Below, in pieces: positions 1 through 64,000 of a stretch of DNA of 64,000 nt (within the stretch, counting starts at the first letter, position 1; each line of letters starts with the position of its first letter). Made by a program: the position numbers and the translations under genes. This DNA comes from Comamonadaceae bacterium (GTDB lineage Bacteria > Pseudomonadota > Gammaproteobacteria > Burkholderiales > Burkholderiaceae_C), in assembly GCA_003599455.1 (NCBI GenBank), contig QZKF01000082.1, forward strand, positions 1 through 64,000, in the 5' to 3' direction. Below the pieces are notes generated by a model. The model did not search any database. It was not told the origin of the DNA and saw nothing but the letters and a program-made list of their open reading frames with translations.

Positions 1-221
1 GGTGGGGGTGGTGGCTCCACTGCGCGCGGTGCCGCTTGCTGGGGCAGGCGCGACCAGAGTTCGGCTTCCACGGTGACGGGTTCGGCGTCGTTTTGCCATT
101 GCACCCCGAAGGTGAGCGCGATCACCAGCAGGCCATGGGCCAGCAGCGCCAGGCCCATGGGCCCGAGCCAGCGGCCGTTGCGCGGCGGCGCGAGGTCAAG
201 GTGGTCGGCGGTGGACTGCAT
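1..221 (-). CDS. tolA: TolA, N-terminal fragment
   Basis: TolA is the inner-membrane protein of the Tol-Pal system that reaches through the periplasm and links the TolQR motor to TolB/Pal during outer-membrane constriction. The frame opens at ATG 221 and runs off the left edge, leaving about 73 residues. These show a short polar head, one hydrophobic helix at about residues 20-40, and the beginning of a Pro/Ala-rich linker (QQAAPRAVEPPPP), as expected for the TolA anchor. It follows tolR with a 17-base gap in the order tolQ-tolR-tolA, which supports the call because the sequence of this domain is weakly conserved. Confidence 0.85.
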   Translation of the reverse strand, partial: MQSTADHLDLAPPRNGRWLGPMGLALLAHGLLVIALTFGVQWQNDAEPVTVEAELWSRLPQQAAPRAVEPPPP

Positions 222-238
222 GGGCTTCTTGGGAGGTG

Positions 239-682
<444 letters not shown>

Positions 683-684
683 GT

Positions 685-1383
685 TCAGTGTCCCGAGGCG
701 GTTTGCGACTGCGCGCCGAGGTTGCGCTGCAGGATGTTGGAGAACTCTTCCATGAAGGTCTCCATGGCGTTGGCCACGCGGTCGATGTCGTGCGCGAAGC
801 GGTTGTAGAAGACGACGGCGGGGATGGCGGCGAACAGGCCGATGGCGGTGGCCACCAGGGCTTCGGCAATGCCGGGCGCCACGGTGGCCAGCGTCACCTG
901 CGCCAGCGCAGCCAGACCGGTGAAGGCATGCATGATGCCCCACACCGTGCCGAACAGTCCCACGTACGGCGAGACCGATCCGACCGAGGCGAGGAAGGAG
1001 AGGTTGGTCTCCAGCGCATCAAGTTCGCGCTGGAAGCTCGCGCGCATGGCGCGCCGCGCGCCGTCGAGCAGGGCACCGTTGTCGGTGATGCGGCGCTCGC
1101 GCAGCTTCTGGTATTCGCGCATGCCGCTGGCGAAGATGCGTTCCATGGGCCCGCCGCGCTTGGCGTTCTGGGCCGCGCCGGCGTAGAGGTCGTTGAGGTT
1201 GGTGCCCGACCAGAACTCGCGCTCGAAGTCGTCGTTGTGGGCTCGCACCCGCTTGAGCGAGAACACCTTGCGGAAGATCGCGGCCCAGCTCATCACCGAG
1301 ACGACCAGCAGCAGCACGACCACGGCCTGGACCACCCAACTCGCGTTGAGCATCAATTGAACGATGGAGAGATCTTGGGTCAT
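685..1383 (-). CDS. tolQ: TolQ, MotA/TolQ/ExbB proton-channel protein
   Basis: TolQ forms the pentameric inner-membrane stator around TolR. The 232-residue protein has the family layout: a first membrane helix at about residues 14-38 (ASWVVQAVVVLLLVVSVMSW), a long cytoplasmic loop, and two further helices around residues 135-200 (SVSPYVGLFGTVWGIM and ALVATAIGLFAAIPAVVFYN). Length is typical. It is the third gene of the classical ybgC-tolQ-tolR-tolA cluster, 55 bases after ybgC. Confidence 0.96.
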   Translation of the reverse strand: MTQDLSIVQLMLNASWVVQAVVVLLLVVSVMSWAAIFRKVFSLKRVRAHNDDFEREFWSGTNLNDLYAGAAQNAKRGGPMERIFASGMREYQKLRERRITDNGALLDGARRAMRASFQRELDALETNLSFLASVGSVSPYVGLFGTVWGIMHAFTGLAALAQVTLATVAPGIAEALVATAIGLFAAIPAVVFYNRFAHDIDRVANAMETFMEEFSNILQRNLGAQSQTASGH

Positions 1384-1438
1384 GGGTGGTCGGAGGCCTC
1401 AGGTCGGAGAAAAGTTTCGGATGGCCTGCCTGCCGGGG

Positions 1439-1876
1439 TCAGGCGGGCGGGCCGAGCGCGGTCAGGACGGACGCCGGAATGCGCTGGGGGCGCAGGCTGC
1501 CGGCGTCCACCCAGCCGATGCGGATGGTGCCGGTGCACAGCAACTCGGGGGCTTGGTCGGGCTGCCGGGCTTGCAGGAGTGCGCTCTGCCCGATTGTCAG
1601 GGACGCCCGGCCCGCTTCCAGCACGTGGGCTGTAACGAGAAGCAAATCATCCAGGCGCGCGGGACGCTGGTAGCGCACCTGGGTGTCGGTCACGACGAAC
1701 ATGCCACCCACCTCGTCGCGCAGCCGCTGCTGCTCTATGCCCAGCGCGCGCAGCCACTCGGTGCGCGCCCGCTCGAAGAACTTGAGGTAGTTGGCGTAGA
1801 AGACGATGCCGCCGGCATCGGTGTCTTCCCAGTACACGCGCACCGGCCAGGTGAACGGGGCGGCGTCTGCGCTCAA
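1439..1876 (-). CDS. ybgC: YbgC, acyl-CoA thioesterase of the Tol-Pal cluster
   Basis: This is a hotdog-fold thioesterase of the YbgC/4-hydroxybenzoyl-CoA thioesterase family, which hydrolyses acyl-CoA or acyl-ACP thioesters and is linked to envelope lipid metabolism. The hallmark motif with the catalytic Asp, EDTDAGG, lies at about residues 17-23, followed by YANYLKFFERARTEWL. No ATG exists near the N-terminus. A TTG at 1876 overlaps the TGA of the upstream aminotransferase and gives a 145-residue protein starting just before the conserved WPVRVYWEDTD segment, so it is the preferred start, presumably by coupled reinitiation. Confidence 0.92.
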   Translation of the reverse strand: MSADAAPFTWPVRVYWEDTDAGGIVFYANYLKFFERARTEWLRALGIEQQRLRDEVGGMFVVTDTQVRYQRPARLDDLLLVTAHVLEAGRASLTIGQSALLQARQPDQAPELLCTGTIRIGWVDAGSLRPQRIPASVLTALGPPA

Positions 1877-3093
1877 AGCGCCTGCTCCAGACGGGCGACG
1901 GCTTCCTGGAGCTGGGCCATCGAGTTGGCGGTGGAGAAGCGCAGGTAGCGCCCCGGCTCGGCGCTGCCGAAATCGCGCCCTGGCGTGGTGGCGAGCTGGC
2001 AGCGCTTCATCAACTCGAAGGCCAATGCCCAGCTGCCGCCTTCGTCGGGCCGCGCGCCCTGGGGTGCAATGCCCCAGCGCTGGCACAGGCCGCTGACGTC
2101 GGCCCAGGCGTAGAAGGCGCCATCGGGCATGACGGGCACGCTCAGGCCCAGGCGGTTGAGCTCGGGGATGAAGAAGTCGCGCCGCGCCTTGAACTCGCTG
2201 CGGCGGCGCTCGTACTCGGCCAGGCTGTCGGGCTCGAAGCAGGCCAGCGCCGCGTGCTGCGCGATCGTGCTGGCGCAGATGAAGAGGTTTTGCGCCAGGC
2301 GTTCCACCGCCGGCACCAGCGCGGGCGGCAGCACCAGCCAGCCCAGGCGCCAGCCGGTCATGTTGAAGTACTTGGAGAAGCTGTTGATGCTGATGACCTC
2401 GTCGCCCAGGCCGTCGGGAAGGCCGAGCGCGCTGTGGCCATACGCCTCCTCGTAGCTCAGGCCAAGGTAGATCTCGTCGACCAGGGTCACGCCCCTGCGC
2501 TCGCGCACCAGCCGCGCGATGCGCTCCAGTTCGTCGCGCGCGATGCTGGTGCCCGTGGGGTTGGACGGCGAGGCCAGCAGCACGCCGCGCGTCGCCGGTC
2601 CCCAGTGGGCGGCAACCTGCCCGGCACTGAGCTGGAAGCGCTGCGCCGGGCCCGACGGGACCAGCACCGCGCGGCCCTCGGCGGCCTGCACGAACTGGCG
2701 GTTGCAGGGGTAGCTCGGGTCGGGCATCAGCACCTCGTCGCCGGCATCAATGAGGGCGAGACAGGCCAGCTGCAAGGCTGCCGAGGCCCCGGCGGTGACG
2801 ACGATGCGGCCCGGGTCGATGCGCAGGCCGAAGCGCGTGGCGTACCAGCCGCTGATGGCCTCGCGCAAGGCGGGCAGGCCGGTGGCCTGGGTGTACTGGC
2901 TGCGGCCGGCGCGGATGGCGCGCTCGGCCGCGGCGGTCACCAGCGGTGGTGCGGTGAAGTCGGGCTCGCCGATGTTGAGGTAGATCATCGGCCGCTCGCC
3001 CGGGGGCGCGTTCGCGGCCAGGGTGGCAGCGGCCTTGGCCAGCTCCAAGACGTAGAAGGGCTCGACGCGCTGGGCGCGCTGGGCAATCCTCAT
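1873..3093 (-). CDS. PLP-dependent aminotransferase, class I/II (AspC/AlaA-like)
   Basis: This is a fold-type I aminotransferase of about 406 residues. Visible landmarks are NIGEPDF near the N-terminus, GASAALQLA and [15 protein letters not shown] with the cofactor-contacting Asn, [10 protein letters not shown] with the PLP-pyridine Asp and Tyr, [15 protein letters not shown] with the Schiff-base lysine at about residue 241, and YLRFSTANS with the carboxylate-binding Arg. The amino-donor/acceptor pair cannot be told from sequence; relatives are usually annotated as aspartate or alanine-pyruvate aminotransferases. ATG 3093 overlaps the nusB stop by 4 bases and the gene overlaps ybgC, so it appears to be in one transcript from ribE to tol. 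Confidence 0.9.
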
Positions 3094-3620
3094 GGGGCGG
3101 GCTTGCGCACCACCGCGCGCGCTGGTGCGGCCGCGACCTCGGCCGGGCGCAGTTGCGCGGCGAGCTGGTGCAGCACGCCGTTGACGTACTTGTGGCCGTC
3201 GGTGCCACCGAAGGACTTGGCCAGCTCGATGCATTCGTTGAGCACCACGCGCCAGGGCACGTCCAGGCAGTGCTGGAACTCGTAGGCGCCGATCCAGAGC
3301 ACGCCGTGCTCGATCGGCGAGAGCTCGACCAGCGGACGGTCCAGCCGGGGCGTGACCAGCGCGTCGAGCTCGGCCGCCTGCGCGATGCAACCGTGCAGCA
3401 GGGCGTCGAAGTGCACGCTGTCGGCTTTGTGGAAGCCGGCCAGGTCGCGTGTGAAGGCGTCGATGTCGGCCGCGGCGTTGCGGCCCACCAGGTGCTGGTA
3501 GATCGCCTGCAGGGCGAATTCGCGCGCGCGCGTGCGGGCCGACTTGTCGGCGGCCTTGCGGCCGGTGCTGCCGCTTGGGGCGCGCTGGTCGCCGGCCGGG
3601 GAGGGGGATTCTGTGGACAT
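3090..3620 (-). CDS. nusB: NusB, transcription antitermination factor
   Basis: NusB binds boxA RNA with NusE (S10) and supports antitermination of rRNA operons. The 176-residue all-helical protein carries the family segments [55 protein letters not shown]. The N-terminal 25 residues are a low-complexity Ser/Pro-rich extension and the C-terminus has an Ala/Pro-rich tail, both common in Burkholderiales. ATG 3620 is favoured; a TTG 6 bases upstream overlaps the ribH stop and is the alternative. The ribH-nusB pairing is typical. Confidence 0.96.
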
Positions 3621-3622
3621 GT

Positions 3623-4087
3623 TCAACCGATCTCTTGCAGCAGGTGGGCCATTTCCACCGCCACCCGGGCCGCGTCGCGGCCCTTGTCGGTCTGGCGGGC
3701 CACGGCCTGCTCCAGGTTCTCGGTGGTGAGGATGGCGTTGGCAATGGGGATCTGGTAGTCCAGCGCGAGGCGCGTGACGCCCGCGCCCGACTCGTTGGCC
3801 ACCAGTTCGAAGTGGTAGGTCTCGCCGCGGATGATGCAGCCCAGCGCGATCAGCGCGTCGAAGTCGTCGCGCTCGGCCATGGCCTGCAGGGCCACCGGCA
3901 CTTCCAGCGCGCCGGGCACTTTCACGTGCGCGATGTTCTTGTCCTGCACGCCGAGTGCCAGCAACTCGGCCAGACAGGCGTTGAACAGGGCATCGGTGAT
4001 GGCCTCGTTGAAGCGGGCCTGCACGATGCCGATGCTGAGTTTCCTGCCGTCGAGCACGCTGGGGGTGCCTTTGTCTGCGCCGAACAT
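3623..4087 (-). CDS. ribH: RibH, 6,7-dimethyl-8-ribityllumazine synthase
   Basis: RibH condenses 5-amino-6-ribitylaminouracil with 3,4-dihydroxy-2-butanone 4-phosphate to give the lumazine precursor of riboflavin. The 154-residue protein shows [16 protein letters not shown], the substrate-binding [14 protein letters not shown] and the loop [21 protein letters not shown] with the catalytic His. Length and motifs match the icosahedral/pentameric lumazine synthase family. It lies 40 bases downstream of ribBX and 2 bases ahead of nusB. Confidence 0.98.
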
Positions 4088-4127
4088 GGGGTGATCCGTT
4101 TCTGTGTGTGGGGGTGGTCAGGTCAGC

Positions 4128-5258
4128 TCAGGCGTTGCGGCCGAGGTAACCGGTGATCTCGAGGCCGTAGCCGGTCATGCTGGGCATGCGGCGCGGGTTG
4201 CCCATGAGCTGCATGCGGTGCACGCCGCATTCGCGCAGGATCTGCGCGCCCACGCCGTAGGTGCGCAGGTCCATGCGGCCGCGCTCGGGCGCCTGGGCCG
4301 AGCGGGCCGTGCCTTCGAACTGGGCCAGCAGCTGTTCGGCGGTCTCGCCGCAGTTGAGCAGCACGGCCACGCCCGCGCCGGCCTGCTCGATATGGCGCAG
4401 GCTGGCTTCCAGGCTCCAGGAGTGCATGGAGCGGCCGACCTCGAGCGCATCCAGCACCGACAGCGGCTCGTGCACGCGCACGGCCACGCTGTCGTCCGGC
4501 CCCCATTGGCCTTTGACGAGGGCCAGGTGCAGGGCGCCGCTGGGCTGGTCGCTGAAGGCGGTGGCCTGGAACTCGCCAAACGCGGTGTTCAGGCTGCGTG
4601 TGCCGAGCTTCTGCACCAGGCATTCGTTGCGGCTGCGGTGCTCGATCAGGTCGGCGATGGTGCCGATCTTCAGGCCGTGTTCGGCCGCGAACACCTGCAG
4701 GTCGGGCAGGCGCGCCATGGTGCCGTCGTCTTTCATGATCTCGCAGATCACGGCCGCCGGGCTGCAGCCGGCCATGGCGGCGAGGTCGCAACCGGCTTCG
4801 GTGTGGCCGGCGCGCATGAGCACGCCGCCTTCGACCGCTTGCAGCGGGAAGATGTGGCCGGGTTGCACCAGGTCGGCCGCCAGAGCCCCTGCCGCCACCG
4901 CCACCTGAACGGTGCGCGCGCGGTCGGCGGCGGAGATGCCGGTGGTCACGCCTTCGGCGGCCTCGATGGAGACGGTGAAGGCCGTGCCCATCTTGGTGCC
5001 ATTGCGCGGCACCATGGGGGGCAGGCGCAGGCGTTCGCAGCGCTCGCGAGTGAGCGTGAGGCAGATCAGCCCGCGGCCGAAGCGGGCCATGAAGTTGATG
5101 GCTTCCGGCGTCACGTGGTCGGCCGCGAGCACCAGATCGCCTTCGTTTTCGCGGTCTTCCTCATCGACCAGGATCACGATGCGACCCGCGCGCATGTCGG
5201 CGACGATGTCTTCCACCGGCGAGATGGCCACCGGGGCCAGGGTTTCAGGGGCGTTCAT
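4128..5258 (-). CDS. ribBX: RibBX: DHBP synthase with zinc-less GTP cyclohydrolase II-like domain
   Basis: The N-terminal half (about residues 15-215) is a 3,4-dihydroxy-2-butanone 4-phosphate synthase, with [11 protein letters not shown] and [10 protein letters not shown] metal/substrate motifs; it makes the four-carbon riboflavin precursor from ribulose 5-phosphate. The C-terminal half (about 220-376) aligns in outline with GTP cyclohydrolase II ([39 protein letters not shown]). Where true RibA has the zinc-binding signature GDxFGSLRCDCG, it reads [20 protein letters not shown], with no cysteine ligands. This corresponds to the RibBX variant described in Proteobacteria rather than bifunctional RibBA, so a separate ribA is expected elsewhere. 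It overlaps ribE by 4 bases. Automated pipelines will probably call it ribBA. Confidence 0.93.
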
Positions 5259-5899
5259 GCGGATTCCTTGGATGTGTGCGCGCCGGCGCCGAGCATGCGC
5301 TCCACGTAGCGCGCGACGGTGTCGATTTCGAGGTTGACCGGGCTGCCGTCGGTCAGTTGGCCCAGCGCGGTGTTCTGTACCGTATGGGGGATGAGGTTGA
5401 TGCTGAATTCACAACCGGCCGCGCTGTCCAGCACCTGGTTGACGGTGAGGCTCACGCCGTTGACGGTGATCGAGCCCTTGTAGGCCAGGTATTTGCCGAG
5501 TTCGGGCGGCGCCATCACGCGCAGTTCCCAGCTTTCGCCCACCTGGGCGAACCGGGTGACGGTACCGACCCCATCCACATGGCCCGAGACGATGTGTCCG
5601 CCCAGCCGGTCGTGGGCGCGCAGGGCCTTTTCCAGGTTGAGGCGGTGGCCGACCTGCGCCAGACCGGTGGTGCGGGCCAGCGATTCGGCCGAAACGTCGA
5701 TGGTGAAGTGGTGCCGGGGCAGGTCCAGCGAGGTGACGGTCATGCAGGCGCCGTTCAGGGCGATGCTGTCGCCCAGACCGACGTCGTCGAGATATCCCGG
5801 CGGCGCCTCGAGTGTGAGACGCTTGCCGTGGTCCAAAGAGCTGCCCAGGTCGTGGAGGGCGGCGATGCGCCCCACGCCGGTGATGATGCCGGTAAACAT
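5255..5899 (-). CDS. ribE: RibE, riboflavin synthase alpha chain
   Basis: Riboflavin synthase dismutates two lumazine molecules into riboflavin and the ribityl-pyrimidine. The 214-residue protein has the two tandem lumazine-binding barrels: the first starts [12 protein letters not shown] with [15 protein letters not shown], the second contains [13 protein letters not shown] and [17 protein letters not shown] 5899 is followed by the invariant FTGI start. No Shine-Dalgarno is obvious; a 6-bp inverted repeat (CGCAGG/CCTGCG, 5911-5929) sits in the leader. The preceding gene is pilE of the second pilus cassette, 78 bases away. Confidence 0.97.
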
Positions 5900-5977
5900 C
5901 CGGCTATTTTCGCAGGAATTGCGCCTGCGACCTTTTGTTGGCGCGTGTCGGAGCGGGGAGGGTCGTGTGGCGACGGC

Positions 5978-6433
5978 TCAGGAGCCCTTGAAGCAGGCCT
6001 GCAAGGTCTGGTCCTGGTGGGCATTCACCATCTGGCGCAAGCCCGTGTCGGCGATGACCAGGTCGCCACAGCGGTCACCCCGCATCGTCCCTGCACGGGT
6101 GGCCCGCAGGATGAAGGTTTGCGCGGCAACGGCGGTAGTCAAGGTGTTGTTGCCCTCCACCAGCCGGATGTCGTAAGCCGCCGCACCCTCGGCAGGCGAG
6201 CGTTGCAGGTGGACCGGCAAGGTGGCGCCTGCGTACGTGTCTCGCGAACTGTGGAAGCGGCGCATGAACTGGGCTGCATCGACGAGTGCGCGCTGGACAT
6301 CCGCTCGTCGCGAGCTGCGGATGGACTCCTGATAAGAGGGGTATGCCACGGCCGCCAGGATGGCCACGATGGCCGCCACCACCATGACCTCGATCAACGT
6401 GAAGCCGCGGGTGCGGGACAAGCTTGTCTTCAT
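5978..6433 (-). CDS. pilE: Type IV minor pilin, PilE-like (cassette B)
   Basis: This is a short prepilin. The 10-residue leader MKTSLSRTRG ends in the Gly cleaved by prepilin peptidase, followed by FTLIEVMVVAAIVAILAAVAYPSYQ with the conserved Glu5 and hydrophobic helix. The C-terminal half holds two Cys (DRCGD and QACFKGS) that could form the D-region disulfide. At 151 residues it resembles the PilE component of Comamonadaceae/Neisseria minor-pilin clusters more than a major PilA. Its ATG overlaps the pilY1 stop by one base (TGATG), implying coupled translation. It is the last gene of cassette B. Confidence 0.9.
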   Translation of the reverse strand: MKTSLSRTRGFTLIEVMVVAAIVAILAAVAYPSYQESIRSSRRADVQRALVDAAQFMRRFHSSRDTYAGATLPVHLQRSPAEGAAAYDIRLVEGNNTLTTAVAAQTFILRATRAGTMRGDRCGDLVIADTGLRQMVNAHQDQTLQACFKGS

Positions 6434-9400
6434 CACAGCGGCACCCTGACAAGTTGGTATTGCTGGCGGCTCCAGGATCTGGTCTTGGCTTCGCAACCGA
6501 CACCACCCGTCAGTCCGCCGTTTTGCGTGCCCGCGATCACAAAACTGGCAGAGCGGCAATTGGCATCGTCCGGATCGCTTTCTCCGTCCTCATTCCTGAT
6601 CCCGCTGGCCTTCTTCATGGCCAAAGTCATGCCCTCTTCTTTCATGACACTCACCAGCGAGATGCCGCGCGAGTAGCCACCCGCAACGCTGAGCACGATG
6701 GATGCGTTGTTGAGCTTGCCGTCACCGTTGAGGTCGAAGGCAGGTTTGCCTGCGCCGTCGATGGCGTTCAACACATAGTTGTAGTTCGCTGGCAGATTTA
6801 CCGCCGAACAAGTCTCTGTTTCAGCAGACGAGTTGCCGTCGAGCACGGTGGTGTTGATTTGCACGCTGGAGCCGATATTGCGGATCTGATCGATGGCCCG
6901 CTCGCCTGCAAACTTGTGGCCCAGTGCCAGTGTCCAGCCTCTGTGAGTGGCCCAGTCAATCGGATGCTGCGAACTCGATAGGTAGCTGTCGGTGCCCACC
7001 GTTGCCTCAACTTTGAGTAGGCTTTGGATCAGCAACTTGCTGGTCGGGACGGTTTCGAAGCCGGATTGCTCCTGGCCAGCGCGGCTGGTCGGATCCCAGA
7101 TGCCGTAGATGCGCTCCTGTTGAGCGGTGTCGGTCAGATCGGCGTCTTCGAGGAGCATTCCGGTACCAATGACTACGATGTTTCCGCCTTTGGGGTGCGC
7201 CTGCCATGCAGGTGCGCCGTAGATGGGGCGGTTGTTGTGGGTGGTGAACAAGGGCTTGCCATAAGAGACCTGCCATGCAGAAGGGTCACCGCGCAGATTG
7301 AAGCGCCACAAGTTTCCATTGGCGTCACCGGCGTAGGCGGCCACGATGCGTTTGCGTGTGTCCCGCACCAGGGTCACGCCGCCGAGCCCGCGGCCCGCCG
7401 AAAAGGCGGCCGGCAACGCGATGTTGCGCAACACCGCGCCGGTCATCGCGTTGAGCACGACGAGGCCGGACTTGGTGCCGCCGACCTGCCCGTTGTAGTG
7501 GCCGTTGTTGACCACGACGACCCAGTGGCCCGAGTCCGTCTGTCCGCTGCGCACAGGGTTGGTCATGTAGCCGGTCACCACGGAGGTGTCGTCGATGGTG
7601 TCGGGCCCGGCTTCCCACAGGAAATCACCGGCGCTGGGCGTTCTGTCGCCATTGGCCCTGAGTGGTGACCGAAGGCCGTAAACCAGTCTCTCACCGCGGC
7701 CGCCCGTGCCCATTGCCAATTGGTGCCATTGGGCGTCTGAGTAAATGTCGTGGCTGGTCAGGGGACCGTCCAGTGTGTAGGAAAAGCTTGCCATGCTGTT
7801 GGCTTGTTCGAGCAGCTTGCGCATGCTGCGACGGGGCATGAAGGCGGCCAGCTCCCTTCCTTTGTCGGCGGAGAGGGCGTGCACAACACCTGCGTTGGTG
7901 GCGACGAACAGCGATGCGGTCGAGGTTCTGAGTTGTTCACGGTAGGCCGCGTACTGGTTCTTCCCGGACACATCCCCATCAATGTCGTATCGAAGGTCGC
8001 CGTCGGCGCCCATCAAAAGGGGCGGCGCATTGACCACTGCCCCCATGGGCGACAGACGTGGGCGAAACAATCGGGAATGCAGGTCGGCCACCGGATCCTT
8101 GCCGCGCAGGTAGTCAACGAATCGGCTGTCGCTCGGGATGCGGTCCTTGTCCTTTCCCGTCTTGAGCGCTGCCTGTACATCGGCAGGCAGTGCACTGAAG
8201 TTGCCCTTGAACTCGAATGCGGTGTTGCCGTTGCCCATGCTGAAGATGCGACGTTCAGCATGGTTGGGCATCTGCTTGCTGGCCGTCCAGTGAACGTCGC
8301 TGGGCGGGTTCAAGGTGTTGCCATTGACATCAACGTTCTTGATCACCGCAGCGCCGTTGGCGTTCAGCAGTCGTGCCGTGACATCGCCCGAGTTGTCTCC
8401 CGTTCGGAAATCGACCCCGTATTTGAGCGTTCCGTCCAGCGTGCTGATGCCGGTGCCGGGACTGCTCAACTCGATGCCTGCATCCGAGCCCGTGGCATTC
8501 AGGATGTCGGAGAGGACGCTGTCGAAGACGGCCTTGATTTCTTCGGCGTTCTGGACGCTGAAGCCACGGCCGCCGCCCGTGTAGCCCGCCTGGATGAAGT
8601 CGTCAATGCGCTTGGCCTCCAGGGTGCTGGTCAGATCGCCGGTGGGCCAGTTCGGTTTGGGGGCCAGGCTGTACCCATCGGTCGTGAAGCCTGTCCGGTA
8701 GGCCTCGATCTGGTCAAAGGTCAGGCCGCTGCTCGCTCCGGGCAACATGCCCGAGGGTTTGATGAGGTAGCCCACGGTGTAGGTTGTCATGTTTTGCCAG
8801 AAGGCTGGCTGGCCTGCGCGTGTGACGATCTGGTTGTCGAGCTTGTCGCGCAGATCCTTGTGCCAGTGGTACTGGGCGGTGAGATCGGCCATTCCTCCCG
8901 TACCGGTACCGGGGAATGGGGTGTACAGCCTGCGCTCGGTCGCCCCCAGGGGGCTGTAGCTGAACGTGCCAGCTTGCGTGCCGGCGCCGGTACGCTCGAA
9001 GATGGGCCCAGCCTTGCTGTCGAAGTCCAGGCCCTTGATCGTGGAGCTGCTGCTGCTCCATGCGCCGTCCGAGAAGAGGAGGTTGAAGGAGCGTCGGCAC
9101 GTCATCTCCGGATTGGTTGTGCTGGCAAGCTGGCTCGGGTCGCTGGCCCAAGGATTTTCCCTGGCCGCGCTGGGGACTTCGAGGTACCGGGCTACTTTTT
9201 CGACCGAGTTATGAAGAGGCGTGGCTCCCATCAGCAACTGGTTGTAGAGCCAGTCGTAGACCTGCTTGTTGTCATTGGAGCCCTTGATCCAGGTCCTGAC
9301 ACCGCGCAGGGTCTGTGGTTGATCCACGTTGCTGCCTGGTGTCAACGTGATGGCCGCCTTGAGGTAGTTGATGGGCAGATAACCCACTCGAATGCGGTTG

Positions 9401-10227
9401 TTCAGTCGGGGGTCGGTGAGGGCCTGACCTATGGCGGTCACCGTGGCCGGCATCCGGTAGAGGTGGTACCGGTACCAGGTGAGGATGTTCTGAATTTCCT
9501 GAGACGTTGTACAGGTGGTCGGTCCGCATTCGGTTCGGCGATGACCCGCCGGCAGTGTGATCAAGGCACTGGAGCCGTGGGTCACGTTCACCAAACTCCA
9601 GGTGAGGCACTTTTGATCGCTCGCATTCGTGGAGATGGATGAGCACACTGCATAGGTAAAAGCGGGCGCCATCGATGTTATGTCGCTTGCCTTGTAGGCG
9701 ACATGGGTCGGGGAATACACCAAGTCTTCGGTCTCTTGAGACACTTGAGACCAGCCGGCGGGCTGGGCTGGGTTGCTTGCATAGGAGCTGTGCTGGAACA
9801 CGTAGCTGGAGTTGACCTGGGGTGTGGCTGTGTTGGCATATGCGCGATAGGCGAATGCGCTGCTGTCCTGGTTGGAAATGAAGACCAGCCCATCCATGGT
9901 TACCTGTGGTTTGCCGTCAGAGTAAACCCGCGGCAGATACGTGATTCGGGGGTTGTAGTAGAGGTGGTTGACATCGGCCGAGCGTTGAGCGGCCCAGTAG
10001 CCATCCTTCTTGTTGGTCGACTGGACGCGGTACTCGTCTGGAAACGGCAACACCATGGAGGCTGAGTTGTCCAGCGAAATCATCAGGTTGGGTTTGGCGC
10101 CCGAAGTGTTGACCAACAAAGGGCGCTGCGTGGGCTGGGCTGCGGCCCCCATGAATGCGAGGAGGGCGGTGGCGCCCAGCACAAAATGTCGTTTTGGACG
10201 CTTGACGGTATTGAGGGAGTCACGCAT
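6433..10227 (-). CDS. pilY1: PilY1, type IV pilus tip adhesin/biogenesis factor (cassette B)
   Basis: The product has 1264 residues. ATG 10227 is chosen because it opens a clear signal peptide (basic MRDSLNTVKRPKR, then HFVLGATALLAFMGAAAQ). Next is a von Willebrand A-like region with the MIDAS-type DNSASM at about residues 50-55, and later a C-terminal beta-propeller with YAGDANGNLWRFNL at about 960. At the propeller position where PilY1 proteins usually carry a calcium loop, this copy reads RDTRKRIVAAYAGD with no acidic loop. A different EF-hand-like DLNGDGKLN occurs near residue 1164. PilY1 primes pilus assembly at the tip with the minor pilins and can act in adhesion and surface sensing. 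The start overlaps the pilX stop by 8 bases. Confidence 0.92.
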   Translation of the reverse strand: MRDSLNTVKRPKRHFVLGATALLAFMGAAAQPTQRPLLVNTSGAKPNLMISLDNSASMVLPFPDEYRVQSTNKKDGYWAAQRSADVNHLYYNPRITYLPRVYSDGKPQVTMDGLVFISNQDSSAFAYRAYANTATPQVNSSYVFQHSSYASNPAQPAGWSQVSQETEDLVYSPTHVAYKASDITSMAPAFTYAVCSSISTNASDQKCLTWSLVNVTHGSSALITLPAGHRRTECGPTTCTTSQEIQNILTWYRYHLYRMPATVTAIGQALTDPRLNNRIRVGYLPINYLKAAITLTPGSNVDQPQTLRGVRTWIKGSNDNKQVYDWLYNQLLMGATPLHNSVEKVARYLEVPSAARENPWASDPSQLASTTNPEMTCRRSFNLLFSDGAWSSSSSTIKGLDFDSKAGPIFERTGAGTQAGTFSYSPLGATERRLYTPFPGTGTGGMADLTAQYHWHKDLRDKLDNQIVTRAGQPAFWQNMTTYTVGYLIKPSGMLPGASSGLTFDQIEAYRTGFTTDGYSLAPKPNWPTGDLTSTLEAKRIDDFIQAGYTGGGRGFSVQNAEEIKAVFDSVLSDILNATGSDAGIELSSPGTGISTLDGTLKYGVDFRTGDNSGDVTARLLNANGAAVIKNVDVNGNTLNPPSDVHWTASKQMPNHAERRIFSMGNGNTAFEFKGNFSALPADVQAALKTGKDKDRIPSDSRFVDYLRGKDPVADLHSRLFRPRLSPMGAVVNAPPLLMGADGDLRYDIDGDVSGKNQYAAYREQLRTSTASLFVATNAGVVHALSADKGRELAAFMPRRSMRKLLEQANSMASFSYTLDGPLTSHDIYSDAQWHQLAMGTGGRGERLVYGLRSPLRANGDRTPSAGDFLWEAGPDTIDDTSVVTGYMTNPVRSGQTDSGHWVVVVNNGHYNGQVGGTKSGLVVLNAMTGAVLRNIALPAAFSAGRGLGGVTLVRDTRKRIVAAYAGDANGNLWRFNLRGDPSAWQVSYGKPLFTTHNNRPIYGAPAWQAHPKGGNIVVIGTGMLLEDADLTDTAQQERIYGIWDPTSRAGQEQSGFETVPTSKLLIQSLLKVEATVGTDSYLSSSQHPIDWATHRGWTLALGHKFAGERAIDQIRNIGSSVQINTTVLDGNSSAETETCSAVNLPANYNYVLNAIDGAGKPAFDLNGDGKLNNASIVLSVAGGYSRGISLVSVMKEEGMTLAMKKASGIRNEDGESDPDDANCRSASFVIAGTQNGGLTGGVGCEAKTRSWSRQQYQLVRVPL

Positions 10228-10837
10228 TGCCGCCTTCTGTGGATTGAACGGGGGTTTGGGGTGAGAGGACCGATTGCAACCACACCTCGGCACCAGACAA
10301 AAGGCGGCCGTTGGTGTCGAAAGTGGCATCGGCTGAAAGACCACGTGCTGTGATGAGGTAGCGGTTGTTCGTCAGCGGTTCTGCAATGCATTGAGGCGGC
10401 GGGATGCCTTGGGAATCGGCTCGGACTGCTGCATTGAAGTTCATGGGCGCAAGGATGCGGTTGACGCTTCCGACGGCCCAACTGGCTGGTTGCAGCCACA
10501 GTGCGGTAACCACTTCGGGATCCGCGATCACCGCGGTGCCCAAACGTGCCACTTCGGCAGGGTATGCGGCGCCTGCGTTGTCCACCAGGTCGATCACCAC
10601 GGCCTCGCAGTGGCGCAGCGCGGATTCGGCGCTCTGCTGGGCCACCTCGTTCACGCGCAGGTTGTGGGCGATCACATCGTGCGTGGTGGCGCGTCTGGCC
10701 GACTGGAGGCCAGCGATGGTCACTATGATGAGCAGGACGAGAGCCACCGGCAACACGGCGCCGACCTGCTGGCTTCTTGAAGCCTGGTCCGTGCCGGCGC
10801 CAGGCCTCTGAAAGGCGGCGTGTGGTTCAGTTTGCAT
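10220..10837 (-). CDS. pilX: PilX-like minor pilin (cassette B)
   Basis: The 205-residue protein has a 26-residue N-terminal leader ending RSQQVG, then AVLPVALVLLIIVTIAGLQ as membrane helix. The residue usually occupied by Glu5 in pilins is not acidic, which is normal for PilX/GspK-type subunits placed at the very tip. EVAQQSAESALRHCE is the recognisable PilX N-domain continuation. It overlaps pilW by 11 bases and pilY1 by 8. It is predicted to work with PilV, PilW, FimT and PilY1 as the tip-priming complex. Confidence 0.85.
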   Translation of the reverse strand: MQTEPHAAFQRPGAGTDQASRSQQVGAVLPVALVLLIIVTIAGLQSARRATTHDVIAHNLRVNEVAQQSAESALRHCEAVVIDLVDNAGAAYPAEVARLGTAVIADPEVVTALWLQPASWAVGSVNRILAPMNFNAAVRADSQGIPPPQCIAEPLTNNRYLITARGLSADATFDTNGRLLSGAEVWLQSVLSPQTPVQSTEGGNA

Positions 10838-11810
10838 CGGTCACGTGTTGGTAGGGGTTCGCCGGAGTGACCCCATTAAGCTGGAAGACGCCGGGCACCG
10901 CAGGACGGGAATTGCGCAGAAAGACCGTGGTGCGGTACGACCGGCGCAAAAAGCGATCGGTGGGGTTTTGCTCGGTGTCGGTGCAGTCGATGTAGCGACC
11001 CACATCCCCTGCCTGGTTGTCACCCAACGGCATTGGCTGGGCCGACCGGGCCGCGAGACAGATGTGCACGGCCGCCACGCGTGACCAGTTGACCAATGTG
11101 TTCCCCAGCGCCGCATGCGTGGCATCGACGTGGGCCGTGACCTGATGGGGCATGACATCTCCAACGACGGGTAGCCGCGTGATGACGTAGCGGATCTGCA
11201 GGTCTTCGATGTTGGGAATCAATGCGGCCGCGTCACTGAACCCTCCCGCTCCATTGCTGCCCCGGCAGTAGAGCGTGGGCGCGCCTGCGTTGGTACCATC
11301 GTTCGCGATGTAGAAGCGATTGTCGGCCAGCGAGATCGGGACGCCAGAGCCCAGATCTGCGGCGGCGATGCCGTTGGAGGTGCAATTGGCTGGCAGCGAT
11401 GCAGTGGTTGCCTCCTGGCTGTTGAGCCGCGTCGCCTCATAGCGCACGGCCAGGGCGTCGGGGCCATTCCCGTTGTTGCAGACCAGCAGCTCAAACGCTC
11501 CGCTATCGGTGGCGGCTGTGAACCCCCCGTCGCAGCCTCGCAGTGGAATACCGCTGAAGTTGCGCACGCCGGCAGAGTTCTGGCTGGAGTAGGCGCTCAG
11601 TCGCACCTGTTCCTGCAGCAGCTCAATGGCCAGCGCGGCGTCTTCGTTCATCTGGGCCGACAGCACGCCGACGCGGCTGCTGGTGGCCGTGGACACGTAG
11701 ACCGACACCACCGTGATGATCAGGAACAGACCGATGAGCATGGCGACCAGCAATTCGACCAGGGTCATGCCGCGCGATACAAGGCGAAGGGGCATTGGAA
11801 TTCGTTTCAC
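10827..11810 (-). CDS. pilW: PilW-like minor pilin (cassette B)
   Basis: The product has 327 residues. A GTG at 11810 overlaps the pilV TGA and has a good AAGGTGA ribosome-binding site 5-6 bases ahead; the alternative ATG is at 11795. The prepilin cleavage motif is SRG followed by MTLVELLVAMLIGLFLII, with Glu5 present. The long C-terminal part holds several Cys and the PilW-type segment LQIRYVITRLPVVGD. The length is larger than the cassette A paralogue (263 residues). Confidence 0.88.
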   Translation of the reverse strand: MKRIPMPLRLVSRGMTLVELLVAMLIGLFLIITVVSVYVSTATSSRVGVLSAQMNEDAALAIELLQEQVRLSAYSSQNSAGVRNFSGIPLRGCDGGFTAATDSGAFELLVCNNGNGPDALAVRYEATRLNSQEATTASLPANCTSNGIAAADLGSGVPISLADNRFYIANDGTNAGAPTLYCRGSNGAGGFSDAAALIPNIEDLQIRYVITRLPVVGDVMPHQVTAHVDATHAALGNTLVNWSRVAAVHICLAARSAQPMPLGDNQAGDVGRYIDCTDTEQNPTDRFLRRSYRTTVFLRNSRPAVPGVFQLNGVTPANPYQHVTDAN

Positions 11811-12349
11811 ATGCTCACCTTGACGTAGAGGCAACTGTTGCCATCGACGCCAACCGGGCACTGCGATTCGGCCGCACGCAGCAGAGTCCCTGTCTGGTCC
11901 GTGTTGACGTCATGCCACAAGATCCAGATGTCGAGGTCGCGCGCGGCCGGTGTCCGTGTCGTGTTCACGACCACGCGACCTTGCGGCAGGTGGGTGGCCA
12001 CACGCCGGACGATTTCGAGCCGATCTGCCTGGGCGACATGGGCGGCTGCTGTCAGATCGTTGGCGTCGACGTCGACAGCAGGCGCGTTCGGCTCGGGTGC
12101 ATCCAGTGCGATGTCGTAGTTGCCCAGATCGAATCCGTACACGTTGAGCCGGGCGCGCTCGGCATACTGAGTCGCCAAGGACAGGGCAAGCAGTCTCACC
12201 TGAGCGCCCTTGTTGAATCCGATCGTGGTGGCACTCAGCCGTACCATGCTCATCAATCCGAGCGAAATGATCAGCAGCGCGACAAGCACCTCAATGAGGC
12301 TTGCTCCACGCTGGCGCGTCGTCGTAGCAAGGTGGAGGCGCGCGTTCAT
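11807..12349 (-). CDS. pilV: PilV-like minor pilin (cassette B)
   Basis: The 180-residue prepilin has leader MNARLHLATTTRQRG and mature ASLIEVLVALLIISLGLMSMVRL, the typical PilV start with Glu5. The remainder contains ALSLATQYAERARLNVYG, a PilV-type helix extension, and two Cys near the C-terminus (SQCPVGVDGNSCLY). It overlaps fimT upstream by 4 bases and pilW downstream by 4 bases, so all six cassette genes look co-translated. Confidence 0.88.
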   Translation of the reverse strand: MNARLHLATTTRQRGASLIEVLVALLIISLGLMSMVRLSATTIGFNKGAQVRLLALSLATQYAERARLNVYGFDLGNYDIALDAPEPNAPAVDVDANDLTAAAHVAQADRLEIVRRVATHLPQGRVVVNTTRTPAARDLDIWILWHDVNTDQTGTLLRAAESQCPVGVDGNSCLYVKVSM

Positions 12350-12927
12350 GGCTCAACCTGCACGACCTGCAGCAGCGATGCGCGGCCCGTGGCATTGATC
12401 CGAATGCGCATTTCCTCACTGGCTTCGTTGGCCAGAACATGGACGGTGGTGTTGCCGCTATTGAGCAAGCCGTTGGAGCGGAAGGCGAAGCGACCCGGCG
12501 CGACCTTTGAGCGCATGCGTTGCAACCCCGCGATCGGTCCGCGCTGAACAATCACGGGTTCGTTGTTGTCTCGGGCGTTGTTGCCGTTCAGGTCGGAGAA
12601 CACCAGCCAGCTGCGACGCCAGTCGTCGCTGTCGGGGCCGGTCGCGCAGGCGATGCCATCCGTGCTCACGCACATCACCACCGCGCGTGAGGTCCGCACG
12701 GCGGTGGCGCGCGCCAGCTGCAGGTCCCCCATGAAGTCGCGGATGGCGCTGTCGCGTCGCCAGCCCGACAGCACGTTCGAGAAGGCTGGAGCCGCCAGTC
12801 CGACCAGAACGGCCAGCATGCTGATGCAGACGATGAGTTCGACCAGCGTCACGCCGCGCGACCGGCGCTTTGGCGTCTTTCGGTGGTGGTGAACCGTGTG
12901 ATTCGATGAATGGCTTGCGGGGCTCAT
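12346..12927 (-). CDS. fimT: FimT/GspH-like minor pilin (cassette B)
   Basis: This first gene of cassette B encodes 193 residues. The leader is unusually long (about 25 residues, His/Lys/Arg-rich, ending RRSRG) before VTLVELIVCISMLAVLVGLAAPAF. The GspH/FimT signature follows: FMGDLQLARATAVRTSRAVVMCVS, then SWLVFSDLNGNNARDNNEPVI. FimT/FimU-type pilins sit in the tip complex and in some species bind DNA during natural transformation. The start codon lies inside a perfect 11-bp inverted repeat and no ribosome-binding site is visible (see the regulatory entry). Confidence 0.88.
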   Translation of the reverse strand: MSPASHSSNHTVHHHRKTPKRRSRGVTLVELIVCISMLAVLVGLAAPAFSNVLSGWRRDSAIRDFMGDLQLARATAVRTSRAVVMCVSTDGIACATGPDSDDWRRSWLVFSDLNGNNARDNNEPVIVQRGPIAGLQRMRSKVAPGRFAFRSNGLLNSGNTTVHVLANEASEEMRIRINATGRASLLQVVQVEP

Positions 12928-12990
12928 TGAACCAGTCTAGGTTCAATGAGTAGTATAAAAATACTATCTATGACGAAGTGCGTCCGTCAA
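12923..12990 (-). promoter_or_regulatory. Putative fimT-B promoter with start-codon hairpin
   Basis: On the minus strand TTGACG (12985-12990) and TAGTAT (12961-12966) are 18 bp apart and would start RNA near 12953. The initial transcript then contains a perfect inverted repeat, CTCATTGAACC (12923-12933) and GGTTCAATGAG (12940-12950), with a 6-base loop. The fimT ATG lies in the 3' arm as transcribed. A second small palindrome, TAGTAT-AAAA-ATACTA (12951-12966), abuts it. The bases between here and ribD (12991-13137) show nothing else recognisable. Confidence 0.5.
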
Positions 12991-13137
12991 AAGATAGGCG
13001 GTTTGAATTATGCATTTGCAGTAGAAGGCCATGCAGACAGGGTGCTATGGGTCCAGGCGCTTTCACCAGTCGGCAGGACTTGGCGCATTCGACGGATGCG
13101 GCTTCAAACAGCAGCCAGTGGCGGAATGGGCTGCTTG

Positions 13138-14295
13138 CTATGGCTGGACTTCGCCGTCATGAAGAAATGCATCTCGGCCCGACACACGAGCCAGTATGCG
13201 GAGATCTTCGCCCAAGCGCTCCATCGATTCAAAACGCAGATGGGTGCCATCCTGCAGTTTTTTCAGGGGGCCGAGGTCGGACAGACCTGCCCCTTGACCG
13301 AGCAACCGGGGGGCCAGATAGAGCAGGAGCTGATCCACCAAGCCCGCACGCAGCAGCGACCCATTGAGCTTGTGGCCGGCTTCCACATGCAATTCGTTGA
13401 TCTCTCGTTGCCCCAGATCATGAAGCATCGCGGAGAGATCGACCTTGTCATTGGCACCCGGCATGTGGATCAGCTGGGCGCCCAGCGACCGCAAAGCGGA
13501 CTCCTTGTCGGCATCGTGCGCTGCATGGTAGATCCACACTTGGCGACCGGGACCCTGGATGGGTGCGTCGAACAGGCGCGCGTTCAGCGGCGTCTGCAAC
13601 CTGCTGTCGATCACCACCAGGTGTGGCTGGCGCGGTGTGTCGACCAGACGCACATCCAGCCGGGGATCGTCTTCCAGCACCGTGCCGATGCCGGTGAGAA
13701 TGGCGCAGGCTCTGGCGCGCCACGCATGGCCGTCGGCACGGGCAGCTTCACCGGTGATCCACTGGCTCTCGCCATTGTCCAGCGCCGTGGTGCCATCGAG
13801 CGAGGCGGCCATCTTCATGCGCACCCAGGGAGTGCCGCGGATCATGCGGCTGAAGAAGCCGATGTTGAGTTCCCGCGAGGCCATGGCGGCCTCGCTGCCG
13901 TGTGCCAGGAGTTCCACCTCGATCCCCGCAGCTCGCAGACGATCAACGCCACGTCCGGCCACCAGTGGATTCGGGTCACCGGTGGCGACCACGACCTTGC
14001 CCACACGGGCGCTGATCAAAGCGTCACAACAGGGTGGCGTGCGCCCGTGGTGGGAACAGGGCTCCAGCGTCACGAACACCGTGGCTCCAACGACGGACTC
14101 GCCCCGGCTCTGTGCATCGCGAAGAGCCATCACTTCGGCGTGTGGTCCACCCGCTTGCTGGGTGTGGCCCTCGCCGATCACGCGGCCGTTGGGCGAAGCG
14201 ATGATGCAGCCAACGCGGGGGTTCGGGTTGCTGGAGCGCAGGGCGCAGGAGGCTTGCGCGAGGGCTTCAGTGAGCAGATTGTCGGGTGGAAGCAA
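13138..14295 (-). CDS. ribD: RibD, bifunctional riboflavin deaminase/reductase
   Basis: RibD deaminates the GTP-derived pyrimidine and then reduces its ribosyl side chain. The N-terminal deaminase domain (about residues 5-145) has the zinc site HAE (GGPHAEVMAL) and PCSHHGRTPPC. The C-terminal reductase domain (about 155-375) has MKMAASLDGTTAL and ELHVEAGHKLNGSLL. The only reasonable start is a TTG at 14295, since an in-frame TGA lies a few codons upstream and the next ATG is inside the deaminase domain. No clear ribosome-binding site is seen. It sits between the two pilus cassettes, 29 bases after pilE of cassette A. Confidence 0.95.
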   Translation of the reverse strand: MLPPDNLLTEALAQASCALRSSNPNPRVGCIIASPNGRVIGEGHTQQAGGPHAEVMALRDAQSRGESVVGATVFVTLEPCSHHGRTPPCCDALISARVGKVVVATGDPNPLVAGRGVDRLRAAGIEVELLAHGSEAAMASRELNIGFFSRMIRGTPWVRMKMAASLDGTTALDNGESQWITGEAARADGHAWRARACAILTGIGTVLEDDPRLDVRLVDTPRQPHLVVIDSRLQTPLNARLFDAPIQGPGRQVWIYHAAHDADKESALRSLGAQLIHMPGANDKVDLSAMLHDLGQREINELHVEAGHKLNGSLLRAGLVDQLLLYLAPRLLGQGAGLSDLGPLKKLQDGTHLRFESMERLGEDLRILARVSGRDAFLHDGEVQP

Positions 14296-14324
14296 GTGCC
14301 GTGCGATGCTGGGAATTGATCAGA

Positions 14325-14762
14325 TCATCGGTTCCAGCATTCTTGCACAGCCAATGGCGTCGGTACGGTGGCGGTGGCAACCTGGGTGCGCACGCCGGCA
14401 TGGGTCATCTGGAAGACGCCACATCGATCAGCGCTCTGCACTGCCGTTGGGGTGGCCCGCAAGGTATAGGTGCCCGCCGTCAGCACGGGAAGGGTGACGA
14501 CATATCTGCCGCCTTCCACAGCCAGAACGCCGGCCGGGATGGCCGCAGCAGCCGGATAGGAGCCCTGGGCCGTGGCAGCCCGCTCCAGCCACTGTGCGGC
14601 CTGCAGCAACGCGGCACGGGCATTGGCCCGGTGGCTGCGCAGCACGTACTCGTTGTAGCTGGGCAGCGCAATCGCCGACAGAATGCCGATGACGGCCACG
14701 ACGATCATCACCTCGATCAGCGTGAAGCCCTGCGCTGCAGAACGTGGTAGACCTTGTTTCAT
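14325..14762 (-). CDS. pilE: Type IV minor pilin, PilE-like (cassette A)
   Basis: The 145-residue prepilin has leader [12 protein letters not shown] and mature [31 protein letters not shown], almost identical in plan to the cassette B PilE, including the helix continuation with a [13 protein letters not shown] segment. Two Cys (DRCG and QECWNR) probably delimit the D-region. It follows pilY1 of cassette A by 30 bases and precedes ribD. Confidence 0.9.
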
Positions 14763-14792
14763 GACTGAGGATCCATTTGGTGGTGTCGATGG

Positions 14793-17700
14793 TCAGCGAA
14801 CTTCTCGCCAGTCGGCTCTGGCGCCCGGAACGGTGCCTGTGGTCAAGGTCTTCTTCTCCGTACAGAGTTGGCCCGCGGGGCACGTGGGGTCGTCATTCTT
14901 GAATGAAATCAGATCCACGCCACCATCGGATTTGTTGATGCTGATGTATTCGCCGCTGCCAAACCGCGTGCGTGTGGCCTTGGCCAGGTTCATCGATGTG
15001 TCGGTTGTGGAGAAAACGGGCGTCTTGGACGGATTCCCGGTGATCATGTTGAACACGTTGATCCAGTTGTCTTCCGTCACCGTATCGAAGTCGCAGGTCT
15101 CACCCGAAGAACCCACCTTGGGGACATTGCTGCTGACGATTACCTTCTGTCCCTCGAAGAGTTGAGGGTTGTTCAGCACCCGTTCGCGGGACGAGGGCAG
15201 GTCGAAGTACCAACCCCGCTTGGCGGTGTTGTCGGCCCTGGAGTAAGCCACGTTGTTTTCCGAGGTGTTGTAGTAGTCGGTATCGGCTTCGGTGCCGGAG
15301 GCGGTGCTGGTCACCGCGCCCACCACCGTCTGCTGCACGAGTGCCGCCCTGCCCGTGGTGATGTTGTTGGCATCGGCGGCGGTCAGCACGCCGCTCGGGA
15401 AGGAATAGGTGCTCTTGTCCCAGATGGAGTACAGGGTCTGGACGCTGGTGGTGCTGCGATCCGATTCCTGAAGGTTCCTGCCCGTGCCAAACAGCAACTG
15501 GACGCCGCCGAGGGGGTGCGAGATCCACATCGGCGCCGCGGTGATGGGTTGGCGGTTGGCGGGAGTGGCCGCATCTTGCGCGACGTACAACGGGGTGCAG
15601 TTCGTGGCGTTCTTGCAGGTCGTGGCTTCGCCTGCCCAGGTGCTCACACCCCAGAGTGTGTCGCTGGTGTGGGTCAGGTTGAACTTCCAGAAGTTGCCTT
15701 GAAGATCGCCTGCATAGGCGATGTCCATCTTGCCGTCGCCGTTGACGTCAATCAGTCGCGGTGCCGACAATCCATTGGATTGCCCGGTGGTCGAGTTGGC
15801 CACGATTCTCAGCAGTTCCTTGCTGCCGTCGAGGTACTGGATGAGCAGCACCGGACGTTCATTGATGCTGTTGACGCCGTTGCCCATGACCACGGCCCAG
15901 CGGCCGTTGTTGAGTTTGACGATCTGTTCGCTGCGGGTGCCCGTGACGGTGTCCACCACCGGGAGGGAATAGATATGCCCCACGTCCTCGTAGCCGGTAA
16001 AGCCTGCCGTGGAGGTAGAGGGGAAGCTGTGGTCCAGAACCACACCTGTCGACGCAAAAGTCGATGGCAGACCCGTGGCAGCCACCGGGTTGGTTGCGTC
16101 GAGCACAAAATAGCCACGACCGCCCCCCGCCAGCCCGCTGACGAGCAGCGTTTTCCAAGCCGGGGTCGCGCCGTTCCCCGTTCCACTGCCACTCACATCG
16201 ACGTCACCCGTGAAGGGGTGGCCGTCCACATAGTACTTGTGGCCGTAGTTCGTGAGTGTGTAGCTGCGCAGGTTGGCATATGTTCCCAGTGGCATGTATG
16301 CCATGAGTTCCTGCCCGGTGGCGGCATTGAAGGCGTGCAGCATGCCATCGTTGGCGCCCACGTACAGGGTGGGTGTCCGGTTGGCGTAGGTCGTTCTGAA
16401 CGCCGAGTGCCCTGTGTGCTCGAAAGACATGCGCACCGGGCGACCCGCTTGCCAGATGTTCGAGTTGACGATGTCGCCCAACCGCGAGTCGCGCCGCCGC
16501 AGACTGCCGCTTGGCGATTCCTGAGAGCGGTCGCCGCGCAGGTAGTTCACGCGGTTCTCGCCGACGGTAGCCGTGTCTCCACCTCGGATGAGGGTTTGCT
16601 GCGGCGTCGACAGGTTGGCCCATACAAGCGTGGTTCCTGCAGTTCCGTTGTGCGTGAGCACGTTCCGCGTGCTCACGTTGAACGATGCGGCATCCAGCAG
16701 GCTGGCAGCGGTCCAGGTGGGGGAGGTGCTGACCACGTTGGTGCCGGCCGTGATGGTGTACGCACCGAGGTCGCCACTCCATCGCTCGGAGTTGAAGCCT
16801 GCCACGTAGGCAAAGCCGTCCGCCCGCAAGCGGCTGGAACTGCTTGCGATGCTGACCAACGGGTTGGCGGTCTGGTTCAGGATGTCGTCGAGGATGCCCT
16901 GGAACGCCGTGACAAGTGCGGTGGCGTCGGGTGCCGGTACGAAGCGGCCGCGGCTGTTCAAGGCAGCATGCCAGCTTTCGATTTTTCGTTCGTTTTCGCG
17001 TTCGGTGTAACCAGCGCTTCCGTCGCAATTCAGGTTGCCCGGGCCATCTTTGGCGGCATTGCAGAACGGCGTGGGCCAGAGCGTGGTGCCTTTGATGAGA
17101 GGGGCAAGTCCAGAGAACGTATCGCCTGCCCACGTTGGCCCTCCTGTCCAGGTGGCTGCGGTGTTGAAGCCGATGGTGTAGTTCACCATGTGCTGCCAAG
17201 TCGCGGGATTGTTGCGGGGGTTCCAGTAGGACTCCAGCGTTGCCGGGTCGGCGACGGTACCGAAATTCTCGGCGGGCAGTTGGTCCTTCGGGCTCTTTCT
17301 CACGTTGTTCGCGAGGCCGGGCTGGAGGTCCCGAGACCAGTAGTAGAAGGCAAGGTCGGAGAGGGTGCTCAGACCTGTCGCGCCCCAGCTGTCCCTGTAC
17401 AGCCGGGTCTGGGCAGAACTGGTGTCGTACAGAACGCCATCGGGGAGCGTGACGGACGTGTTGTCCGCGTTGTCGCCCCGCGCGATCCGTACGTAGTCTG
17501 CGCCGGACGTATCGACGTGGTTGTTGGTGTTGCTCGGTTCGGCGCTGTTCCAGCCGCCGTCGGTCATGAAGATGTGGAACGACTTCCGGCACGAAAGGAT
17601 CGGCGTCTCCTGCGTCCCGGGGTTCGACGCCCAGGGACTGTTGATGCCGAGGTTGGTGCGGCTCAGGTACTTGCCCGCCTCGTCGATCATCAGGTGCGAG

Positions 17701-18095
17701 GGCGTGCCGTTGTTGGGGGTGAGGGTGTTCACCCAGGTCATGAAGTTGGTCCGATGGGTCCCCATCAGCGGGCGCATGCCGTTCAGGTTGCCGCATGCCG
17801 TGCTGTTGCTGGGAATGCCGCGGCAGCGGTTCATCGACTGCCAGGCCAGGCGAATGCGGTCATCGGAGACGTTGGTTTCCGCGAAGGTCTGCTGCAGCGC
17901 GGACTTCAGCGTGGCGATGCCGGTGGCGCCCATGCTGCCCGAATCGTCGACCGACACGATGATGTTGGGCGACGGCTCACGTCCTGCCCCGGGGGGGCTC
18001 TGGGCCAAGCTCAGTGGCGCGGCGGCCAGGGGACCGTGCAATACCGCCAGAAAAATGGCGGAACTCGGGATCCAGACGGGGGGACGCAGCATCAT
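14793..18095 (-). CDS. pilY1: PilY1, type IV pilus tip adhesin/biogenesis factor (cassette A)
   Basis: The product has 1100 residues. ATG 18095 precedes a second ATG and a signal peptide ending near PLAAAPLSLAQ. A vWA-like domain follows with the MIDAS motif DDSGSM at about residue 50, then Cys-rich stretches, and a C-terminal beta-propeller. The propeller contains DVNGDGKMDIAYAGDLQGNFWKF at about residues 780-805: a full acidic DxNxDG calcium loop directly before YAGD, as in Pseudomonas PilY1 where calcium binding controls pilus extension and retraction. This loop is missing at the same place in the cassette B paralogue. It lies 17 bases after pilX. Confidence 0.92.
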   Translation of the reverse strand: MMLRPPVWIPSSAIFLAVLHGPLAAAPLSLAQSPPGAGREPSPNIIVSVDDSGSMGATGIATLKSALQQTFAETNVSDDRIRLAWQSMNRCRGIPSNSTACGNLNGMRPLMGTHRTNFMTWVNTLTPNNGTPSHLMIDEAGKYLSRTNLGINSPWASNPGTQETPILSCRKSFHIFMTDGGWNSAEPSNTNNHVDTSGADYVRIARGDNADNTSVTLPDGVLYDTSSAQTRLYRDSWGATGLSTLSDLAFYYWSRDLQPGLANNVRKSPKDQLPAENFGTVADPATLESYWNPRNNPATWQHMVNYTIGFNTAATWTGGPTWAGDTFSGLAPLIKGTTLWPTPFCNAAKDGPGNLNCDGSAGYTERENERKIESWHAALNSRGRFVPAPDATALVTAFQGILDDILNQTANPLVSIASSSSRLRADGFAYVAGFNSERWSGDLGAYTITAGTNVVSTSPTWTAASLLDAASFNVSTRNVLTHNGTAGTTLVWANLSTPQQTLIRGGDTATVGENRVNYLRGDRSQESPSGSLRRRDSRLGDIVNSNIWQAGRPVRMSFEHTGHSAFRTTYANRTPTLYVGANDGMLHAFNAATGQELMAYMPLGTYANLRSYTLTNYGHKYYVDGHPFTGDVDVSGSGTGNGATPAWKTLLVSGLAGGGRGYFVLDATNPVAATGLPSTFASTGVVLDHSFPSTSTAGFTGYEDVGHIYSLPVVDTVTGTRSEQIVKLNNGRWAVVMGNGVNSINERPVLLIQYLDGSKELLRIVANSTTGQSNGLSAPRLIDVNGDGKMDIAYAGDLQGNFWKFNLTHTSDTLWGVSTWAGEATTCKNATNCTPLYVAQDAATPANRQPITAAPMWISHPLGGVQLLFGTGRNLQESDRSTTSVQTLYSIWDKSTYSFPSGVLTAADANNITTGRAALVQQTVVGAVTSTASGTEADTDYYNTSENNVAYSRADNTAKRGWYFDLPSSRERVLNNPQLFEGQKVIVSSNVPKVGSSGETCDFDTVTEDNWINVFNMITGNPSKTPVFSTTDTSMNLAKATRTRFGSGEYISINKSDGGVDLISFKNDDPTCPAGQLCTEKKTLTTGTVPGARADWREVR

Positions 18096-18112
18096 GGTGA
18101 CCTCACTGAAAA

Positions 18113-18874
18113 TCAGATGTTCTGGTTTTGCGGACGCGGCACGAAGACGGAGCGCAGCCAGACCCGGGTGCCTCCCTTCATGCCCTGCACATACGCGGTG
18201 ATGCGATAGACGTAGGGATGCTTCTTGTCCGGTATCGGCACATTGCCAGCCGCTGCCACGATGCCTGCGGCATCGGTGTATCGAAATACTTCCACCCAAT
18301 ACCAGGCGCGGGGTGCCACCACTGGCACCACACCCGGCCTGGACCAACTGAGCAAGGGATTGCCGGCCGCGGCGGGATCGATGCCGGTGAATTCACCGTA
18401 TTTCGCGCCGATCGAGGTGGCGCCCGTACCCGCCGTCATGGCGGCCAGGTTGGTTGTCCAGGTGGCAGCCCCCAGGGCGGTGACGGACGCCGGGAGGCAA
18501 ATGCCTTGCAGGCAGGTGTTGGCGCCACTGGCGACCCGAGCTTGCAGCAGGTCGAGGTCGTTGTCTTCCTGGGGAAAGAAGGGCTGGTTGCCCGCGAAGT
18601 TGCGACATCCGACGTAGCCCGCGTTGTTGTTGCAGGGGGTGACGTTGTTGATTTGCAGACCCCTGATGTCCCGTTCGGCATCGCGTATGAGCGCCTCCGC
18701 AGCGGCAAAGGCGCGCTGATAGTCGCTCTCGCCACCGACCAATCGCTCATTGAGCCATCCAACGCGCGTGCTGCTCAGGACCACGATGGTGCCGAGCAGC
18801 AACATGACCATCACAACTATCAGCGAGACGCCTTGTTGGCGGCGTCCGAACGCTTGAAATTGGCGGTGTTTCAT
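18113..18874 (-). CDS. pilX: PilX-like minor pilin (cassette A)
   Basis: The 253-residue protein has leader MKHRQFQAFGRRQQG and helix VSLIVVMVMLLLGTIVVLSS, again without Glu5, as expected for PilX. AFAAAEALIRDAERDIRGL is the conserved continuation (the PilX/GspK-type AEAL segment). Two Cys pairs (CNNNAGYVGC and CLQGIC) follow. ATG 18874 overlaps the pilW stop (ATGA). Confidence 0.87.
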   Translation of the reverse strand: MKHRQFQAFGRRQQGVSLIVVMVMLLLGTIVVLSSTRVGWLNERLVGGESDYQRAFAAAEALIRDAERDIRGLQINNVTPCNNNAGYVGCRNFAGNQPFFPQEDNDLDLLQARVASGANTCLQGICLPASVTALGAATWTTNLAAMTAGTGATSIGAKYGEFTGIDPAAAGNPLLSWSRPGVVPVVAPRAWYWVEVFRYTDAAGIVAAAGNVPIPDKKHPYVYRITAYVQGMKGGTRVWLRSVFVPRPQNQNI

Positions 18875-19662
18875 AGGCCCTGGTTGCGAATGTTGAAGAC
18901 GCGGAACAAGACTCGCCGGATGCGACCATCGTTGGCAATGTTTTCCCCGTTGCAGCCGGTGACGGCCGCGCCCGGGTTGTTGGTGAGTTCGCCCGCCAGA
19001 CGCAGGCACACCTGGACTGTTTCGACCTGGTCCCAGGGCGCTGGAGCCGCTGCGCTGATCGTTGTGGCGGTTTGATACTGCAGGTTGTCGCCCGTCCTGA
19101 ACCCGTACCAGACCTGGAAATCTTCCACGCCCTGGAGCAGTGCAAAAGCGGTGGCGGAGCCGGAGCCCAGGCATTGCAACTCATTGTTCACAACGGAGAA
19201 GGTGTTCTGCACGTTGTTCGCGACCAGTGACGCGGCGCCCAGGCAATCCACGCTTTGTACGACGGGGTCCGTGTCGTAGCTCATTTGCAGGGTGTCAGGT
19301 GCATTGGCTGCGCCATCAGTGCCTTGCAGTACCAGCGTTGATCCGGTGTTGGGGTTGGTACCGAAACCGCCGTAGGCCGAGTTGAACTCCACGTTGGTAT
19401 TGCCCAGCGGTGCCGCAACGATGCGCCGTGCGCCTCCCTGGCGAATGTGGTGCCCCAGCACGCGAAAGGCGGTCGATGCGTCCTGTTGCAGCCGCGAGCT
19501 GTCGCCGACCGCCGTGGATGATGTGCGTGTGTAGACAAGGCTGCCGATGGCCGCCACCACCACCAGCAAGCCGATTGCGATGCCGATCAGGAGTTCGATC
19601 AGGCTCACACCCGATTGCCGGCTTGGGCTTGTCTTGAGAGAGGGAAGGGATCGGATGGGCAT
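18871..19662 (-). CDS. pilW: PilW-like minor pilin (cassette A)
   Basis: The 263-residue prepilin has cleavage site RQSG before VSLIELLIGIAIGLLVVVAAIG with Glu5. The segment GVEDFQVWYGFRTGDN matches the PilW-type C-terminal region, and the counterpart in cassette B reads IEDLQIRYVI. Four Cys are present in the globular half. It is coupled to pilX by ATGA and starts 12 bases after pilV. Confidence 0.88.
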   Translation of the reverse strand: MPIRSLPSLKTSPSRQSGVSLIELLIGIAIGLLVVVAAIGSLVYTRTSSTAVGDSSRLQQDASTAFRVLGHHIRQGGARRIVAAPLGNTNVEFNSAYGGFGTNPNTGSTLVLQGTDGAANAPDTLQMSYDTDPVVQSVDCLGAASLVANNVQNTFSVVNNELQCLGSGSATAFALLQGVEDFQVWYGFRTGDNLQYQTATTISAAAPAPWDQVETVQVCLRLAGELTNNPGAAVTGCNGENIANDGRIRRVLFRVFNIRNQGL

Positions 19663-19674
19663 GTCAGTGTTCCA

Positions 19675-20262
19675 TCACGGCCGGATGTAGATCAGGTGGC
19701 AGATGCGCCCCGCCGGGCAGGCGACGCCGGCCACGCCGGTCCCCACTGCGTTGGCCGCGTTGCGGATGGCGATCGCGTCGGAAAACAACGTGGCTTCAGC
19801 CCCAGTGGCCTGACCTTGGTTCTTGGCCTGGGTCTCGGTCCAGCCTATCAACACGCCAAACTGTGCGTTGTCGGTGTTGGACTGGAATACCTGCGCATCT
19901 CCAGCAGGCAGCACTCTGGCCAGCGCAGCCTTCCATTGCGTCAAGTCGAAGGCGGCCAGCTGTGCACCGTTGCACACAGCGGTGAAACAATCCACCGGAG
20001 GCGCCGCGAGCGCGCCCCAGCCGACCACGTAGGGGTTGACGGCGGGTGGGGCCAGCCTGATGGCCGAGTTGCCCTGCATGCGATCCAGCAGGTCATCGGC
20101 CATCTGCAGTGTGAGTGCCCTCGAATTGGTCGTACGGGATTCCACCAGCGTGCGGGTCTGTATGCCCGCCATGCCCATGACGCCCAGCGCCAGTACCATC
20201 AAGGCGACGAGCGCTTCGATCAAGCTGACACCGCGCTGGGAGGAAGGCTTGTTGTTCATCAT
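19675..20262 (-). CDS. pilV: PilV-like minor pilin (cassette A)
   Basis: The 195-residue prepilin has a short leader (MMNNKPSSQRG) and VSLIEALVALMVLALGVMGMAGIQ with Glu5. It continues with ALTLQMADDLLDRMQGN, a typical PilV motif where many homologues read DRMR. Cys pairs occur at CFTAVC and CPAGRIC. It lies 20 bases after fimT-A. Confidence 0.88.
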   Translation of the reverse strand: MMNNKPSSQRGVSLIEALVALMVLALGVMGMAGIQTRTLVESRTTNSRALTLQMADDLLDRMQGNSAIRLAPPAVNPYVVGWGALAAPPVDCFTAVCNGAQLAAFDLTQWKAALARVLPAGDAQVFQSNTDNAQFGVLIGWTETQAKNQGQATGAEATLFSDAIAIRNAANAVGTGVAGVACPAGRICHLIYIRP

Positions 20263-20282
20263 GTGCTGCGTAGATCAGGGAG

Positions 20283-20852
20283 TCAGGGACAGACTGTGGC
20301 GCTCTTGACCGTGCGCAGTCGGGTGCCGGAAGTGAAGCAGACCAACTGGCCATTGGCAGCGGCCATGCCGGCGGGGAACACTTCAAAACGCTGGTTGAGC
20401 TGTGTCACCTGGCCGAATCGGTCAATCGTGATGAACTCCGGGTTGGTGTTGTTGCCCTTGCGCACGGTGACGTTGGGCGGCACGAAAACCTCCTGCGTCG
20501 CGGTCTCAGCGCCGTTCAAGGTGTTGTTTCCATCTGTATCGGCAAACACGCGCCAGCCGCAACTCCAGTCCTGGTTGTCTGCCAGTGCGGTACCGCAGCC
20601 GGTCGTTCGACGAATGACGACGGGCAGCCCCTGGCGGATGGCCTCGCCCCTGGCCAGATTCACCGATGCCATGAACTCCTCCCTCGCCGTATCGACGCGG
20701 AAGCGGCGAAACATGTCCGTGAACGTGGGGGCGGCGAGGCTGGCCAGAATCCCCAACAAAACCACGGTCACCAGCAGTTCGATGATGGTGAAGCCGCTCT
20801 CCGCCCGCCGTGGGGCGGACGTTGCCGTGTTCGGAGTGACAGCAATGTACAT
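20283..20852 (-). CDS. fimT: FimT/GspH-like minor pilin (cassette A)
   Basis: The 189-residue prepilin has cleavage site AESG before FTIIELLVTVVLLGILASLAAPTF. The GspH-type body is clear: FMASVNLARGEAIRQGLPVVIRRT and WRVFADTDGNNTLNGAETAT. It is the first gene of cassette A, 109 bases downstream of nrdR. That gap (20853-20961) holds a run of C residues and no clear promoter. Unlike fimT-B there is no hairpin around the start codon. Confidence 0.88.
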   Translation of the reverse strand: MYIAVTPNTATSAPRRAESGFTIIELLVTVVLLGILASLAAPTFTDMFRRFRVDTAREEFMASVNLARGEAIRQGLPVVIRRTTGCGTALADNQDWSCGWRVFADTDGNNTLNGAETATQEVFVPPNVTVRKGNNTNPEFITIDRFGQVTQLNQRFEVFPAGMAAANGQLVCFTSGTRLRTVKSATVCP

Positions 20853-20961
20853 ATGCTTACTCTATCGACGGATGGGGGGGGAGAGTATCTCGCCCGACCG
20901 GGTCGCCGAATGGCCCGACGGGCGGAATCGGGGTGTTTCCTCCCCGTGAGATCAGGCACGC

Positions 20962-21411
20962 TCAGCGCCGGACTTCATCCACCAAAGCGCGGAACTCGTC
21001 GATGTCCTCAAAGCTCCGGTACACGCTCGCGAAGCGGATGTAGGCCACCTTGTCGAGCTTCTTCAGTTCGCGCATCACCATCTCGCCCAGGCGTGCTGCT
21101 GGCACCTCCCGGGCGCCCAGGTTGAGCAGCTTTTCCTCGATGCGTTCAATGGCCGCATCGACCTGCTCGGTGCTGACCGGGCGTTTGCGCAGCGCCAAGG
21201 CAAAGGAGGCGCGCAGTTTGCCTGGCACGTAGTCCACGCGACGGCCATCCTTCTTGACGACGGCCGGGAAGCTCACCTCCGGCCGCTCGTAGGTGGTGAA
21301 GCGCTTCTCACAGTGGCCGCACTGGCGGCGGCGGCGGATGAAATCCGCGTCTTCCGAGACGCGGGTTTCCACGACCTGCGTTTCAAGATGGCCGCAGAAG
21401 GGGCATTTCAT
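20962..21411 (-). CDS. nrdR: NrdR, ribonucleotide-reductase repressor
   Basis: NrdR is a zinc-ribbon/ATP-cone repressor that senses dATP/ATP and represses nrd operons. The 149-residue protein starts [17 protein letters not shown] and has the second Cys pair in [12 protein letters not shown]; the ATP-cone occupies about residues 45-140 ([14 protein letters not shown] onwards). Length and motifs are standard. It lies 22 bases after glyA, in the usual glyA-nrdR-rib order. Confidence 0.98.
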
Positions 21412-21433
21412 CGTGTGATGCCGCCCTTTGAGG

Positions 21434-22678
21434 TCACTTGTAGACCGGGAAGCGCGCGGTCAAGGCATTGACCCTGGCGCGCACGGCGTCGATGTTCGCC
21501 GGGTCGCGCGGGTTGTCCAGCACGTCGGCGATCAGGTTGGCGGTCAGGCGCGCTTCTTCGTCCTTGAAGCCGCGCGTGGTCATGGCCGGCGTGCCGATGC
21601 GCACGCCGCTGGTGACCATGGGCTTTTCCGGGTCGTTGGGAATGGCGTTCTTGTTGATCGTCATGTGGGCGCTGCCCAGCACGGCCTCGGCTTCCTTGCC
21701 GGTGATGCCCTTGGCGCGCAGGTCTACCAGCATGACGTGGCTTTCGGTACGGCCGCTGACGATGCGCAATCCCCTGGAAGCGAGGGTTTCGGCGACGATG
21801 CGGGCATTTGTCAACACTTGTTGCTGGTAAACCTTGAACTCGGGGGCCAGCGCTTCCTTGAACGCCACTGCTTTGGCCGCGATCACATGCATCAACGGGC
21901 CGCCCTGCAGACCGGGGAAGATGGCACTGTTGATGGCCTTCTCGTGCTGTGCCTTCATCAAGATGATGCCGCCACGCGGGCCGCGAAGGCTCTTGTGGGT
22001 GGTGGAAGTGACCACGTCGGCGTGCGGCACCGGGTTGGGGTAGATGCCGGCGGCGATCAGGCCGGCGTAGTGCGCCATGTCGACCATGAAGATGGCGCCC
22101 ACGTCTTTCGCCACCTTGGCAAAGCGCTCGAAGTCGATGCGCAGGCTGTAGGCCGAGGCGCCGGCAATGATCAACTTGGGCTTCGTTTCGTGCGCCTTGC
22201 GCTCCATGGCGTCGTAGTCGATCTCTTCCTTGTCGTTCAGACCGTAGGAGACGACGTTGAACCACTTGCCGCTCATGTTGAGTGCCATGCCGTGGGTGAG
22301 GTGGCCGCCTTCGGCCAGGCTCATGCCCATGATGGTGTCGCCGGGTTTGAGGAAGGCGAGGAACACAGCCTCGTTGGCCGAGGCGCCGCAGTGCGCCTGC
22401 ACGTTGGCGGCGTCCGCGCCAAAGATCTGCTTGACCCGGTCGATCGCCAGCTGTTCGGCCACGTCCACGTACTCGCAGCCACCGTAGTAGCGCTTGCCAG
22501 GATAGCCCTCGGCGTATTTGTTGGTCAGCTGGGTGCCCTGGGCCGCCATCACGGCCGGCGAGGCGTAGTTCTCGCTGGCGATCAGCTCGATGTGGTGTTC
22601 CTGGCGCGCGTTTTCGGCCTGGATCGCGGCAAACAGCTCGGGATCGGTTTGTTCAATGAGTATGCGGCGGTCGTACAT
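21434..22678 (-). CDS. glyA: GlyA, serine hydroxymethyltransferase
   Basis: GlyA interconverts serine and glycine while charging tetrahydrofolate with a one-carbon unit. The 414-residue PLP enzyme starts [16 protein letters not shown] and shows [38 protein letters not shown] and [13 protein letters not shown] with the PLP lysine. The start has a GAAGGA ribosome-binding site. It is preceded by a ZTP riboswitch, so expression should rise when 10-formyl-THF is scarce and Z nucleotides accumulate. Confidence 0.99.
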
Positions 22679-22718
22679 GGCAGTCCTTCAAGACGTGGAA
22701 CCTTGCGCGGTGACAAGG

Positions 22719-22884
22719 GCTGCCCAGGCGAACGGCTGAACACCCGAACCGTTCCAGTTCGGGCGGTACGCTTCCCAGTGGTTGTCCCTGCAGTCGATCG
22801 CGGATCGGGCAGGGGGGCCACGTCAGCGGCTGCCACCGACAGGAGTCTTTCGGGGTGCGCGCCTATCGCCAGTTGCGTACCCGG
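22719..22884 (-). ncRNA. ZTP (pfl) riboswitch upstream of glyA
   Basis: On the minus strand the aptamer shows P1 formed by GGTACGC (22876-22882) and GCGTACC (22765-22771), a perfect match, with the conserved CTGGCGA after the 5' strand and ACCACTGGGAAGCG before the 3' strand. Downstream is the hallmark TTCGCCTGGGCA (22721-22732 region). GGCGA and TCGCC can form the family's pseudoknot. P2 is long here. No T-tract terminator follows and the glyA Shine-Dalgarno is about 40 bases downstream, so control is probably at translation initiation. ZTP riboswitches upstream of glyA are well known. Confidence 0.88.
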
Positions 22885-22951
22885 CTAGTTTAGCCGAGCC
22901 AGCTGGCCGGGAGTCGGGTCACGCTCGGGATGACCCGCACGGGGGATCGGG

Positions 22952-23842
22952 TCAGGACCGGGTGAGGGTCGATGCCGACGGCATGGCCGGACCAGGGCCA
23001 CCGGCTTCCAGCTCGGCGGCGGGTGCGGCAGCGGGCGCGGGCGTTGCCGGAGCCACCACCGGGATGGGTCGCGCCTGCGGCACATAGCGCTGCATCGGTT
23101 TGCCCATCGCCACGCTCTTGATGCGCAGGTGTTCCGCCATGACCTTGTCGATGTACCAGCTGCCATCGGTGGTGACCGCGCCCACGTAAAGGCGCAGGCC
23201 GCCTTCCACCGAGCCCGCCCGCTTGACGGCTTCCTGCAGCACGCGCGCGCCCACCCGAAGGTTGGACACCGGGTCGAAAGCGGCGAGTTGACCGCCGAAG
23301 TCGTCGTATTTGTCGGTGTGCACGCGGGTGAGCACCTGCATCAGCCCCTGCGCGCCCACCGGGCTCTGGGCGAAGGGGTTGAAGCGGGACTCGACCGCCA
23401 TGACGGCAAGAATCAGGGTGGGGTCCAGCTTGGCTTTCTCGCCGACCTCGAACGCTTCGGCCACCAGCACGCTCAGGGGCTCGGGCGCCACGCGGTATTT
23501 GCGGCTGAGCCAGAACGTCACGTTGGCCTGCTGCTTGGGCAGGTCGCCCGGCTGTGCCGCCGTCACGCGGTCGATGGCGCTCGGCTCGGTGGCGTACATG
23601 GCGTCTGCGGTGGCAGCTTCCTGGCGTTCCAGCAGCCAGCCCAGCAATTGCTCTTCGGCGCTGGTGCGCAGGTCGGCGCGCGCGCTCAGGGTGATCAGGG
23701 CCACGGCCAGCACGGTCCCCAGCAGGGCGAGGCTGTTGTGGGTGATGTCGAAGAAGCCCTGGTAGGCGTCGCCGACGGCGGTCTTGAGGGATGCCACGGC
23801 ACCTGAGGTGCTCTTGGGTGGCGTTGCGTTGTACGCGGTCAT
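22952..23842 (-). CDS. Membrane-anchored lytic transglycosylase (SLT family)
   Basis: This is a 296-residue peptidoglycan-cleaving enzyme. A signal anchor lies at about residues 36-54 (SLALLGTVLAVALITLS). The SLT catalytic domain (about 140-250) has the catalytic Glu in AVMAVESRFNPFAQS and the family motif VGAQGLMQVL. The last 50 residues are Ala/Pro-rich low complexity. The enzyme should act in the periplasm to form 1,6-anhydro muropeptides. It has its own promoter 150 bases upstream and is separated from glyA by the riboswitch region, so it is not part of that operon. Confidence 0.9.
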   Translation of the reverse strand: MTAYNATPPKSTSGAVASLKTAVGDAYQGFFDITHNSLALLGTVLAVALITLSARADLRTSAEEQLLGWLLERQEAATADAMYATEPSAIDRVTAAQPGDLPKQQANVTFWLSRKYRVAPEPLSVLVAEAFEVGEKAKLDPTLILAVMAVESRFNPFAQSPVGAQGLMQVLTRVHTDKYDDFGGQLAAFDPVSNLRVGARVLQEAVKRAGSVEGGLRLYVGAVTTDGSWYIDKVMAEHLRIKSVAMGKPMQRYVPQARPIPVVAPATPAPAAAPAAELEAGGPGPAMPSASTLTRS

Positions 23843-23991
23843 GGTGTCGCTCCTTTCTGCGCCGACCTGGCTGTGAGGCTGGATCGGCTGGATTGGGTCG
23901 CCATCGACGGCCGGGCCCCTTGTGGGGCAGGTGGTCGAGTTAGCCTCTGCGGCAGCGGTTCGGGAATACCCCTAACGGGTGAAGTGGCCGG

Positions 23992-24020
23992 ATCGTATGG
24001 ACTTATTAATATCAAGTCAA
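23992..24020 (-). promoter_or_regulatory. Sigma70-type promoter for the lytic transglycosylase
   Basis: On the minus strand TTGACT (24015-24020) and TACGAT (23992-23997) are separated by exactly 17 bp of AT-rich spacer. This predicts a start near 23985 and a leader of about 140 bases. The leader contains GTTAG...CTAAC and GGGGTATTCCC inverted elements (23930-23980), which may form a stem-loop. The flanking 24000-24060 is the most AT-rich stretch of the intergenic region. Confidence 0.65.
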
Positions 24021-24270
24021 TGTTTATGAATCAGTTTCAAACAATAATTAGTTATAAACAACTGTGAGTAAACGTAAGCAAAAGGGCTTTGCTAGCGGCG
24101 ATCCCTGTGCCGGTAGGGCCTGCCACCCCATGTCAGGAAAATGACCGTTTGTCGGTTGGCGGTGACCTTTCACGTGTCAAAACGCGATTCCGCCGGTCTC
24201 GAATGACCCTCGACGCCGTGATTGAAAATCTGCATGGCGCCAGGGCGGGTGCGGTCTTGATCCGTTCGGA
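24021..24270. other. Intergenic stretch, no gene recognised
   Basis: This stretch lies between the divergent transglycosylase promoter and the RNA candidate. The first 50 bases are AT-rich (…CAATAATTAGTTATAAACAACT…) and include a small inverted repeat AGTT-ATAAAC-AACT. The rest returns to high GC. Open frames on both strands have no recognisable domain and poor starts, so no protein is called. Confidence 0.5.
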
Positions 24271-24395
24271 CAAGGGGAGTAACCTGCAACTGTCTGTTCC
24301 AAGACAGACACAAGCCGACAACGCGGTGATCCGCACGCCGGCCCCCAACGGGAGCAATCTGTTGCTTCCAGGCTGGAGAGACATCAAACTCCCTC
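24271..24395 (+). ncRNA. Candidate structured cis-regulatory RNA (unassigned)
   Basis: On the plus strand GGGAGT (24275-24280) can pair with ACTCCC (24388-24393), closing a domain that holds three internal hairpins. These are CTGTCT/AGACAG (about 24290-24307); GCCG with CGGC enclosing GCGG-TGAT-CCGC (about 24313-24341); and AGCAA-TCTG-TTGCT (about 24353-24366). A block CAASGGGAGYAAYCTG occurs twice (at 24271 and about 24346). It is followed after 27 bases by overlapping hairpins ending in a T-tract. The start GGGGAGTA recalls yybP-ykoY RNAs, but the conserved 3' GACC element is absent, so no family is assigned. Confidence 0.35.
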
Positions 24396-24421
24396 CGCCA
24401 AAACCGACGGCAAGAGCATCT

Positions 24422-24469
24422 AGCCCGCCGTCAACCCCGGCGGGCTTCGTCTGCCGGGGTTTCTTCTTT
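24422..24469 (+). terminator. Two mutually exclusive hairpins, the second with T-tract
   Basis: AGCCCGCCG (24422-24430) pairs perfectly with CGGCGGGCT (24438-24446). AACCCCGGC (24433-24441) pairs perfectly with GCCGGGGTT (24453-24461) and is followed by TCTTCTTT, as in an intrinsic terminator. The two 9-bp stems share bases 24438-24441, so only one can form. This is the geometry of an antiterminator/terminator switch, placed 80 bases before the DUF748 start codon and just after the folded element. Confidence 0.6.
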
Positions 24470-24548
24470 GTGGGGCTCTGCTTGGGTCGGCTGCCCGGGG
24501 CCGAAAGTTCGACGACACTCGCGGCATGGGCAGGCAAGAGACCGCACG

Positions 24549-27500
24549 ATGAACACATTCCTTTCCGCCATCGGCCGCGGTCGCTGGGCGCGACGCATTC
24601 TGCTGGCGCTGGCTTGTCTTCTTATCTTGTGGCTGGTGACCTGGCTGGGGCTGCCGCCCTTGCTGAAGTGGCAACTGGAGACGCGGGCCACCGAGGCGCT
24701 GGGGCGCGGCGTCACGGTGCAGCGGGTTGATTTCCGTCCCTGGTCGCTGGAACTGGCCATCGAGGGGCTGCGCGTGGCCAACGCGGCGGGCGACGGCGAG
24801 CAGTTTTCGCTGGCGCGCCTGTATGCCAACGCCGAGCTGCAGTCGCTGTTTCGCCTGGCGCCGGTGGTCGACGCGCTCTCGCTGGAGCAGCCCCGGCTGA
24901 ACGTGCGCCACCTGGGCGGCGGGCGCTACGACGTGGACGACGTGCTGGAGCGCCTGCGCCCCAGGGACGACGCGCCAGCGACCGATCCGGCCCACTTCGC
25001 GCTGTTCAACGTCAGCCTCTCGGGCGGCGAACTCGTGTTCGTCGACGACCGCGTGGGCGCCACGCACCGTCTGAGCGAGCTGGCGATCGGCGTGCCCTTC
25101 CTGAGCAACCTGCCGGCACGGCAGGAAGTGGTGACGGAGCCGCACCTGGCCTTCGTGCTCAATGGCAGTGCCTTCGACTCCCGCGCCAGTTCCACGCCGT
25201 TTGCGCAGACGCGGGAAACCGACGCCAGCGTCGATATCCCCGCGCTGGACCTGGCGCCCTACCTGCCGTACTGGCCCGCGCAGTGGCCGCTCAAGCCGGA
25301 AGCGGGCGTGCTGCATCTGGCGCTCAAGCTGGCCTTTGAGCGGCAGGACACACCGCGTCTGGCGGTGTCGGGCACGGCGGCCTTGTCCGGCTTGCGTGTG
25401 GTGGAGCGGCTCGGCCCGTCTGAGACGGCGGAGCTGTTGTCCTGGGAGCGCCTGGGCCTGACCCTGAACCGGGTCGAACCGCTGGCGCGCCAGGTGGATC
25501 TGGCCGCCGTGGCGTTGAAATCGCCTGTCCTGACGATCTCGCGCGACGGGGCGGGGCGACTCAACCTGCAGCGCATGGCGCAGGCCTGGGGCGCCTCGGC
25601 ACCACCCGCAGCCGCATCCGCACCGGTCGCCGCGACCGGTGCCCCGTCGGCTGCGCCCTGGAAGTTCAGCGTGGCCCGCATGGACCTCGACGGCGGCACG
25701 CTGCAATGGAGCGACGCCGCCGTGCAGCCCGCATCGCGCCTGGCGCTGGAGGCGCTGCGCGTGCAGGCACAAGCGCTGAGCTGGCCGGTGCAGACGCCCG
25801 TGCCCTTCGAGGTGTCGGCGCGGCTCGGCCAGACGCCGCTGTCGATCCAGGGCAGCGCGACCGATGTCGAAGCGCAGGCGCAGATCGCGCTGGGCGAACT
25901 CCCCCTGGCCACGTTCGCCCCGTATGCGGCTAGCGCCCTCGCACCCGAACTCGACGGCCGCCTCGCGGCCGACCTGCAGCTGGACTGGCGCGCCGCACGC
26001 AACGATCAGCCCATGGGGTTGTCGGTCAACGCCACGCGGATCGATCTGAGCGACCTGCGCCTGGGTCCGAGCCGGCAGCCCCTGGCCAGCCTGCGCAGCC
26101 TGCAGGTGCAGGACGCGCGCCTGGACCTCGCCGCGAGCACCGCCGTCGTCGGCAAATTGGTGATCACCCGTCCCCAGGTGCGGGCGCAGCGCGACAAACA
26201 AGGCCGCTGGATGGTCGATCGCTGGCTCAAACCCGCCCAGGCTTCCGCCGCCGCCACGCCCACACCCGCGACCGCAGAGCCTTCTCCCTGGCAACTGACG
26301 CTGGCCGACGTGCAGATCGAAGCCGGGGCTGTCACGCTCGAAGATCTGTTGCCATCGCGACCGGTCGGCCTCGACCTCAGCCAGATCAGGCTGCAGGTCA
26401 GGAACCTCCAGCCGCTGGCGCGCAGCCAGCCCGACATGCCGGTCTCGCTGCAGCTGCGCATGGGCTCGACGCAGGCCAACCGTGCCGAGCCGGGGCGCTT
26501 GTCCCTGGACGGCACGCTGCGCCTGCCGGGCAGGGCGGTCCCCGATGCCGGCGGTGTGCGTACCCAATTGAAGGTACAGGCCGAGCGGCTGCCGGTGCAC
26601 GCGCTGGAGCCGTACTTTGGTGACCGCCTCAACCTGGACCTGCTGCGCGCCGACACCAGCTACCGCGGCACGGTCGAAGCGGCACTGTCGCCCGCCGGCC
26701 TGCGGCTGGCGCTGGCCGGCAACGCTGCGCTGGACGACTTCCGCGCCAACACGCTCTCGCCCGCCGAAGACCTGCTGGCGTGGAAGTCCCTGCAGGTGCG
26801 CGGGCTGCAGCTGGCGCTGGCGCCTGGGCAGGCCACGCGGGTGTCGGTGGCGGAAACGGTGCTCAGCGACTACTTTGCCCGCGTGATCATCGACGAGACC
26901 GGGCGCATCAACCTGCAGGGCCTGGTGAAAGGCGCGGACGCCGCGCCGGCGCCGGAAGCCCCAGCCGCCCCGCCTGCTGCTGCACCTCCCCCGGTGGCGC
27001 CCGCGGTCGCCGACGCGGGTCCGCGGCCCGAGATCCACTTCGGCCCGATCAGCCTGGTCAACGGCCGGGTGCTGTTCTCTGACCGTTTCATCAAGCCCAA
27101 CTACTCGGCCAACCTGAGCGAGCTCACCGGCAGCCTCAGCGCGTTTTCCAGTGTGCCGGCGGGCGCCGCACCGCAGCTGGCCGACCTTTCGCTGCGCGGC
27201 CGCGCCGAAGGCACGGCCGCGCTCGAGATCGACGGCAAGCTCAACCCGCTGGCCCAGCCGCTGGCGCTCGACATCCAGGGTCGCGTGCGCAACCTCGAGT
27301 TGCCGCCGCTCTCGCCCTACACCGTGAAATACGCGGGCTACGGCATCGAGCGCGGCAAGCTCAGTGTGGACGTGGCCTACAAGATAGAACCCAGCGGCCA
27401 ACTGACCGCCAGCAACCAGATCATCCTGAACCAGTTGAGCTTCGGCGAGCGCGTGGCCGGCAGCGAAGCGCCCAACCTGCCGGTGAAGCTCGCCGTCGCC

Positions 27501-28226
27501 CTGCTGGCCGACCGCAATGGCGTGATCGATATCAACCTGCCGGTCAGCGGCTCGCTCAACGACCCGCAGTTCCGCCTCGCGCCGCTGATCTTCCGGCTCA
27601 TCTTCAACCTGATCGGCAAGGCCATCACCGCGCCGTTCTCGCTCATCGCCAGCGCCTTCGGCGGGGGCGGCGAAGAGATGAACCAGGTGGTGTTCAGCCC
27701 GGGCAGCAAGGTGCTGGACGACGCTGGCCGGCAGCGGCTGGACGCGGTGGCCAAGGCACTGGCCGACCGGCCCGCGCTGCAGGTCACCGTGGTCGGTCAC
27801 AGCGACCTCGAGGCCGAGCGCAGCGGCTACCAGCGCGCGCGGCTCGATGAGCGTGTGCTGGCCGAGAAGCGCCGCGCGCTCGCGCGCGATGGCGCCGCCC
27901 TCGGCGACACGCTCACGGTCTCACCCGCCGAGTACCCGGCCCTGCTGAAAGAGGTCTACCGCCGCGCCGACATCCCCAAGCCGCGCAACCTGATCGGCAT
28001 CGCCAAGGACCTTCCCCAGGCCGAGATGGAGGCGCTGCTGCTGGCCTCGATCCCGGCCACACCCGATGCGATGCGCGAACTCGCCGTGGCGCGCGGCGTG
28101 GCCGTCAAGGACTACCTCGCCAGCCGCCAGTTGCCCGAAGACCGCATGTTCCTGGGTGCGCCGCAACTCGCCAGCCAGGGCGAGAAATGGCGCCCGCAGG
28201 CCGAGCTGAAGCTCGCGCCGCGCTGA
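24549..28226 (+). CDS. DUF748 / AsmA-like envelope protein with OmpA-like tail
   Basis: The product has 1225 residues. ATG 24549 opens a short basic N-terminus and one membrane helix (ILLALACLLILWLVTWLGL, residues about 18-36). A long DUF748 body follows, made of repeated beta-rich AsmA-type segments (for example RVDFRPWSLELAIEGLRV and the repeat-like GRLNLQRM, GRINLQGL), with Ala/Pro linkers near residues 350 and 800. Near residue 1055 is an OmpA-like stretch, FSPGSKVLDDAGRQRLDAVAKAL...VVGHSD. AsmA-like proteins are thought to bridge the envelope and help move phospholipids, but the role of this family member is not known. The coding sequence fills its frame without obvious breaks. Confidence 0.85.
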   Translation: MNTFLSAIGRGRWARRILLALACLLILWLVTWLGLPPLLKWQLETRATEALGRGVTVQRVDFRPWSLELAIEGLRVANAAGDGEQFSLARLYANAELQSLFRLAPVVDALSLEQPRLNVRHLGGGRYDVDDVLERLRPRDDAPATDPAHFALFNVSLSGGELVFVDDRVGATHRLSELAIGVPFLSNLPARQEVVTEPHLAFVLNGSAFDSRASSTPFAQTRETDASVDIPALDLAPYLPYWPAQWPLKPEAGVLHLALKLAFERQDTPRLAVSGTAALSGLRVVERLGPSETAELLSWERLGLTLNRVEPLARQVDLAAVALKSPVLTISRDGAGRLNLQRMAQAWGASAPPAAASAPVAATGAPSAAPWKFSVARMDLDGGTLQWSDAAVQPASRLALEALRVQAQALSWPVQTPVPFEVSARLGQTPLSIQGSATDVEAQAQIALGELPLATFAPYAASALAPELDGRLAADLQLDWRAARNDQPMGLSVNATRIDLSDLRLGPSRQPLASLRSLQVQDARLDLAASTAVVGKLVITRPQVRAQRDKQGRWMVDRWLKPAQASAAATPTPATAEPSPWQLTLADVQIEAGAVTLEDLLPSRPVGLDLSQIRLQVRNLQPLARSQPDMPVSLQLRMGSTQANRAEPGRLSLDGTLRLPGRAVPDAGGVRTQLKVQAERLPVHALEPYFGDRLNLDLLRADTSYRGTVEAALSPAGLRLALAGNAALDDFRANTLSPAEDLLAWKSLQVRGLQLALAPGQATRVSVAETVLSDYFARVIIDETGRINLQGLVKGADAAPAPEAPAAPPAAAPPPVAPAVADAGPRPEIHFGPISLVNGRVLFSDRFIKPNYSANLSELTGSLSAFSSVPAGAAPQLADLSLRGRAEGTAALEIDGKLNPLAQPLALDIQGRVRNLELPPLSPYTVKYAGYGIERGKLSVDVAYKIEPSGQLTASNQIILNQLSFGERVAGSEAPNLPVKLAVALLADRNGVIDINLPVSGSLNDPQFRLAPLIFRLIFNLIGKAITAPFSLIASAFGGGGEEMNQVVFSPGSKVLDDAGRQRLDAVAKALADRPALQVTVVGHSDLEAERSGYQRARLDERVLAEKRRALARDGAALGDTLTVSPAEYPALLKEVYRRADIPKPRNLIGIAKDLPQAEMEALLLASIPATPDAMRELAVARGVAVKDYLASRQLPEDRMFLGAPQLASQGEKWRPQAELKLAPR

Positions 28227-28338
28227 GCCACGGCCGCCCCGGCCGGGCGCGACCCGTGGGCGCGCCAACTGCGGCGACAATACGCGCTGGTCGCGCCGCC
28301 GTGGCGCCGACACCCGAATCGATCGAGCCATCCCCTCC

Positions 28339-31086
28339 ATGTCGCTGTTTTCCCTGCGCAAAGACCCGTCCTCGTCCAAAGCCTCCCCACCTGCCGTGAA
28401 CACGCCCACCTCTCCCAAGCCGGCCAGCCCGAACGCCGCCCACCCCCTGGACGCCGTCACCGGCGGTGCGTTCTCTGCGCCCACCTCGGGCGAGCGTGCC
28501 GCGCGCATCCGCGACTGGCTCGCGACCGACCCCACGCTGGAGCAGATGAACGAGGTCTTCAAGGAACTCTCGCACCGCGACCGCGGCGCCGCCAAGCCGC
28601 TGAAGGAAAAGCTCGACGAACTCAAGCGCCAGAAATCGCAGGAGCAGATGTCGGTGGAATGGGCGCAGAAGGCCCAGGGCCTGATCGACCAGTCGCGCCT
28701 GAACCTGGCCGACGCCCTGGCCTGGCAGCGCGACGCGGCCCGTGCCGGCGCGCCGCTCTCGCGCGAACCGCTGGCCACGCTGCGCCAGACGCTGGCCGAG
28801 CGCGTCAAGGCCATCGAAGACCTGCAGCACCGGGTGCAGGTCGAGCGCGAAGCGGCGGTGCTGATCGCCCAGCGCATCGAGGTGCTGTCCACCAAGCCCT
28901 GGCGCGAAGCGCAGCAGATTGCCGAGACCCTGCGCACCGACGTGGGCCAGTGGCAGCAGCAGGCCAGCGGCCTCGCGCAGGACGCGCAGTGGCCCAGCGT
29001 GGACGCGAAGTTCCCGCCCATGCTCGACGCCTCGCGCCAGCAGCTGCAACTGGTGTGGGACGCCTTCGAGGCTGCGCTCGCCCAGACCGTGGCGGCCGAT
29101 GCCAGCCCGCAGGCGCCACTGCCCGCGGTGCCGGTGTGGGCCGACGAATTGCGTGCCGCGCGCGGCCAGGACGTGGCCGCCCCGGCCGAAAAGCCCGCGC
29201 AGGACACGCAGGCCCAGCAGGAAAAGCGCGCCCGCGTGGCCGCCGAGCTGGACCAGGCCCTGACCGTGCTCGAACGCGAACTCGCCGAAGGCCACGGCAA
29301 GGCCACGCCCAAGGCCGCGGCCGACGTGCGCGCCCTGCTCAAGAGCCATGGCCGTCTGATCCCGGCCGCGCTCGATGCGCGCGCCCAGGCCGCGCTGGGC
29401 CAGGCCGGTGAACTCGAAGGCTGGCAGCGCTGGCGCGCCGACCAGTTGCGCGAAGAGCTCGTGGCCAGGGCCGAGGCCCTGTTGCAGGCGCCCGAAGGCC
29501 AGCGGCTGGGCGGTCGCAAGATGCAGGAAACCTTGCGTGGTCTGCGAGACCAGTGGAAGACCACCGACCAGGGTGGCCAGCCCAACCACGCGCTGTGGAA
29601 GCGTTTCGACGAAGCCTGCACCGAAGCCCACAAGGTGGTCGAGGCCTGGCTGGTGCAGGTGCGCCAGCAGAGCGAGGCGCACAAGGCGCAGCGCGCGGCC
29701 ATCATTGAAGAACTCAGGGCCTGGACCGAAGCCCACGCGCAGGGCACCGACTGGAAAGCCCAGGTGCGCGAGCTGCACGCCTTCTCGGAGCGCTGGCGCG
29801 AAGCCGGGCACCTGAGCGAAAAGGCGTTTGCCGACATCCAGCCGGTCTGGAAGGACGCGATGCACAAGGCGCACGAACGGCTTGAGGCCGCCCAGGCCGA
29901 GAGCACCGCGCGGCGCAAGGCATTGATCGAAGAAGCCATCGCGCTGGGCGCGGCGCCCATGCTGCGCATCGACGCGGTCAAGGCGCTGCAGCAGCGCTGG
30001 CAGGCCGAGGCCCATGCGGTGCCGCTGGAGCGCAAGCACGAGCAGAAGCTCTGGGAAGCGTTCCGCCAACCCATCGACGAGGCCTTTGCGCGCAAGAGCA
30101 CCGAACGCGAGAAGGCGGCCACCGCGCTCAGCGCGCACGACCAGCGCGTGCTCGATGCGTCGCGCGCGCTGGAGGCCGCCAGCGCCAGCGGCGATGCGCA
30201 GCGCATCCGCTCGGCCATGAACGAGCTGGAAATGGCGCTGGCCGGTCAGGCGCAGGCGCCTGCCGCAGCGGCACCCGCACCCGCGCCGGTCATGGCGGCG
30301 CCTGCCGCCGAGGCACCTGCACCGGTGTCTGACGATGTCGATGCGCCGGCCGACGCGCCCGCGGAGGCCAGCACCGAACCGGCTGCACCGGTCAAGCCCG
30401 CGGCACCCGTCGCGCCGCCGAAGAAGATCGTGGCCGTGCGGGGTGACGACCGTCCCGGCATGAAGAAAGCCGAGCCGGCGGGCCGCGATGGCCGCCGCGG
30501 CGACCGCCCGGATGGCCGCCGTGATGGTGGCGCACCGGGCCGGCCCGATGCGCGCGGCGGACGCGATGCCCGCGGCCCGGGCGCCTCGCCCTGGCGCGAT
30601 GCACGCGAAGAGCGCGAACCGCGTGGCCCGCGCCTGGGCGACGCCGCGTTCCGCGCGCAGCGCCAGGCCATCGAGTCGGCCCAGGCCAGCCTGCGCAAGC
30701 TCGCGGCCCAGGCCCACGGCGAGGTGCTCACGCAGCTCATGACCGCCTGGCAACAGCGCGATGCCGAACAGCTGCCGAGCGCGCAGGCCCTGGGGCCGCG
30801 CGTGAGCGCCGGCAACCGCTCGGCCTGGTCGGCGGCCCTGGCGAAACCTGCGGCGCCCTTGTCCGGCGAGACCCTGCTGCGGCTGGAAATGGCCGCCGAG
30901 GTGCCCACGCCGGCCGAGCACCTGAGCGATCGCCGCATGCTGCAACTGCAGTTGCTCACGCGCCGCCACGCGGCCGCCCCGGCCGACACCTGGGTGGACG
31001 ACGTGGCTGCCGTGCTGGGCTCGGGTTTTGACGCCGGCGCGGAGCGCCGCCTGCAGAACGTGCTGAAGGTGCTGCTCAAGCGCTGA
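28339..31086 (+). CDS. DUF349 domain-containing protein
   Basis: This is a 915-residue, highly charged and largely helical protein with several DUF349 helical repeats (for example RGAAKPLKEKLDELKRQ, WRAEQ-type units, and LWKRFDEACTEAHKVVEAWL around residues 415-440, LWEAFRQPIDEAF around 570). An Ala/Pro-rich then Arg/Gly/Asp-rich linker (about 635-760, with DGRRGDRPDGRRDG) separates it from a C-terminal helical region. DUF349 proteins have no established biochemical function. No signal peptide is visible, so it is probably cytoplasmic. It ends 3 bases from the convergent mtfA stop. Confidence 0.85.
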   Translation: MSLFSLRKDPSSSKASPPAVNTPTSPKPASPNAAHPLDAVTGGAFSAPTSGERAARIRDWLATDPTLEQMNEVFKELSHRDRGAAKPLKEKLDELKRQKSQEQMSVEWAQKAQGLIDQSRLNLADALAWQRDAARAGAPLSREPLATLRQTLAERVKAIEDLQHRVQVEREAAVLIAQRIEVLSTKPWREAQQIAETLRTDVGQWQQQASGLAQDAQWPSVDAKFPPMLDASRQQLQLVWDAFEAALAQTVAADASPQAPLPAVPVWADELRAARGQDVAAPAEKPAQDTQAQQEKRARVAAELDQALTVLERELAEGHGKATPKAAADVRALLKSHGRLIPAALDARAQAALGQAGELEGWQRWRADQLREELVARAEALLQAPEGQRLGGRKMQETLRGLRDQWKTTDQGGQPNHALWKRFDEACTEAHKVVEAWLVQVRQQSEAHKAQRAAIIEELRAWTEAHAQGTDWKAQVRELHAFSERWREAGHLSEKAFADIQPVWKDAMHKAHERLEAAQAESTARRKALIEEAIALGAAPMLRIDAVKALQQRWQAEAHAVPLERKHEQKLWEAFRQPIDEAFARKSTEREKAATALSAHDQRVLDASRALEAASASGDAQRIRSAMNELEMALAGQAQAPAAAAPAPAPVMAAPAAEAPAPVSDDVDAPADAPAEASTEPAAPVKPAAPVAPPKKIVAVRGDDRPGMKKAEPAGRDGRRGDRPDGRRDGGAPGRPDARGGRDARGPGASPWRDAREEREPRGPRLGDAAFRAQRQAIESAQASLRKLAAQAHGEVLTQLMTAWQQRDAEQLPSAQALGPRVSAGNRSAWSAALAKPAAPLSGETLLRLEMAAEVPTPAEHLSDRRMLQLQLLTRRHAAAPADTWVDDVAAVLGSGFDAGAERRLQNVLKVLLKR

Positions 31087-31089
31087 GCG

Positions 31090-31944
31090 TCAGCGCTGGC
31101 GGTCCGGGTCGAAGAAGCCGTCGTACAGCGGCAGCAGTTCGGGGAACTCGGCCGCAAAGCGCGGCCGGTTGACGAAGTAGGCCTCGCAGGTCACGGCGAA
31201 GAACTCGGCCGCGTCCCTGGCCGCGTAGTCGTCGAGCCAGGGCGGCTCGCCACCGAAGCGCTCGGCCATGGCCACCGCCTCGCAGAAGCGGTCGTAGCTT
31301 GCCTGCATGGTCTGGCGCCACACCGACCTCGCCTCGGCGCGGCTGCGTGTGCCCATGAAGCTTCGCGGCAGCGGCGGCGCACCGTCGGGCGCGTCGCCCA
31401 TCTGCATGCCGTGCATGTCGAGCTTGTGCACGAACTCGTGAACCACCACGTTGTGGCCGTGTTGTGCGCGCTCCCCCGCGTTGGCGACGTCTTCCCAGCT
31501 GAGCATGAGCGGTCCCCGGTCCATGGCCTCGCCGGCGAGCACCTCGTCGTAGTGGTGCACCACGCCCGCGCGGTCGGTGGTCTTGCGCCGCGCCACCACG
31601 GCGCCGGGCTGCACCACGATGCCGACGAAGTCGCCGTACCAGTCGAGCAGTTTGAGCGGGTCGCGCACCCGCTCGCCCGACGTGCCGTGCATGTGCAGCA
31701 GCGGCAGGCAGGCCTGGGCCGCAATCGCGAGCGCCATGGCGTCGGTGACGACCAGGCCGTTGGCGCCGTGGAACTCCTTCTCGACCAGGAAGTGCGTGCA
31801 CAGGGCCCGCAGGCGCGCCTGCGCGCTGGCGTCCAGCGCCGCGAGGAACGGGTGTTCGGCGAGGGTCCGCCTCCACAGGGGATCGGGCACGGGTGTGGGC
31901 CGGCGCAGCGCGCGGGGCAGCCAGCGTTGGATCAGGTCGATCAT
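31090..31944 (-). CDS. mtfA: MtfA-like zinc metallopeptidase (M90 family)
   Basis: This is a 284-residue protein of the MtfA/DUF980 family. In E. coli, MtfA binds the repressor Mlc and has aminopeptidase activity, modulating glucose-PTS expression. The zinc motif HEFVH is in HNVVVHEFVHKLDMHG (about residue 165), and the downstream Glu is in the AAEFFAVTCEAYF segment. ATG 31944 is chosen because homologues start close to the LIQRWL helix. It follows lpxH by 25 bases. Confidence 0.85.
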   Translation of the reverse strand: MIDLIQRWLPRALRRPTPVPDPLWRRTLAEHPFLAALDASAQARLRALCTHFLVEKEFHGANGLVVTDAMALAIAAQACLPLLHMHGTSGERVRDPLKLLDWYGDFVGIVVQPGAVVARRKTTDRAGVVHHYDEVLAGEAMDRGPLMLSWEDVANAGERAQHGHNVVVHEFVHKLDMHGMQMGDAPDGAPPLPRSFMGTRSRAEARSVWRQTMQASYDRFCEAVAMAERFGGEPPWLDDYAARDAAEFFAVTCEAYFVNRPRFAAEFPELLPLYDGFFDPDRQR

Positions 31945-31969
31945 GAAGGGCGGGCCGCGTTGCCGCGGC

Positions 31970-32788
31970 TCAGGGCAACAGCGGCAGGCGGCGCATGCCA
32001 CGCGCGTCCAGCCGCAGCACCTCGGCCCGGGGCGTTGCAGCGCTGGCATCCCAGTCGCTGAGCACGATGCGCTGCAGGCCGCCACCGAGCGCGTGTTCCG
32101 CAGGGCGGTGGGTGTGGCCGTGGATCAGGGTGCGTGCATCGGCGTGGTACAGCCAGTCGCGCGCGGCATCGGCGTCCACATCGGCCCAGAGGCTGGGGTC
32201 GCCGCCGGTGCTGCGCTTGCGCGCCTCGCTTTGCGCGCGCAGGTCGCGCGCCATGGCCTCGCGTTGTGCCAGCGGCTGGGCCAGGAAGTCGCGCTGCCAG
32301 GCGGGCTCGCGCACCTGCGCGCGAAAGCGCATGTAGTCGGTGTCGGCCAGGCAGAGCGCATCGCCGTGGCTGAGCAGCCAGCGCTGGCCCTGGAACACCA
32401 GCACGGTGGGGTCGCTCAGGCCCTGCATGCCGCAGGCGGCGAGGCCCGCGGGGCCGAGCAGGAAGTCGCGGTTGCCGTGCAGGAAGTGCACGGGTGTGTG
32501 GGTGCTGAAGGCACGCAGGGCGGCGGCGCAGGCGCGCCAGAACGGGTGGTCCGCCGTGTCAGACGCGTCGGCGTTCAACACGTCGTCACCCACCCACACC
32601 TCGAACAGGTCACCCAGGATGAACAGCGCGTCGGCGCGCTCGGCCGCAGGCTGGCGCAAGTAGCGCGCCCAGGCCTCGAAGGTGGCAGGGTCGCCGGCCT
32701 GCAGGTGCAGGTCGGAAATGACATCGACCGCTTGCCAGCTCGCGGGTGCGATCCGTTCGGCGAAGCGGTCGATGGGGGTGACGGGCAT
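31970..32788 (-). CDS. lpxH: LpxH, UDP-2,3-diacylglucosamine diphosphatase
   Basis: LpxH removes UMP from UDP-2,3-diacylglucosamine to make lipid X in lipid A synthesis. The 272-residue calcineurin-like enzyme has the metal-ligand motifs DLHL (VISDLHLQAGD), GDLFEVWVGDD, GNRD (FLHGNRDFLLG), the His in LLSHGD, and HGHTHRP. Length is slightly above E. coli LpxH (240). It lies 28 bases downstream of ppiB and acts peripherally at the inner membrane. Confidence 0.95.
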   Translation of the reverse strand: MPVTPIDRFAERIAPASWQAVDVISDLHLQAGDPATFEAWARYLRQPAAERADALFILGDLFEVWVGDDVLNADASDTADHPFWRACAAALRAFSTHTPVHFLHGNRDFLLGPAGLAACGMQGLSDPTVLVFQGQRWLLSHGDALCLADTDYMRFRAQVREPAWQRDFLAQPLAQREAMARDLRAQSEARKRSTGGDPSLWADVDADAARDWLYHADARTLIHGHTHRPAEHALGGGLQRIVLSDWDASAATPRAEVLRLDARGMRRLPLLP

Positions 32789-32816
32789 GCAAGGCAGGGG
32801 CGCTGGGCCCCGGCGA

Positions 32817-33323
32817 TCAGATCGCGACGGCTTTCTCGATCACGACGTCGTCCTTGGGCACGTCGTCGTGAAAGCCCTTGCGGCCGGTGGGCAGGCCCTC
32901 GATCTTCTTGACGATCTCGGCCCCCGAGACCACCTTGCCGAACACCGCGTAGCCCCAGCCCTGGGCGCTCGGCGCGGTGTGGTTGAGGAAGCCGTTGTTC
33001 GACACGTTGATGAAGAACTGCGCGGTGGCCGAGTGCGGGTCGCTGGTGCGCGCCATGGCCACGGTGTAGGTGTCGTTCTTGAGGCCGTTGTTGGCTTCGT
33101 TGGCGATTGGCTCGCCGGTGGGCTTTTGCGTCATGCCGGGCTCGAAGCCGCCGCCCTGCACCATGAAGCCGGGAATGACGCGGTGGAACACGGTGTTGTT
33201 GTAGTGGCCCTTGTTCACATAGGCCAGGAAGTTGGCGGCGGACAGCGGTGCTTTCTCGGCGTCGAGCTCCAGCGTGATGACGCCGTGACCGGCGATGTGC
33301 AGTTCGACTTTCGGATTGGCCAT
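32817..33323 (-). CDS. ppiB: PpiB, cytoplasmic cyclophilin
   Basis: This 168-residue cyclophilin-type peptidyl-prolyl isomerase has the active-site segments [20 protein letters not shown] (Arg and Phe/Met/Gln), [19 protein letters not shown] and [12 protein letters not shown]. No signal peptide is present. ATG 33323 is preferred because GGAGA lies 7 bases upstream; an ATG two codons earlier is too close to that site. It starts 2 bases after the ppiA stop, forming a tandem pair of one exported and one cytosolic isomerase. Confidence 0.96.
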
Positions 33324-33325
33324 GT

Positions 33326-34027
33326 TCATTTCTCCAGGGTGGCTTTGAGGATGGTGATGGGGGTTTGCGGCACGTCGGTCGGGAACGGGCCGCCGGCACC
33401 GGTGGGGGTTTCCTTGATCTTGTTGACCACGTCCATGCCGCTGACCACCTTGCCGAACACGGTGTAGCCGTAGAGTTCGGCGGCGTTGAGCAGGCTGGCG
33501 CGCGGCACGTCCTTGTAGACCTTGCCGCGGTACTCGAACTGGGGCACCGGGTCTCCGGGCGGGATCGGCGTGGGGTCTAGGAAGGCATTGTCCTTGACGT
33601 TGATGAAGAACTGCGACGAAGCGGAGTGCGGGTCGTTGGTGCGCGCCATCGCCACCGTGCCGACCACGTTGCGCGGGCCACCCAGGGCCAGCGCCGCCTG
33701 GCCTTCGTGGGCCACGGGCGGGCGCGTGGCTTTTTGCTTGTAGCTGCCGTCGAAGCCGCCGCCCTGCACCATGAAGTTGCTGATCACGCGGTGGAACACC
33801 GTGCCGTCGTAGTGCTTGTCGCGCACGTACTGCAGGAAGTTCTCGACCGTCTTCGGGGCCTTGTCGGGGTAGAGCTCGATCACGATGTCGCCCATCGAGG
33901 TGCTGAGCTTCACGCGCGGGGCGCTGCCCTGGGCCCCTGCCGCCAGAGGCAGCAGTGCCGCACTGGCCACGAGGGCCGTGAGCCAGACCACCGCGCGGCG
34001 GCGCAGGGAGGTTGAGGGAGTCGTCAT
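33326..34027 (-). CDS. ppiA: PpiA, periplasmic cyclophilin
   Basis: The 233-residue cyclophilin has a Sec signal peptide ([11 protein letters not shown] then [22 protein letters not shown]). Active-site segments are [20 protein letters not shown] and [20 protein letters not shown] 20-residue insertion rich in Pro/Gly ([20 protein letters not shown]) lies before [13 protein letters not shown]. It catalyses prolyl isomerisation in the periplasm. Its start overlaps the L,D-transpeptidase stop by one base. Confidence 0.95.
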
Positions 34028-35511
34028 CAGAGGGTTCCTTCAAAAAAGATCGTCCAGCGGTCCTGCTCGCGCTTCCAGTACTGGCGCCGGGTCACGCCGC
34101 GGCTCTGGCCGGCGGCGACTTCGCCGAAGGTGACCACCATGGTGTCTTCCTGGTCGCGCCAGCGCAGCACCGACAGGTCCTTGATCCGCAGCTCGCGCGA
34201 GCCGCTGGCGCGCAACTCGCCTTCGACCCGCGGCCACCATTGGGCCAGATCGCGGCCCTGGTTCATGAAGCGGCTGGAATAAAACCCCTTGAGTTCGGCC
34301 AGATTGCCTTCGCTGCGGCTGCGCCGCCACGCATCGAGCACGCTTTCGAACTGCTGGCGCTCGGCGGCCAGCGCGTCGGGTTGCACCCATTGCAGCGAGG
34401 GCGCGATCACCACCGGCGTGGTGCGGATCTGCACCGTGGCCAGCACGCGCTCCAGGTCGGGGTTGGACAGCACCACGCAGCCGTCGGAGGCCTGCGGCGC
34501 GCGCACGAACTGGTCGCTCGGCGTGCCGTGCAGCCAGATGCCGCCGCCGGTCTTGCCGCGCTGCATGTCCAGCGCATTGGGGTAGTTGATGGGCAGGGCG
34601 CCCACGCCGTACAGGTCGGGCAGATCGGCGGGGTTGAGGGTGCTGGTGATGTAGTACACGCCCAGTGGCGTGCGCTTGTCGCCCTCGACGGCTTTCTCGA
34701 TGCCCGAGAGGCCGACTGAAATGTAGAAGTCGCCCAGCAGCTTGAGGCGGGGCGCGCGGTCGGCGTCGCTGCTGGAGCGCGCCGGGTTCAGGTTTTCGAA
34801 CAGGTAGAGCCGCGAACGCGAGGCGTCGACGGCGATGGCGTGGCGGCTGTGCGGCGACAGCGTGAGGAACTGCGTGGGCACGCTGCCCTCGGGCGGGCGC
34901 TCGGTGAGCGCGCGCAGGCGGCGGTGCGATTCTTCGCGCAGTGCCGAGAGCTGCGCGGATGCCGCCATGGCCTTGGTGTCGGGCACGTCGCCGAGCTGGC
35001 GCACCGGGCGCGCCTGCAGGCTGAGCAGGTCGCCGTGCACCAGGTGCGCGAGCTGGAAGTTGGGGTGGTCGCGCACCAGCGCCTCGGCCTGGGCCAGGGC
35101 CTCGCGGTGCCGGGTCTGGCTGATGAGCTGGTAGATCCCGATCAGCCGCGCTTCGGCCTGGCCCATGAGGGGCCTGGCCTGGTTCAGCCGCTCGCTGGTG
35201 AGGCCCACGGCGGCGAGCCCGGAAGGCAACGGACTGACCGTGCTCCGCGCCGTGTCCTGCACACGGGCCATGGCGCTGTCGATCAGGGACGACGACGGCG
35301 CGCCCGCTTCGGACGCGCCCGGCTCGGTGGGCAACAGCGTGTCCGATGCGTTGTGGCGCAGCAGCGCCGCGGCGACGAGCAGCGTGACGGCGACCGCAGC
35401 GACCAGGATCACCCGGCTGCGGGGTGCGCGCCCGCCATCGCCACCCTCCGCCCCCAGAAGCCCGGTCGGGACGCTGGCATGGCCACGTTGCGCGAACCGC
35501 CGGCTGGTCAT
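34027..35511 (-). CDS. L,D-transpeptidase (YkuD) with N-terminal anchor
   Basis: The product has 494 residues. A membrane anchor lies at about 34-50 ([18 protein letters not shown]), followed by a helical stalk and a YkuD catalytic domain (about 220-380). That domain has [12 protein letters not shown] and the nucleophile motif SDGCVVLSN. The C-terminal 110 residues form an NTF2-like domain ([25 protein letters not shown]...WTIFFEGTL). The enzyme should make 3-3 peptidoglycan cross-links or attach proteins to the wall. The start ATG 35511 overlaps the stop of the upstream TPR gene, which carries a similar C-terminal domain. Confidence 0.9.
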
Positions 35512-36575
35512 CAGGAGCCCGTGGATTCCCGAACGATCAGCCAGCGGTTGCCGCTCTTGACCAGCTCCAGCGTCTTGCGGCTGGTGATGTTCAGGGTGTC
35601 GGAGGTGTAGTCCTGGCGGAAGCGGGCGGTGGCGCGCTCGGCACTCAGGGTGATCGCGAGATCGCTGATGTCGACGCCGATGCGCGAACGCGGCTCGATG
35701 CGCGCGCGGCGCTCGGCTTCCCAGGCGGCGCGGGCCTGGCCACCCGGCGGCGTGAAGGCCGGGCCGTAGGCACCCAGGTAGCCCGGCACGTTCTTCGACG
35801 ACCAGGCCTTGGCCCAGGCCATCACGGCGGCCTCCACATCGCGTTGTGCATCGCCGGAGGCGGGTGCGACGGGCGCTGCGGGAACGGTGGCCGGTGCGGT
35901 GGCGACCACGGCCGGTGCCTTGGTGGCCGCGGGTGCTGCGGCCGCGGGCGCCGAAGGGGTGGCGGCGGCCACCGGGGCGGCGGGGCGGGCGCCCCCCTTG
36001 ATGTCGGCGGCAAACAGGTTGCGGATCAGGCTGAGCTTGGGCGCCACGGCGGGGTTGGTGCCGTCGAGTTGCAGGGCCTTGCTGTAGGCCTGGCTGGCCA
36101 GCTTGGCGTACACGTCGCCCAGGTTTTCGTGCGCGGTGGCGTAGCTCGGGTTGGTGCGGATCGCCATCTCGAGCGCGGCGCGGGCCTTGTCGAACTGGCT
36201 CTGGCCGGCATAGAGCACGGCCAGGTTGTTGTACGGCTCGGGCAGCTCGGGGTAGTCCTCGGTCAGCCTGGCGAAGGTCGCAATGGCTTCGGTGGTCTTG
36301 CCGCTCTCGGTCTGGGCCACGCCCTTGAGGAAGCGCATCTGGGGATCGCGTGGCTTGCCGACCAGGTACTGGTCGGCCTTGTAGAGGGCTTCGTTGTACT
36401 GGCCGGCGCGCACCAGCCGGTTGACCTCGGCGTAGTCGTCGGCCTGGGCCCACGCCAGGGAACCGCCGATGCCGAGCGCCGCCAGGGCCAGCAGAACGAA
36501 CTGGCGCAGACCTGCGCGGAAGACACGGGATTCAAGGCCGCTGCGGCCGGGCTGTGATTTCGCGGGGTGGGACAT
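35511..36575 (-). CDS. Exported TPR protein with NTF2-like C-terminal domain
   Basis: The 354-residue protein opens at ATG 36575 with a signal sequence (FRAGLRQFVLLALAALGIGGSLAWAQ). TPR units follow at about residues 50-190 (AGQYNEALYKADQYL, KTTEAIATFARLTEDYP, SQFDKARAALEMAIRTNP), then an Ala/Pro/Thr linker, then an NTF2-like domain (AWAKAWSSKNVPGYLGAYGPAF...LVKSGNRWLIVRES). The C-terminal domain is the same type as in the L,D-transpeptidase directly downstream, with which it overlaps by one base. A scaffold or partner role in peptidoglycan remodelling is inferred only from that context. Confidence 0.82.
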   Translation of the reverse strand: MSHPAKSQPGRSGLESRVFRAGLRQFVLLALAALGIGGSLAWAQADDYAEVNRLVRAGQYNEALYKADQYLVGKPRDPQMRFLKGVAQTESGKTTEAIATFARLTEDYPELPEPYNNLAVLYAGQSQFDKARAALEMAIRTNPSYATAHENLGDVYAKLASQAYSKALQLDGTNPAVAPKLSLIRNLFAADIKGGARPAAPVAAATPSAPAAAAPAATKAPAVVATAPATVPAAPVAPASGDAQRDVEAAVMAWAKAWSSKNVPGYLGAYGPAFTPPGGQARAAWEAERRARIEPRSRIGVDISDLAITLSAERATARFRQDYTSDTLNITSRKTLELVKSGNRWLIVRESTGS

Positions 36576-36833
36576 GTGACCTCGGAAGCGAGCCTGGGCA
36601 TCCGACGGGGATGGGGCCAGTGAAACGTTGATCGAATGACGGAAGGCGAGCGGGCGCGCGCCACCGGGCTGGATATACTGGCGGATTGTATCTGAGGGGT
36701 CCAGTTCCCATGGCCGCGCCAGACCGCATGGAACACCCGCAGGGCCCGCTGTGTGGAGGGTGTCACGCACGGCCTGTTGTGGCAGGTTTTCGCCCCCGAC
36801 TGCTGTCCTGAATTCCGTGCCTGCTGCCGCCAC
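36576..36833. other. Divergent intergenic region between TPR gene and cysS
   Basis: This 258-base region must hold the promoters of two divergent units. A TATACT hexamer (36674-36679) is a plausible -10 for cysS, but no convincing -35 is 16-18 bp upstream. No repeat, terminator or T-box-like element was seen; a T-box is not expected upstream of cysS in Proteobacteria. Confidence 0.35.
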
Positions 36834-38218
<1,385 letters not shown>

Positions 38219-38219
<1 letters not shown>

Positions 38220-38869
38220 TGGCCACCTCCGTCCTGCCCGAGCTGGCCCCCGATGCGCCCGATTACTGGGTGGAGGCCTGCCGCCATCTCATGAAGCGCG
38301 ACCGGGTGATGAAGAAGCTGATCCCCCAGTACGGTGGGGCCTGCCTGCAGTCGCGTGGCGACGCTTTCGTCACGCTCGCGCGCAGCATCGTCGGCCAGCA
38401 GATCTCGGTGAAGGCGGCGCAGTCGGTCTGGGACCGCTTTGCGCTGCTGCCGAAAAAGATGGTGCCCGCGCAGGTGCTCAAGCTCAAGGTCGACGACATG
38501 CGCGCGGCCGGCCTGTCGGCCCGCAAGGTCGAGTACCTGGTGGACCTGGCGCTGCACTTCGCCAACGACCAGGTGCACGTGAAAGAGTGGGCCGGCATGG
38601 ACGACGAGGCCATCATCGCGGAGCTGGTGGCGATCCGCGGCATCGGTCGCTGGACGGCGGAGATGTTCCTGATCTTTCACCTGATGCGGCCCAACGTACT
38701 ACCGCTGGACGACATTGGTCTGCAAAACGGCATCAGCCGCTGCTACTTTTCGGGGGAGCCCGTCAGCCGCAGCGAAATCCGCGAGGTGGCCAACTCCTGG
38801 GCCCCGTTCTGCAGCGTGGCAACTTGGTATATTTGGCGGTCGCTCGATCCGCTGCCGGTGAGTTACTGA
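38219..38869 (+). CDS. DNA-3-methyladenine glycosylase-like protein (AlkA/HhH-GPD)
   Basis: The 216-residue base-excision repair enzyme has a helix-hairpin-helix (VAIRGIGRWTAEMFLIFHL, about residues 138-156) and the catalytic Asp in VLPLDDIGLQNGI. SIVGQQISVKAAQSVWDRF is the usual upstream helix pair. It lacks the N-terminal TBP-like domain of E. coli AlkA, so it is the short type. It should remove alkylated purines. It is cotranscribed with cysS. Confidence 0.92.
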
Positions 38870-38911
38870 GCGCACCGGGACGTCGTTGCAACAAGACCAA
38901 AGGAGCACACC

Positions 38912-39898
38912 TTGGCCAAAAAGAATTTTCTCGACTTCGAGCAACCGATTGCCGAACTCGAAACCAAGATCGAAGAACTGCGCTACGTGCAGACGGAATC
39001 CGCGGTCGACATCTCCGAAGAGATCGAACAGCTGGCGGGCAAGAGCCTGCAGCTCACCAAGGACATCTACAGCAGCCTCACGCCGTGGCAGATCACCAAG
39101 ATCGCGCGCCACGCCGACCGGCCCTACACGCTGGACTATGTGCGCGAGGTCTTCACGCACTTCCAGGAACTGCACGGCGACCGCCATTTTTCCGATGACC
39201 TGAGCATCGTGGGCGGCCTGGCGCGTTTCAACGGCCAGCCCTGCATGGTGCTGGGCCACCAGAAGGGGCGCGACACCAAGGAGCGTGGTCTGCGCAACTT
39301 CGGCATGACCAAGCCCGAGGGCTACCGCAAGGCGCTGCGCCTGATGAAGCTGGCCGAAAAATTCCGCCTGCCGGTCTTCACCTTCGTGGACACGCCCGGC
39401 GCCTATCCGGGCATCGACGCCGAGGAACGTGGCCAGTCCGAGGCCATTGGCCGCAACATCTTCGAGATGGCGCAGCTCGAGGTGCCCATCATCTCCACCA
39501 TCATCGGTGAGGGGGGCTCGGGCGGCGCGCTGGCCATTGCCGTGGCCGACCAGGTGCTCATGCTGCAGTACTCGGTGTACTCGGTGATCAGCCCCGAGGG
39601 CTGCGCGTCCATCCTCTGGAAGACCAGCGACCGCGCGAGCGATGCCGCCGATGCGCTGGGCATCACCGCGCACCGCCTCAAGGCCCTGGGCCTGGTGGAC
39701 AAGATCGTGAACGAGCCGGTGGGTGGCGCGCACCGCGACCACAAGCAGATGGCGGCCTTCCTCAAGCGCGCGCTGGGCGACGCCTGGCGGCAGGTGGCCG
39801 ATCTCAAGGTCAAGGAGCTGGTGGACCGGCGCTACGCGCGCCTCAACAGCTACGGCCGCTACACCGACACCAAGGCCGACAGCAAGGACAAGCGCTGA
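38912..39898 (+). CDS. accA: AccA, acetyl-CoA carboxylase carboxyltransferase alpha subunit
   Basis: AccA with AccD transfers carboxyl from biotin to acetyl-CoA at the start of fatty-acid synthesis. The 328-residue protein begins with a TTG (38912), preceded by AGGAG at 38901-38905, giving the family start [17 protein letters not shown]. Motifs include [29 protein letters not shown] and [15 protein letters not shown]. The TTG start may lower translation relative to accD; no ATG alternative exists near the N-terminus. Confidence 0.98.
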
Positions 39899-39899
39899 G

Positions 39900-40886
39900 G
39901 TGAATGCCTCGCCAGCGCCCGCCAACCCCTGCGAGCAGGCGTTGGCCGCGTGGTGCGGGCGCTGGGCCGGTTTCGATACCCCTCACGTCACACCGGTGGC
40001 GGTGGCCTTCAGCGGCGGAGCCGACTCCACCGCCTTGCTGCTCGCTGCGCATCGGCGCTGGCCCGGTCGGGTGATGGCACTGCACGTGCACCACGGTTTG
40101 CAGGCAGCGGGCGACCGTTTTGAATCTCACGTCCGCGCGTTCTGCGCCCAGCATGGCATCGCCCTGCGCGTGGACCGCGTTCAGGCCGGGCATGCCCCTG
40201 GCCAGAGTCCGGAAGACGCCGCGCGACAGGCGCGCTACATCGCCCTGGCCCGCATGGCGGCAGACGCCGGTGCGCTCGGGGTGCTGCTGGGCCAGCACGC
40301 CGACGACCAGGCCGAGACCGTGTTGCTCGCGCTCAGCCGCGGCGCGGGCCTGCCGGGGCTGTCCGCCATGCCCGAGCACTTCGAGCGCCACGGCATGGTG
40401 TTCGGCCGGCCGCTGCTCGAACTCCCCGCCGCCACCTTGCGTGCATGGGTGCAGTCGGCAGGCCACGCCTTCGTCGATGACCCGAGCAACACCGACCAGC
40501 GCTTCACCCGCAACCGCATCCGTGCGGTGCTGATGCCTGCCTGGGAGGCCAGTTTCCCGGGCTTCAGGCCCATGCTCGCGCGCAGCGCCGCCCACGCCGC
40601 GCAGGCGCAGCGGCTGCTGGACGAGCTGGCTGCGATCGATCTGGCGCGCACCGGCACGCCGCCGGCCATCGCGGCGCTGCGTTCGCTCTCGCGAGAGCGC
40701 CAGGGCAACGCCGTGCGCCACTGGCTGCGTGCCAGCGCGGGCGTGGCGCCCAGTGCGGCCCAGCTCGACGAGCTGCTCGACCAGATCGATGCCTGCACCA
40801 CGCGCGGTCACCGCATCCACCTCAAGGTGGCCAGCGGCTTCGTGACGCGCGAGGGCGAGCGGCTGCGCTACGCCCCGCCGATATAA
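39900..40886 (+). CDS. tilS: TilS, tRNA(Ile)-lysidine synthase
   Basis: TilS converts C34 of the CAU-anticodon tRNA-Ile into lysidine. The 328-residue protein has the PP-loop SGGADS in VAVAFSGGADSTALL, then HVHHGLQ and LLGQHADDQAETVLL, and NRIR (RFTRNRIRAVLMP). The start is GTG 39900, one base after the accA stop. It is shorter than E. coli TilS and lacks most of the C-terminal domains, as in many betaproteobacteria. accA-tilS-lysC order is common in Burkholderiales. Confidence 0.95.
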   Translation: MNASPAPANPCEQALAAWCGRWAGFDTPHVTPVAVAFSGGADSTALLLAAHRRWPGRVMALHVHHGLQAAGDRFESHVRAFCAQHGIALRVDRVQAGHAPGQSPEDAARQARYIALARMAADAGALGVLLGQHADDQAETVLLALSRGAGLPGLSAMPEHFERHGMVFGRPLLELPAATLRAWVQSAGHAFVDDPSNTDQRFTRNRIRAVLMPAWEASFPGFRPMLARSAAHAAQAQRLLDELAAIDLARTGTPPAIAALRSLSRERQGNAVRHWLRASAGVAPSAAQLDELLDQIDACTTRGHRIHLKVASGFVTREGERLRYAPPI

Positions 40887-40887
40887 T
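40882..40887 (+). promoter_or_regulatory. Consensus -10 element (TATAAT) ahead of lysC
   Basis: A perfect TATAAT overlaps the tilS stop codon (TAA 40884-40886), 68 bases before the lysC ATG. The hexamer at the matching -35 position (GCGGCT, 40859-40864) is poor, so this would be a weak or activator-dependent promoter. Confidence 0.4.
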
Positions 40888-40954
40888 TCGCGGTTGCCCG
40901 GCGGTCAACCAGCGCCCCGGCGCAGCCGCAACCAACCCAATCCAATCCCTCCCG

Positions 40955-42235
40955 ATGGCCTTGATAGTTCACAAGTACGGCGGCACCTCCATGGGGTCGA
41001 CCGATCGCATCCGCAACGTGGCCAAACGCGTGGCCAAGTGGCACCGCGCGGGCCACCAGCTCGTGGTGGTGCCCAGCGCCATGAGCGGCGAAACCAACCG
41101 CCTGCTCGGCCTGGCCAAGGAACTCGCGCCCAGCAAGACCGACAGCGCCTACAGCCGCGAACTCGACATGCTGGCCGCCACCGGCGAGCAGGCCTCGTCG
41201 GCGTTGCTGGCGATCGCATTGCAGGCCGAAGGCCTTGGCTCGGTGAGCTACGCCGGCTGGCAGGTGCCGATCAAGACCAACAGCGCCTTCACCAAGGCCC
41301 GCATCGAATCGATCGACGACGTGCGCATCCGCGCCGACCTGGCCGCCGGCAAGGTGGTCATCGTCACCGGCTTCCAGGGCGTGGACCCCGAAGGCCACAT
41401 CACCACGCTGGGCCGTGGCGGCAGCGACACCTCGGCCGTGGCCGTGGCCGCCGCGCTCAAAGCCGCCGAGTGCCTGATCTACACCGACGTCGACGGCGTC
41501 TACACCACCGACCCGCGCGTGGTGCCCGAAGCGCGCCGCCTGCAGCGCGTGAGCTTCGAGGAAATGCTCGAGATGGCCAGCATGGGCAGCAAGGTGCTGC
41601 AGATCCGATCGGTGGAATTCGCCGGCAAGTACAAGGTGCCCCTGCGCGTGCTCTCCAGCTTCACGCCCTGGGACATCGACCTGAATGAAGAAGCCGCCTC
41701 CGGCACCCTGATCACTTTTGAGGAAGAGGAAGACATGGAACAAGCCGTCGTTTCCGGCATTGCCTTCAACCGCGACGAAGCCAAGATTTCGGTGCTCGGC
41801 GTGCCCGACACCCCCGGCATCGCCTACCAGATCCTGGGCGCGGTGGCCGACGCCAACATCGAGGTCGACGTGATCATCCAGAACCTGAGCAAGGGCGGCT
41901 TGACCGACTTCAGCTTCACGGTGCACCGCAACGATTTCCAGAAGACCATGGACCTGCTCAAGACCAAGGTCGTGCCCGCGCTGGGCGCGGCCGAAGTGGT
42001 GGGCGATGCGCGCATCTGCAAGGTCAGCATCGTCGGCATCGGCATGCGCAGCCATGTGGGCGTGGCCAGCCGCATGTTCAAGTGCCTGAGCGTGGAAGGC
42101 ATCAACATCCAGATGATCTCCACCTCCGAGATCAAGACCTCGGTGGTGATCGACGAGAAGTACATGGAACTCGCGGTGCGTTCGCTGCACCGTGAATTCG
42201 ACCTCGACCAGACCGCCGACACCATCACCGGTTGA
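40955..42235 (+). CDS. lysC: LysC, aspartate kinase
   Basis: Aspartokinase phosphorylates aspartate at the entry of the lysine/threonine/methionine pathway. The 426-residue protein starts [15 protein letters not shown] with the kinase Lys-Tyr-Gly-Gly motif. It has [16 protein letters not shown] and [13 protein letters not shown] in the catalytic domain. The C-terminal part holds two ACT domains ([26 protein letters not shown] and [22 protein letters not shown]), so feedback control by lysine and/or threonine is expected. Confidence 0.98.
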
Positions 42236-42287
42236 AGCCCTCGCCAGAGGGAAGACCGGGTGAGATGAGGCATAATACGCAGCTTCC

Positions 42288-42380
42288 GGAGCGATGACCG
42301 AGTGGCCGAAGGTGCTCCCCTGCTAAGGGAGTATGGGGTGTAGAGCCTCATCGAGGGTTCGAATCCCTCTCGCTCCGCCA
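42288..42380 (+). tRNA. tRNA-Ser (anticodon GCT)
   Basis: The 93-base gene includes the encoded CCA. The acceptor stem is GGAGCGA with CGCTCC plus discriminator G, the anticodon stem-loop CTCCC-CTGCTAA-GGGAG carries GCT (reads AGC/AGU), a long variable arm follows (TATGGGGTGTAGAGCCTCA), and the T arm is GAGGG-TTCGAAT-CCCTC. The long variable arm confirms class II serine identity. A possible -10 CATAAT lies at 42271-42276. Confidence 0.97.
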
Positions 42381-42386
42381 GACACC

Positions 42387-42418
42387 AAGCCCCACCGCCA
42401 TTGGCCGTGGGGCTTTTT
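42387..42418 (+). terminator. Rho-independent terminator after tRNA-Ser
   Basis: AAGCCCCAC (42387-42395) and GTGGGGCTT (42407-42415) form a perfect 9-bp stem with an 11-base loop, followed by a run of T residues (42414-42418). It ends the tRNA transcript and separates it from the following gene. Confidence 0.9.
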
Positions 42419-42470
42419 CACGTCCGGCCCTGTGCACCCTGGCCCTGTTTTGACCACAAGGACTTCTGCG

Positions 42471-44225
42471 ATGAGCGCTTCCCTTGCCCCCGCCGAACAG
42501 ATGCAACTGGCGGTGCACTTCCACTCCCAGGGCCTGCTCGACAACGCCCGCACGCTGTACGAAGGCGTGCTGCGGCAGTTCCCGAACGACTTTGCCGTGC
42601 TCTACCACCTGGGGCTGCTCGAGTCGCAGGCCGGCCACACCGAGCGGGCCGCGGTGCATTTCGGTCGTGCGGTGCAGGCCAGCCCGCAGAACGCCGACGC
42701 GCAGAACAACCTGGCGTTCACGCTGCAGCAGCTCGGACGCGATGCCGAGGCGCTGGACGCCTACGCCCGGGCGCTGGCCCTGAAGCCCGACGACGCCGAC
42801 ATCGCGGTCAACCTCGGCCTGCTGCACAAGAACCTGCAGCAGCTGCCGCAGGCCGTGGCCGTGTTCGACCGCGCCCTGCAGGCACACCCCCGGCACACGG
42901 CGCTGCTGTGCAACCGCGGCAACGTGCTGCAGCGACTGGGCCGTCCGCAGGACGCGCTGGACAGCTACCAGCAGGCGCTCGCCGCCGAACCGGACAACCC
43001 GGTGGTGTTGAGCAATCTCGCCAATGCCTTGAACGAACTCGGGCGCTACGCGGAGGCCTTCGACTGCGCCGAGCGCGCCACGCGCGCCCACCCCCGCCAT
43101 GCCCAGGCCTGGGTGGAACGGGGCAATGCGCTCAAGCTGCTGGACCGCACGGCCGAGGCCGTGACCAGCTTCGAGCAGGCGCTGGCGCTGGAGCCGGGCC
43201 TGGTGTCGGCGCACACCGGCCTCGCGGCCACGGTGCTCAGCGACAGCGTGAACCACACAGCGCGGGTGATCGAGGCCGGGCGCAACAGCCTGGCGACCTA
43301 CCTCCAGGCCAGCTTCAACGCGCCCGCGCTGCGGCGCACCGGCCTGTCGCTGAGCGCGTTCAGGCTCAAGCACGACGTGCAGCAAGCCACCTGGCTGCAG
43401 CAGCATGGCCACGATGTACCGGGACTGCGGGCCTTCCTCGACACCGGCACGGCGCTGCTGCAGCAGTTGAAAGACCCGTCGCCCGCCGCCATGGTGCGGG
43501 TCTCGGCCGCCGAGCTGTCGCGCATGCAGGCCTTCCTGTGCACGCCCTGGGTCCACGCCATGCCGCCCGCGCTGCCCGACGTGCTCAACCCGGACAACGA
43601 CTGGCGCGGGCTCGAAGAGGCCTACCTGGCCGGCACGCCCGAGATCCTGGCCATCGACCACTTCCTGGCCGAGCCCGCGCTGCGGGCCTTCCAGGATTTC
43701 GCGCACGCCTCGCGCGTGTGGCACGGCGAGTACGCCAACAGCTACCTCGGCGCCTTCGCCAACCGCGGCTTCAACAGCCCGCTGCACCTGCAGCTCGCGC
43801 GCGAACTCAGGCAGCGCATGCCCCGCGTGTTCAAGGACTACCTGCTCACGCAGCTCTGGGGCTTCAAGTACGAACCGGCGGTGACGCGCGGCATCAACGT
43901 GCACGCCGACTTCGCCAAGGTGAACCTGAATTTCTGGATCGCACCGAGTGAACACAACCTCGACCCCGAGAGCGGCGGGCTCAAGGTGTACGACGTGCCC
44001 GCGCCGGCCGACTGGACCTTCGAACAGTACAACGCCGACAGCACGCTGATCTACGACTTCCTCCATCGCCACGACGCCGGCTGCGTCACCGTGCCGCACC
44101 GCTGCAACCGCGCGGTGCTGTTCAACTCGGCGCTGTTCCACGAGACCGACACCATCCGCTTCGTCGATCGCTACGAAGCCCGGCGGGTCAACATGACCTA
44201 CCTGTTCGGCCAGCAGCTGCGCTGA
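42471..44225 (+). CDS. TPR protein fused to a 2-oxoglutarate/Fe(II) oxygenase domain
   Basis: The 584-residue protein has N-terminal tetratricopeptide repeats (about residues 5-270: GLLDNARTLYEGVLRQFPN, GHTERAAVHFGRAVQASP, GRDAEALDAYARALALKP, RPQDALDSYQQALAAEP, RTAEAVTSFEQALALEP). The C-terminal region (about 420-584) has a dioxygenase-type iron site, HAD in GINVHADFAKVNLNFWI and a distal His in LFHETDTIRF, with RRVNMTYLF supplying the 2OG-binding Arg. This architecture matches putative 2OG-Fe(II) oxygenases that hydroxylate proteins or small molecules; the substrate is unknown. ATG 42471 follows AAGGAC. Confidence 0.88.
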   Translation: MSASLAPAEQMQLAVHFHSQGLLDNARTLYEGVLRQFPNDFAVLYHLGLLESQAGHTERAAVHFGRAVQASPQNADAQNNLAFTLQQLGRDAEALDAYARALALKPDDADIAVNLGLLHKNLQQLPQAVAVFDRALQAHPRHTALLCNRGNVLQRLGRPQDALDSYQQALAAEPDNPVVLSNLANALNELGRYAEAFDCAERATRAHPRHAQAWVERGNALKLLDRTAEAVTSFEQALALEPGLVSAHTGLAATVLSDSVNHTARVIEAGRNSLATYLQASFNAPALRRTGLSLSAFRLKHDVQQATWLQQHGHDVPGLRAFLDTGTALLQQLKDPSPAAMVRVSAAELSRMQAFLCTPWVHAMPPALPDVLNPDNDWRGLEEAYLAGTPEILAIDHFLAEPALRAFQDFAHASRVWHGEYANSYLGAFANRGFNSPLHLQLARELRQRMPRVFKDYLLTQLWGFKYEPAVTRGINVHADFAKVNLNFWIAPSEHNLDPESGGLKVYDVPAPADWTFEQYNADSTLIYDFLHRHDAGCVTVPHRCNRAVLFNSALFHETDTIRFVDRYEARRVNMTYLFGQQLR

Positions 44226-44228
44226 GGC

Positions 44229-45137
44229 ATGGCGACCCCGTCCACCGCCGGCATCGGCCGCGCCGCCTTCGCCACGCTCCTGCTCATCGCCTTCATGATG
44301 GGCGCCAACCACGTGGCCGCGCGCCTGGCGTTCGACCACGGCGTGAGCGTGGCCACCGCGGTGGCCTTCCGCAGCGGCGTCACCGCGCTGGTGGTGGGGC
44401 TCATCCTGCTGGCCTACCGCGTGCCGGTGCGCTTGCAGGCGCGGCACCGCAAGGCCCTGCCCGCGATCGGCCTGCTGGTGGGCGTGCAGAGCCTGTGCCT
44501 CTATGCCTCGGTGGCGCGCCTGCCGGTGGCGCTGGCGCTGCTGGCCTTCAACACCTACCCGCTGTGGACGGCGCTGTGGGCGCGCATCGTGTACGGCCAG
44601 CGTCCGCAGCCGCGCGTGCTGCGCGCCATGCCGGTGATGCTGGTCGGCCTGGCGCTCGCGCTCGACGTCTTCGGTGCGGCCTCGGGCCTGGGTGCGTCCG
44701 GCCACTGGGCACGCATCGGCGTGGGGGTGGCGTTCGCCCTGGCCGCGGCCGCCACCTTCGGCCTGGCGCTGGTGCTCACGCAGCACGAGACGGGCGAGCT
44801 CGACGGCCGGCTGCGCACCGCCACCACCATGGCCATCGTGGCGGTGATGGCCTTGATCGGCACCACCGCGCAGGGCGGGCTCGCCCTGCCGACCGCGCCC
44901 ACCGGCTGGTGGGGGCTGTTCGGCCTGACCTTTCTCTACGGCACCGCCTTCACCATCATGTTCACCGTGCTGCCCAGGCTGGGCGTGGTGGGCAACTCGG
45001 CCATCATGAACATTGAGCCGATCTTCGCGCTGGTGCTGGCCTGGGCCATCCTGGGCCAGGCCATCGCGCCGGTGCAGGTGGCCGGTGGCCTGGTGGTGGT
45101 GGCCACGGTGATGTGGCTGGGGCTGCGCAAGGGCTGA
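44229..45137 (+). CDS. EamA-family (DMT superfamily) transporter
   Basis: The 302-residue membrane protein has about ten hydrophobic helices in two EamA repeats (first FATLLLIAFMMGANHVAARLAF, second IGVGVAFALAAAATFGLALVL). The GAANHVA-like N-terminal motif and the C-terminal LGQAIAPVQVAGGLVVVATVMWL are typical. Members export amino acids or other metabolites; the substrate cannot be read from the sequence. It lies 3 bases after the oxygenase gene and ends convergent with hsp15. Confidence 0.9.
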   Translation: MATPSTAGIGRAAFATLLLIAFMMGANHVAARLAFDHGVSVATAVAFRSGVTALVVGLILLAYRVPVRLQARHRKALPAIGLLVGVQSLCLYASVARLPVALALLAFNTYPLWTALWARIVYGQRPQPRVLRAMPVMLVGLALALDVFGAASGLGASGHWARIGVGVAFALAAAATFGLALVLTQHETGELDGRLRTATTMAIVAVMALIGTTAQGGLALPTAPTGWWGLFGLTFLYGTAFTIMFTVLPRLGVVGNSAIMNIEPIFALVLAWAILGQAIAPVQVAGGLVVVATVMWLGLRKG

Positions 45138-45159
45138 GCGGCCGCAGCGCCGGTCTCCA

Positions 45160-45615
45160 TCAGTCGTCGTCGAGCGACGCGCTCCAGCGGTCGTTCCAGC
45201 CGTCCCGTGGCGGCGCGTCGCGCAGGTTCTCGATGTCGCGGCGGTCGCGCTTGGTGGGGCGTCCCAGCGGCTGGCTGTGCGCCGGCTCGGGGGCCAGGCG
45301 GCGCAGCTCGGCCGCTTCGCTGCGCTGCTTCAACGATGCCGCGGTTTCCTCGTAAAGCAGCGCGGCCACCGGCGCCGGCCCGCGCACGCCGCTGAGACCG
45401 CGCACGACCACGGTGCGTATCTCCTGCGCGATGCGCAGCTCCAGCGTGTCGCCGGTCTTCACGTCGCGCGAGGGCTTGACGGGCAGGCCGTTGAGCCGCA
45501 CATGGCCTTTGTCGATCGCTTCGCTGCTGAGGCCGCGGGTCTTGAAGAAGCGCGCGGCCCATAGCCATTTGTCGAGGCGGACTTTGCCGCTGCCGGCGTC
45601 GGATTCGGTTTTCAT
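45160..45615 (-). CDS. Hsp15-like S4-domain RNA-binding protein
   Basis: The 151-residue protein has an N-terminal S4 domain (VRLDKWLWAARFFKTRGLSSEAIDKGHVRLNGLPVKPSRDVKTGD). A basic, Arg-rich tail follows (GRPTKRDRRDIENLRDA). This is the HslR/Hsp15 type, which in E. coli binds blocked 50S subunits carrying nascent peptidyl-tRNA. The ATG overlaps the sensor-kinase stop (ATGA), so it is the third cistron of a tctD-tctE-hsp15 operon, an unusual partner. Confidence 0.92.
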   Translation of the reverse strand: MKTESDAGSGKVRLDKWLWAARFFKTRGLSSEAIDKGHVRLNGLPVKPSRDVKTGDTLELRIAQEIRTVVVRGLSGVRGPAPVAALLYEETAASLKQRSEAAELRRLAPEPAHSQPLGRPTKRDRRDIENLRDAPPRDGWNDRWSASLDDD

Positions 45616-47075
45616 GCAGGCGTGGAAGATGAAGCCAGTGGCAGGCGGACGGTGGCGTCCAGCCCGCACACCCGGCCCTGGTGGATGCGGTTGTCCAGGT
45701 CGATGCTGCCGCGCAGGGACAACACGATTTCGCGGCAGATCGCCAGGCCCAGGCCGGAGCCCGACACGCCGGGCGCGCGCTGGTGGTCGGTGGCGAAAGG
45801 CTGGAACAGGCGTTCGCGCAGGTCGGGCGAAATGCCGGGCCCTTCGTCGTGGATGGTGAGCGCCGCGGTCTGCCCGTCGGCCACCAGGGCCACGGTCAGC
45901 CGTGAGCCGGGCGGCGTGTTCTTGATCGCGTTGTGCAGCAGGTTGCGGCCGAGTTCGCGCAGCGCCCATTCGTGCGCCTGCACCGGCGCGGCCTGGGTCT
46001 CGAGCGAGAAGTCCAGCGAGCGCTCCGCAATCAGCGCCGAGAGGTCGAGCGCGACCGCACGCACCACGCCCGACCAGTCGAGCGCCGGCGCACTGCCGTC
46101 CTGGCGCAGCTGTTCCACCTTGGCCAGCGCGAGCATCTGGTTGGCCAGCTCGGTAGCGCGCTCCACCGTGTGGCCGATCTCCTCCAGCGCCTGCTGGGGC
46201 GCCACGTCGCCGCGCCGCGCCGACTGCAGCTGCGTCTTGAGCACCGCCAGCGGCGTGCGCAACTGGTGCGAGGTGTCGCGCACAAAGCGCTTCTGGTGTT
46301 CCAGCAGATGCGACAGGCGCTGCATGTGCTGGTTGGTGGCGTCCAGCAGCGGCAGCAGCTCGCGCGGTGCGCCCTCGGTGGACAGGGGCGAGAGGTCGTT
46401 CTCGCTGCGCATGCCCAGCGCGTGGCTGAGCGCGCGCACCGGGCGCGTGGCACGCTGCACCACGAACACCACCACCAGCGCGATCACGATCACCAGGGCG
46501 GCCTGCCGCCACAGCGTGTCGATCAGGATCTGCCGTGCCAGCGTCTGGCGCAGCTCCAGCGTCTCGGCCACCTGGATGGTGGCCATGCCCTGTTCGTACA
46601 CGCCCGAGACCGGCTGCAGCAGCACCGCCATGCGCACCGGCACGCCGCGGTACTCGTCGTCGTAGAAGTTCACCAGCGCGGCGTAGAGGTTCTTCTGCGG
46701 AATGTCGTGGCGCCAGGCGGGCAGGTCGTCGAAACCCGAGACCATCTCGCCCTTGAGGCCGCTCACGCGGTAGAAGATGCGGCTGCGGTTGTCGGCCTCG
46801 AAGGCTTCGAGGGCCGAGTAGAGCAGGGTGGACTCGATGCGCAGGTCGCTGCCCGAGCCCGTGACCCGCAGCTGTTCGCCGAGCGACTTGGCGGTGGCCA
46901 GCAGGGTGCGGTCGTAGGCGGTGTCGGCGGCCGCCAGCGCCTGGCGGTACAGCACCACGGTGTTGATGAGCACGAACGCGAACACCGGCAGCAGGATGCC
47001 CATCAACAGCGTGCGGCGCAGCGAGATCGGTCGCGGTCGCGCGGCTGCCCTTGTCGCCCTGGCCGGGAGGTTCAA
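45612..47075 (-). CDS. tctE: TctE-type sensor histidine kinase
   Basis: The product has about 487 residues. The preferred start is a TTG at 47075 overlapping the tctD stop. It has an N-terminal helix (LRRTLLMGILLPVFAFVLINTVVLY), a periplasmic sensor of about 130 residues, a second helix (AALVIVIALVVVFVVQ) and a HAMP-like linker. The DHp box is RDTSHQLRTPLAVLKTQ with the phosphoacceptor His. The HATPase domain has NLLHNAIKNTPPG, DEGPGI and GSGLGLAI. The SHQLRTP box and the neighbouring tctCBA genes identify it as the sensor of a tricarboxylate-uptake system. Confidence 0.92.
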   Translation of the reverse strand: MNLPARATRAAARPRPISLRRTLLMGILLPVFAFVLINTVVLYRQALAAADTAYDRTLLATAKSLGEQLRVTGSGSDLRIESTLLYSALEAFEADNRSRIFYRVSGLKGEMVSGFDDLPAWRHDIPQKNLYAALVNFYDDEYRGVPVRMAVLLQPVSGVYEQGMATIQVAETLELRQTLARQILIDTLWRQAALVIVIALVVVFVVQRATRPVRALSHALGMRSENDLSPLSTEGAPRELLPLLDATNQHMQRLSHLLEHQKRFVRDTSHQLRTPLAVLKTQLQSARRGDVAPQQALEEIGHTVERATELANQMLALAKVEQLRQDGSAPALDWSGVVRAVALDLSALIAERSLDFSLETQAAPVQAHEWALRELGRNLLHNAIKNTPPGSRLTVALVADGQTAALTIHDEGPGISPDLRERLFQPFATDHQRAPGVSGSGLGLAICREIVLSLRGSIDLDNRIHQGRVCGLDATVRLPLASSSTPA

Positions 47076-47755
47076 GGGGTGGCCTTCAGCAGGTAGCCCA
47101 GGCCGCGCAGCGTGACCAGCTGCGCGCCGGTGTGGGCGATGCGCTTGCGCAGGCGGTAGGCGACCACCTCGATCGCCTCGGGCTGCACCTGGCTCTCGCC
47201 CGGGAACACCAGCTCGAACAGGCGCTCCTTGGCGATGGCGTGTCCCGGCTTGCCCAGCAAGGCCTGCAGCATCGCGAGTTCGCGCGGCGCCAGTTCCAGC
47301 GGCTGGCCGCCGAAGTAGACCGCCCCGCTGTCCCGCTCCACATGCATGCCGCACCACACCGGGCCCCGCGCCGAGCCCGCGGCGTTGTCGCTGCCGGCGG
47401 TGCGCCGCACCAGGGCGCGCAGCCGCGCCTCGAGTTCGTCGAGGTCGAAGGGCTTGGGCATGTAGTCGTCGGCGCCGGTGTTCAGGCCCAGGATGCGGTC
47501 GCCCACGGTGCCGCGCGCGGTCAGGATGATGACCGGCGTGTCCAGGCCGGCCGCGCGCGCCTGGCTCAGCACCTCGAGCCCGTCCAGGCCGGGCAGACTC
47601 AGGTCGAGCAGCACCGCGTCGGGCAGGCTGGCCTGCCACAGCGCCAGCGCGCGCGCGCCGTCGTCGCATCCCAGCACCTGCATGCCGCGCCGCTCGAAGC
47701 TGCGCCGCAAGGTGGTCTGCATCGTGGCGTTGTCTTCGATCAGCAGCAGCTTCAT
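47072..47755 (-). CDS. tctD: TctD-type response regulator (OmpR family)
   Basis: The 227-residue regulator has a receiver domain with acidic pair Glu7/Asp8, phosphoacceptor Asp51 (LLDLSLPGLDG) and Lys in MPKPFDLDELEARL. The winged-helix DNA-binding domain covers about 125-225 (LELAPRELAMLQALLG, VVAYRLRKRI, VTLRGLGYLL). It is divergent from the porin and tctCBA genes. Two copies of an 11-bp-period direct repeat, the geometry bound by OmpR/PhoB-type dimers, lie in front of those genes, one of them also 80 bases from its own start, so autoregulation is possible. Confidence 0.93.
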   Translation of the reverse strand: MKLLLIEDNATMQTTLRRSFERRGMQVLGCDDGARALALWQASLPDAVLLDLSLPGLDGLEVLSQARAAGLDTPVIILTARGTVGDRILGLNTGADDYMPKPFDLDELEARLRALVRRTAGSDNAAGSARGPVWCGMHVERDSGAVYFGGQPLELAPRELAMLQALLGKPGHAIAKERLFELVFPGESQVQPEAIEVVAYRLRKRIAHTGAQLVTLRGLGYLLKATP

Positions 47756-47809
47756 GGCCTCCGATTATGGGCATGTGGTGTGCACCCGGCATCGGCCTCG
47801 CATGCACCG

Positions 47810-47850
47810 CCTAGGGTTTGTACGGACACGTTCGACAGCGAACTGACAGC
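47810..47850 (+). promoter_or_regulatory. Putative TctD operator upstream of porin
   Basis: CCTAGGGTTT (47810-47819), 14 unconserved bases, then GACAGCGAACTGACAGC (47834-47850). The second block is two GACAGC hexamers 11 bp apart centre to centre. The same blocks with the same 14-base spacing recur at 48941-48981. It lies between the divergent tctD and porin genes. Confidence 0.6.
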
Positions 47851-47883
47851 CCGCGAACCGAGCATGGCCACTCCCATCCACTT

Positions 47884-48912
47884 CTGAAAGTCATCACGAA
47901 AAGAAATGCAATCGCCCTGGCGGCACTGGGTTTGTTCAGCGGCCTGGCGGCGGCCCAGTCGACCGTCAACCTGTACGGTGTGGTGGACGTGGCGCTGGAG
48001 CGCGTCAAGGGCGCGACCTCGCTCGCCCGCGTGACCTCGGGCCAGCAGCAGGGCTCGCGCTGGGGCCTGCGCGGCACCGAGGACCTGGGCGGCGGGCTCA
48101 AGGCGGTGTTCCTGCTCGAGTCAGGTTTCAACGCCGACGTGGGCACCCTGGGACAGGGCGGTCGCCTGTTCGGGCGCCAGGGCTACGTGGGCCTGGGCGG
48201 TGGCTGGGGTGCCGTGCGCCTGGGCCGCCAGTACACGCCGATGGACGACATCGCCAGCATCGCCGGCACCAAGGTCTACGACGTGATGAGCGTCGTGCCC
48301 ATCATCGGCAACGGCGACTACAACCGCGTGGACAACGCCATCACCTACGTGTCGCCGACCGTCGCCAACACCGTCTTCCAGCTGCAGTACAGCCTGGGCG
48401 AGGAGCGCGTCAGCACCGACCTGAGCAAGGACTTCGGCAAGCAGGTGAGCGCGCACGCCCTCTACGCGCAGGGACCGTGGACCGCGGGCCTGTCGCTGAT
48501 GCAGGTGACCGACGCCAACGGCACCCTGGCTGGAAAACAGGGCAAGGATGCGCTGCTGTTCGTGGCTGCGTACGACTTCGGCTCGGTGAAACTCACCGGC
48601 TACTACGACGTGGAAGACAAGGCGGTCGAAAAGCTCAAGCTGTTCGGTCTGGCGGCGGCCTTCAAGTTCGGCGAGACCACCGTCTCGGTGGGCGCGGCGC
48701 AGGCGAAGAACGTGAACGGATCGGCCGCTGCCCTCAGCGACGACGCGAAGATCTACACGCTGCAGGCCAGCCACAACCTGTCCAAGCGCACGGCACTCTA
48801 CGGCCACCTCACCGCGGTCTCCAACGACGCGGCGGCCGCGCTCGGCTTCAACGCGCCGGTGGCAGGATCGAGCTCCAACGGCATCCAGGTCGGCATTCGC
48901 CACCGCTTCTGA
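47884..48912 (+). CDS. General bacterial porin (start codon unresolved)
   Basis: This outer-membrane trimeric porin of the Gram-negative (betaproteobacterial) type has signal peptide KVITKRNAIALAALGLFSGLAAAQ, then STVNLYGVVDVALERV, GSRWGLRGTEDLGGGLKAVFLLESGF, GRLFGRQGYVGLGG, and the C-terminal GIQVGIRHRF ending in Phe as needed for outer-membrane insertion. There is no ATG or GTG in the expected place: the position where ATG-AAA would fit reads CTG-AAA (47884). The only standard upstream alternative, TTG 47818, would sit inside the putative operator. A 7-codon ATG reading frame (47864-47887) ends just there in another frame. Its likely role is to admit the carboxylates taken up by TctCBA. Confidence 0.85.
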   Translation: MKVITKRNAIALAALGLFSGLAAAQSTVNLYGVVDVALERVKGATSLARVTSGQQQGSRWGLRGTEDLGGGLKAVFLLESGFNADVGTLGQGGRLFGRQGYVGLGGGWGAVRLGRQYTPMDDIASIAGTKVYDVMSVVPIIGNGDYNRVDNAITYVSPTVANTVFQLQYSLGEERVSTDLSKDFGKQVSAHALYAQGPWTAGLSLMQVTDANGTLAGKQGKDALLFVAAYDFGSVKLTGYYDVEDKAVEKLKLFGLAAAFKFGETTVSVGAAQAKNVNGSAAALSDDAKIYTLQASHNLSKRTALYGHLTAVSNDAAAALGFNAPVAGSSSNGIQVGIRHRF

Positions 48913-48940
48913 GCGCGCGCGGCGCAGGGGGGACCCTGAT

Positions 48941-48981
48941 CCTAGGGTTTCTCCCGATGAGAAGGACAGCGAACTGACAGC
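48941..48981 (+). promoter_or_regulatory. Putative TctD operator upstream of tctC
   Basis: This is the second copy of the arrangement: CCTAGGGTTT (48941-48950), 14 bases, GACAGCGAACTGACAGC (48965-48981). CTGACA within the second repeat (48974-48979) resembles a -35 hexamer, but no good -10 follows, as expected for an activator-dependent promoter. It is 53 bases ahead of the tctC ATG. Confidence 0.6.
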
Positions 48982-49033
48982 GTGCCGGCAGAAGATAGGG
49001 ACATCAGTTCACCCGACCCTCAGGAGACACACC

Positions 49034-49993
49034 ATGCGCCGCGACACCTTCCTCAAATCCCTGGCCGCCCTGGCCGCCGCCGGCGCCCTGCCCAACGCGG
49101 CATGGGCCAATGCCAACATCAAGATGATGATCCCCGCCAACCCCGGCGGTGGCTGGGACGGCACCGGCCGTGCGCTCGGCGAAGCCCTGCGCGACGCGGG
49201 CGTGGCCTCGTCGGTCACGTTCGAGAACAAGGGCGGTGCCGCCGGCGCCATCGGCCTGGCCCAGTTCTACAACGCCAGCAAGGGCGACCCGAATGCCCTG
49301 ATGGTCATGGGCGCCGTCATGCTCGGCGGCATCATCACCGGCAAGCCGCCGGTCTCCATCACCCAGCTCACACCGATCGCGCGCCTGACCACCGAATACA
49401 ACGTGTTCGTGCTGCCGGCCGATTCGCCGTACAAGACCATGAAGGACGTGGTCGAGCAGCTCAAGAAGGACCCGGGCAGCATCAAGTGGGGCGGCGGTTC
49501 GCGCGGCGCCACCGAGCACATCGCCGCGGCGCAGATCGCGCAGTCGGTGGGCGTGCCGGCCTCGAAGATCAACTACGTGCCCTTCCGGGGCGGCGGCGAG
49601 GCCACGGCGGCCATCCTGGGTGGCAACGTCACCGTGGGCGGCAGCGGCTACAGCGAGTTCCAGCAGTACATCGACAGCGGCAAGATGCGCGCCATCGCGG
49701 TCACCTCGGCGCAGCGCGTCAAGGGCATCAACGTGCCCACGCTGAAAGAGCAGGGCATCGACGTGGAGATCGGCAACTGGCGCGGCGTCTACGGCGCGCC
49801 CGGCATCACGCAGGCCCAGCGCGATGCGTTGACCGCCATGGTCGTCAAGGCCACGCAGAGCAAGGCCTGGGCGGCGGCGATGGAGAAGAACAACTGGACG
49901 CCGGCGCTGCTCACCGGCAAGGCCTTCGACGAGTTCGTGGACAAGGATTTTTCGTCGCTGCGCGCGACCATGGTCCGGGCCGGCATGGTCTGA
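49034..49993 (+). CDS. tctC: TctC, tripartite tricarboxylate transporter solute-binding protein (Bug family)
   Basis: This is a 319-residue periplasmic receptor. Signal peptide MRRDTFLKSLAALAAAGALPNAAWA. The Bug-family landmarks are NPGGGWDGTGRALGEAL and FENKGGAAGAIGLAQF, the segments that clamp carboxylates. It delivers citrate or another carboxylate to TctAB. AGGAG precedes the ATG. It is the first gene of tctCBA and is followed by an intercistronic hairpin that may raise its expression over tctBA. Confidence 0.94.
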   Translation: MRRDTFLKSLAALAAAGALPNAAWANANIKMMIPANPGGGWDGTGRALGEALRDAGVASSVTFENKGGAAGAIGLAQFYNASKGDPNALMVMGAVMLGGIITGKPPVSITQLTPIARLTTEYNVFVLPADSPYKTMKDVVEQLKKDPGSIKWGGGSRGATEHIAAAQIAQSVGVPASKINYVPFRGGGEATAAILGGNVTVGGSGYSEFQQYIDSGKMRAIAVTSAQRVKGINVPTLKEQGIDVEIGNWRGVYGAPGITQAQRDALTAMVVKATQSKAWAAAMEKNNWTPALLTGKAFDEFVDKDFSSLRATMVRAGMV

Positions 49994-50037
49994 TCCTTCC
50001 TCCCCCGAGCGTGCCGCTGCAGGGCGCGCGAGACCCT

Positions 50038-50066
50038 CACCCTGGTGTGCCCGACGCTCCAGGGTG
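50038..50066 (+). terminator. Intercistronic hairpin between tctC and tctB
   Basis: CACCCTGG (50038-50045) and CCAGGGTG (50059-50066) form a perfect 8-bp stem with a 13-base loop, followed by ATTCGTTTT. The T-tract is imperfect, so this could be a partial terminator or an RNA-stabilising stem that keeps the binding protein more abundant than the membrane subunits. Confidence 0.55.
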
Positions 50067-50089
50067 ATTCGTTTTGACAAGGACCTTCC

Positions 50090-50617
50090 ATGAACGCCCC
50101 CGGTGCTTCCTCCCCCAACCACCACCGCCCCGGCCAGCTGGCCATGGGCATCGGCGCCCTGATCGTGGCCGCCGTGCTCGCCTGGGGTGCAGCGGCCATC
50201 CCGTCCGACGCGGGCTATGCCGGCGTGGGCCCCGACTTCCTGCCCTGGGTGGTGAGCGCGGCGCTCGCGGCCTGCGGCGTGATGCTGATCCGCGAGGTGC
50301 TCACCGGTGGCTACCGCCAGATGGAAGAGCCCTCGGGCGCGGCGCGCGGCGACTGGCGTGCGCTGGCCTGGGTCTCGGCCGGCGTGCTGCTCAACGCCGC
50401 GCTGATCACCACCATCGGCTTCATCCTGAGCTGCTCGCTGTGTTTCGCGCTGGCGGTGCGCGGCCTGCGCGCGAGCGAAGGCAAGCCCATCGGCGACCTG
50501 CGCCAGACGGTCAAGGACGCGGTCACCGGCATCGTCATCTCGGCGCCGGTGTACTGGCTGTTCACCAAGCTGCTCGCGGTGAACCTGCCGGGCGTCACCG
50601 CCAGCGGCTGGATCTGA
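50090..50617 (+). CDS. tctB: TctB, small membrane subunit of tricarboxylate transporter
   Basis: The 175-residue protein has four predicted helices (about residues 15-35 [20 protein letters not shown], 45-65, 90-110, 140-160), as usual for TctB. It pairs with TctA in the inner membrane. Sequence conservation in this family is low; identity rests on topology and its place between tctC and tctA. Confidence 0.9.
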
Positions 50618-50636
50618 ACGCGAAGGCTGCAACGAC

Positions 50637-52130
50637 ATGATGGACACCCTCAACCAGCTGCTCGGCGGCTTCGCCACCGCCGGCACCCCCATCAACCTGC
50701 TCTGGGCCTTTGCGGGCTGCGCGCTGGGCACCGCCATCGGCGTGCTGCCCGGCCTGGGCCCGGCCGTGACCGTGGCCATGCTGCTGCCCATCACCGGCCA
50801 GGTCGAACCCACCGCGTCGATGATCTTCTTCGCGGGCATCTACTACGGCGCCATGTACGGCGGCTCGACCACCTCGATCCTGCTCAACACGCCGGGCGAG
50901 ACCGGCACCATGGTGACCGCGCTCGAAGGCTTCAAGATGGCCAAGAGCGGGCGCGCCGGCGCGGCCCTGGCCAGCGCGGCCATCGGCTCCTTCGTGGCAG
51001 GCACCATCGCCACCATCCTGGTCACGCTGTTCGCGCCCGTGCTGGCCGAGTTCGCCGTGAAGCTCGGACCGCCGGAGTATTTCTGCCTGATGCTGCTGGC
51101 CTTCACCACCGTGAGCGCGGTGCTCGGCCAGAGCACCTTGCGCGGCCTCACCGCGCTGTTCTTCGGCCTCGCGCTCGGCCTGATCGGCATCGACCAGATC
51201 ACCGCCCAGGTGCGCTACACCGCGGGTGTGCTCGAGTTCATGGACGGTATCGAGGTGGTGCTGGTGGCGGTGGGCCTGTTCGCCGTGGCCGAGGCGCTCT
51301 ACAACGCGCTCTACGAAGGCCGCAGCGAGGCCAGCATGAACAAGATGAACAAGGCGCACATGACGCGCAGCGAGTGGCGCCGCTCCTGGCCGGCCTGGCT
51401 GCGCGGCACCGCCATCGGTTTCCCCTTCGGCACCATCCCGGCCGGCGGCACCGAGATCCCCACCTTCCTGAGCTACGCCACCGAGCGCAAGCTCGCCAGC
51501 CCGGAGCACAAGGCCGAGTTCGGCACCACCGGCGCCATCGAAGGCGTGGCTGGCCCGGAGGCCGCCAACAACGCGGCGGTCACCGGCACGCTGGTGCCGC
51601 TGCTCACGCTGGGCATTCCGACCTCGGTGACCGCGGCCATCCTGCTGAGCGCGCTGCAGAACTACGGCATCAACGCCGGCCCGCAGCTGTTCCAGACCTC
51701 GTCGGCGCTGGTCTGGGCGCTGATCGCCTCGCTCTACATCGGCAACGTGATGCTGCTGGTGCTCAACCTGCCGCTGGTGGGTCTGTGGGTCAAGCTGCTG
51801 AAGATCCCGCGCCCGCAGCTCTATGCCGGCATCCTGATCTTCGCCACCGTGGGCGTCTACGGCATGCGCCAGAGCGCGTTCGACCTGTTCCTCATGTACG
51901 GCCTGGGCCTGCTCGGTGTGGTGATGCGCCGCTACGACTTCCCCACCGCGCCGGTGATCGTGGGCCTGATCCTGGGCCCCATGGCCGAGGCGCAGATGCG
52001 CAACGCGCTCTCCATCGGCGAGGGCAGCTGGATGGTGTTCCTGCAGCGCCCGATGTCGGCCACCTTGCTGGCCGTGGTGGTGATCGTGCTGGTGCTGCCG
52101 CGTTTGCTGGCGCGGCGGGTGGCCGCTTAG
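50637..52130 (+). CDS. tctA: TctA, large membrane subunit of tricarboxylate transporter
   Basis: This 497-residue polytopic protein has about 11-12 helices. It has the TctA motifs [25 protein letters not shown] near the N-terminus and [24 protein letters not shown] in the middle, the two related PGxGP/PAGG re-entrant segments. It moves the substrate using an ion gradient. It is the last gene of the unit, starting 19 bases after tctB. Confidence 0.95.
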
Positions 52131-52149
52131 GGTCGCCGCACCTCGCGGG

Positions 52150-52374
52150 CTCGCGGACGCCGGGCGCTCTGCTCCGCGGGTGTCCCCCGGCGGCTGGAGG
52201 CCGCCTCCTCCTTTACGCCGCTGCGCAGAACGCACCGCGTCCGCGAGCAGAGATGATGCGTGCGTGCCCCCCGGACCGAGTGCCAAGGAGGTCATCGGCG
52301 GCCATGGGGCATGGCGCAGCGGCGTAAAGGAGGAGGGCCGGGCGAAGCATGGCCCGGGGGACAGCCGCGGAGCC
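52150..52374. repeat. Nested long inverted repeat between tctA and the sigma54 activator
   Basis: The 344-base gap 52131-52474 holds nested inverted repeats. A perfect 23-bp pair lies at 52204-52226 and 52314-52336 (core TTTACGCCGCTGCGC). An outer pair matches 19/20 at 52171-52190 and 52354-52373 (GCTCCGCGGgTGTCCCCCGG). A further 11-bp pair, CTCGCGGACGC / GCGTCCGCGAG, lies at 52150-52160 and 52237-52247. It can fold as a large hairpin and probably stops or stabilises the tctCBA transcript. Similar wording near 55395 suggests a dispersed intergenic repeat family. No coding frame is called here. Confidence 0.75.
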
Positions 52375-52474
52375 GTGTCCCGTGGTCGCCGATGACCGGC
52401 ACAGCCGAAAGAGCGCAAACGCTTGTGAACCGGCGATCGAAGGGGCCGATACCCACCGGGGGTACCATTCGGCC

Positions 52475-53940
<1,466 letters not shown>

Positions 53941-53965
<25 letters not shown>

Positions 53966-54011
53966 AATACAGACGATTCTGGACGTCCGGATCGTCTGAA
54001 ATTCAGACGAT
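53941..54011 (+). promoter_or_regulatory. Three GTCTG-N5-CAGAC palindromes (upstream activator sites)
   Basis: GTCTGATATTCAGAC (53941-53955), GTCTGAAATACAGAC (53960-53974) and GTCTGAAATTCAGAC (53994-54008) are near-identical palindromes. The third extends to a perfect 21-bp palindrome (53991-54011). Centres are 19 and 34 bp apart. The first two overlap the end and stop codon of the activator gene. They lie 50-120 bp upstream of the -24/-12 promoter, the right range for an enhancer-binding protein. Confidence 0.8.
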
Positions 54012-54060
54012 TTCCGCTGGCGTTTTTGGAATTTCATTTGAAATCAAGGATCTGTCTCGC

Positions 54061-54076
54061 TGGCATGAAGCCTGCA
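54061..54076 (+). promoter_or_regulatory. Sigma54 (-24/-12) promoter of the ABC operon
   Basis: TGGCATG-AAGC-CTGCA matches the consensus TGGCACG-N4-TTGCA with two mismatches, and the GG and GC doublets have the required 10-bp separation. Transcription would begin near 54087, 40 bases before the substrate-binding-protein ATG. An IHF-like AATCAA-N4-CTG lies at 54042-54054, between enhancers and promoter. Confidence 0.8.
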
Positions 54077-54127
54077 ATGCATGGGCACGGCGCCTCGCGC
54101 TGTGACATTCCAACCAGGAGACAAGAC

Positions 54128-55336
54128 ATGACTCACACCACCCGCCGCCTGGCGGTCATCGCGCTCGCCTGCACCGCCGCCTTCGGCTCCTCGATGGCCA
54201 TGGCCCAGGCCAGCAAGGGCGAGATCCGCATCGCCCACATCCACAGCAAGACCGGCCCGCTCGAGGCCTACGCCAAGCAGACCCAGGCCGGCCTGATGAT
54301 GGGCCTGAGCTACGCCACTGGCGGCACCATGGTGGTCGCGGGCAAGAAGATCGTGGTGATCGAGAAGGACGACCAGGGCAAGCCCGACGTGGGCAAGAGC
54401 CTGCTGGCCGCCGCCTACGCCGACGACAAGGTCGACCTGGCCATTGGCCCGACCGCCTCGCCCGTGGCGCTGGCCATGCTGCCGGTGGCTGAGGAATACA
54501 AGAAGATCCTGCTGGTCGAGCCCGCCGTGGCCGACTCGATCACCGGCGACAAGTGGAACAAGTACATCTTCCGCACCGGCCGCAACAGCAGCCAGGACGC
54601 CGCCGCCAACGCCGTGGCGCTGGACCAGCCGGGCAACGTGGTCGCCATGCTGGCCAACGACAACGCCTTCGGTCGCGACGGCGTGAAGGCCGCCAAGGAC
54701 TTCATGAAGAAGGCCAAGATCGTTCACGAAGAGTACCTGCCCGTGGGCACGACCGACTTCACCGCCGGCCTGCTGCGCATCGTCGACAAGCTCAAGGACC
54801 AGCCCGGCACCAAGTACATCTCGGTGGGCTGGTCGGGCGCGCCCACGCCGTTCAGCAAGATCGCCGAGATGGACCTGGAGAAGCGCTACGGCATCAAGCT
54901 CGCCACCGGCGGCAACATCCTGCCGGCCATGGTGGCCTACAAGCAGTTCCCCGGCATGGAGGGCGCGCTGTACTACTACTTCGGCATCCCGAAGAACCCG
55001 GTGAACGAGGCCATGGTGGCCGAGCACTACCGTCAGTACAAGACCCCGCCGGACTTCTTCACCGCGGGCGGTTTCTCGGCCGCGATGGCGGTGGTGACGG
55101 CGCTCAAGAAGACCAACGGCGACACCAACACCGAGAAGCTCATCAGCACCATGGAAGGCATGAGCTTCGACACGCCCAAGGGCAAGATGACCTTCCGCAA
55201 GGAAGACCACCAGGCCATGCAGAGCATGTACCACTTCAAGATCAAGGTGGACCCGGCGTTCGCCTGGGGCGTGCCTGAACTCGTTCGCGAGATCAAGCCT
55301 GAGGACTTGAACATCCCGATCCGGAACAAGCGGTAA
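54128..55336 (+). CDS. ABC transporter substrate-binding protein, branched-chain amino acid type
   Basis: The 402-residue periplasmic receptor (Peripla_BP_6/LivK-like) has signal peptide MTHTTRRLAVIALACTAAFGSSMAMAQ. It continues IRIAHIHSKTGPLEAYAKQTQAGLMMG, VVIEKDDQGKPDVGKSL, and DLAIGPTASPVALAML. ATG 54128 follows AGGAGACAAG. The HAAT-family fold binds amino acids but also amides, aromatic acids and other acids, so the ligand is open. It is the first gene downstream of the sigma54 promoter. Confidence 0.93.
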   Translation: MTHTTRRLAVIALACTAAFGSSMAMAQASKGEIRIAHIHSKTGPLEAYAKQTQAGLMMGLSYATGGTMVVAGKKIVVIEKDDQGKPDVGKSLLAAAYADDKVDLAIGPTASPVALAMLPVAEEYKKILLVEPAVADSITGDKWNKYIFRTGRNSSQDAAANAVALDQPGNVVAMLANDNAFGRDGVKAAKDFMKKAKIVHEEYLPVGTTDFTAGLLRIVDKLKDQPGTKYISVGWSGAPTPFSKIAEMDLEKRYGIKLATGGNILPAMVAYKQFPGMEGALYYYFGIPKNPVNEAMVAEHYRQYKTPPDFFTAGGFSAAMAVVTALKKTNGDTNTEKLISTMEGMSFDTPKGKMTFRKEDHQAMQSMYHFKIKVDPAFAWGVPELVREIKPEDLNIPIRNKR

Positions 55337-55339
55337 GAA

Positions 55340-55443
55340 CCCCCTGCGCCGCTGACGCGGCTTCCCCCTGGGAAAGGGGGACAACACGTGCGGCCCGGCG
55401 AAGCCGGTTCCGCCGTGTTTCTGGAAGTTCGCCGCACGTGCGG
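55340..55443. repeat. Intergenic hairpin repeat inside the ABC operon
   Basis: Between the binding protein and the first ATPase lie several stems. TCCCCCT / AGGGGGA (55363-55369 and 55375-55381); CCGGC-GAA-GCCGG (55395-55407) enclosed by AACACG / CGTGTT (55383-55388 and 55414-55419); and the palindrome CCGCACGTGCGG (55432-55443). The composition and order resemble a dispersed intergenic element seen in Comamonadaceae genomes. It may act as a partial terminator so that the binding protein is made in excess. Confidence 0.65.
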
Positions 55444-55480
55444 CTCACGGCACACCGCTGCCTCATGCGGAGAGTCCTTC

Positions 55481-56248
55481 ATGCTTGAAACCCAGAACCT
55501 CACGGTCCGCTTCGGCGGCCACGTGGCGGTGAGTGCCGTCTCCTGCGCGTTCGCGCCGGGCACGCTCACCGCCATCGTTGGCCCCAACGGCGCCGGCAAG
55601 ACGACCTACTTCAACCTGATCTCCGGGCAGATCAAGGCCAGCGCCGGCCGGGTGCTGCTCGGTGGCCAGGACATCTCGGCGCTCGGCGCACCGGCGCGCG
55701 CGCAGGCCGGGCTGGGCCGCGCGTTCCAGCTCACCAACCTGTTTCCGCAGCTCACGGTGCAGGAAAACGTGCGGCTCGCGGTGCAGGCCAGGGCGCGCGC
55801 GGGGCTGAACCTCTGGCGCATCTGGAGCGACCGGCGCGACCTGCTGCAGCGCGCCGACGAGGTGCTGGAGACGGTGGCCCTGGCCGACAAGCGCGATGCG
55901 CTGGCCTCGAGCCTGCCGCACGGCGACCAGCGCAAGCTGGAGGTGGGCATCCTGATGGCGCTGGAGCCGCAGGTGTTCATGTTCGACGAACCCACGGCCG
56001 GCATGAGCGTGGACGAGGTGCCGGTGATCCTGAACCTGATCCGACAGCTCAAGAACGACAAGACCAAGACCATCCTGCTGGTCGAACACAAGATGGACGT
56101 GGTGCGCGAACTCTCGGACCGCATCATCGTGCTGCACAACGGCGAGCTGGTGGCCGATGGCGACCCCGCCACCGTGATCGCCTCGCCGGTGGTGCAGCAG
56201 GCCTACCTCGGCATCAACCCCGAAGAGAAAGACGAGGTGGCGGCATGA
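55481..56248 (+). CDS. livG: LivG-like ABC transporter ATPase
   Basis: This is a 255-residue ATPase. Walker A is GPNGAGKT (about residue 36), the Q-loop region is AFQLTNLFPQLTV, the signature segment is SLPHGDQRKLEVG (LPHGDQR in place of LSGGQ), Walker B is PQVFMFDEPTAGM, and the switch His is in LLVEHKMD. Start ATG 55481 precedes LETQNLTVRFGG. It overlaps livF by 4 bases (ATGA). Confidence 0.94.
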   Translation: MLETQNLTVRFGGHVAVSAVSCAFAPGTLTAIVGPNGAGKTTYFNLISGQIKASAGRVLLGGQDISALGAPARAQAGLGRAFQLTNLFPQLTVQENVRLAVQARARAGLNLWRIWSDRRDLLQRADEVLETVALADKRDALASSLPHGDQRKLEVGILMALEPQVFMFDEPTAGMSVDEVPVILNLIRQLKNDKTKTILLVEHKMDVVRELSDRIIVLHNGELVADGDPATVIASPVVQQAYLGINPEEKDEVAA

Positions 56249-56979
56249 GCAACCTCCTGACCCTGAGCGGTGTGCACACGCATATCGGCGCGTACCACAT
56301 CCTGCACGGCGTGGACCTGGCCGTGCCCGAGGGCCAGCTCACCATGCTGCTGGGCCGCAACGGCGCGGGCAAGACCACCACGCTGCGCACCATCATGGGC
56401 CTGTGGCACGCCAGCCAGGGCACGGTGGTGCTCGATGGCGTCGACATCACGAAGCAGCCCACACCCGACACCGCGCAGAGCGGCGTGGCCTACGTGCCCG
56501 AGAGCATGGGCATCTTCTCCGACCTCTCGGTGCGCGAGAACATGCTGCTGGCCGCGCGCGGCGCGCGCACGCTGGACGACATCGACACCACCAGGCTCGA
56601 ATGGATCTTCGGCCTGTTCCCGGCCATGAAGAAGTTCTGGCTGCACCCGGCGGGCAAGCTCAGCGGCGGGCAGAAGCAGATGCTCGCGGTCTCGCGCGCC
56701 ATCGTGGAGCCGCGCAAGCTGCTGCTGATCGACGAGCCCAGCAAGGGCCTCGCGCCCGCCATCATCCAGAACATGATCGCGGCCTTCCGCGAACTCAAGG
56801 CCGCGAAAACCACCATCCTGCTGGTCGAGCAGAACTTCAACTTCGCGCGCCAGCTGGGCGACACCGTGGCCGTGATGGACGACGGCCGCGTGGTGCACAG
56901 CGGGCCCATGGCCGAACTGGCCGCCGACGAAGCCATGCAATCCAGATTGCTGGGCCTGTCCCTGGGAGCACACCAATGA
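56245..56979 (+). CDS. livF: LivF-like ABC transporter ATPase
   Basis: This 244-residue ATPase partners the LivG-like subunit. Walker A is GRNGAGKTTTLRTIMG, the signature is KLSGGQKQMLAVSRA, Walker B is KLLLIDEPSKGL, and the switch region is LLVEQNFNFA. Both its start and stop overlap neighbours by 4 bases (ATGA), so the order livG-livF-livH-livM is tightly coupled. Confidence 0.95.
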   Translation: MSNLLTLSGVHTHIGAYHILHGVDLAVPEGQLTMLLGRNGAGKTTTLRTIMGLWHASQGTVVLDGVDITKQPTPDTAQSGVAYVPESMGIFSDLSVRENMLLAARGARTLDDIDTTRLEWIFGLFPAMKKFWLHPAGKLSGGQKQMLAVSRAIVEPRKLLLIDEPSKGLAPAIIQNMIAAFRELKAAKTTILLVEQNFNFARQLGDTVAVMDDGRVVHSGPMAELAADEAMQSRLLGLSLGAHQ

Positions 56980-57962
56980 AACTCAACGCCGACTTCGACT
57001 GGAAGCCGCTGGCGCTGGTGCCCGTGCTCGCGCTCATCGCGCTGCCCGCGGTGGGCAGCGGCTCCACCTGGTTCACGCTCACCATGGCGGGCCTGGCCAT
57101 GGGCATGATCATCTTCATCATCGCCTCGGGCCTGACGCTGGTGTTCGGCCTGATGGACGTGCTCAACTTCGGCCACGGCGTGTTCATCGCGCTCGGCGCC
57201 TTCGTGGCCACCACCGTGCTGGCCAGCATGAACAGCTACACCACGGCCGACAGCCTCTGGCTCAACCTCATGGCGCTGCTGCCGGCCATGCTGGTGGCGA
57301 TGGCGGTCGCCGGCGCGCTGGGCTGGGTGTTCGAGCGTTTGATCATCCGCCCGGTGTACGGCATGCACCTCAAGCAGATCCTGATCACCATGGGCGGCAT
57401 GATCATCGGCGAGGAGATGATCAAGGTGGTGTGGGGGCCCGAGCAGATCGCGCTGCCGCTGCCCGAGAGCCTGCGCGGTTCCTTCATCTTCGGCGACGCC
57501 GCGGTGGAGAAGTACCGCCTGCTCGCGGTGCTGGTGGGCGCGGCCGTGTTCGCGGCCATGGTCTGGACGCTGAACCGCACCAAGGTCGGCCTGCTGGTGC
57601 GCGCCGGCGTGCAGGACCGCGAAATGGTCGAGTCGCTCGGCTACCGCATCCGCCAGCTCTTCATCGGCGTGTTCGTGGTCGGCAGCGCGCTGGCCGGTCT
57701 GGGCGGCGTGATGTGGGGCCTGTACCAGCAGAGCGTGATCCCGCAAATGGGCGCGCAGGTCAACGTGCTGATCTTCATCGTCATCATCATTGGCGGCCTG
57801 GGCTCCACCACCGGCGCGCTGATCGGCGCGCTGCTGGTCGGCCTGATGGCCAACTACACCGGCTTCCTGGCACCGAAGGTCGCGCTGTTTTCCAACATCG
57901 CGCTGATGGTCGCCATCCTGCTGTGGCGCCCGCAGGGCGTGTACCCCGTCACCAACCGCTGA
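56976..57962 (+). CDS. livH: LivH-like ABC transporter permease
   Basis: This 328-residue inner-membrane permease has about eight helices. It carries the family motifs GLTLVFGLMDVLNFGHGVFIALGAF near the N-terminus and FIVIIIGGLGSTTGALIGALLVGL near the C-terminus. ATG 56976 overlaps the livF stop. Some internal residues around YGMHLKQILITMGGMIIGEEMI form the second permease motif. Confidence 0.94.
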   Translation: MKLNADFDWKPLALVPVLALIALPAVGSGSTWFTLTMAGLAMGMIIFIIASGLTLVFGLMDVLNFGHGVFIALGAFVATTVLASMNSYTTADSLWLNLMALLPAMLVAMAVAGALGWVFERLIIRPVYGMHLKQILITMGGMIIGEEMIKVVWGPEQIALPLPESLRGSFIFGDAAVEKYRLLAVLVGAAVFAAMVWTLNRTKVGLLVRAGVQDREMVESLGYRIRQLFIGVFVVGSALAGLGGVMWGLYQQSVIPQMGAQVNVLIFIVIIIGGLGSTTGALIGALLVGLMANYTGFLAPKVALFSNIALMVAILLWRPQGVYPVTNR

Positions 57963-57972
57963 GGAGCCGAAC

Positions 57973-59073
57973 ATGCTGTCCCGACTTCTCTCCCACGACC
58001 TGCCACGCAGCCGCTGGCTCACCGCCTTGCTGGTGATCCTGTTCCTCGGCCTCGCGTTCGCGCCCTTCCTGTTCCCGGGCGTGAAGGCGCTCAACGTCGC
58101 GGCCAAGGTGCTGATCTTCGTGGCGCTGGTGGCCAGCTTCGACCTGCTGCTGGGTTACACCGGCATCGTGAGCTTCGCCCACACCATGTTCTTCGGCATC
58201 GGCGCCTACGGCATCGCGATCGCGCTGAACTCGGTGCAGGAGCCGAGCTGGGGCGTGATGGCCCTGGGCGTGTTCTGCGCGCTGCTGGTCTCGCTCGTGC
58301 TCTCGCTGCTGATCGGCCTGTTCTCGCTGCGCGTGAAGGCGATCTTCTTCGCCATGATCACCCTGGCCGTGGCCTCGGCCTTCCTCACGCTGGCCTCGCA
58401 GCTGTCCGACTTCACCGGCGGCGAAGACGGCCTGACCTTCCGCCTGCCCGAGCTGCTCTCGCCGGGCTTCACGCTGCGCGACGAACCGCTGGTGACACCG
58501 CTGGGCGAGGTGGACCTGAACGGGCGCCTGATCAGCTACTACCTGATCTTCGTCACCGTCACCGCGATCTTCCTGACCATCCTGCGCATCGTGAACTCGC
58601 CCTTCGGCCGCGTGCTGCAGGCCATTCGGGAGAACGACTTCCGCGCCGAGGCGCTGGGCTACCGCACCGTGGTCTACCGCACGCTGTCCAACGTGCTGTC
58701 CGCTTCCTTCGCCACGCTCGCCGGCTGCCTGCTCGCGATCTGGTTGCGCTACAACGGGCCCGACACCTCGCTGTCGTTCGAGATCATGCTCGACATCCTG
58801 CTCATCGTCGTGATCGGCGGCATGGGCACGTTGTATGGCGCGCTGATCGGCAGCGTGCTGTTTCTCGTGGCGCAAAGCTACCTGCAGGACCTGCTGCGCG
58901 TGGCGGGCGCCGCCACCGAGGGCATCCCGCTGCTGCCGGCGTTGCTCACGCCCGACCGCTGGCTGCTCTGGCTGGGCCTGCTGTTCGTGCTCTCGGTCTA
59001 CTACTTTCCCACCGGCATCGTGGGCAAGCTGCGCGAGCGCGCCGTGCTGGCCCGCCTCAAGGGGCTGAAATGA
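57973..59073 (+). CDS. livM: LivM-like ABC transporter permease
   Basis: The 366-residue permease has LLGYTGIVSFAHTMFFGIGAYGIAI and, near the C-terminus, LLIVVIGGMGTLYGALIGSVLFL, the LivM counterparts of the LivH motifs. AGGAG lies just before ATG 57973. The stop overlaps the start of the hydrolase gene by 4 bases. Confidence 0.94.
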   Translation: MLSRLLSHDLPRSRWLTALLVILFLGLAFAPFLFPGVKALNVAAKVLIFVALVASFDLLLGYTGIVSFAHTMFFGIGAYGIAIALNSVQEPSWGVMALGVFCALLVSLVLSLLIGLFSLRVKAIFFAMITLAVASAFLTLASQLSDFTGGEDGLTFRLPELLSPGFTLRDEPLVTPLGEVDLNGRLISYYLIFVTVTAIFLTILRIVNSPFGRVLQAIRENDFRAEALGYRTVVYRTLSNVLSASFATLAGCLLAIWLRYNGPDTSLSFEIMLDILLIVVIGGMGTLYGALIGSVLFLVAQSYLQDLLRVAGAATEGIPLLPALLTPDRWLLWLGLLFVLSVYYFPTGIVGKLRERAVLARLKGLK

Positions 59074-59933
59074 AAACGCAGACCGCCACCGTCACGCCGC
59101 GTTCGCGCTACCTGGCCTGCGAGGGCCGCGAGATCCACTTCATGGACTGGGAGCCCGACGTGCCCGCCGGCCCGGTGGTGGTGGCCTGGCACGGCCTGGC
59201 GCGCACCGGGCGCGACATGGACCCGCTGGCCGCGCACCTGAGCGCGCAGGGCTGGCGCGTGATCTGCCCCGACACCATCGGCCGCGGCCTCTCGCAATGG
59301 AGCCCGAAACCCGAGGCCGAGTACTGTCTGGATTTCTACAGCCGCATCGCCACCGCGCTGGTGGACCAGCTCGCGCTCAAGCGCTTCCACTGGGTCGGCA
59401 CTTCCATGGGCGGCGCCATCGGCATGGTGTGCGCGGCCGGCCCGCTGCACGGGCGCATCGAGCGCCTGGTGCTCAACGACATCGGCCCGAAGACGGCGGA
59501 CGCGGCCATTGCGCGCATCCGCAGCTATGCCGGCCATCCGGCGGCTTTCGACACGGTCGGTGAGCTGGAACAGTACTTCCGCACCATCTACAAGCCCTAC
59601 GGCTTCCTGAGCGACGCTCAGTGGCGCCTGCTCACCGAGAGCTCCACGCGCCGCCTGCCCGATGGCCGCGTGACGCCACACTACGACCCGGCCATGGTGC
59701 AGCAGTTCACCCACCACCCCTCGGATTACGAGCTGTGGCCGACCTACGACCGCATCGACGTGCCGGTGCTGTGCCTGCGCGGTGCCGATTCCGACCTGCT
59801 GCTGTCCGACACGGCAGAAGCCATGCGCGACCGCGGGCCACGCGCGCTGGTGGTGACGATCGCCGGCTGCGGGCATGCACCCGCACTGAATGTGCCCGAG
59901 CAGTTCGAGCTGGTGCAGCGCTTTCTGAGCTGA
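59070..59933 (+). CDS. Alpha/beta hydrolase, last gene of the ABC operon
   Basis: The 287-residue cytoplasmic hydrolase has oxyanion-hole segment AWHGLARTG, nucleophile elbow GTSMGG (about residues 112-117), the acid in VLCLRGADSDLL and the catalytic His in AGCGHAPALN. Coupling by ATGA to livM implies that the transported compound, or its conjugate, is hydrolysed on entry. An ester, amide or ring-cleavage-product substrate is possible, but no specific one can be assigned. Confidence 0.9.
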   Translation: MKTQTATVTPRSRYLACEGREIHFMDWEPDVPAGPVVVAWHGLARTGRDMDPLAAHLSAQGWRVICPDTIGRGLSQWSPKPEAEYCLDFYSRIATALVDQLALKRFHWVGTSMGGAIGMVCAAGPLHGRIERLVLNDIGPKTADAAIARIRSYAGHPAAFDTVGELEQYFRTIYKPYGFLSDAQWRLLTESSTRRLPDGRVTPHYDPAMVQQFTHHPSDYELWPTYDRIDVPVLCLRGADSDLLLSDTAEAMRDRGPRALVVTIAGCGHAPALNVPEQFELVQRFLS

Positions 59934-61025
59934 TCAGTCTTTCGCGCCCAGTGCCAGCGCCCGTTCGCGGCTGGCCTGCAGTTCCATCGGGTTGTCGGCC
60001 AGTTTCGTGGGCCAGCCCTGCAGGTGCTGCTCGGCCACGTCGCTGAGCGCGCGGATCCACTCGGGGTGGTCGTTCAGGCAGGGGATGTACTGGAAGCTGC
60101 TGCCCCCCGCGTGCAGGAAAGCCTCGCGCGCCTCCATGTTGATTTCTTCCAGCGTTTCCAGGCAGTCGCTGGTGAAGCCCGGGCACACCAGGTCCACGCT
60201 CTTCAAGCCCTTTTGCGCCAGCTCGATCAGCGTGGGCTCGGTGTACGGTTCGAGCCATTTGGCCTTGCCGAAGCGCGACTGGAAGGTGACCTTGTAGCGG
60301 TCTTTGGTCAGACCGAGTTGCTCGGCCAGCAGGCGCGCGGTCTTGTGGCACTCGCAGTGGTAGGGGTCGCCGAGCTGCAGCGTGCGCTCGGGCACGCCGT
60401 GAAAGCTCATCACCAGCTGCTCGCTCTGGCCGTGCGCCATCCAGTGCGCGCGGATGGTCCGGGCCAGCGCCTGGATGTAGCCGGCGTGGTCGTGGTATCG
60501 GTTGACGAAGCGCAGCTCGGGCAGGTTGCGCACCCTGGCCGCCCAGTTCATCACGCCATCGATCACGCTGGCGGTGGTGGTCGCGCTGAACTGCGGGTAG
60601 GCCGGCAGCACCAGCACGCGGGTCACGCCCTCGGCCTTGAGTTCGTCGAGCACCGACGCGATCGACGGGTTGCCGTAGCGCATGGCATAGCGCACCGTGA
60701 CCTGATGGCCGCGCTCGCCCAGGTAACCCCGCAGCAGCAGCGACTGTTTTTCGGTCCACACCTTCAGCGGTGAACCTTCCGGTGTCCAGATGCCGGCGTA
60801 CTTGGCGGCCGACTTCTTTGGCCGCACGCGCAGGATGATGCCGTGCAGGATCAGCATCCAGACGAAGCGGGGAATCTCCACCACCCGCTGGTCGCCCAGG
60901 AACTCCGCGAGGTAGCGGCGCAGGGCCGGGGCGGTGGGTTCGTCGGGGGTGCCCAGGTTACACAGCAGCACCGCGGTGCGGGGCGCCTGGCCGTGTGTGT
61001 AGGGCGGTTCGGGTTGGAAGGGCAT
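59934..61025 (-). CDS. hemH: HemH, ferrochelatase
   Basis: Ferrochelatase inserts Fe2+ into protoporphyrin IX at the end of haem synthesis. The 363-residue protein has LLCNLGTPDEPT near the N-terminus, YAMRYGNPSI, VLPAYPQFSATT, and the active-site His in MSFHGVPERTLQLGDPYHCECHKT; the Glu in CLETLEEINMEAREAF follows. It ends exactly where the hydrolase stops (convergent). Its start is only 19 bases from the divergent HAD gene. Confidence 0.97.
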   Translation of the reverse strand: MPFQPEPPYTHGQAPRTAVLLCNLGTPDEPTAPALRRYLAEFLGDQRVVEIPRFVWMLILHGIILRVRPKKSAAKYAGIWTPEGSPLKVWTEKQSLLLRGYLGERGHQVTVRYAMRYGNPSIASVLDELKAEGVTRVLVLPAYPQFSATTTASVIDGVMNWAARVRNLPELRFVNRYHDHAGYIQALARTIRAHWMAHGQSEQLVMSFHGVPERTLQLGDPYHCECHKTARLLAEQLGLTKDRYKVTFQSRFGKAKWLEPYTEPTLIELAQKGLKSVDLVCPGFTSDCLETLEEINMEAREAFLHAGGSSFQYIPCLNDHPEWIRALSDVAEQHLQGWPTKLADNPMELQASRERALALGAKD

Positions 61026-61044
61026 GCGCTATTCTCTCGCAAGC

Positions 61045-61773
61045 ATGAATCCCTCCCCCCGCACTGTGCCGCCCGCCGCGCTGGACCCCGCCCGCATTCG
61101 CGCCATCACCATCGATCTGGACGACACGCTGTGGCCGATCTGGCCCACCATCGAACGCGCCGAGGCGGTGCTGGCGGCCTGGCTCGGGCAGCACGCGCCC
61201 GCCACCGCCGTGCAGTGGGGCAACCCCGCCGCCTTGCGCGAGGTGCGCAACCAGATGCACACCACCCGGCCCGATCTCGCGCACGACCTGAGCGCGCTGC
61301 GCCGCGAGTCGATCCGCCTGGTGCTGCAGCGCGCGGGCGACGACCCGGCGCTGGCCGAGCCCGCGTTCGAGGTCTTCTTCGCCGAGCGCCAGCGCGTCGA
61401 GCTGTTCGAGGACGCCTTGCCCGCGCTCGAATGGCTGGCCGCGCGCTACCCCGTCGTGGCCCTGTCCAACGGCAACGCCGACGTGCAGCGCGTCGGCCTG
61501 GGCCGGCATTTCCAGGCCGCGCTGAGCGCGCGCGAGTTCGGCGTCGGCAAGCCCGATGCGCGCATCTTCCACGCCGCGGCCGAGGCGGCCGGTGTGGGCG
61601 CGGCCGAGGTGCTGCACATCGGCGACGACGCCCACCTGGACGTGGTGGGCGCGCTGGGTGCGGGCATGCAGGTGGCCTGGCTCAACCGCGCCGGCCAGGC
61701 CTGGGAGCACGCGCCGCTGCAGCCCCACACCACCGTGACCGACCTGATGGCGCTGTGCCGCCAGCTCGCTTGA
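61045..61773 (+). CDS. HAD-superfamily hydrolase
   Basis: This is a 242-residue phosphatase-type HAD protein. Motif I is ITIDLDDTLW with the nucleophile Asp, motif II is VALSNGN, the Lys is in FGVGKPDARIF, and motif IV is HIGDDAHLDVVGA. An alpha-helical cap lies between residues about 20 and 100. ATG 61045 is preferred over ATG 61024, which would overlap the hemH start. Substrate unknown; small phosphorylated metabolites are typical. Confidence 0.9.
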   Translation: MNPSPRTVPPAALDPARIRAITIDLDDTLWPIWPTIERAEAVLAAWLGQHAPATAVQWGNPAALREVRNQMHTTRPDLAHDLSALRRESIRLVLQRAGDDPALAEPAFEVFFAERQRVELFEDALPALEWLAARYPVVALSNGNADVQRVGLGRHFQAALSAREFGVGKPDARIFHAAAEAAGVGAAEVLHIGDDAHLDVVGALGAGMQVAWLNRAGQAWEHAPLQPHTTVTDLMALCRQLA

Positions 61774-61795
61774 TCTTTCTGTACAGACCTTGCAC

Positions 61796-62446
61796 ATGAC
61801 CCTGACCATCTACGGCATTCCCGCGTCCCGCGCCGTGCGCCCCCTGTGGGCCGCCACCGAACTCGGCCTGGATTTCCAGCACGTGCCCCTGGACTACCAG
61901 GGCGGCGGCACGCGCACGCCCGAATTCCTCGCCATCAACCCCAACGGCCATGTGCCGGCGGTGGTGGACGCGCGGCCCGAAGGTGAGGTGGTGCTGTGGG
62001 AAAGCATGGCCTGTGCGCTCTACATCGCGCGCCACCACGGCCCGGCCGACGGTGCCAGCATCACGCCGGCTTCACCGCGCGAGGACGCCGAGGCGCTGCG
62101 CTGGAGCTTCTGGGCCGTGACCGAGGCCGAGGCCGATGCGCTGACTGTGCTGATGCACCGCCTGGTGATGCCCGAGGCACGGCGCAAGCCCGAGCTGGCC
62201 CTGGCGGCCGAGCGCCGCCTCGCCGCGCCGCTGCGCGTGATCGAGCAGCACCTGCAGCGCCAGCAGGACGCGGGCCATCGCCATCTGGCCGCGGACCGCT
62301 TCACCGTGGCCGACCTGTGCGCGGCCAGCGTGCTCAACTGGGCCAGGCCCTCGACCACGCTGATGGACGCGCACCCGCTCACGCACGGCTGGATCCTGCG
62401 CTGCATGGCGCGACCGGCCTACGTCCAGGTGCGGGAGTTCGGTTAG
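61796..62446 (+). CDS. Glutathione S-transferase family protein
   Basis: The 216-residue protein has an N-terminal thioredoxin-like domain (LTIYGIPASRAVRPLWAATEL with a Ser near the active site, NPNGHVPAVVD with the cis-Pro, LWESMACALYIAR with the Glu/Ser that bind the glutathione gamma-Glu). A helical C-terminal domain follows (about 90-216, with FTVADLCAASVLNW). ATG 61796 is used; a TTG two codons upstream is possible. It overlaps the convergent hpnE stop by 4 bases. Confidence 0.9.
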   Translation: MTLTIYGIPASRAVRPLWAATELGLDFQHVPLDYQGGGTRTPEFLAINPNGHVPAVVDARPEGEVVLWESMACALYIARHHGPADGASITPASPREDAEALRWSFWAVTEAEADALTVLMHRLVMPEARRKPELALAAERRLAAPLRVIEQHLQRQQDAGHRHLAADRFTVADLCAASVLNWARPSTTLMDAHPLTHGWILRCMARPAYVQVREFG

Positions 62447-63819
62447 GCGTGCCGGCGCAGGGCTTCGGCGGCCAGCGCCGCGGCGGCCAGACCGCTGCGC
62501 ACCGCGCCTTCCAGCGTGGCCGGGTAAGGGCCCTGCACATAGTCGCCAGCGGCCCACAGCCCCGGGGCAATGGCCTGCACCGGGCGCACCAGGCCGGGCG
62601 TGCAGGCGAAGGTGGCGCGTTTTTCCACCACGGTCTGCAGCGCCTGCAGCGTGCCCAGCCCCAGTTGCGCGGCGGCCTGTTGCAGCACGCGCGCCTGCAG
62701 CTCGTCGCGCTCGCCGCTGCTCGCACTCACCACGAAGGCCAGCACGCCCTGTGCCGCGGCGTTTCGCGGGTCGAGCTGGCCGCGGTCGAATACGAATTGC
62801 GCCGGCGCCGCCTGCGCGTCGGGGTCGGGGCGCAGCGCCAGCAGGGGCGAGGCCAGGCGCGCACCCGGTGCCCAGGCGTACACGGTGGTGAGGGCGGTGA
62901 ACGGCAGCGTGTGCGCGGACCGTGCCCACGCCTTCAGGGTCTTTGCGCCGTCCTCGTCGCAGGCGTCGGCGGCCTGGCGCATGGCCTGCGCCGCGGGGCT
63001 GGCGGCCGTCGCCCAGAGCACACCGTCGAATGCCTCCTCGCCACCTTCATGGCCCAGCAACCACTGCGCGCCGAAGGGGCGCAGGGTGCTCACGCGCGTG
63101 CCGATGCGCACACGGGCCGCGTCGCCGTGGCGCTGATGCAGCCACTGCGCCGCCGCGTCGGGGAACAGGCGCGAGAGGTCGGTGCGCGGCAGCAGCAGGC
63201 TGGAGCCGCTGAAGCCCGCCGCGCCCGGGCCGAACAGCGCATCGCGCAGCACGCGCAGGAACACCGCGGCGCTGGCGTCCACCGTGGGCGTGTTCAGGGC
63301 CGACACGCACAGCGGCTCGATCAGCTCGCGCATCACGCGCGGCGGCAGGCGCTCGCACAGGTCGGCCACGGTGAGCGTGGGCGCGCAGGTGAAGCCCCCG
63401 CGCTGCCAGCGCAGGGAGGCGCGCACCAGCGCCAGCCGTTCGCCCCAGGACCAGCCACGCGTGGTGGCGATGGCCGCCAGCGCGTCCAGCGGGGCCGGCC
63501 AGCGCGCGGCCCAGGCGGGTGTGTGCAGGCCGGTGCCGTCGGGGTAGGGCAGTGCCAGCGGCAGCGGCAGCACAGCCTGCGACAGGTCCAGGCCGACGCG
63601 CTGCATCAGGGCCAAGGTCTCGCTGTAGGCGCCGATCAGGATGTGCTGCCCGTTGTCCAGCGTGAGGGGCGTGCCATCGGGCAACTGCGCGGGCAGGGCC
63701 CGTGCGCGGCCGCCGAGCGTGCGCGCGGCTTCGAACACCGTCACGTCGGCCCCTTGCTCCACCGCCGCGACGGCGGCGGCCATACCCGCCCAGCCTGCAC
63801 CGACAACGGCCAGTTTCAC
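62443..63819 (-). CDS. hpnE: HpnE, squalene/hydroxysqualene-associated FAD desaturase
   Basis: HpnE reduces hydroxysqualene to squalene in the HpnCDE route to hopanoids. The 458-residue flavoprotein has the dinucleotide motif VVGAGWAGMAAAVAAVEQGADVTVFEA at the N-terminus and LDNGQHILIGAY soon after. The C-terminal FAD-binding segment is GLWAAGDYVQGPYPATLEGAVRSG. The start is GTG 63819; a TTG at 63825 overlaps the hpnD stop. The adjacent hpnD supports the assignment. Confidence 0.93.
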   Translation of the reverse strand: MKLAVVGAGWAGMAAAVAAVEQGADVTVFEAARTLGGRARALPAQLPDGTPLTLDNGQHILIGAYSETLALMQRVGLDLSQAVLPLPLALPYPDGTGLHTPAWAARWPAPLDALAAIATTRGWSWGERLALVRASLRWQRGGFTCAPTLTVADLCERLPPRVMRELIEPLCVSALNTPTVDASAAVFLRVLRDALFGPGAAGFSGSSLLLPRTDLSRLFPDAAAQWLHQRHGDAARVRIGTRVSTLRPFGAQWLLGHEGGEEAFDGVLWATAASPAAQAMRQAADACDEDGAKTLKAWARSAHTLPFTALTTVYAWAPGARLASPLLALRPDPDAQAAPAQFVFDRGQLDPRNAAAQGVLAFVVSASSGERDELQARVLQQAAAQLGLGTLQALQTVVEKRATFACTPGLVRPVQAIAPGLWAAGDYVQGPYPATLEGAVRSGLAAAALAAEALRRHA

Positions 63820-63821
63820 GC

Positions 63822-64000
63822 TCAAAGCCTGCCCAGCGCCTGGACCTTCCACGCGAGCCAGAACTTGCGCAGTGGCGTGAGGCTCACGCGCTGCGTCAGC
63901 ACGGCCAGGGGGTCGGCCGCGATTTCCTTGAGCAGCGTGCGGTAGATGCTGGCCATCATCAGGCCGGGCTTCTGCGTGCGGCGGTCGGCTTCGGGCAGCA
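63822..64000 (-). CDS. hpnD: HpnD, presqualene diphosphate synthase, C-terminal fragment
   Basis: Only the last 58 or so residues are inside the window (ending KFWLAWKVQALGRL). The segment LPEADRRTQKPGLMMASIYRTLLKEIA is the conserved C-terminal helix of trans-isoprenyl diphosphate synthases of the HpnC/HpnD type. Its TGA (63822-63824) overlaps the region of the hpnE start, so the genes are coupled. HpnD joins two farnesyl diphosphates to presqualene diphosphate. Confidence 0.85.
   Translation of the reverse strand, partial: LPEADRRTQKPGLMMASIYRTLLKEIAADPLAVLTQRVSLTPLRKFWLAWKVQALGRL

Follow-up and report, generated by a model that had tools for sequence, protein, structure and literature searches.

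The window, that is, the whole 64,000-nucleotide stretch analysed here, comes from a Comamonadaceae bacterium and holds a TTT transporter locus at 45.6-52.1 kb, with tctED on the minus strand and a porin gene followed by tctCBA diverging from them. tctE (45612..47084, start approximate) encodes a sensor histidine kinase with 2CSK_N, HisKA and HATPase_c domains (Pfam 2CSK_N, 1.4e-40) and adjoins tctD in relatives. tctD (47072..47755) encodes an OmpR/PhoB-type response regulator of 227 amino acids (Response_reg, 1.3e-26; Trans_reg_C, 6.3e-13). On the plus strand, the porin gene (Porin_4, 3.9e-54) is listed at 47818..48912 with a TTG start. The transporter genes follow in the order tctC, tctB, tctA, as identified by Pfam, and encode a periplasmic tricarboxylate-type binding protein (49034..49993; TctC, 2.7e-29), a small membrane subunit (50090..50617; TctB, 9.7e-22) and a large membrane subunit (50637..52130; TctA, 9.6e-152). 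The closest solved chain to TctC is an uncharacterized protein, and TctC-like proteins are described in an excerpt of PMC8102459 as taking several carboxylates. Downstream of tctA, at 52349-53965, lies a gene for a regulator of PAS, sigma-54-activator and Fis type, with homologues in many relatives.

A bipartite motif stands in front of both the porin gene and tctC. Its two plus-strand copies, at 47810-47850 and 48941-48981, read CCTAGGGTTT-N14-GACAGC-N5-GACAGC. Each copy begins with an upstream element (CCTAGGGTTTGTACGGAC, 47810..47827, with a canonical left half and a degenerate right half; CCTAGGGTTTCTCCCGAT, 48941..48958). The direct repeat follows (47834..47850 and 48965..48981) and is the proposed TctD dimer site in the promoters of the porin gene and of tctCBA. 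A -10-like hexamer, recognized from conserved columns, lies 9 bp past each repeat (GAGCAT, 47860..47865; GAAGAT, 48991..48996). The copies are identical at all 27 letters of the two blocks, with the N5 spacer (GACAGCGAACTGACAGC) included. They match at 5 of the 14 bases of the N14 spacer, at 16/60 positions upstream and at 11/40 downstream. The sequence-only reading, which had reported the motif twice with exact spacing in otherwise unrelated sequence and tctD divergent to the first copy, is borne out at these coordinates, the tctD reading frame occupying 47072..47755 on the minus strand and the site starting at 47810.

A chance origin of the two copies is ruled out by shuffles, a genome scan and a reversed control. 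In 20 rounds of mononucleotide shuffling, the window never gave a 27-letter matching pair. Genome G000 (4,291,375 bases in 106 contigs, 95% complete) has two motif matches at up to three mismatches, both in the window, compared with none for the reversed pattern, and a sequence model of 57 columns, derived from 29 sites, returned the same two genome sites only (E<=10). Random scatter through the genome, which would speak against an operator, was therefore not what the search found. Parts of the motif behave differently. The half-motif alone, at up to two mismatches, was found 15 times in the window versus 13.97 expected, and the direct repeat alone, at one mismatch, gave nine matches in the genome versus five for the control; these counts are near chance, so only the full unit is informative. 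The five further 27-letter pairs in the real window all stem from a single tandem gene repeat near 33 kb. Two neighbouring genes there (~32817-34043), which we take to be peptidyl-prolyl isomerase-like, carry a stretch repeated near 33140 and 33748.

Architecture of the conserved unit

The conserved unit is longer than first described and extends downstream to the -10-like box. In the alignment of 29 sites it consists of a CCTAGNGTTTNCCCTAGG-like upstream element, 6 bp, GACAGC-N4-TGACAGC, 9 bp and the -10-like hexamer. Three of the 31 loci (L006, L010 and L025) were dropped from the alignment as chance-like and free of tct homologues, and L009 was retained despite its unrelated context and later classed as "other". 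Two head-to-tail half-sites about 11 bp apart, as in the operators of OmpR/PhoB-type regulators, are present and are exact in both window copies, and the linked tctD product has the receiver and winged-helix domains of such a regulator. The second half-site reads GACAG in 104 of 104 distinct sites from a scan that required GACAG in the first; two further sites have TACAG as the first half-site (L068 and L083). The A, A and T of the -10-like hexamer (columns 52, 55 and 56) are found in 103, 104 and 103 of the 104 distinct sites. The direct repeat would overlie the -35 region of the putative promoter, and the conserved A, A and T of the -10-like hexamer 9 bp downstream fit such a placement. TTGACA at columns 34-39 was rejected as an ordinary -35 because the conserved -10-like box is just 11 bp downstream.

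The upstream element is an 18-bp quasi-palindrome of which CCTAGGGTTT is the left part, and it is clearer in relatives. Its core in the 104 distinct sites is G5, G7, TTT at 8-10, Y12, C13 and C14, and a perfect CCTAGGG-N4-CCCTAGG is found in L069 and L120. The element keeps its phase to the repeat: in 88 of the 120 distinct direct-repeat sites in the fetched loci, 10-12 bp separate the end of TTNYCC from GACAG, and in one the distance is 20 bp. The pattern was not found in the other 31, and many of the 25 of these that were displayed keep a variant. A strict palindrome was considered and received no support from pairwise covariation; the symmetry is in the consensus alone.

Distribution in the family and association with TctD

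The site is widespread in the family and accompanies TctD. A pattern scan gave 50 matches in 45 of 299 family genomes, compared with 2 for the reversed control. At thresholds of E<=1e-3 for the site model and E<=1e-60 for the TctD protein, the site is present in 123 of the 299 genomes and a TctD match in 136. Both are found in 119 genomes, the site only in 4, TctD only in 17 and neither in 159 (Fisher p ~1e-58, with relatedness of the genomes uncorrected). The family counts depend in part on the model, all 29 of whose sites come from 27 of the genomes rescanned; with these 27 left out, a hand count gives 93, 3, 17 and 159. Seventeen of the 136 TctD-positive genomes thus have no site detected at E<=1e-3. 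In all, 70 of the 141 sampled genera have the site.

Most sites lie next to tctD. Of 142 sites, 114 are 3-227 bp from the start of tctD, and all 114 point away from it. Among the other 28, 24 are in genomes with a TctD match. A 25th, in G210, was scored as site-only and has a 64%-identical TctD beside it, so the protein scan missed some TctD proteins; in G017 a site precedes tctC and no TctD match was found at E<=1e-60. Twenty of the 28 precede a TctC-family gene (moved orthologues, or paralogues of 25-47% identity), two run off the contig (C25 of G208 and C12 of G227), and six have neither a TctC-family gene nor a porin gene downstream (G186, with a site of E 1.6e-8, and G215, G269, G132, G168 and G237). 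The two G208 contigs that end with a site copy, C17 (end of L032) and C25 (start of L035), both stop about 40 bp past it, and the gene upstream of one of these copies presumably encodes a histone-deacetylase-type hydrolase.

The gene context of the sites is similarly narrow. The fetched loci contain 113 distinct sites, 94 of them in front of a TctC-family gene, 13 in front of a porin gene, 2 in front of neither and 4 cut off downstream; the resulting 107 of 109 classed sites should be read with the fact that many loci were fetched via tctD or porin queries. Neither kind of gene follows the site in L009 or in L054, and in the genome of L054 the porin gene lies 1.3 kb further on (L083). Apart from the six non-adjacent sites named above, the sites are limited to carboxylate-uptake genes in genomes with TctD (119/123 genomes and 107/109 sites). 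Where about 2 kb intervenes between tctD and tctC (L033, L100, L108 and L109), the site is still found beside tctC. In L033 (5242-7329) this interval holds a gene of about 700 amino acids, presumably of DUF1631 type, and the gap is of similar size in the other three. A scan of the order gave weak matches in eight genomes of other families (L130-L137; E 3.4e-4 to 0.0084). No Tct or porin homologue is present at any of them, and they were treated as chance.

The porin gene

Within the genus, a porin gene at the locus goes together with a second site. The sample of 60 genus genomes has TctD in 47, and 40 tctD regions were fetched besides that of the window. All 8 regions with a porin gene between tctD and tctC have two sites each, and L115, with its porin gene after tctA, has two as well. 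The remaining regions have one site (26 regions) or none at the threshold used (5), and two of these five, L118 and L119, show a variant repeat by eye. Relatives of the porin (E<=1e-70) were found in 14 genomes, in 9 of them in the slot between tctD and tctC. Four of the five outside the slot have a site upstream (L155, L157, L158 and L159), and L160, whose porin is 56% identical, has none upstream. Genome G156, from another genus, carries a 31%-identical porin gene between a single site and tctC (L257, 1101-3192), with tctC 25 bp behind it in an apparent operon; its congener G030 (L258) has no porin gene at that place. Porins have probably come under the control of such sites more than once. 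Omp32 is an anion-selective porin, a property that would suit carboxylates. It is the nearest solved relative of the window porin (1e54, E 2.5e-28).

The listed TTG start of the porin gene (47818) falls inside the operator, and the true start is probably near 47884-47898, to judge from the reading frame and relatives. The ATG start of relatives (L085 and L089) reads ACG in the window (47896-47898). ACG is also found in L082, and in L084 the A-run after the start is one A shorter. No in-frame ATG, GTG or TTG occurs between 47851 and the TTG at 47932, which is inside the signal peptide; other table 11 initiation codons in frame are CTG at 47884 and ATC at 47893. The ACG may reflect loss of the start, a non-canonical start or an assembly error, and the window porin may be poorly translated.

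Distant TctD loci

A related repeat is found beside TctD-like regulators that are only distantly related to that of the window. Nineteen such regulators with 42-52% identity were compared, 17 from the order and 2 from the class; three of the 19 (L254-L256) are paralogues within genomes of the window's own family. TctD scans of the class and of the family of G837 yielded only two distant loci that could be used and added no further genome from the G837 family. GAMAG-N6-GAMAG, which includes a GAAAG variant defined after it had been seen in one locus (L234), occurs in 11 of the 19 divergent regions, always on the expected strand and never on the reverse one. The shuffle expectation is 0.021 for 18 of the 19 divergent regions. 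The other eight loci, including L244 and L235, lack the repeat. Visual inspection showed TANNAT or TACATT 10-11 nt past GAMAG in nine of the eleven loci that have the repeat (all but L245 and L256), and no upstream GGG-N4-CCC element is apparent by eye in these distant loci. Beside the TctD-like gene of L254 (G088) there is a triple 11-bp repeat, TGAAAGC, TGAAGGA and TGAAAGG, in a stretch in which no tctC was found.

Since many distant TctD genes have a related repeat at the equivalent place and the upstream element is not apparent there, the GACAGC direct repeat is likely the TctD site. The proposal that the whole bipartite motif is the TctD operator is thereby narrowed to the repeat: CCTAGGGTTT is, on comparison of the aligned loci, one half of a family-specific GGG-N4-CCC element separate from it.

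Two residues of TctD vary with the half-site. All 28 rows with GACAG (from 27 distinct genes) have V at position 198 and Y at position 200, and five of the six rows with GAAAG have Y and H there. These positions are two of eight columns that separate the two sets of rows, and the regulator of L244 has V and Y and no repeat. Both positions presumably sit in the DNA-reading helix of PhoB-type regulators. The correlation of residues 198 and 200 with GACAG or GAAAG is suggestive only, as it goes back to few independent changes.

Discussion

Both sites appear to serve as operator-promoters in a single small regulon under the divergent TctE-TctD two-component system, a reading to which we give a probability of about 85%. 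One citrate-type sensor system probably switches on both the porin and the matching carboxylate importer. TctE would sense a carboxylate (citrate or another TctC ligand) and phosphorylate TctD, and a TctD~P dimer would bind GACAGC-N5-GACAGC head-to-tail. The bound repeat would take the place of a -35, with a weak -10 (GANNAT) following after 9 bp, and TctD~P would recruit sigma-70 RNA polymerase in the manner of PhoB. With such a promoter in front of both the porin gene and tctCBA, outer-membrane entry and inner-membrane uptake would be switched on together. Set at a constant distance of 6 bp ahead of the repeat, the GGG-N4-CCC element would be a second, family-specific component that binds either another TctD dimer or a different factor. 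The regulon tying the porin to TctCBA, predicted earlier from the motif, gains support from co-occurrence in the family, the fixed orientation of the sites and the retention of the site with relocated porins.

Other explanations differ in what they assign to the repeat. It is highly improbable that the copies arose by recent duplication or as a mobile repeat and have no regulatory role: they are near-identical and 1.1 kb apart, but their N14 spacers and flanks are unrelated, the genome has no further copies, and the site is found in half of the sampled genera (70/141) with fixed orientation and gene context. Binding by a regulator other than TctD is quite unlikely. The Fis-type sigma-54 activator encoded after tctA (52349-53965) is conserved in many members of the genus and would be a candidate, as would another response regulator. 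However, 114 of the 142 sites adjoin and diverge from tctD, the repeat is kept in distant TctD loci, and 14 of 35 site-bearing genus regions have no activator homologue in the stretch (4 of the 14 are shorter than 5.3 kb). Sigma-54 promoters have a -24/-12 consensus, whereas the conserved promoter here has a -10-like box.

Control by two regulators is a possibility of some weight, although we consider it somewhat less than even. TctD~P would bind the repeat and a second, symmetric dimeric factor the GGG-N4-CCC quasi-palindrome, giving two-signal control, for example by inducer and carbon status. This refines the main reading, and the odds of the two overlap. In its favour, the upstream element has dyad character, in contrast to the head-to-tail repeat: the dyad is perfect in L120 and L069, and L118 and L217 retain GGG-N4-CCC around a changed centre. 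Distant loci in which the repeat occurs and no upstream element is apparent by eye fit as well. Against a separate factor, the repeat immediately follows 39 of the 42 distinct AGGGTTTNYCC matches in 1.14 Mb of loci, which were for the most part fetched around such sites, the columns show no covariation beyond base composition, and no candidate for the second factor emerged. With the looser AGGGN4CCCT, 23 of 34 matches in the same 1.14 Mb have no repeat downstream, some of them being the other strand of the same element. A joint two-input history is more tentative still and on balance unlikely. An ancestral TctD repeat, common to distant lineages, would have acquired the upstream GGG-N4-CCC dyad for a second factor or for a second, head-to-head TctD dimer, and the cassette would then have been copied in front of a captured porin gene, placing pore and importer under the same pair of signals, with residues 198 and 200 setting GACAG or GAAAG.

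The main reading, a TctE-TctD regulon of porin and tctCBA, has a close counterpart in Pseudomonas. OpdH is a porin of the OprD family. In P. aeruginosa, TctD activates the porin gene opdH together with tctCBA, with one TctD motif before opdH-tctCBA; citrate induces opdH, and strains mutated in tctD fail on this substrate (excerpts of PMC4513871). The likeness to the window in these excerpts is in the make-up of the regulon. There the porin gene is in one operon with tctCBA, whereas in the window a Porin_4/Omp32-like porin gene and tctCBA have a site each. The tie between a porin and TctCBA under TctD is therefore already established in Pseudomonas and is not new in principle. Two-component control of the citrate TTT operon is also described for Salmonella, where tctD is opposite to tctCBA, and for Bordetella, where bctCBA expression was not detected without BctDE; the likeness is confined to this control, and the passages at hand describe no porin or operator sequence (PMC5812351). 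According to the same source, Bordetella bctDE run in the same direction as bctCBA, unlike the divergent tctED of the window.

The arrangement of the site resembles that of the Pho box. The Pho box lies in a similar position relative to the -10 as the repeat here does relative to the -10-like hexamer. The position of the direct repeat 9 bp before the -10-like box suggests that TctD probably acts like PhoB, which binds two 11-nt direct repeat units head-to-tail and contacts sigma-70 (as excerpted from PMC4415409). Together with the activation of opdH-tctCBA in P. aeruginosa, this Pho-box-like arrangement leads us to expect activation of both promoters by TctD~P. The Pho box half-site CTGTCA and the TGACAG of the window are read on opposite strands, so the PhoB geometry serves only as an analogy, and the window site, unlike the Pho box, has an extra, palindrome-like element upstream. 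The half-sites of PmrA/BasR and of PhoP presumably differ from the TctD-type repeat. By sequence, PmrA/BasR (4s04, 8jo2) and M. tuberculosis PhoP (3r0j, 5ed4) are the nearest full-length solved relatives of TctD.

Among the literature matches listed, no title or opening of an abstract describes a TctD site in Comamonadaceae, and the operator is not given in the excerpts of PMC4513871, PMC8041468, PMC8102459, PMC4415409 and PMC5812351. The proposed site would provide a sequence-defined, testable operator for a widespread family of regulators, and it predicts which porin is paired with which tripartite carboxylate importer. A porin gene has its own TctD-type site at several loci, and elsewhere a different porin gene has joined the operon behind an existing site.
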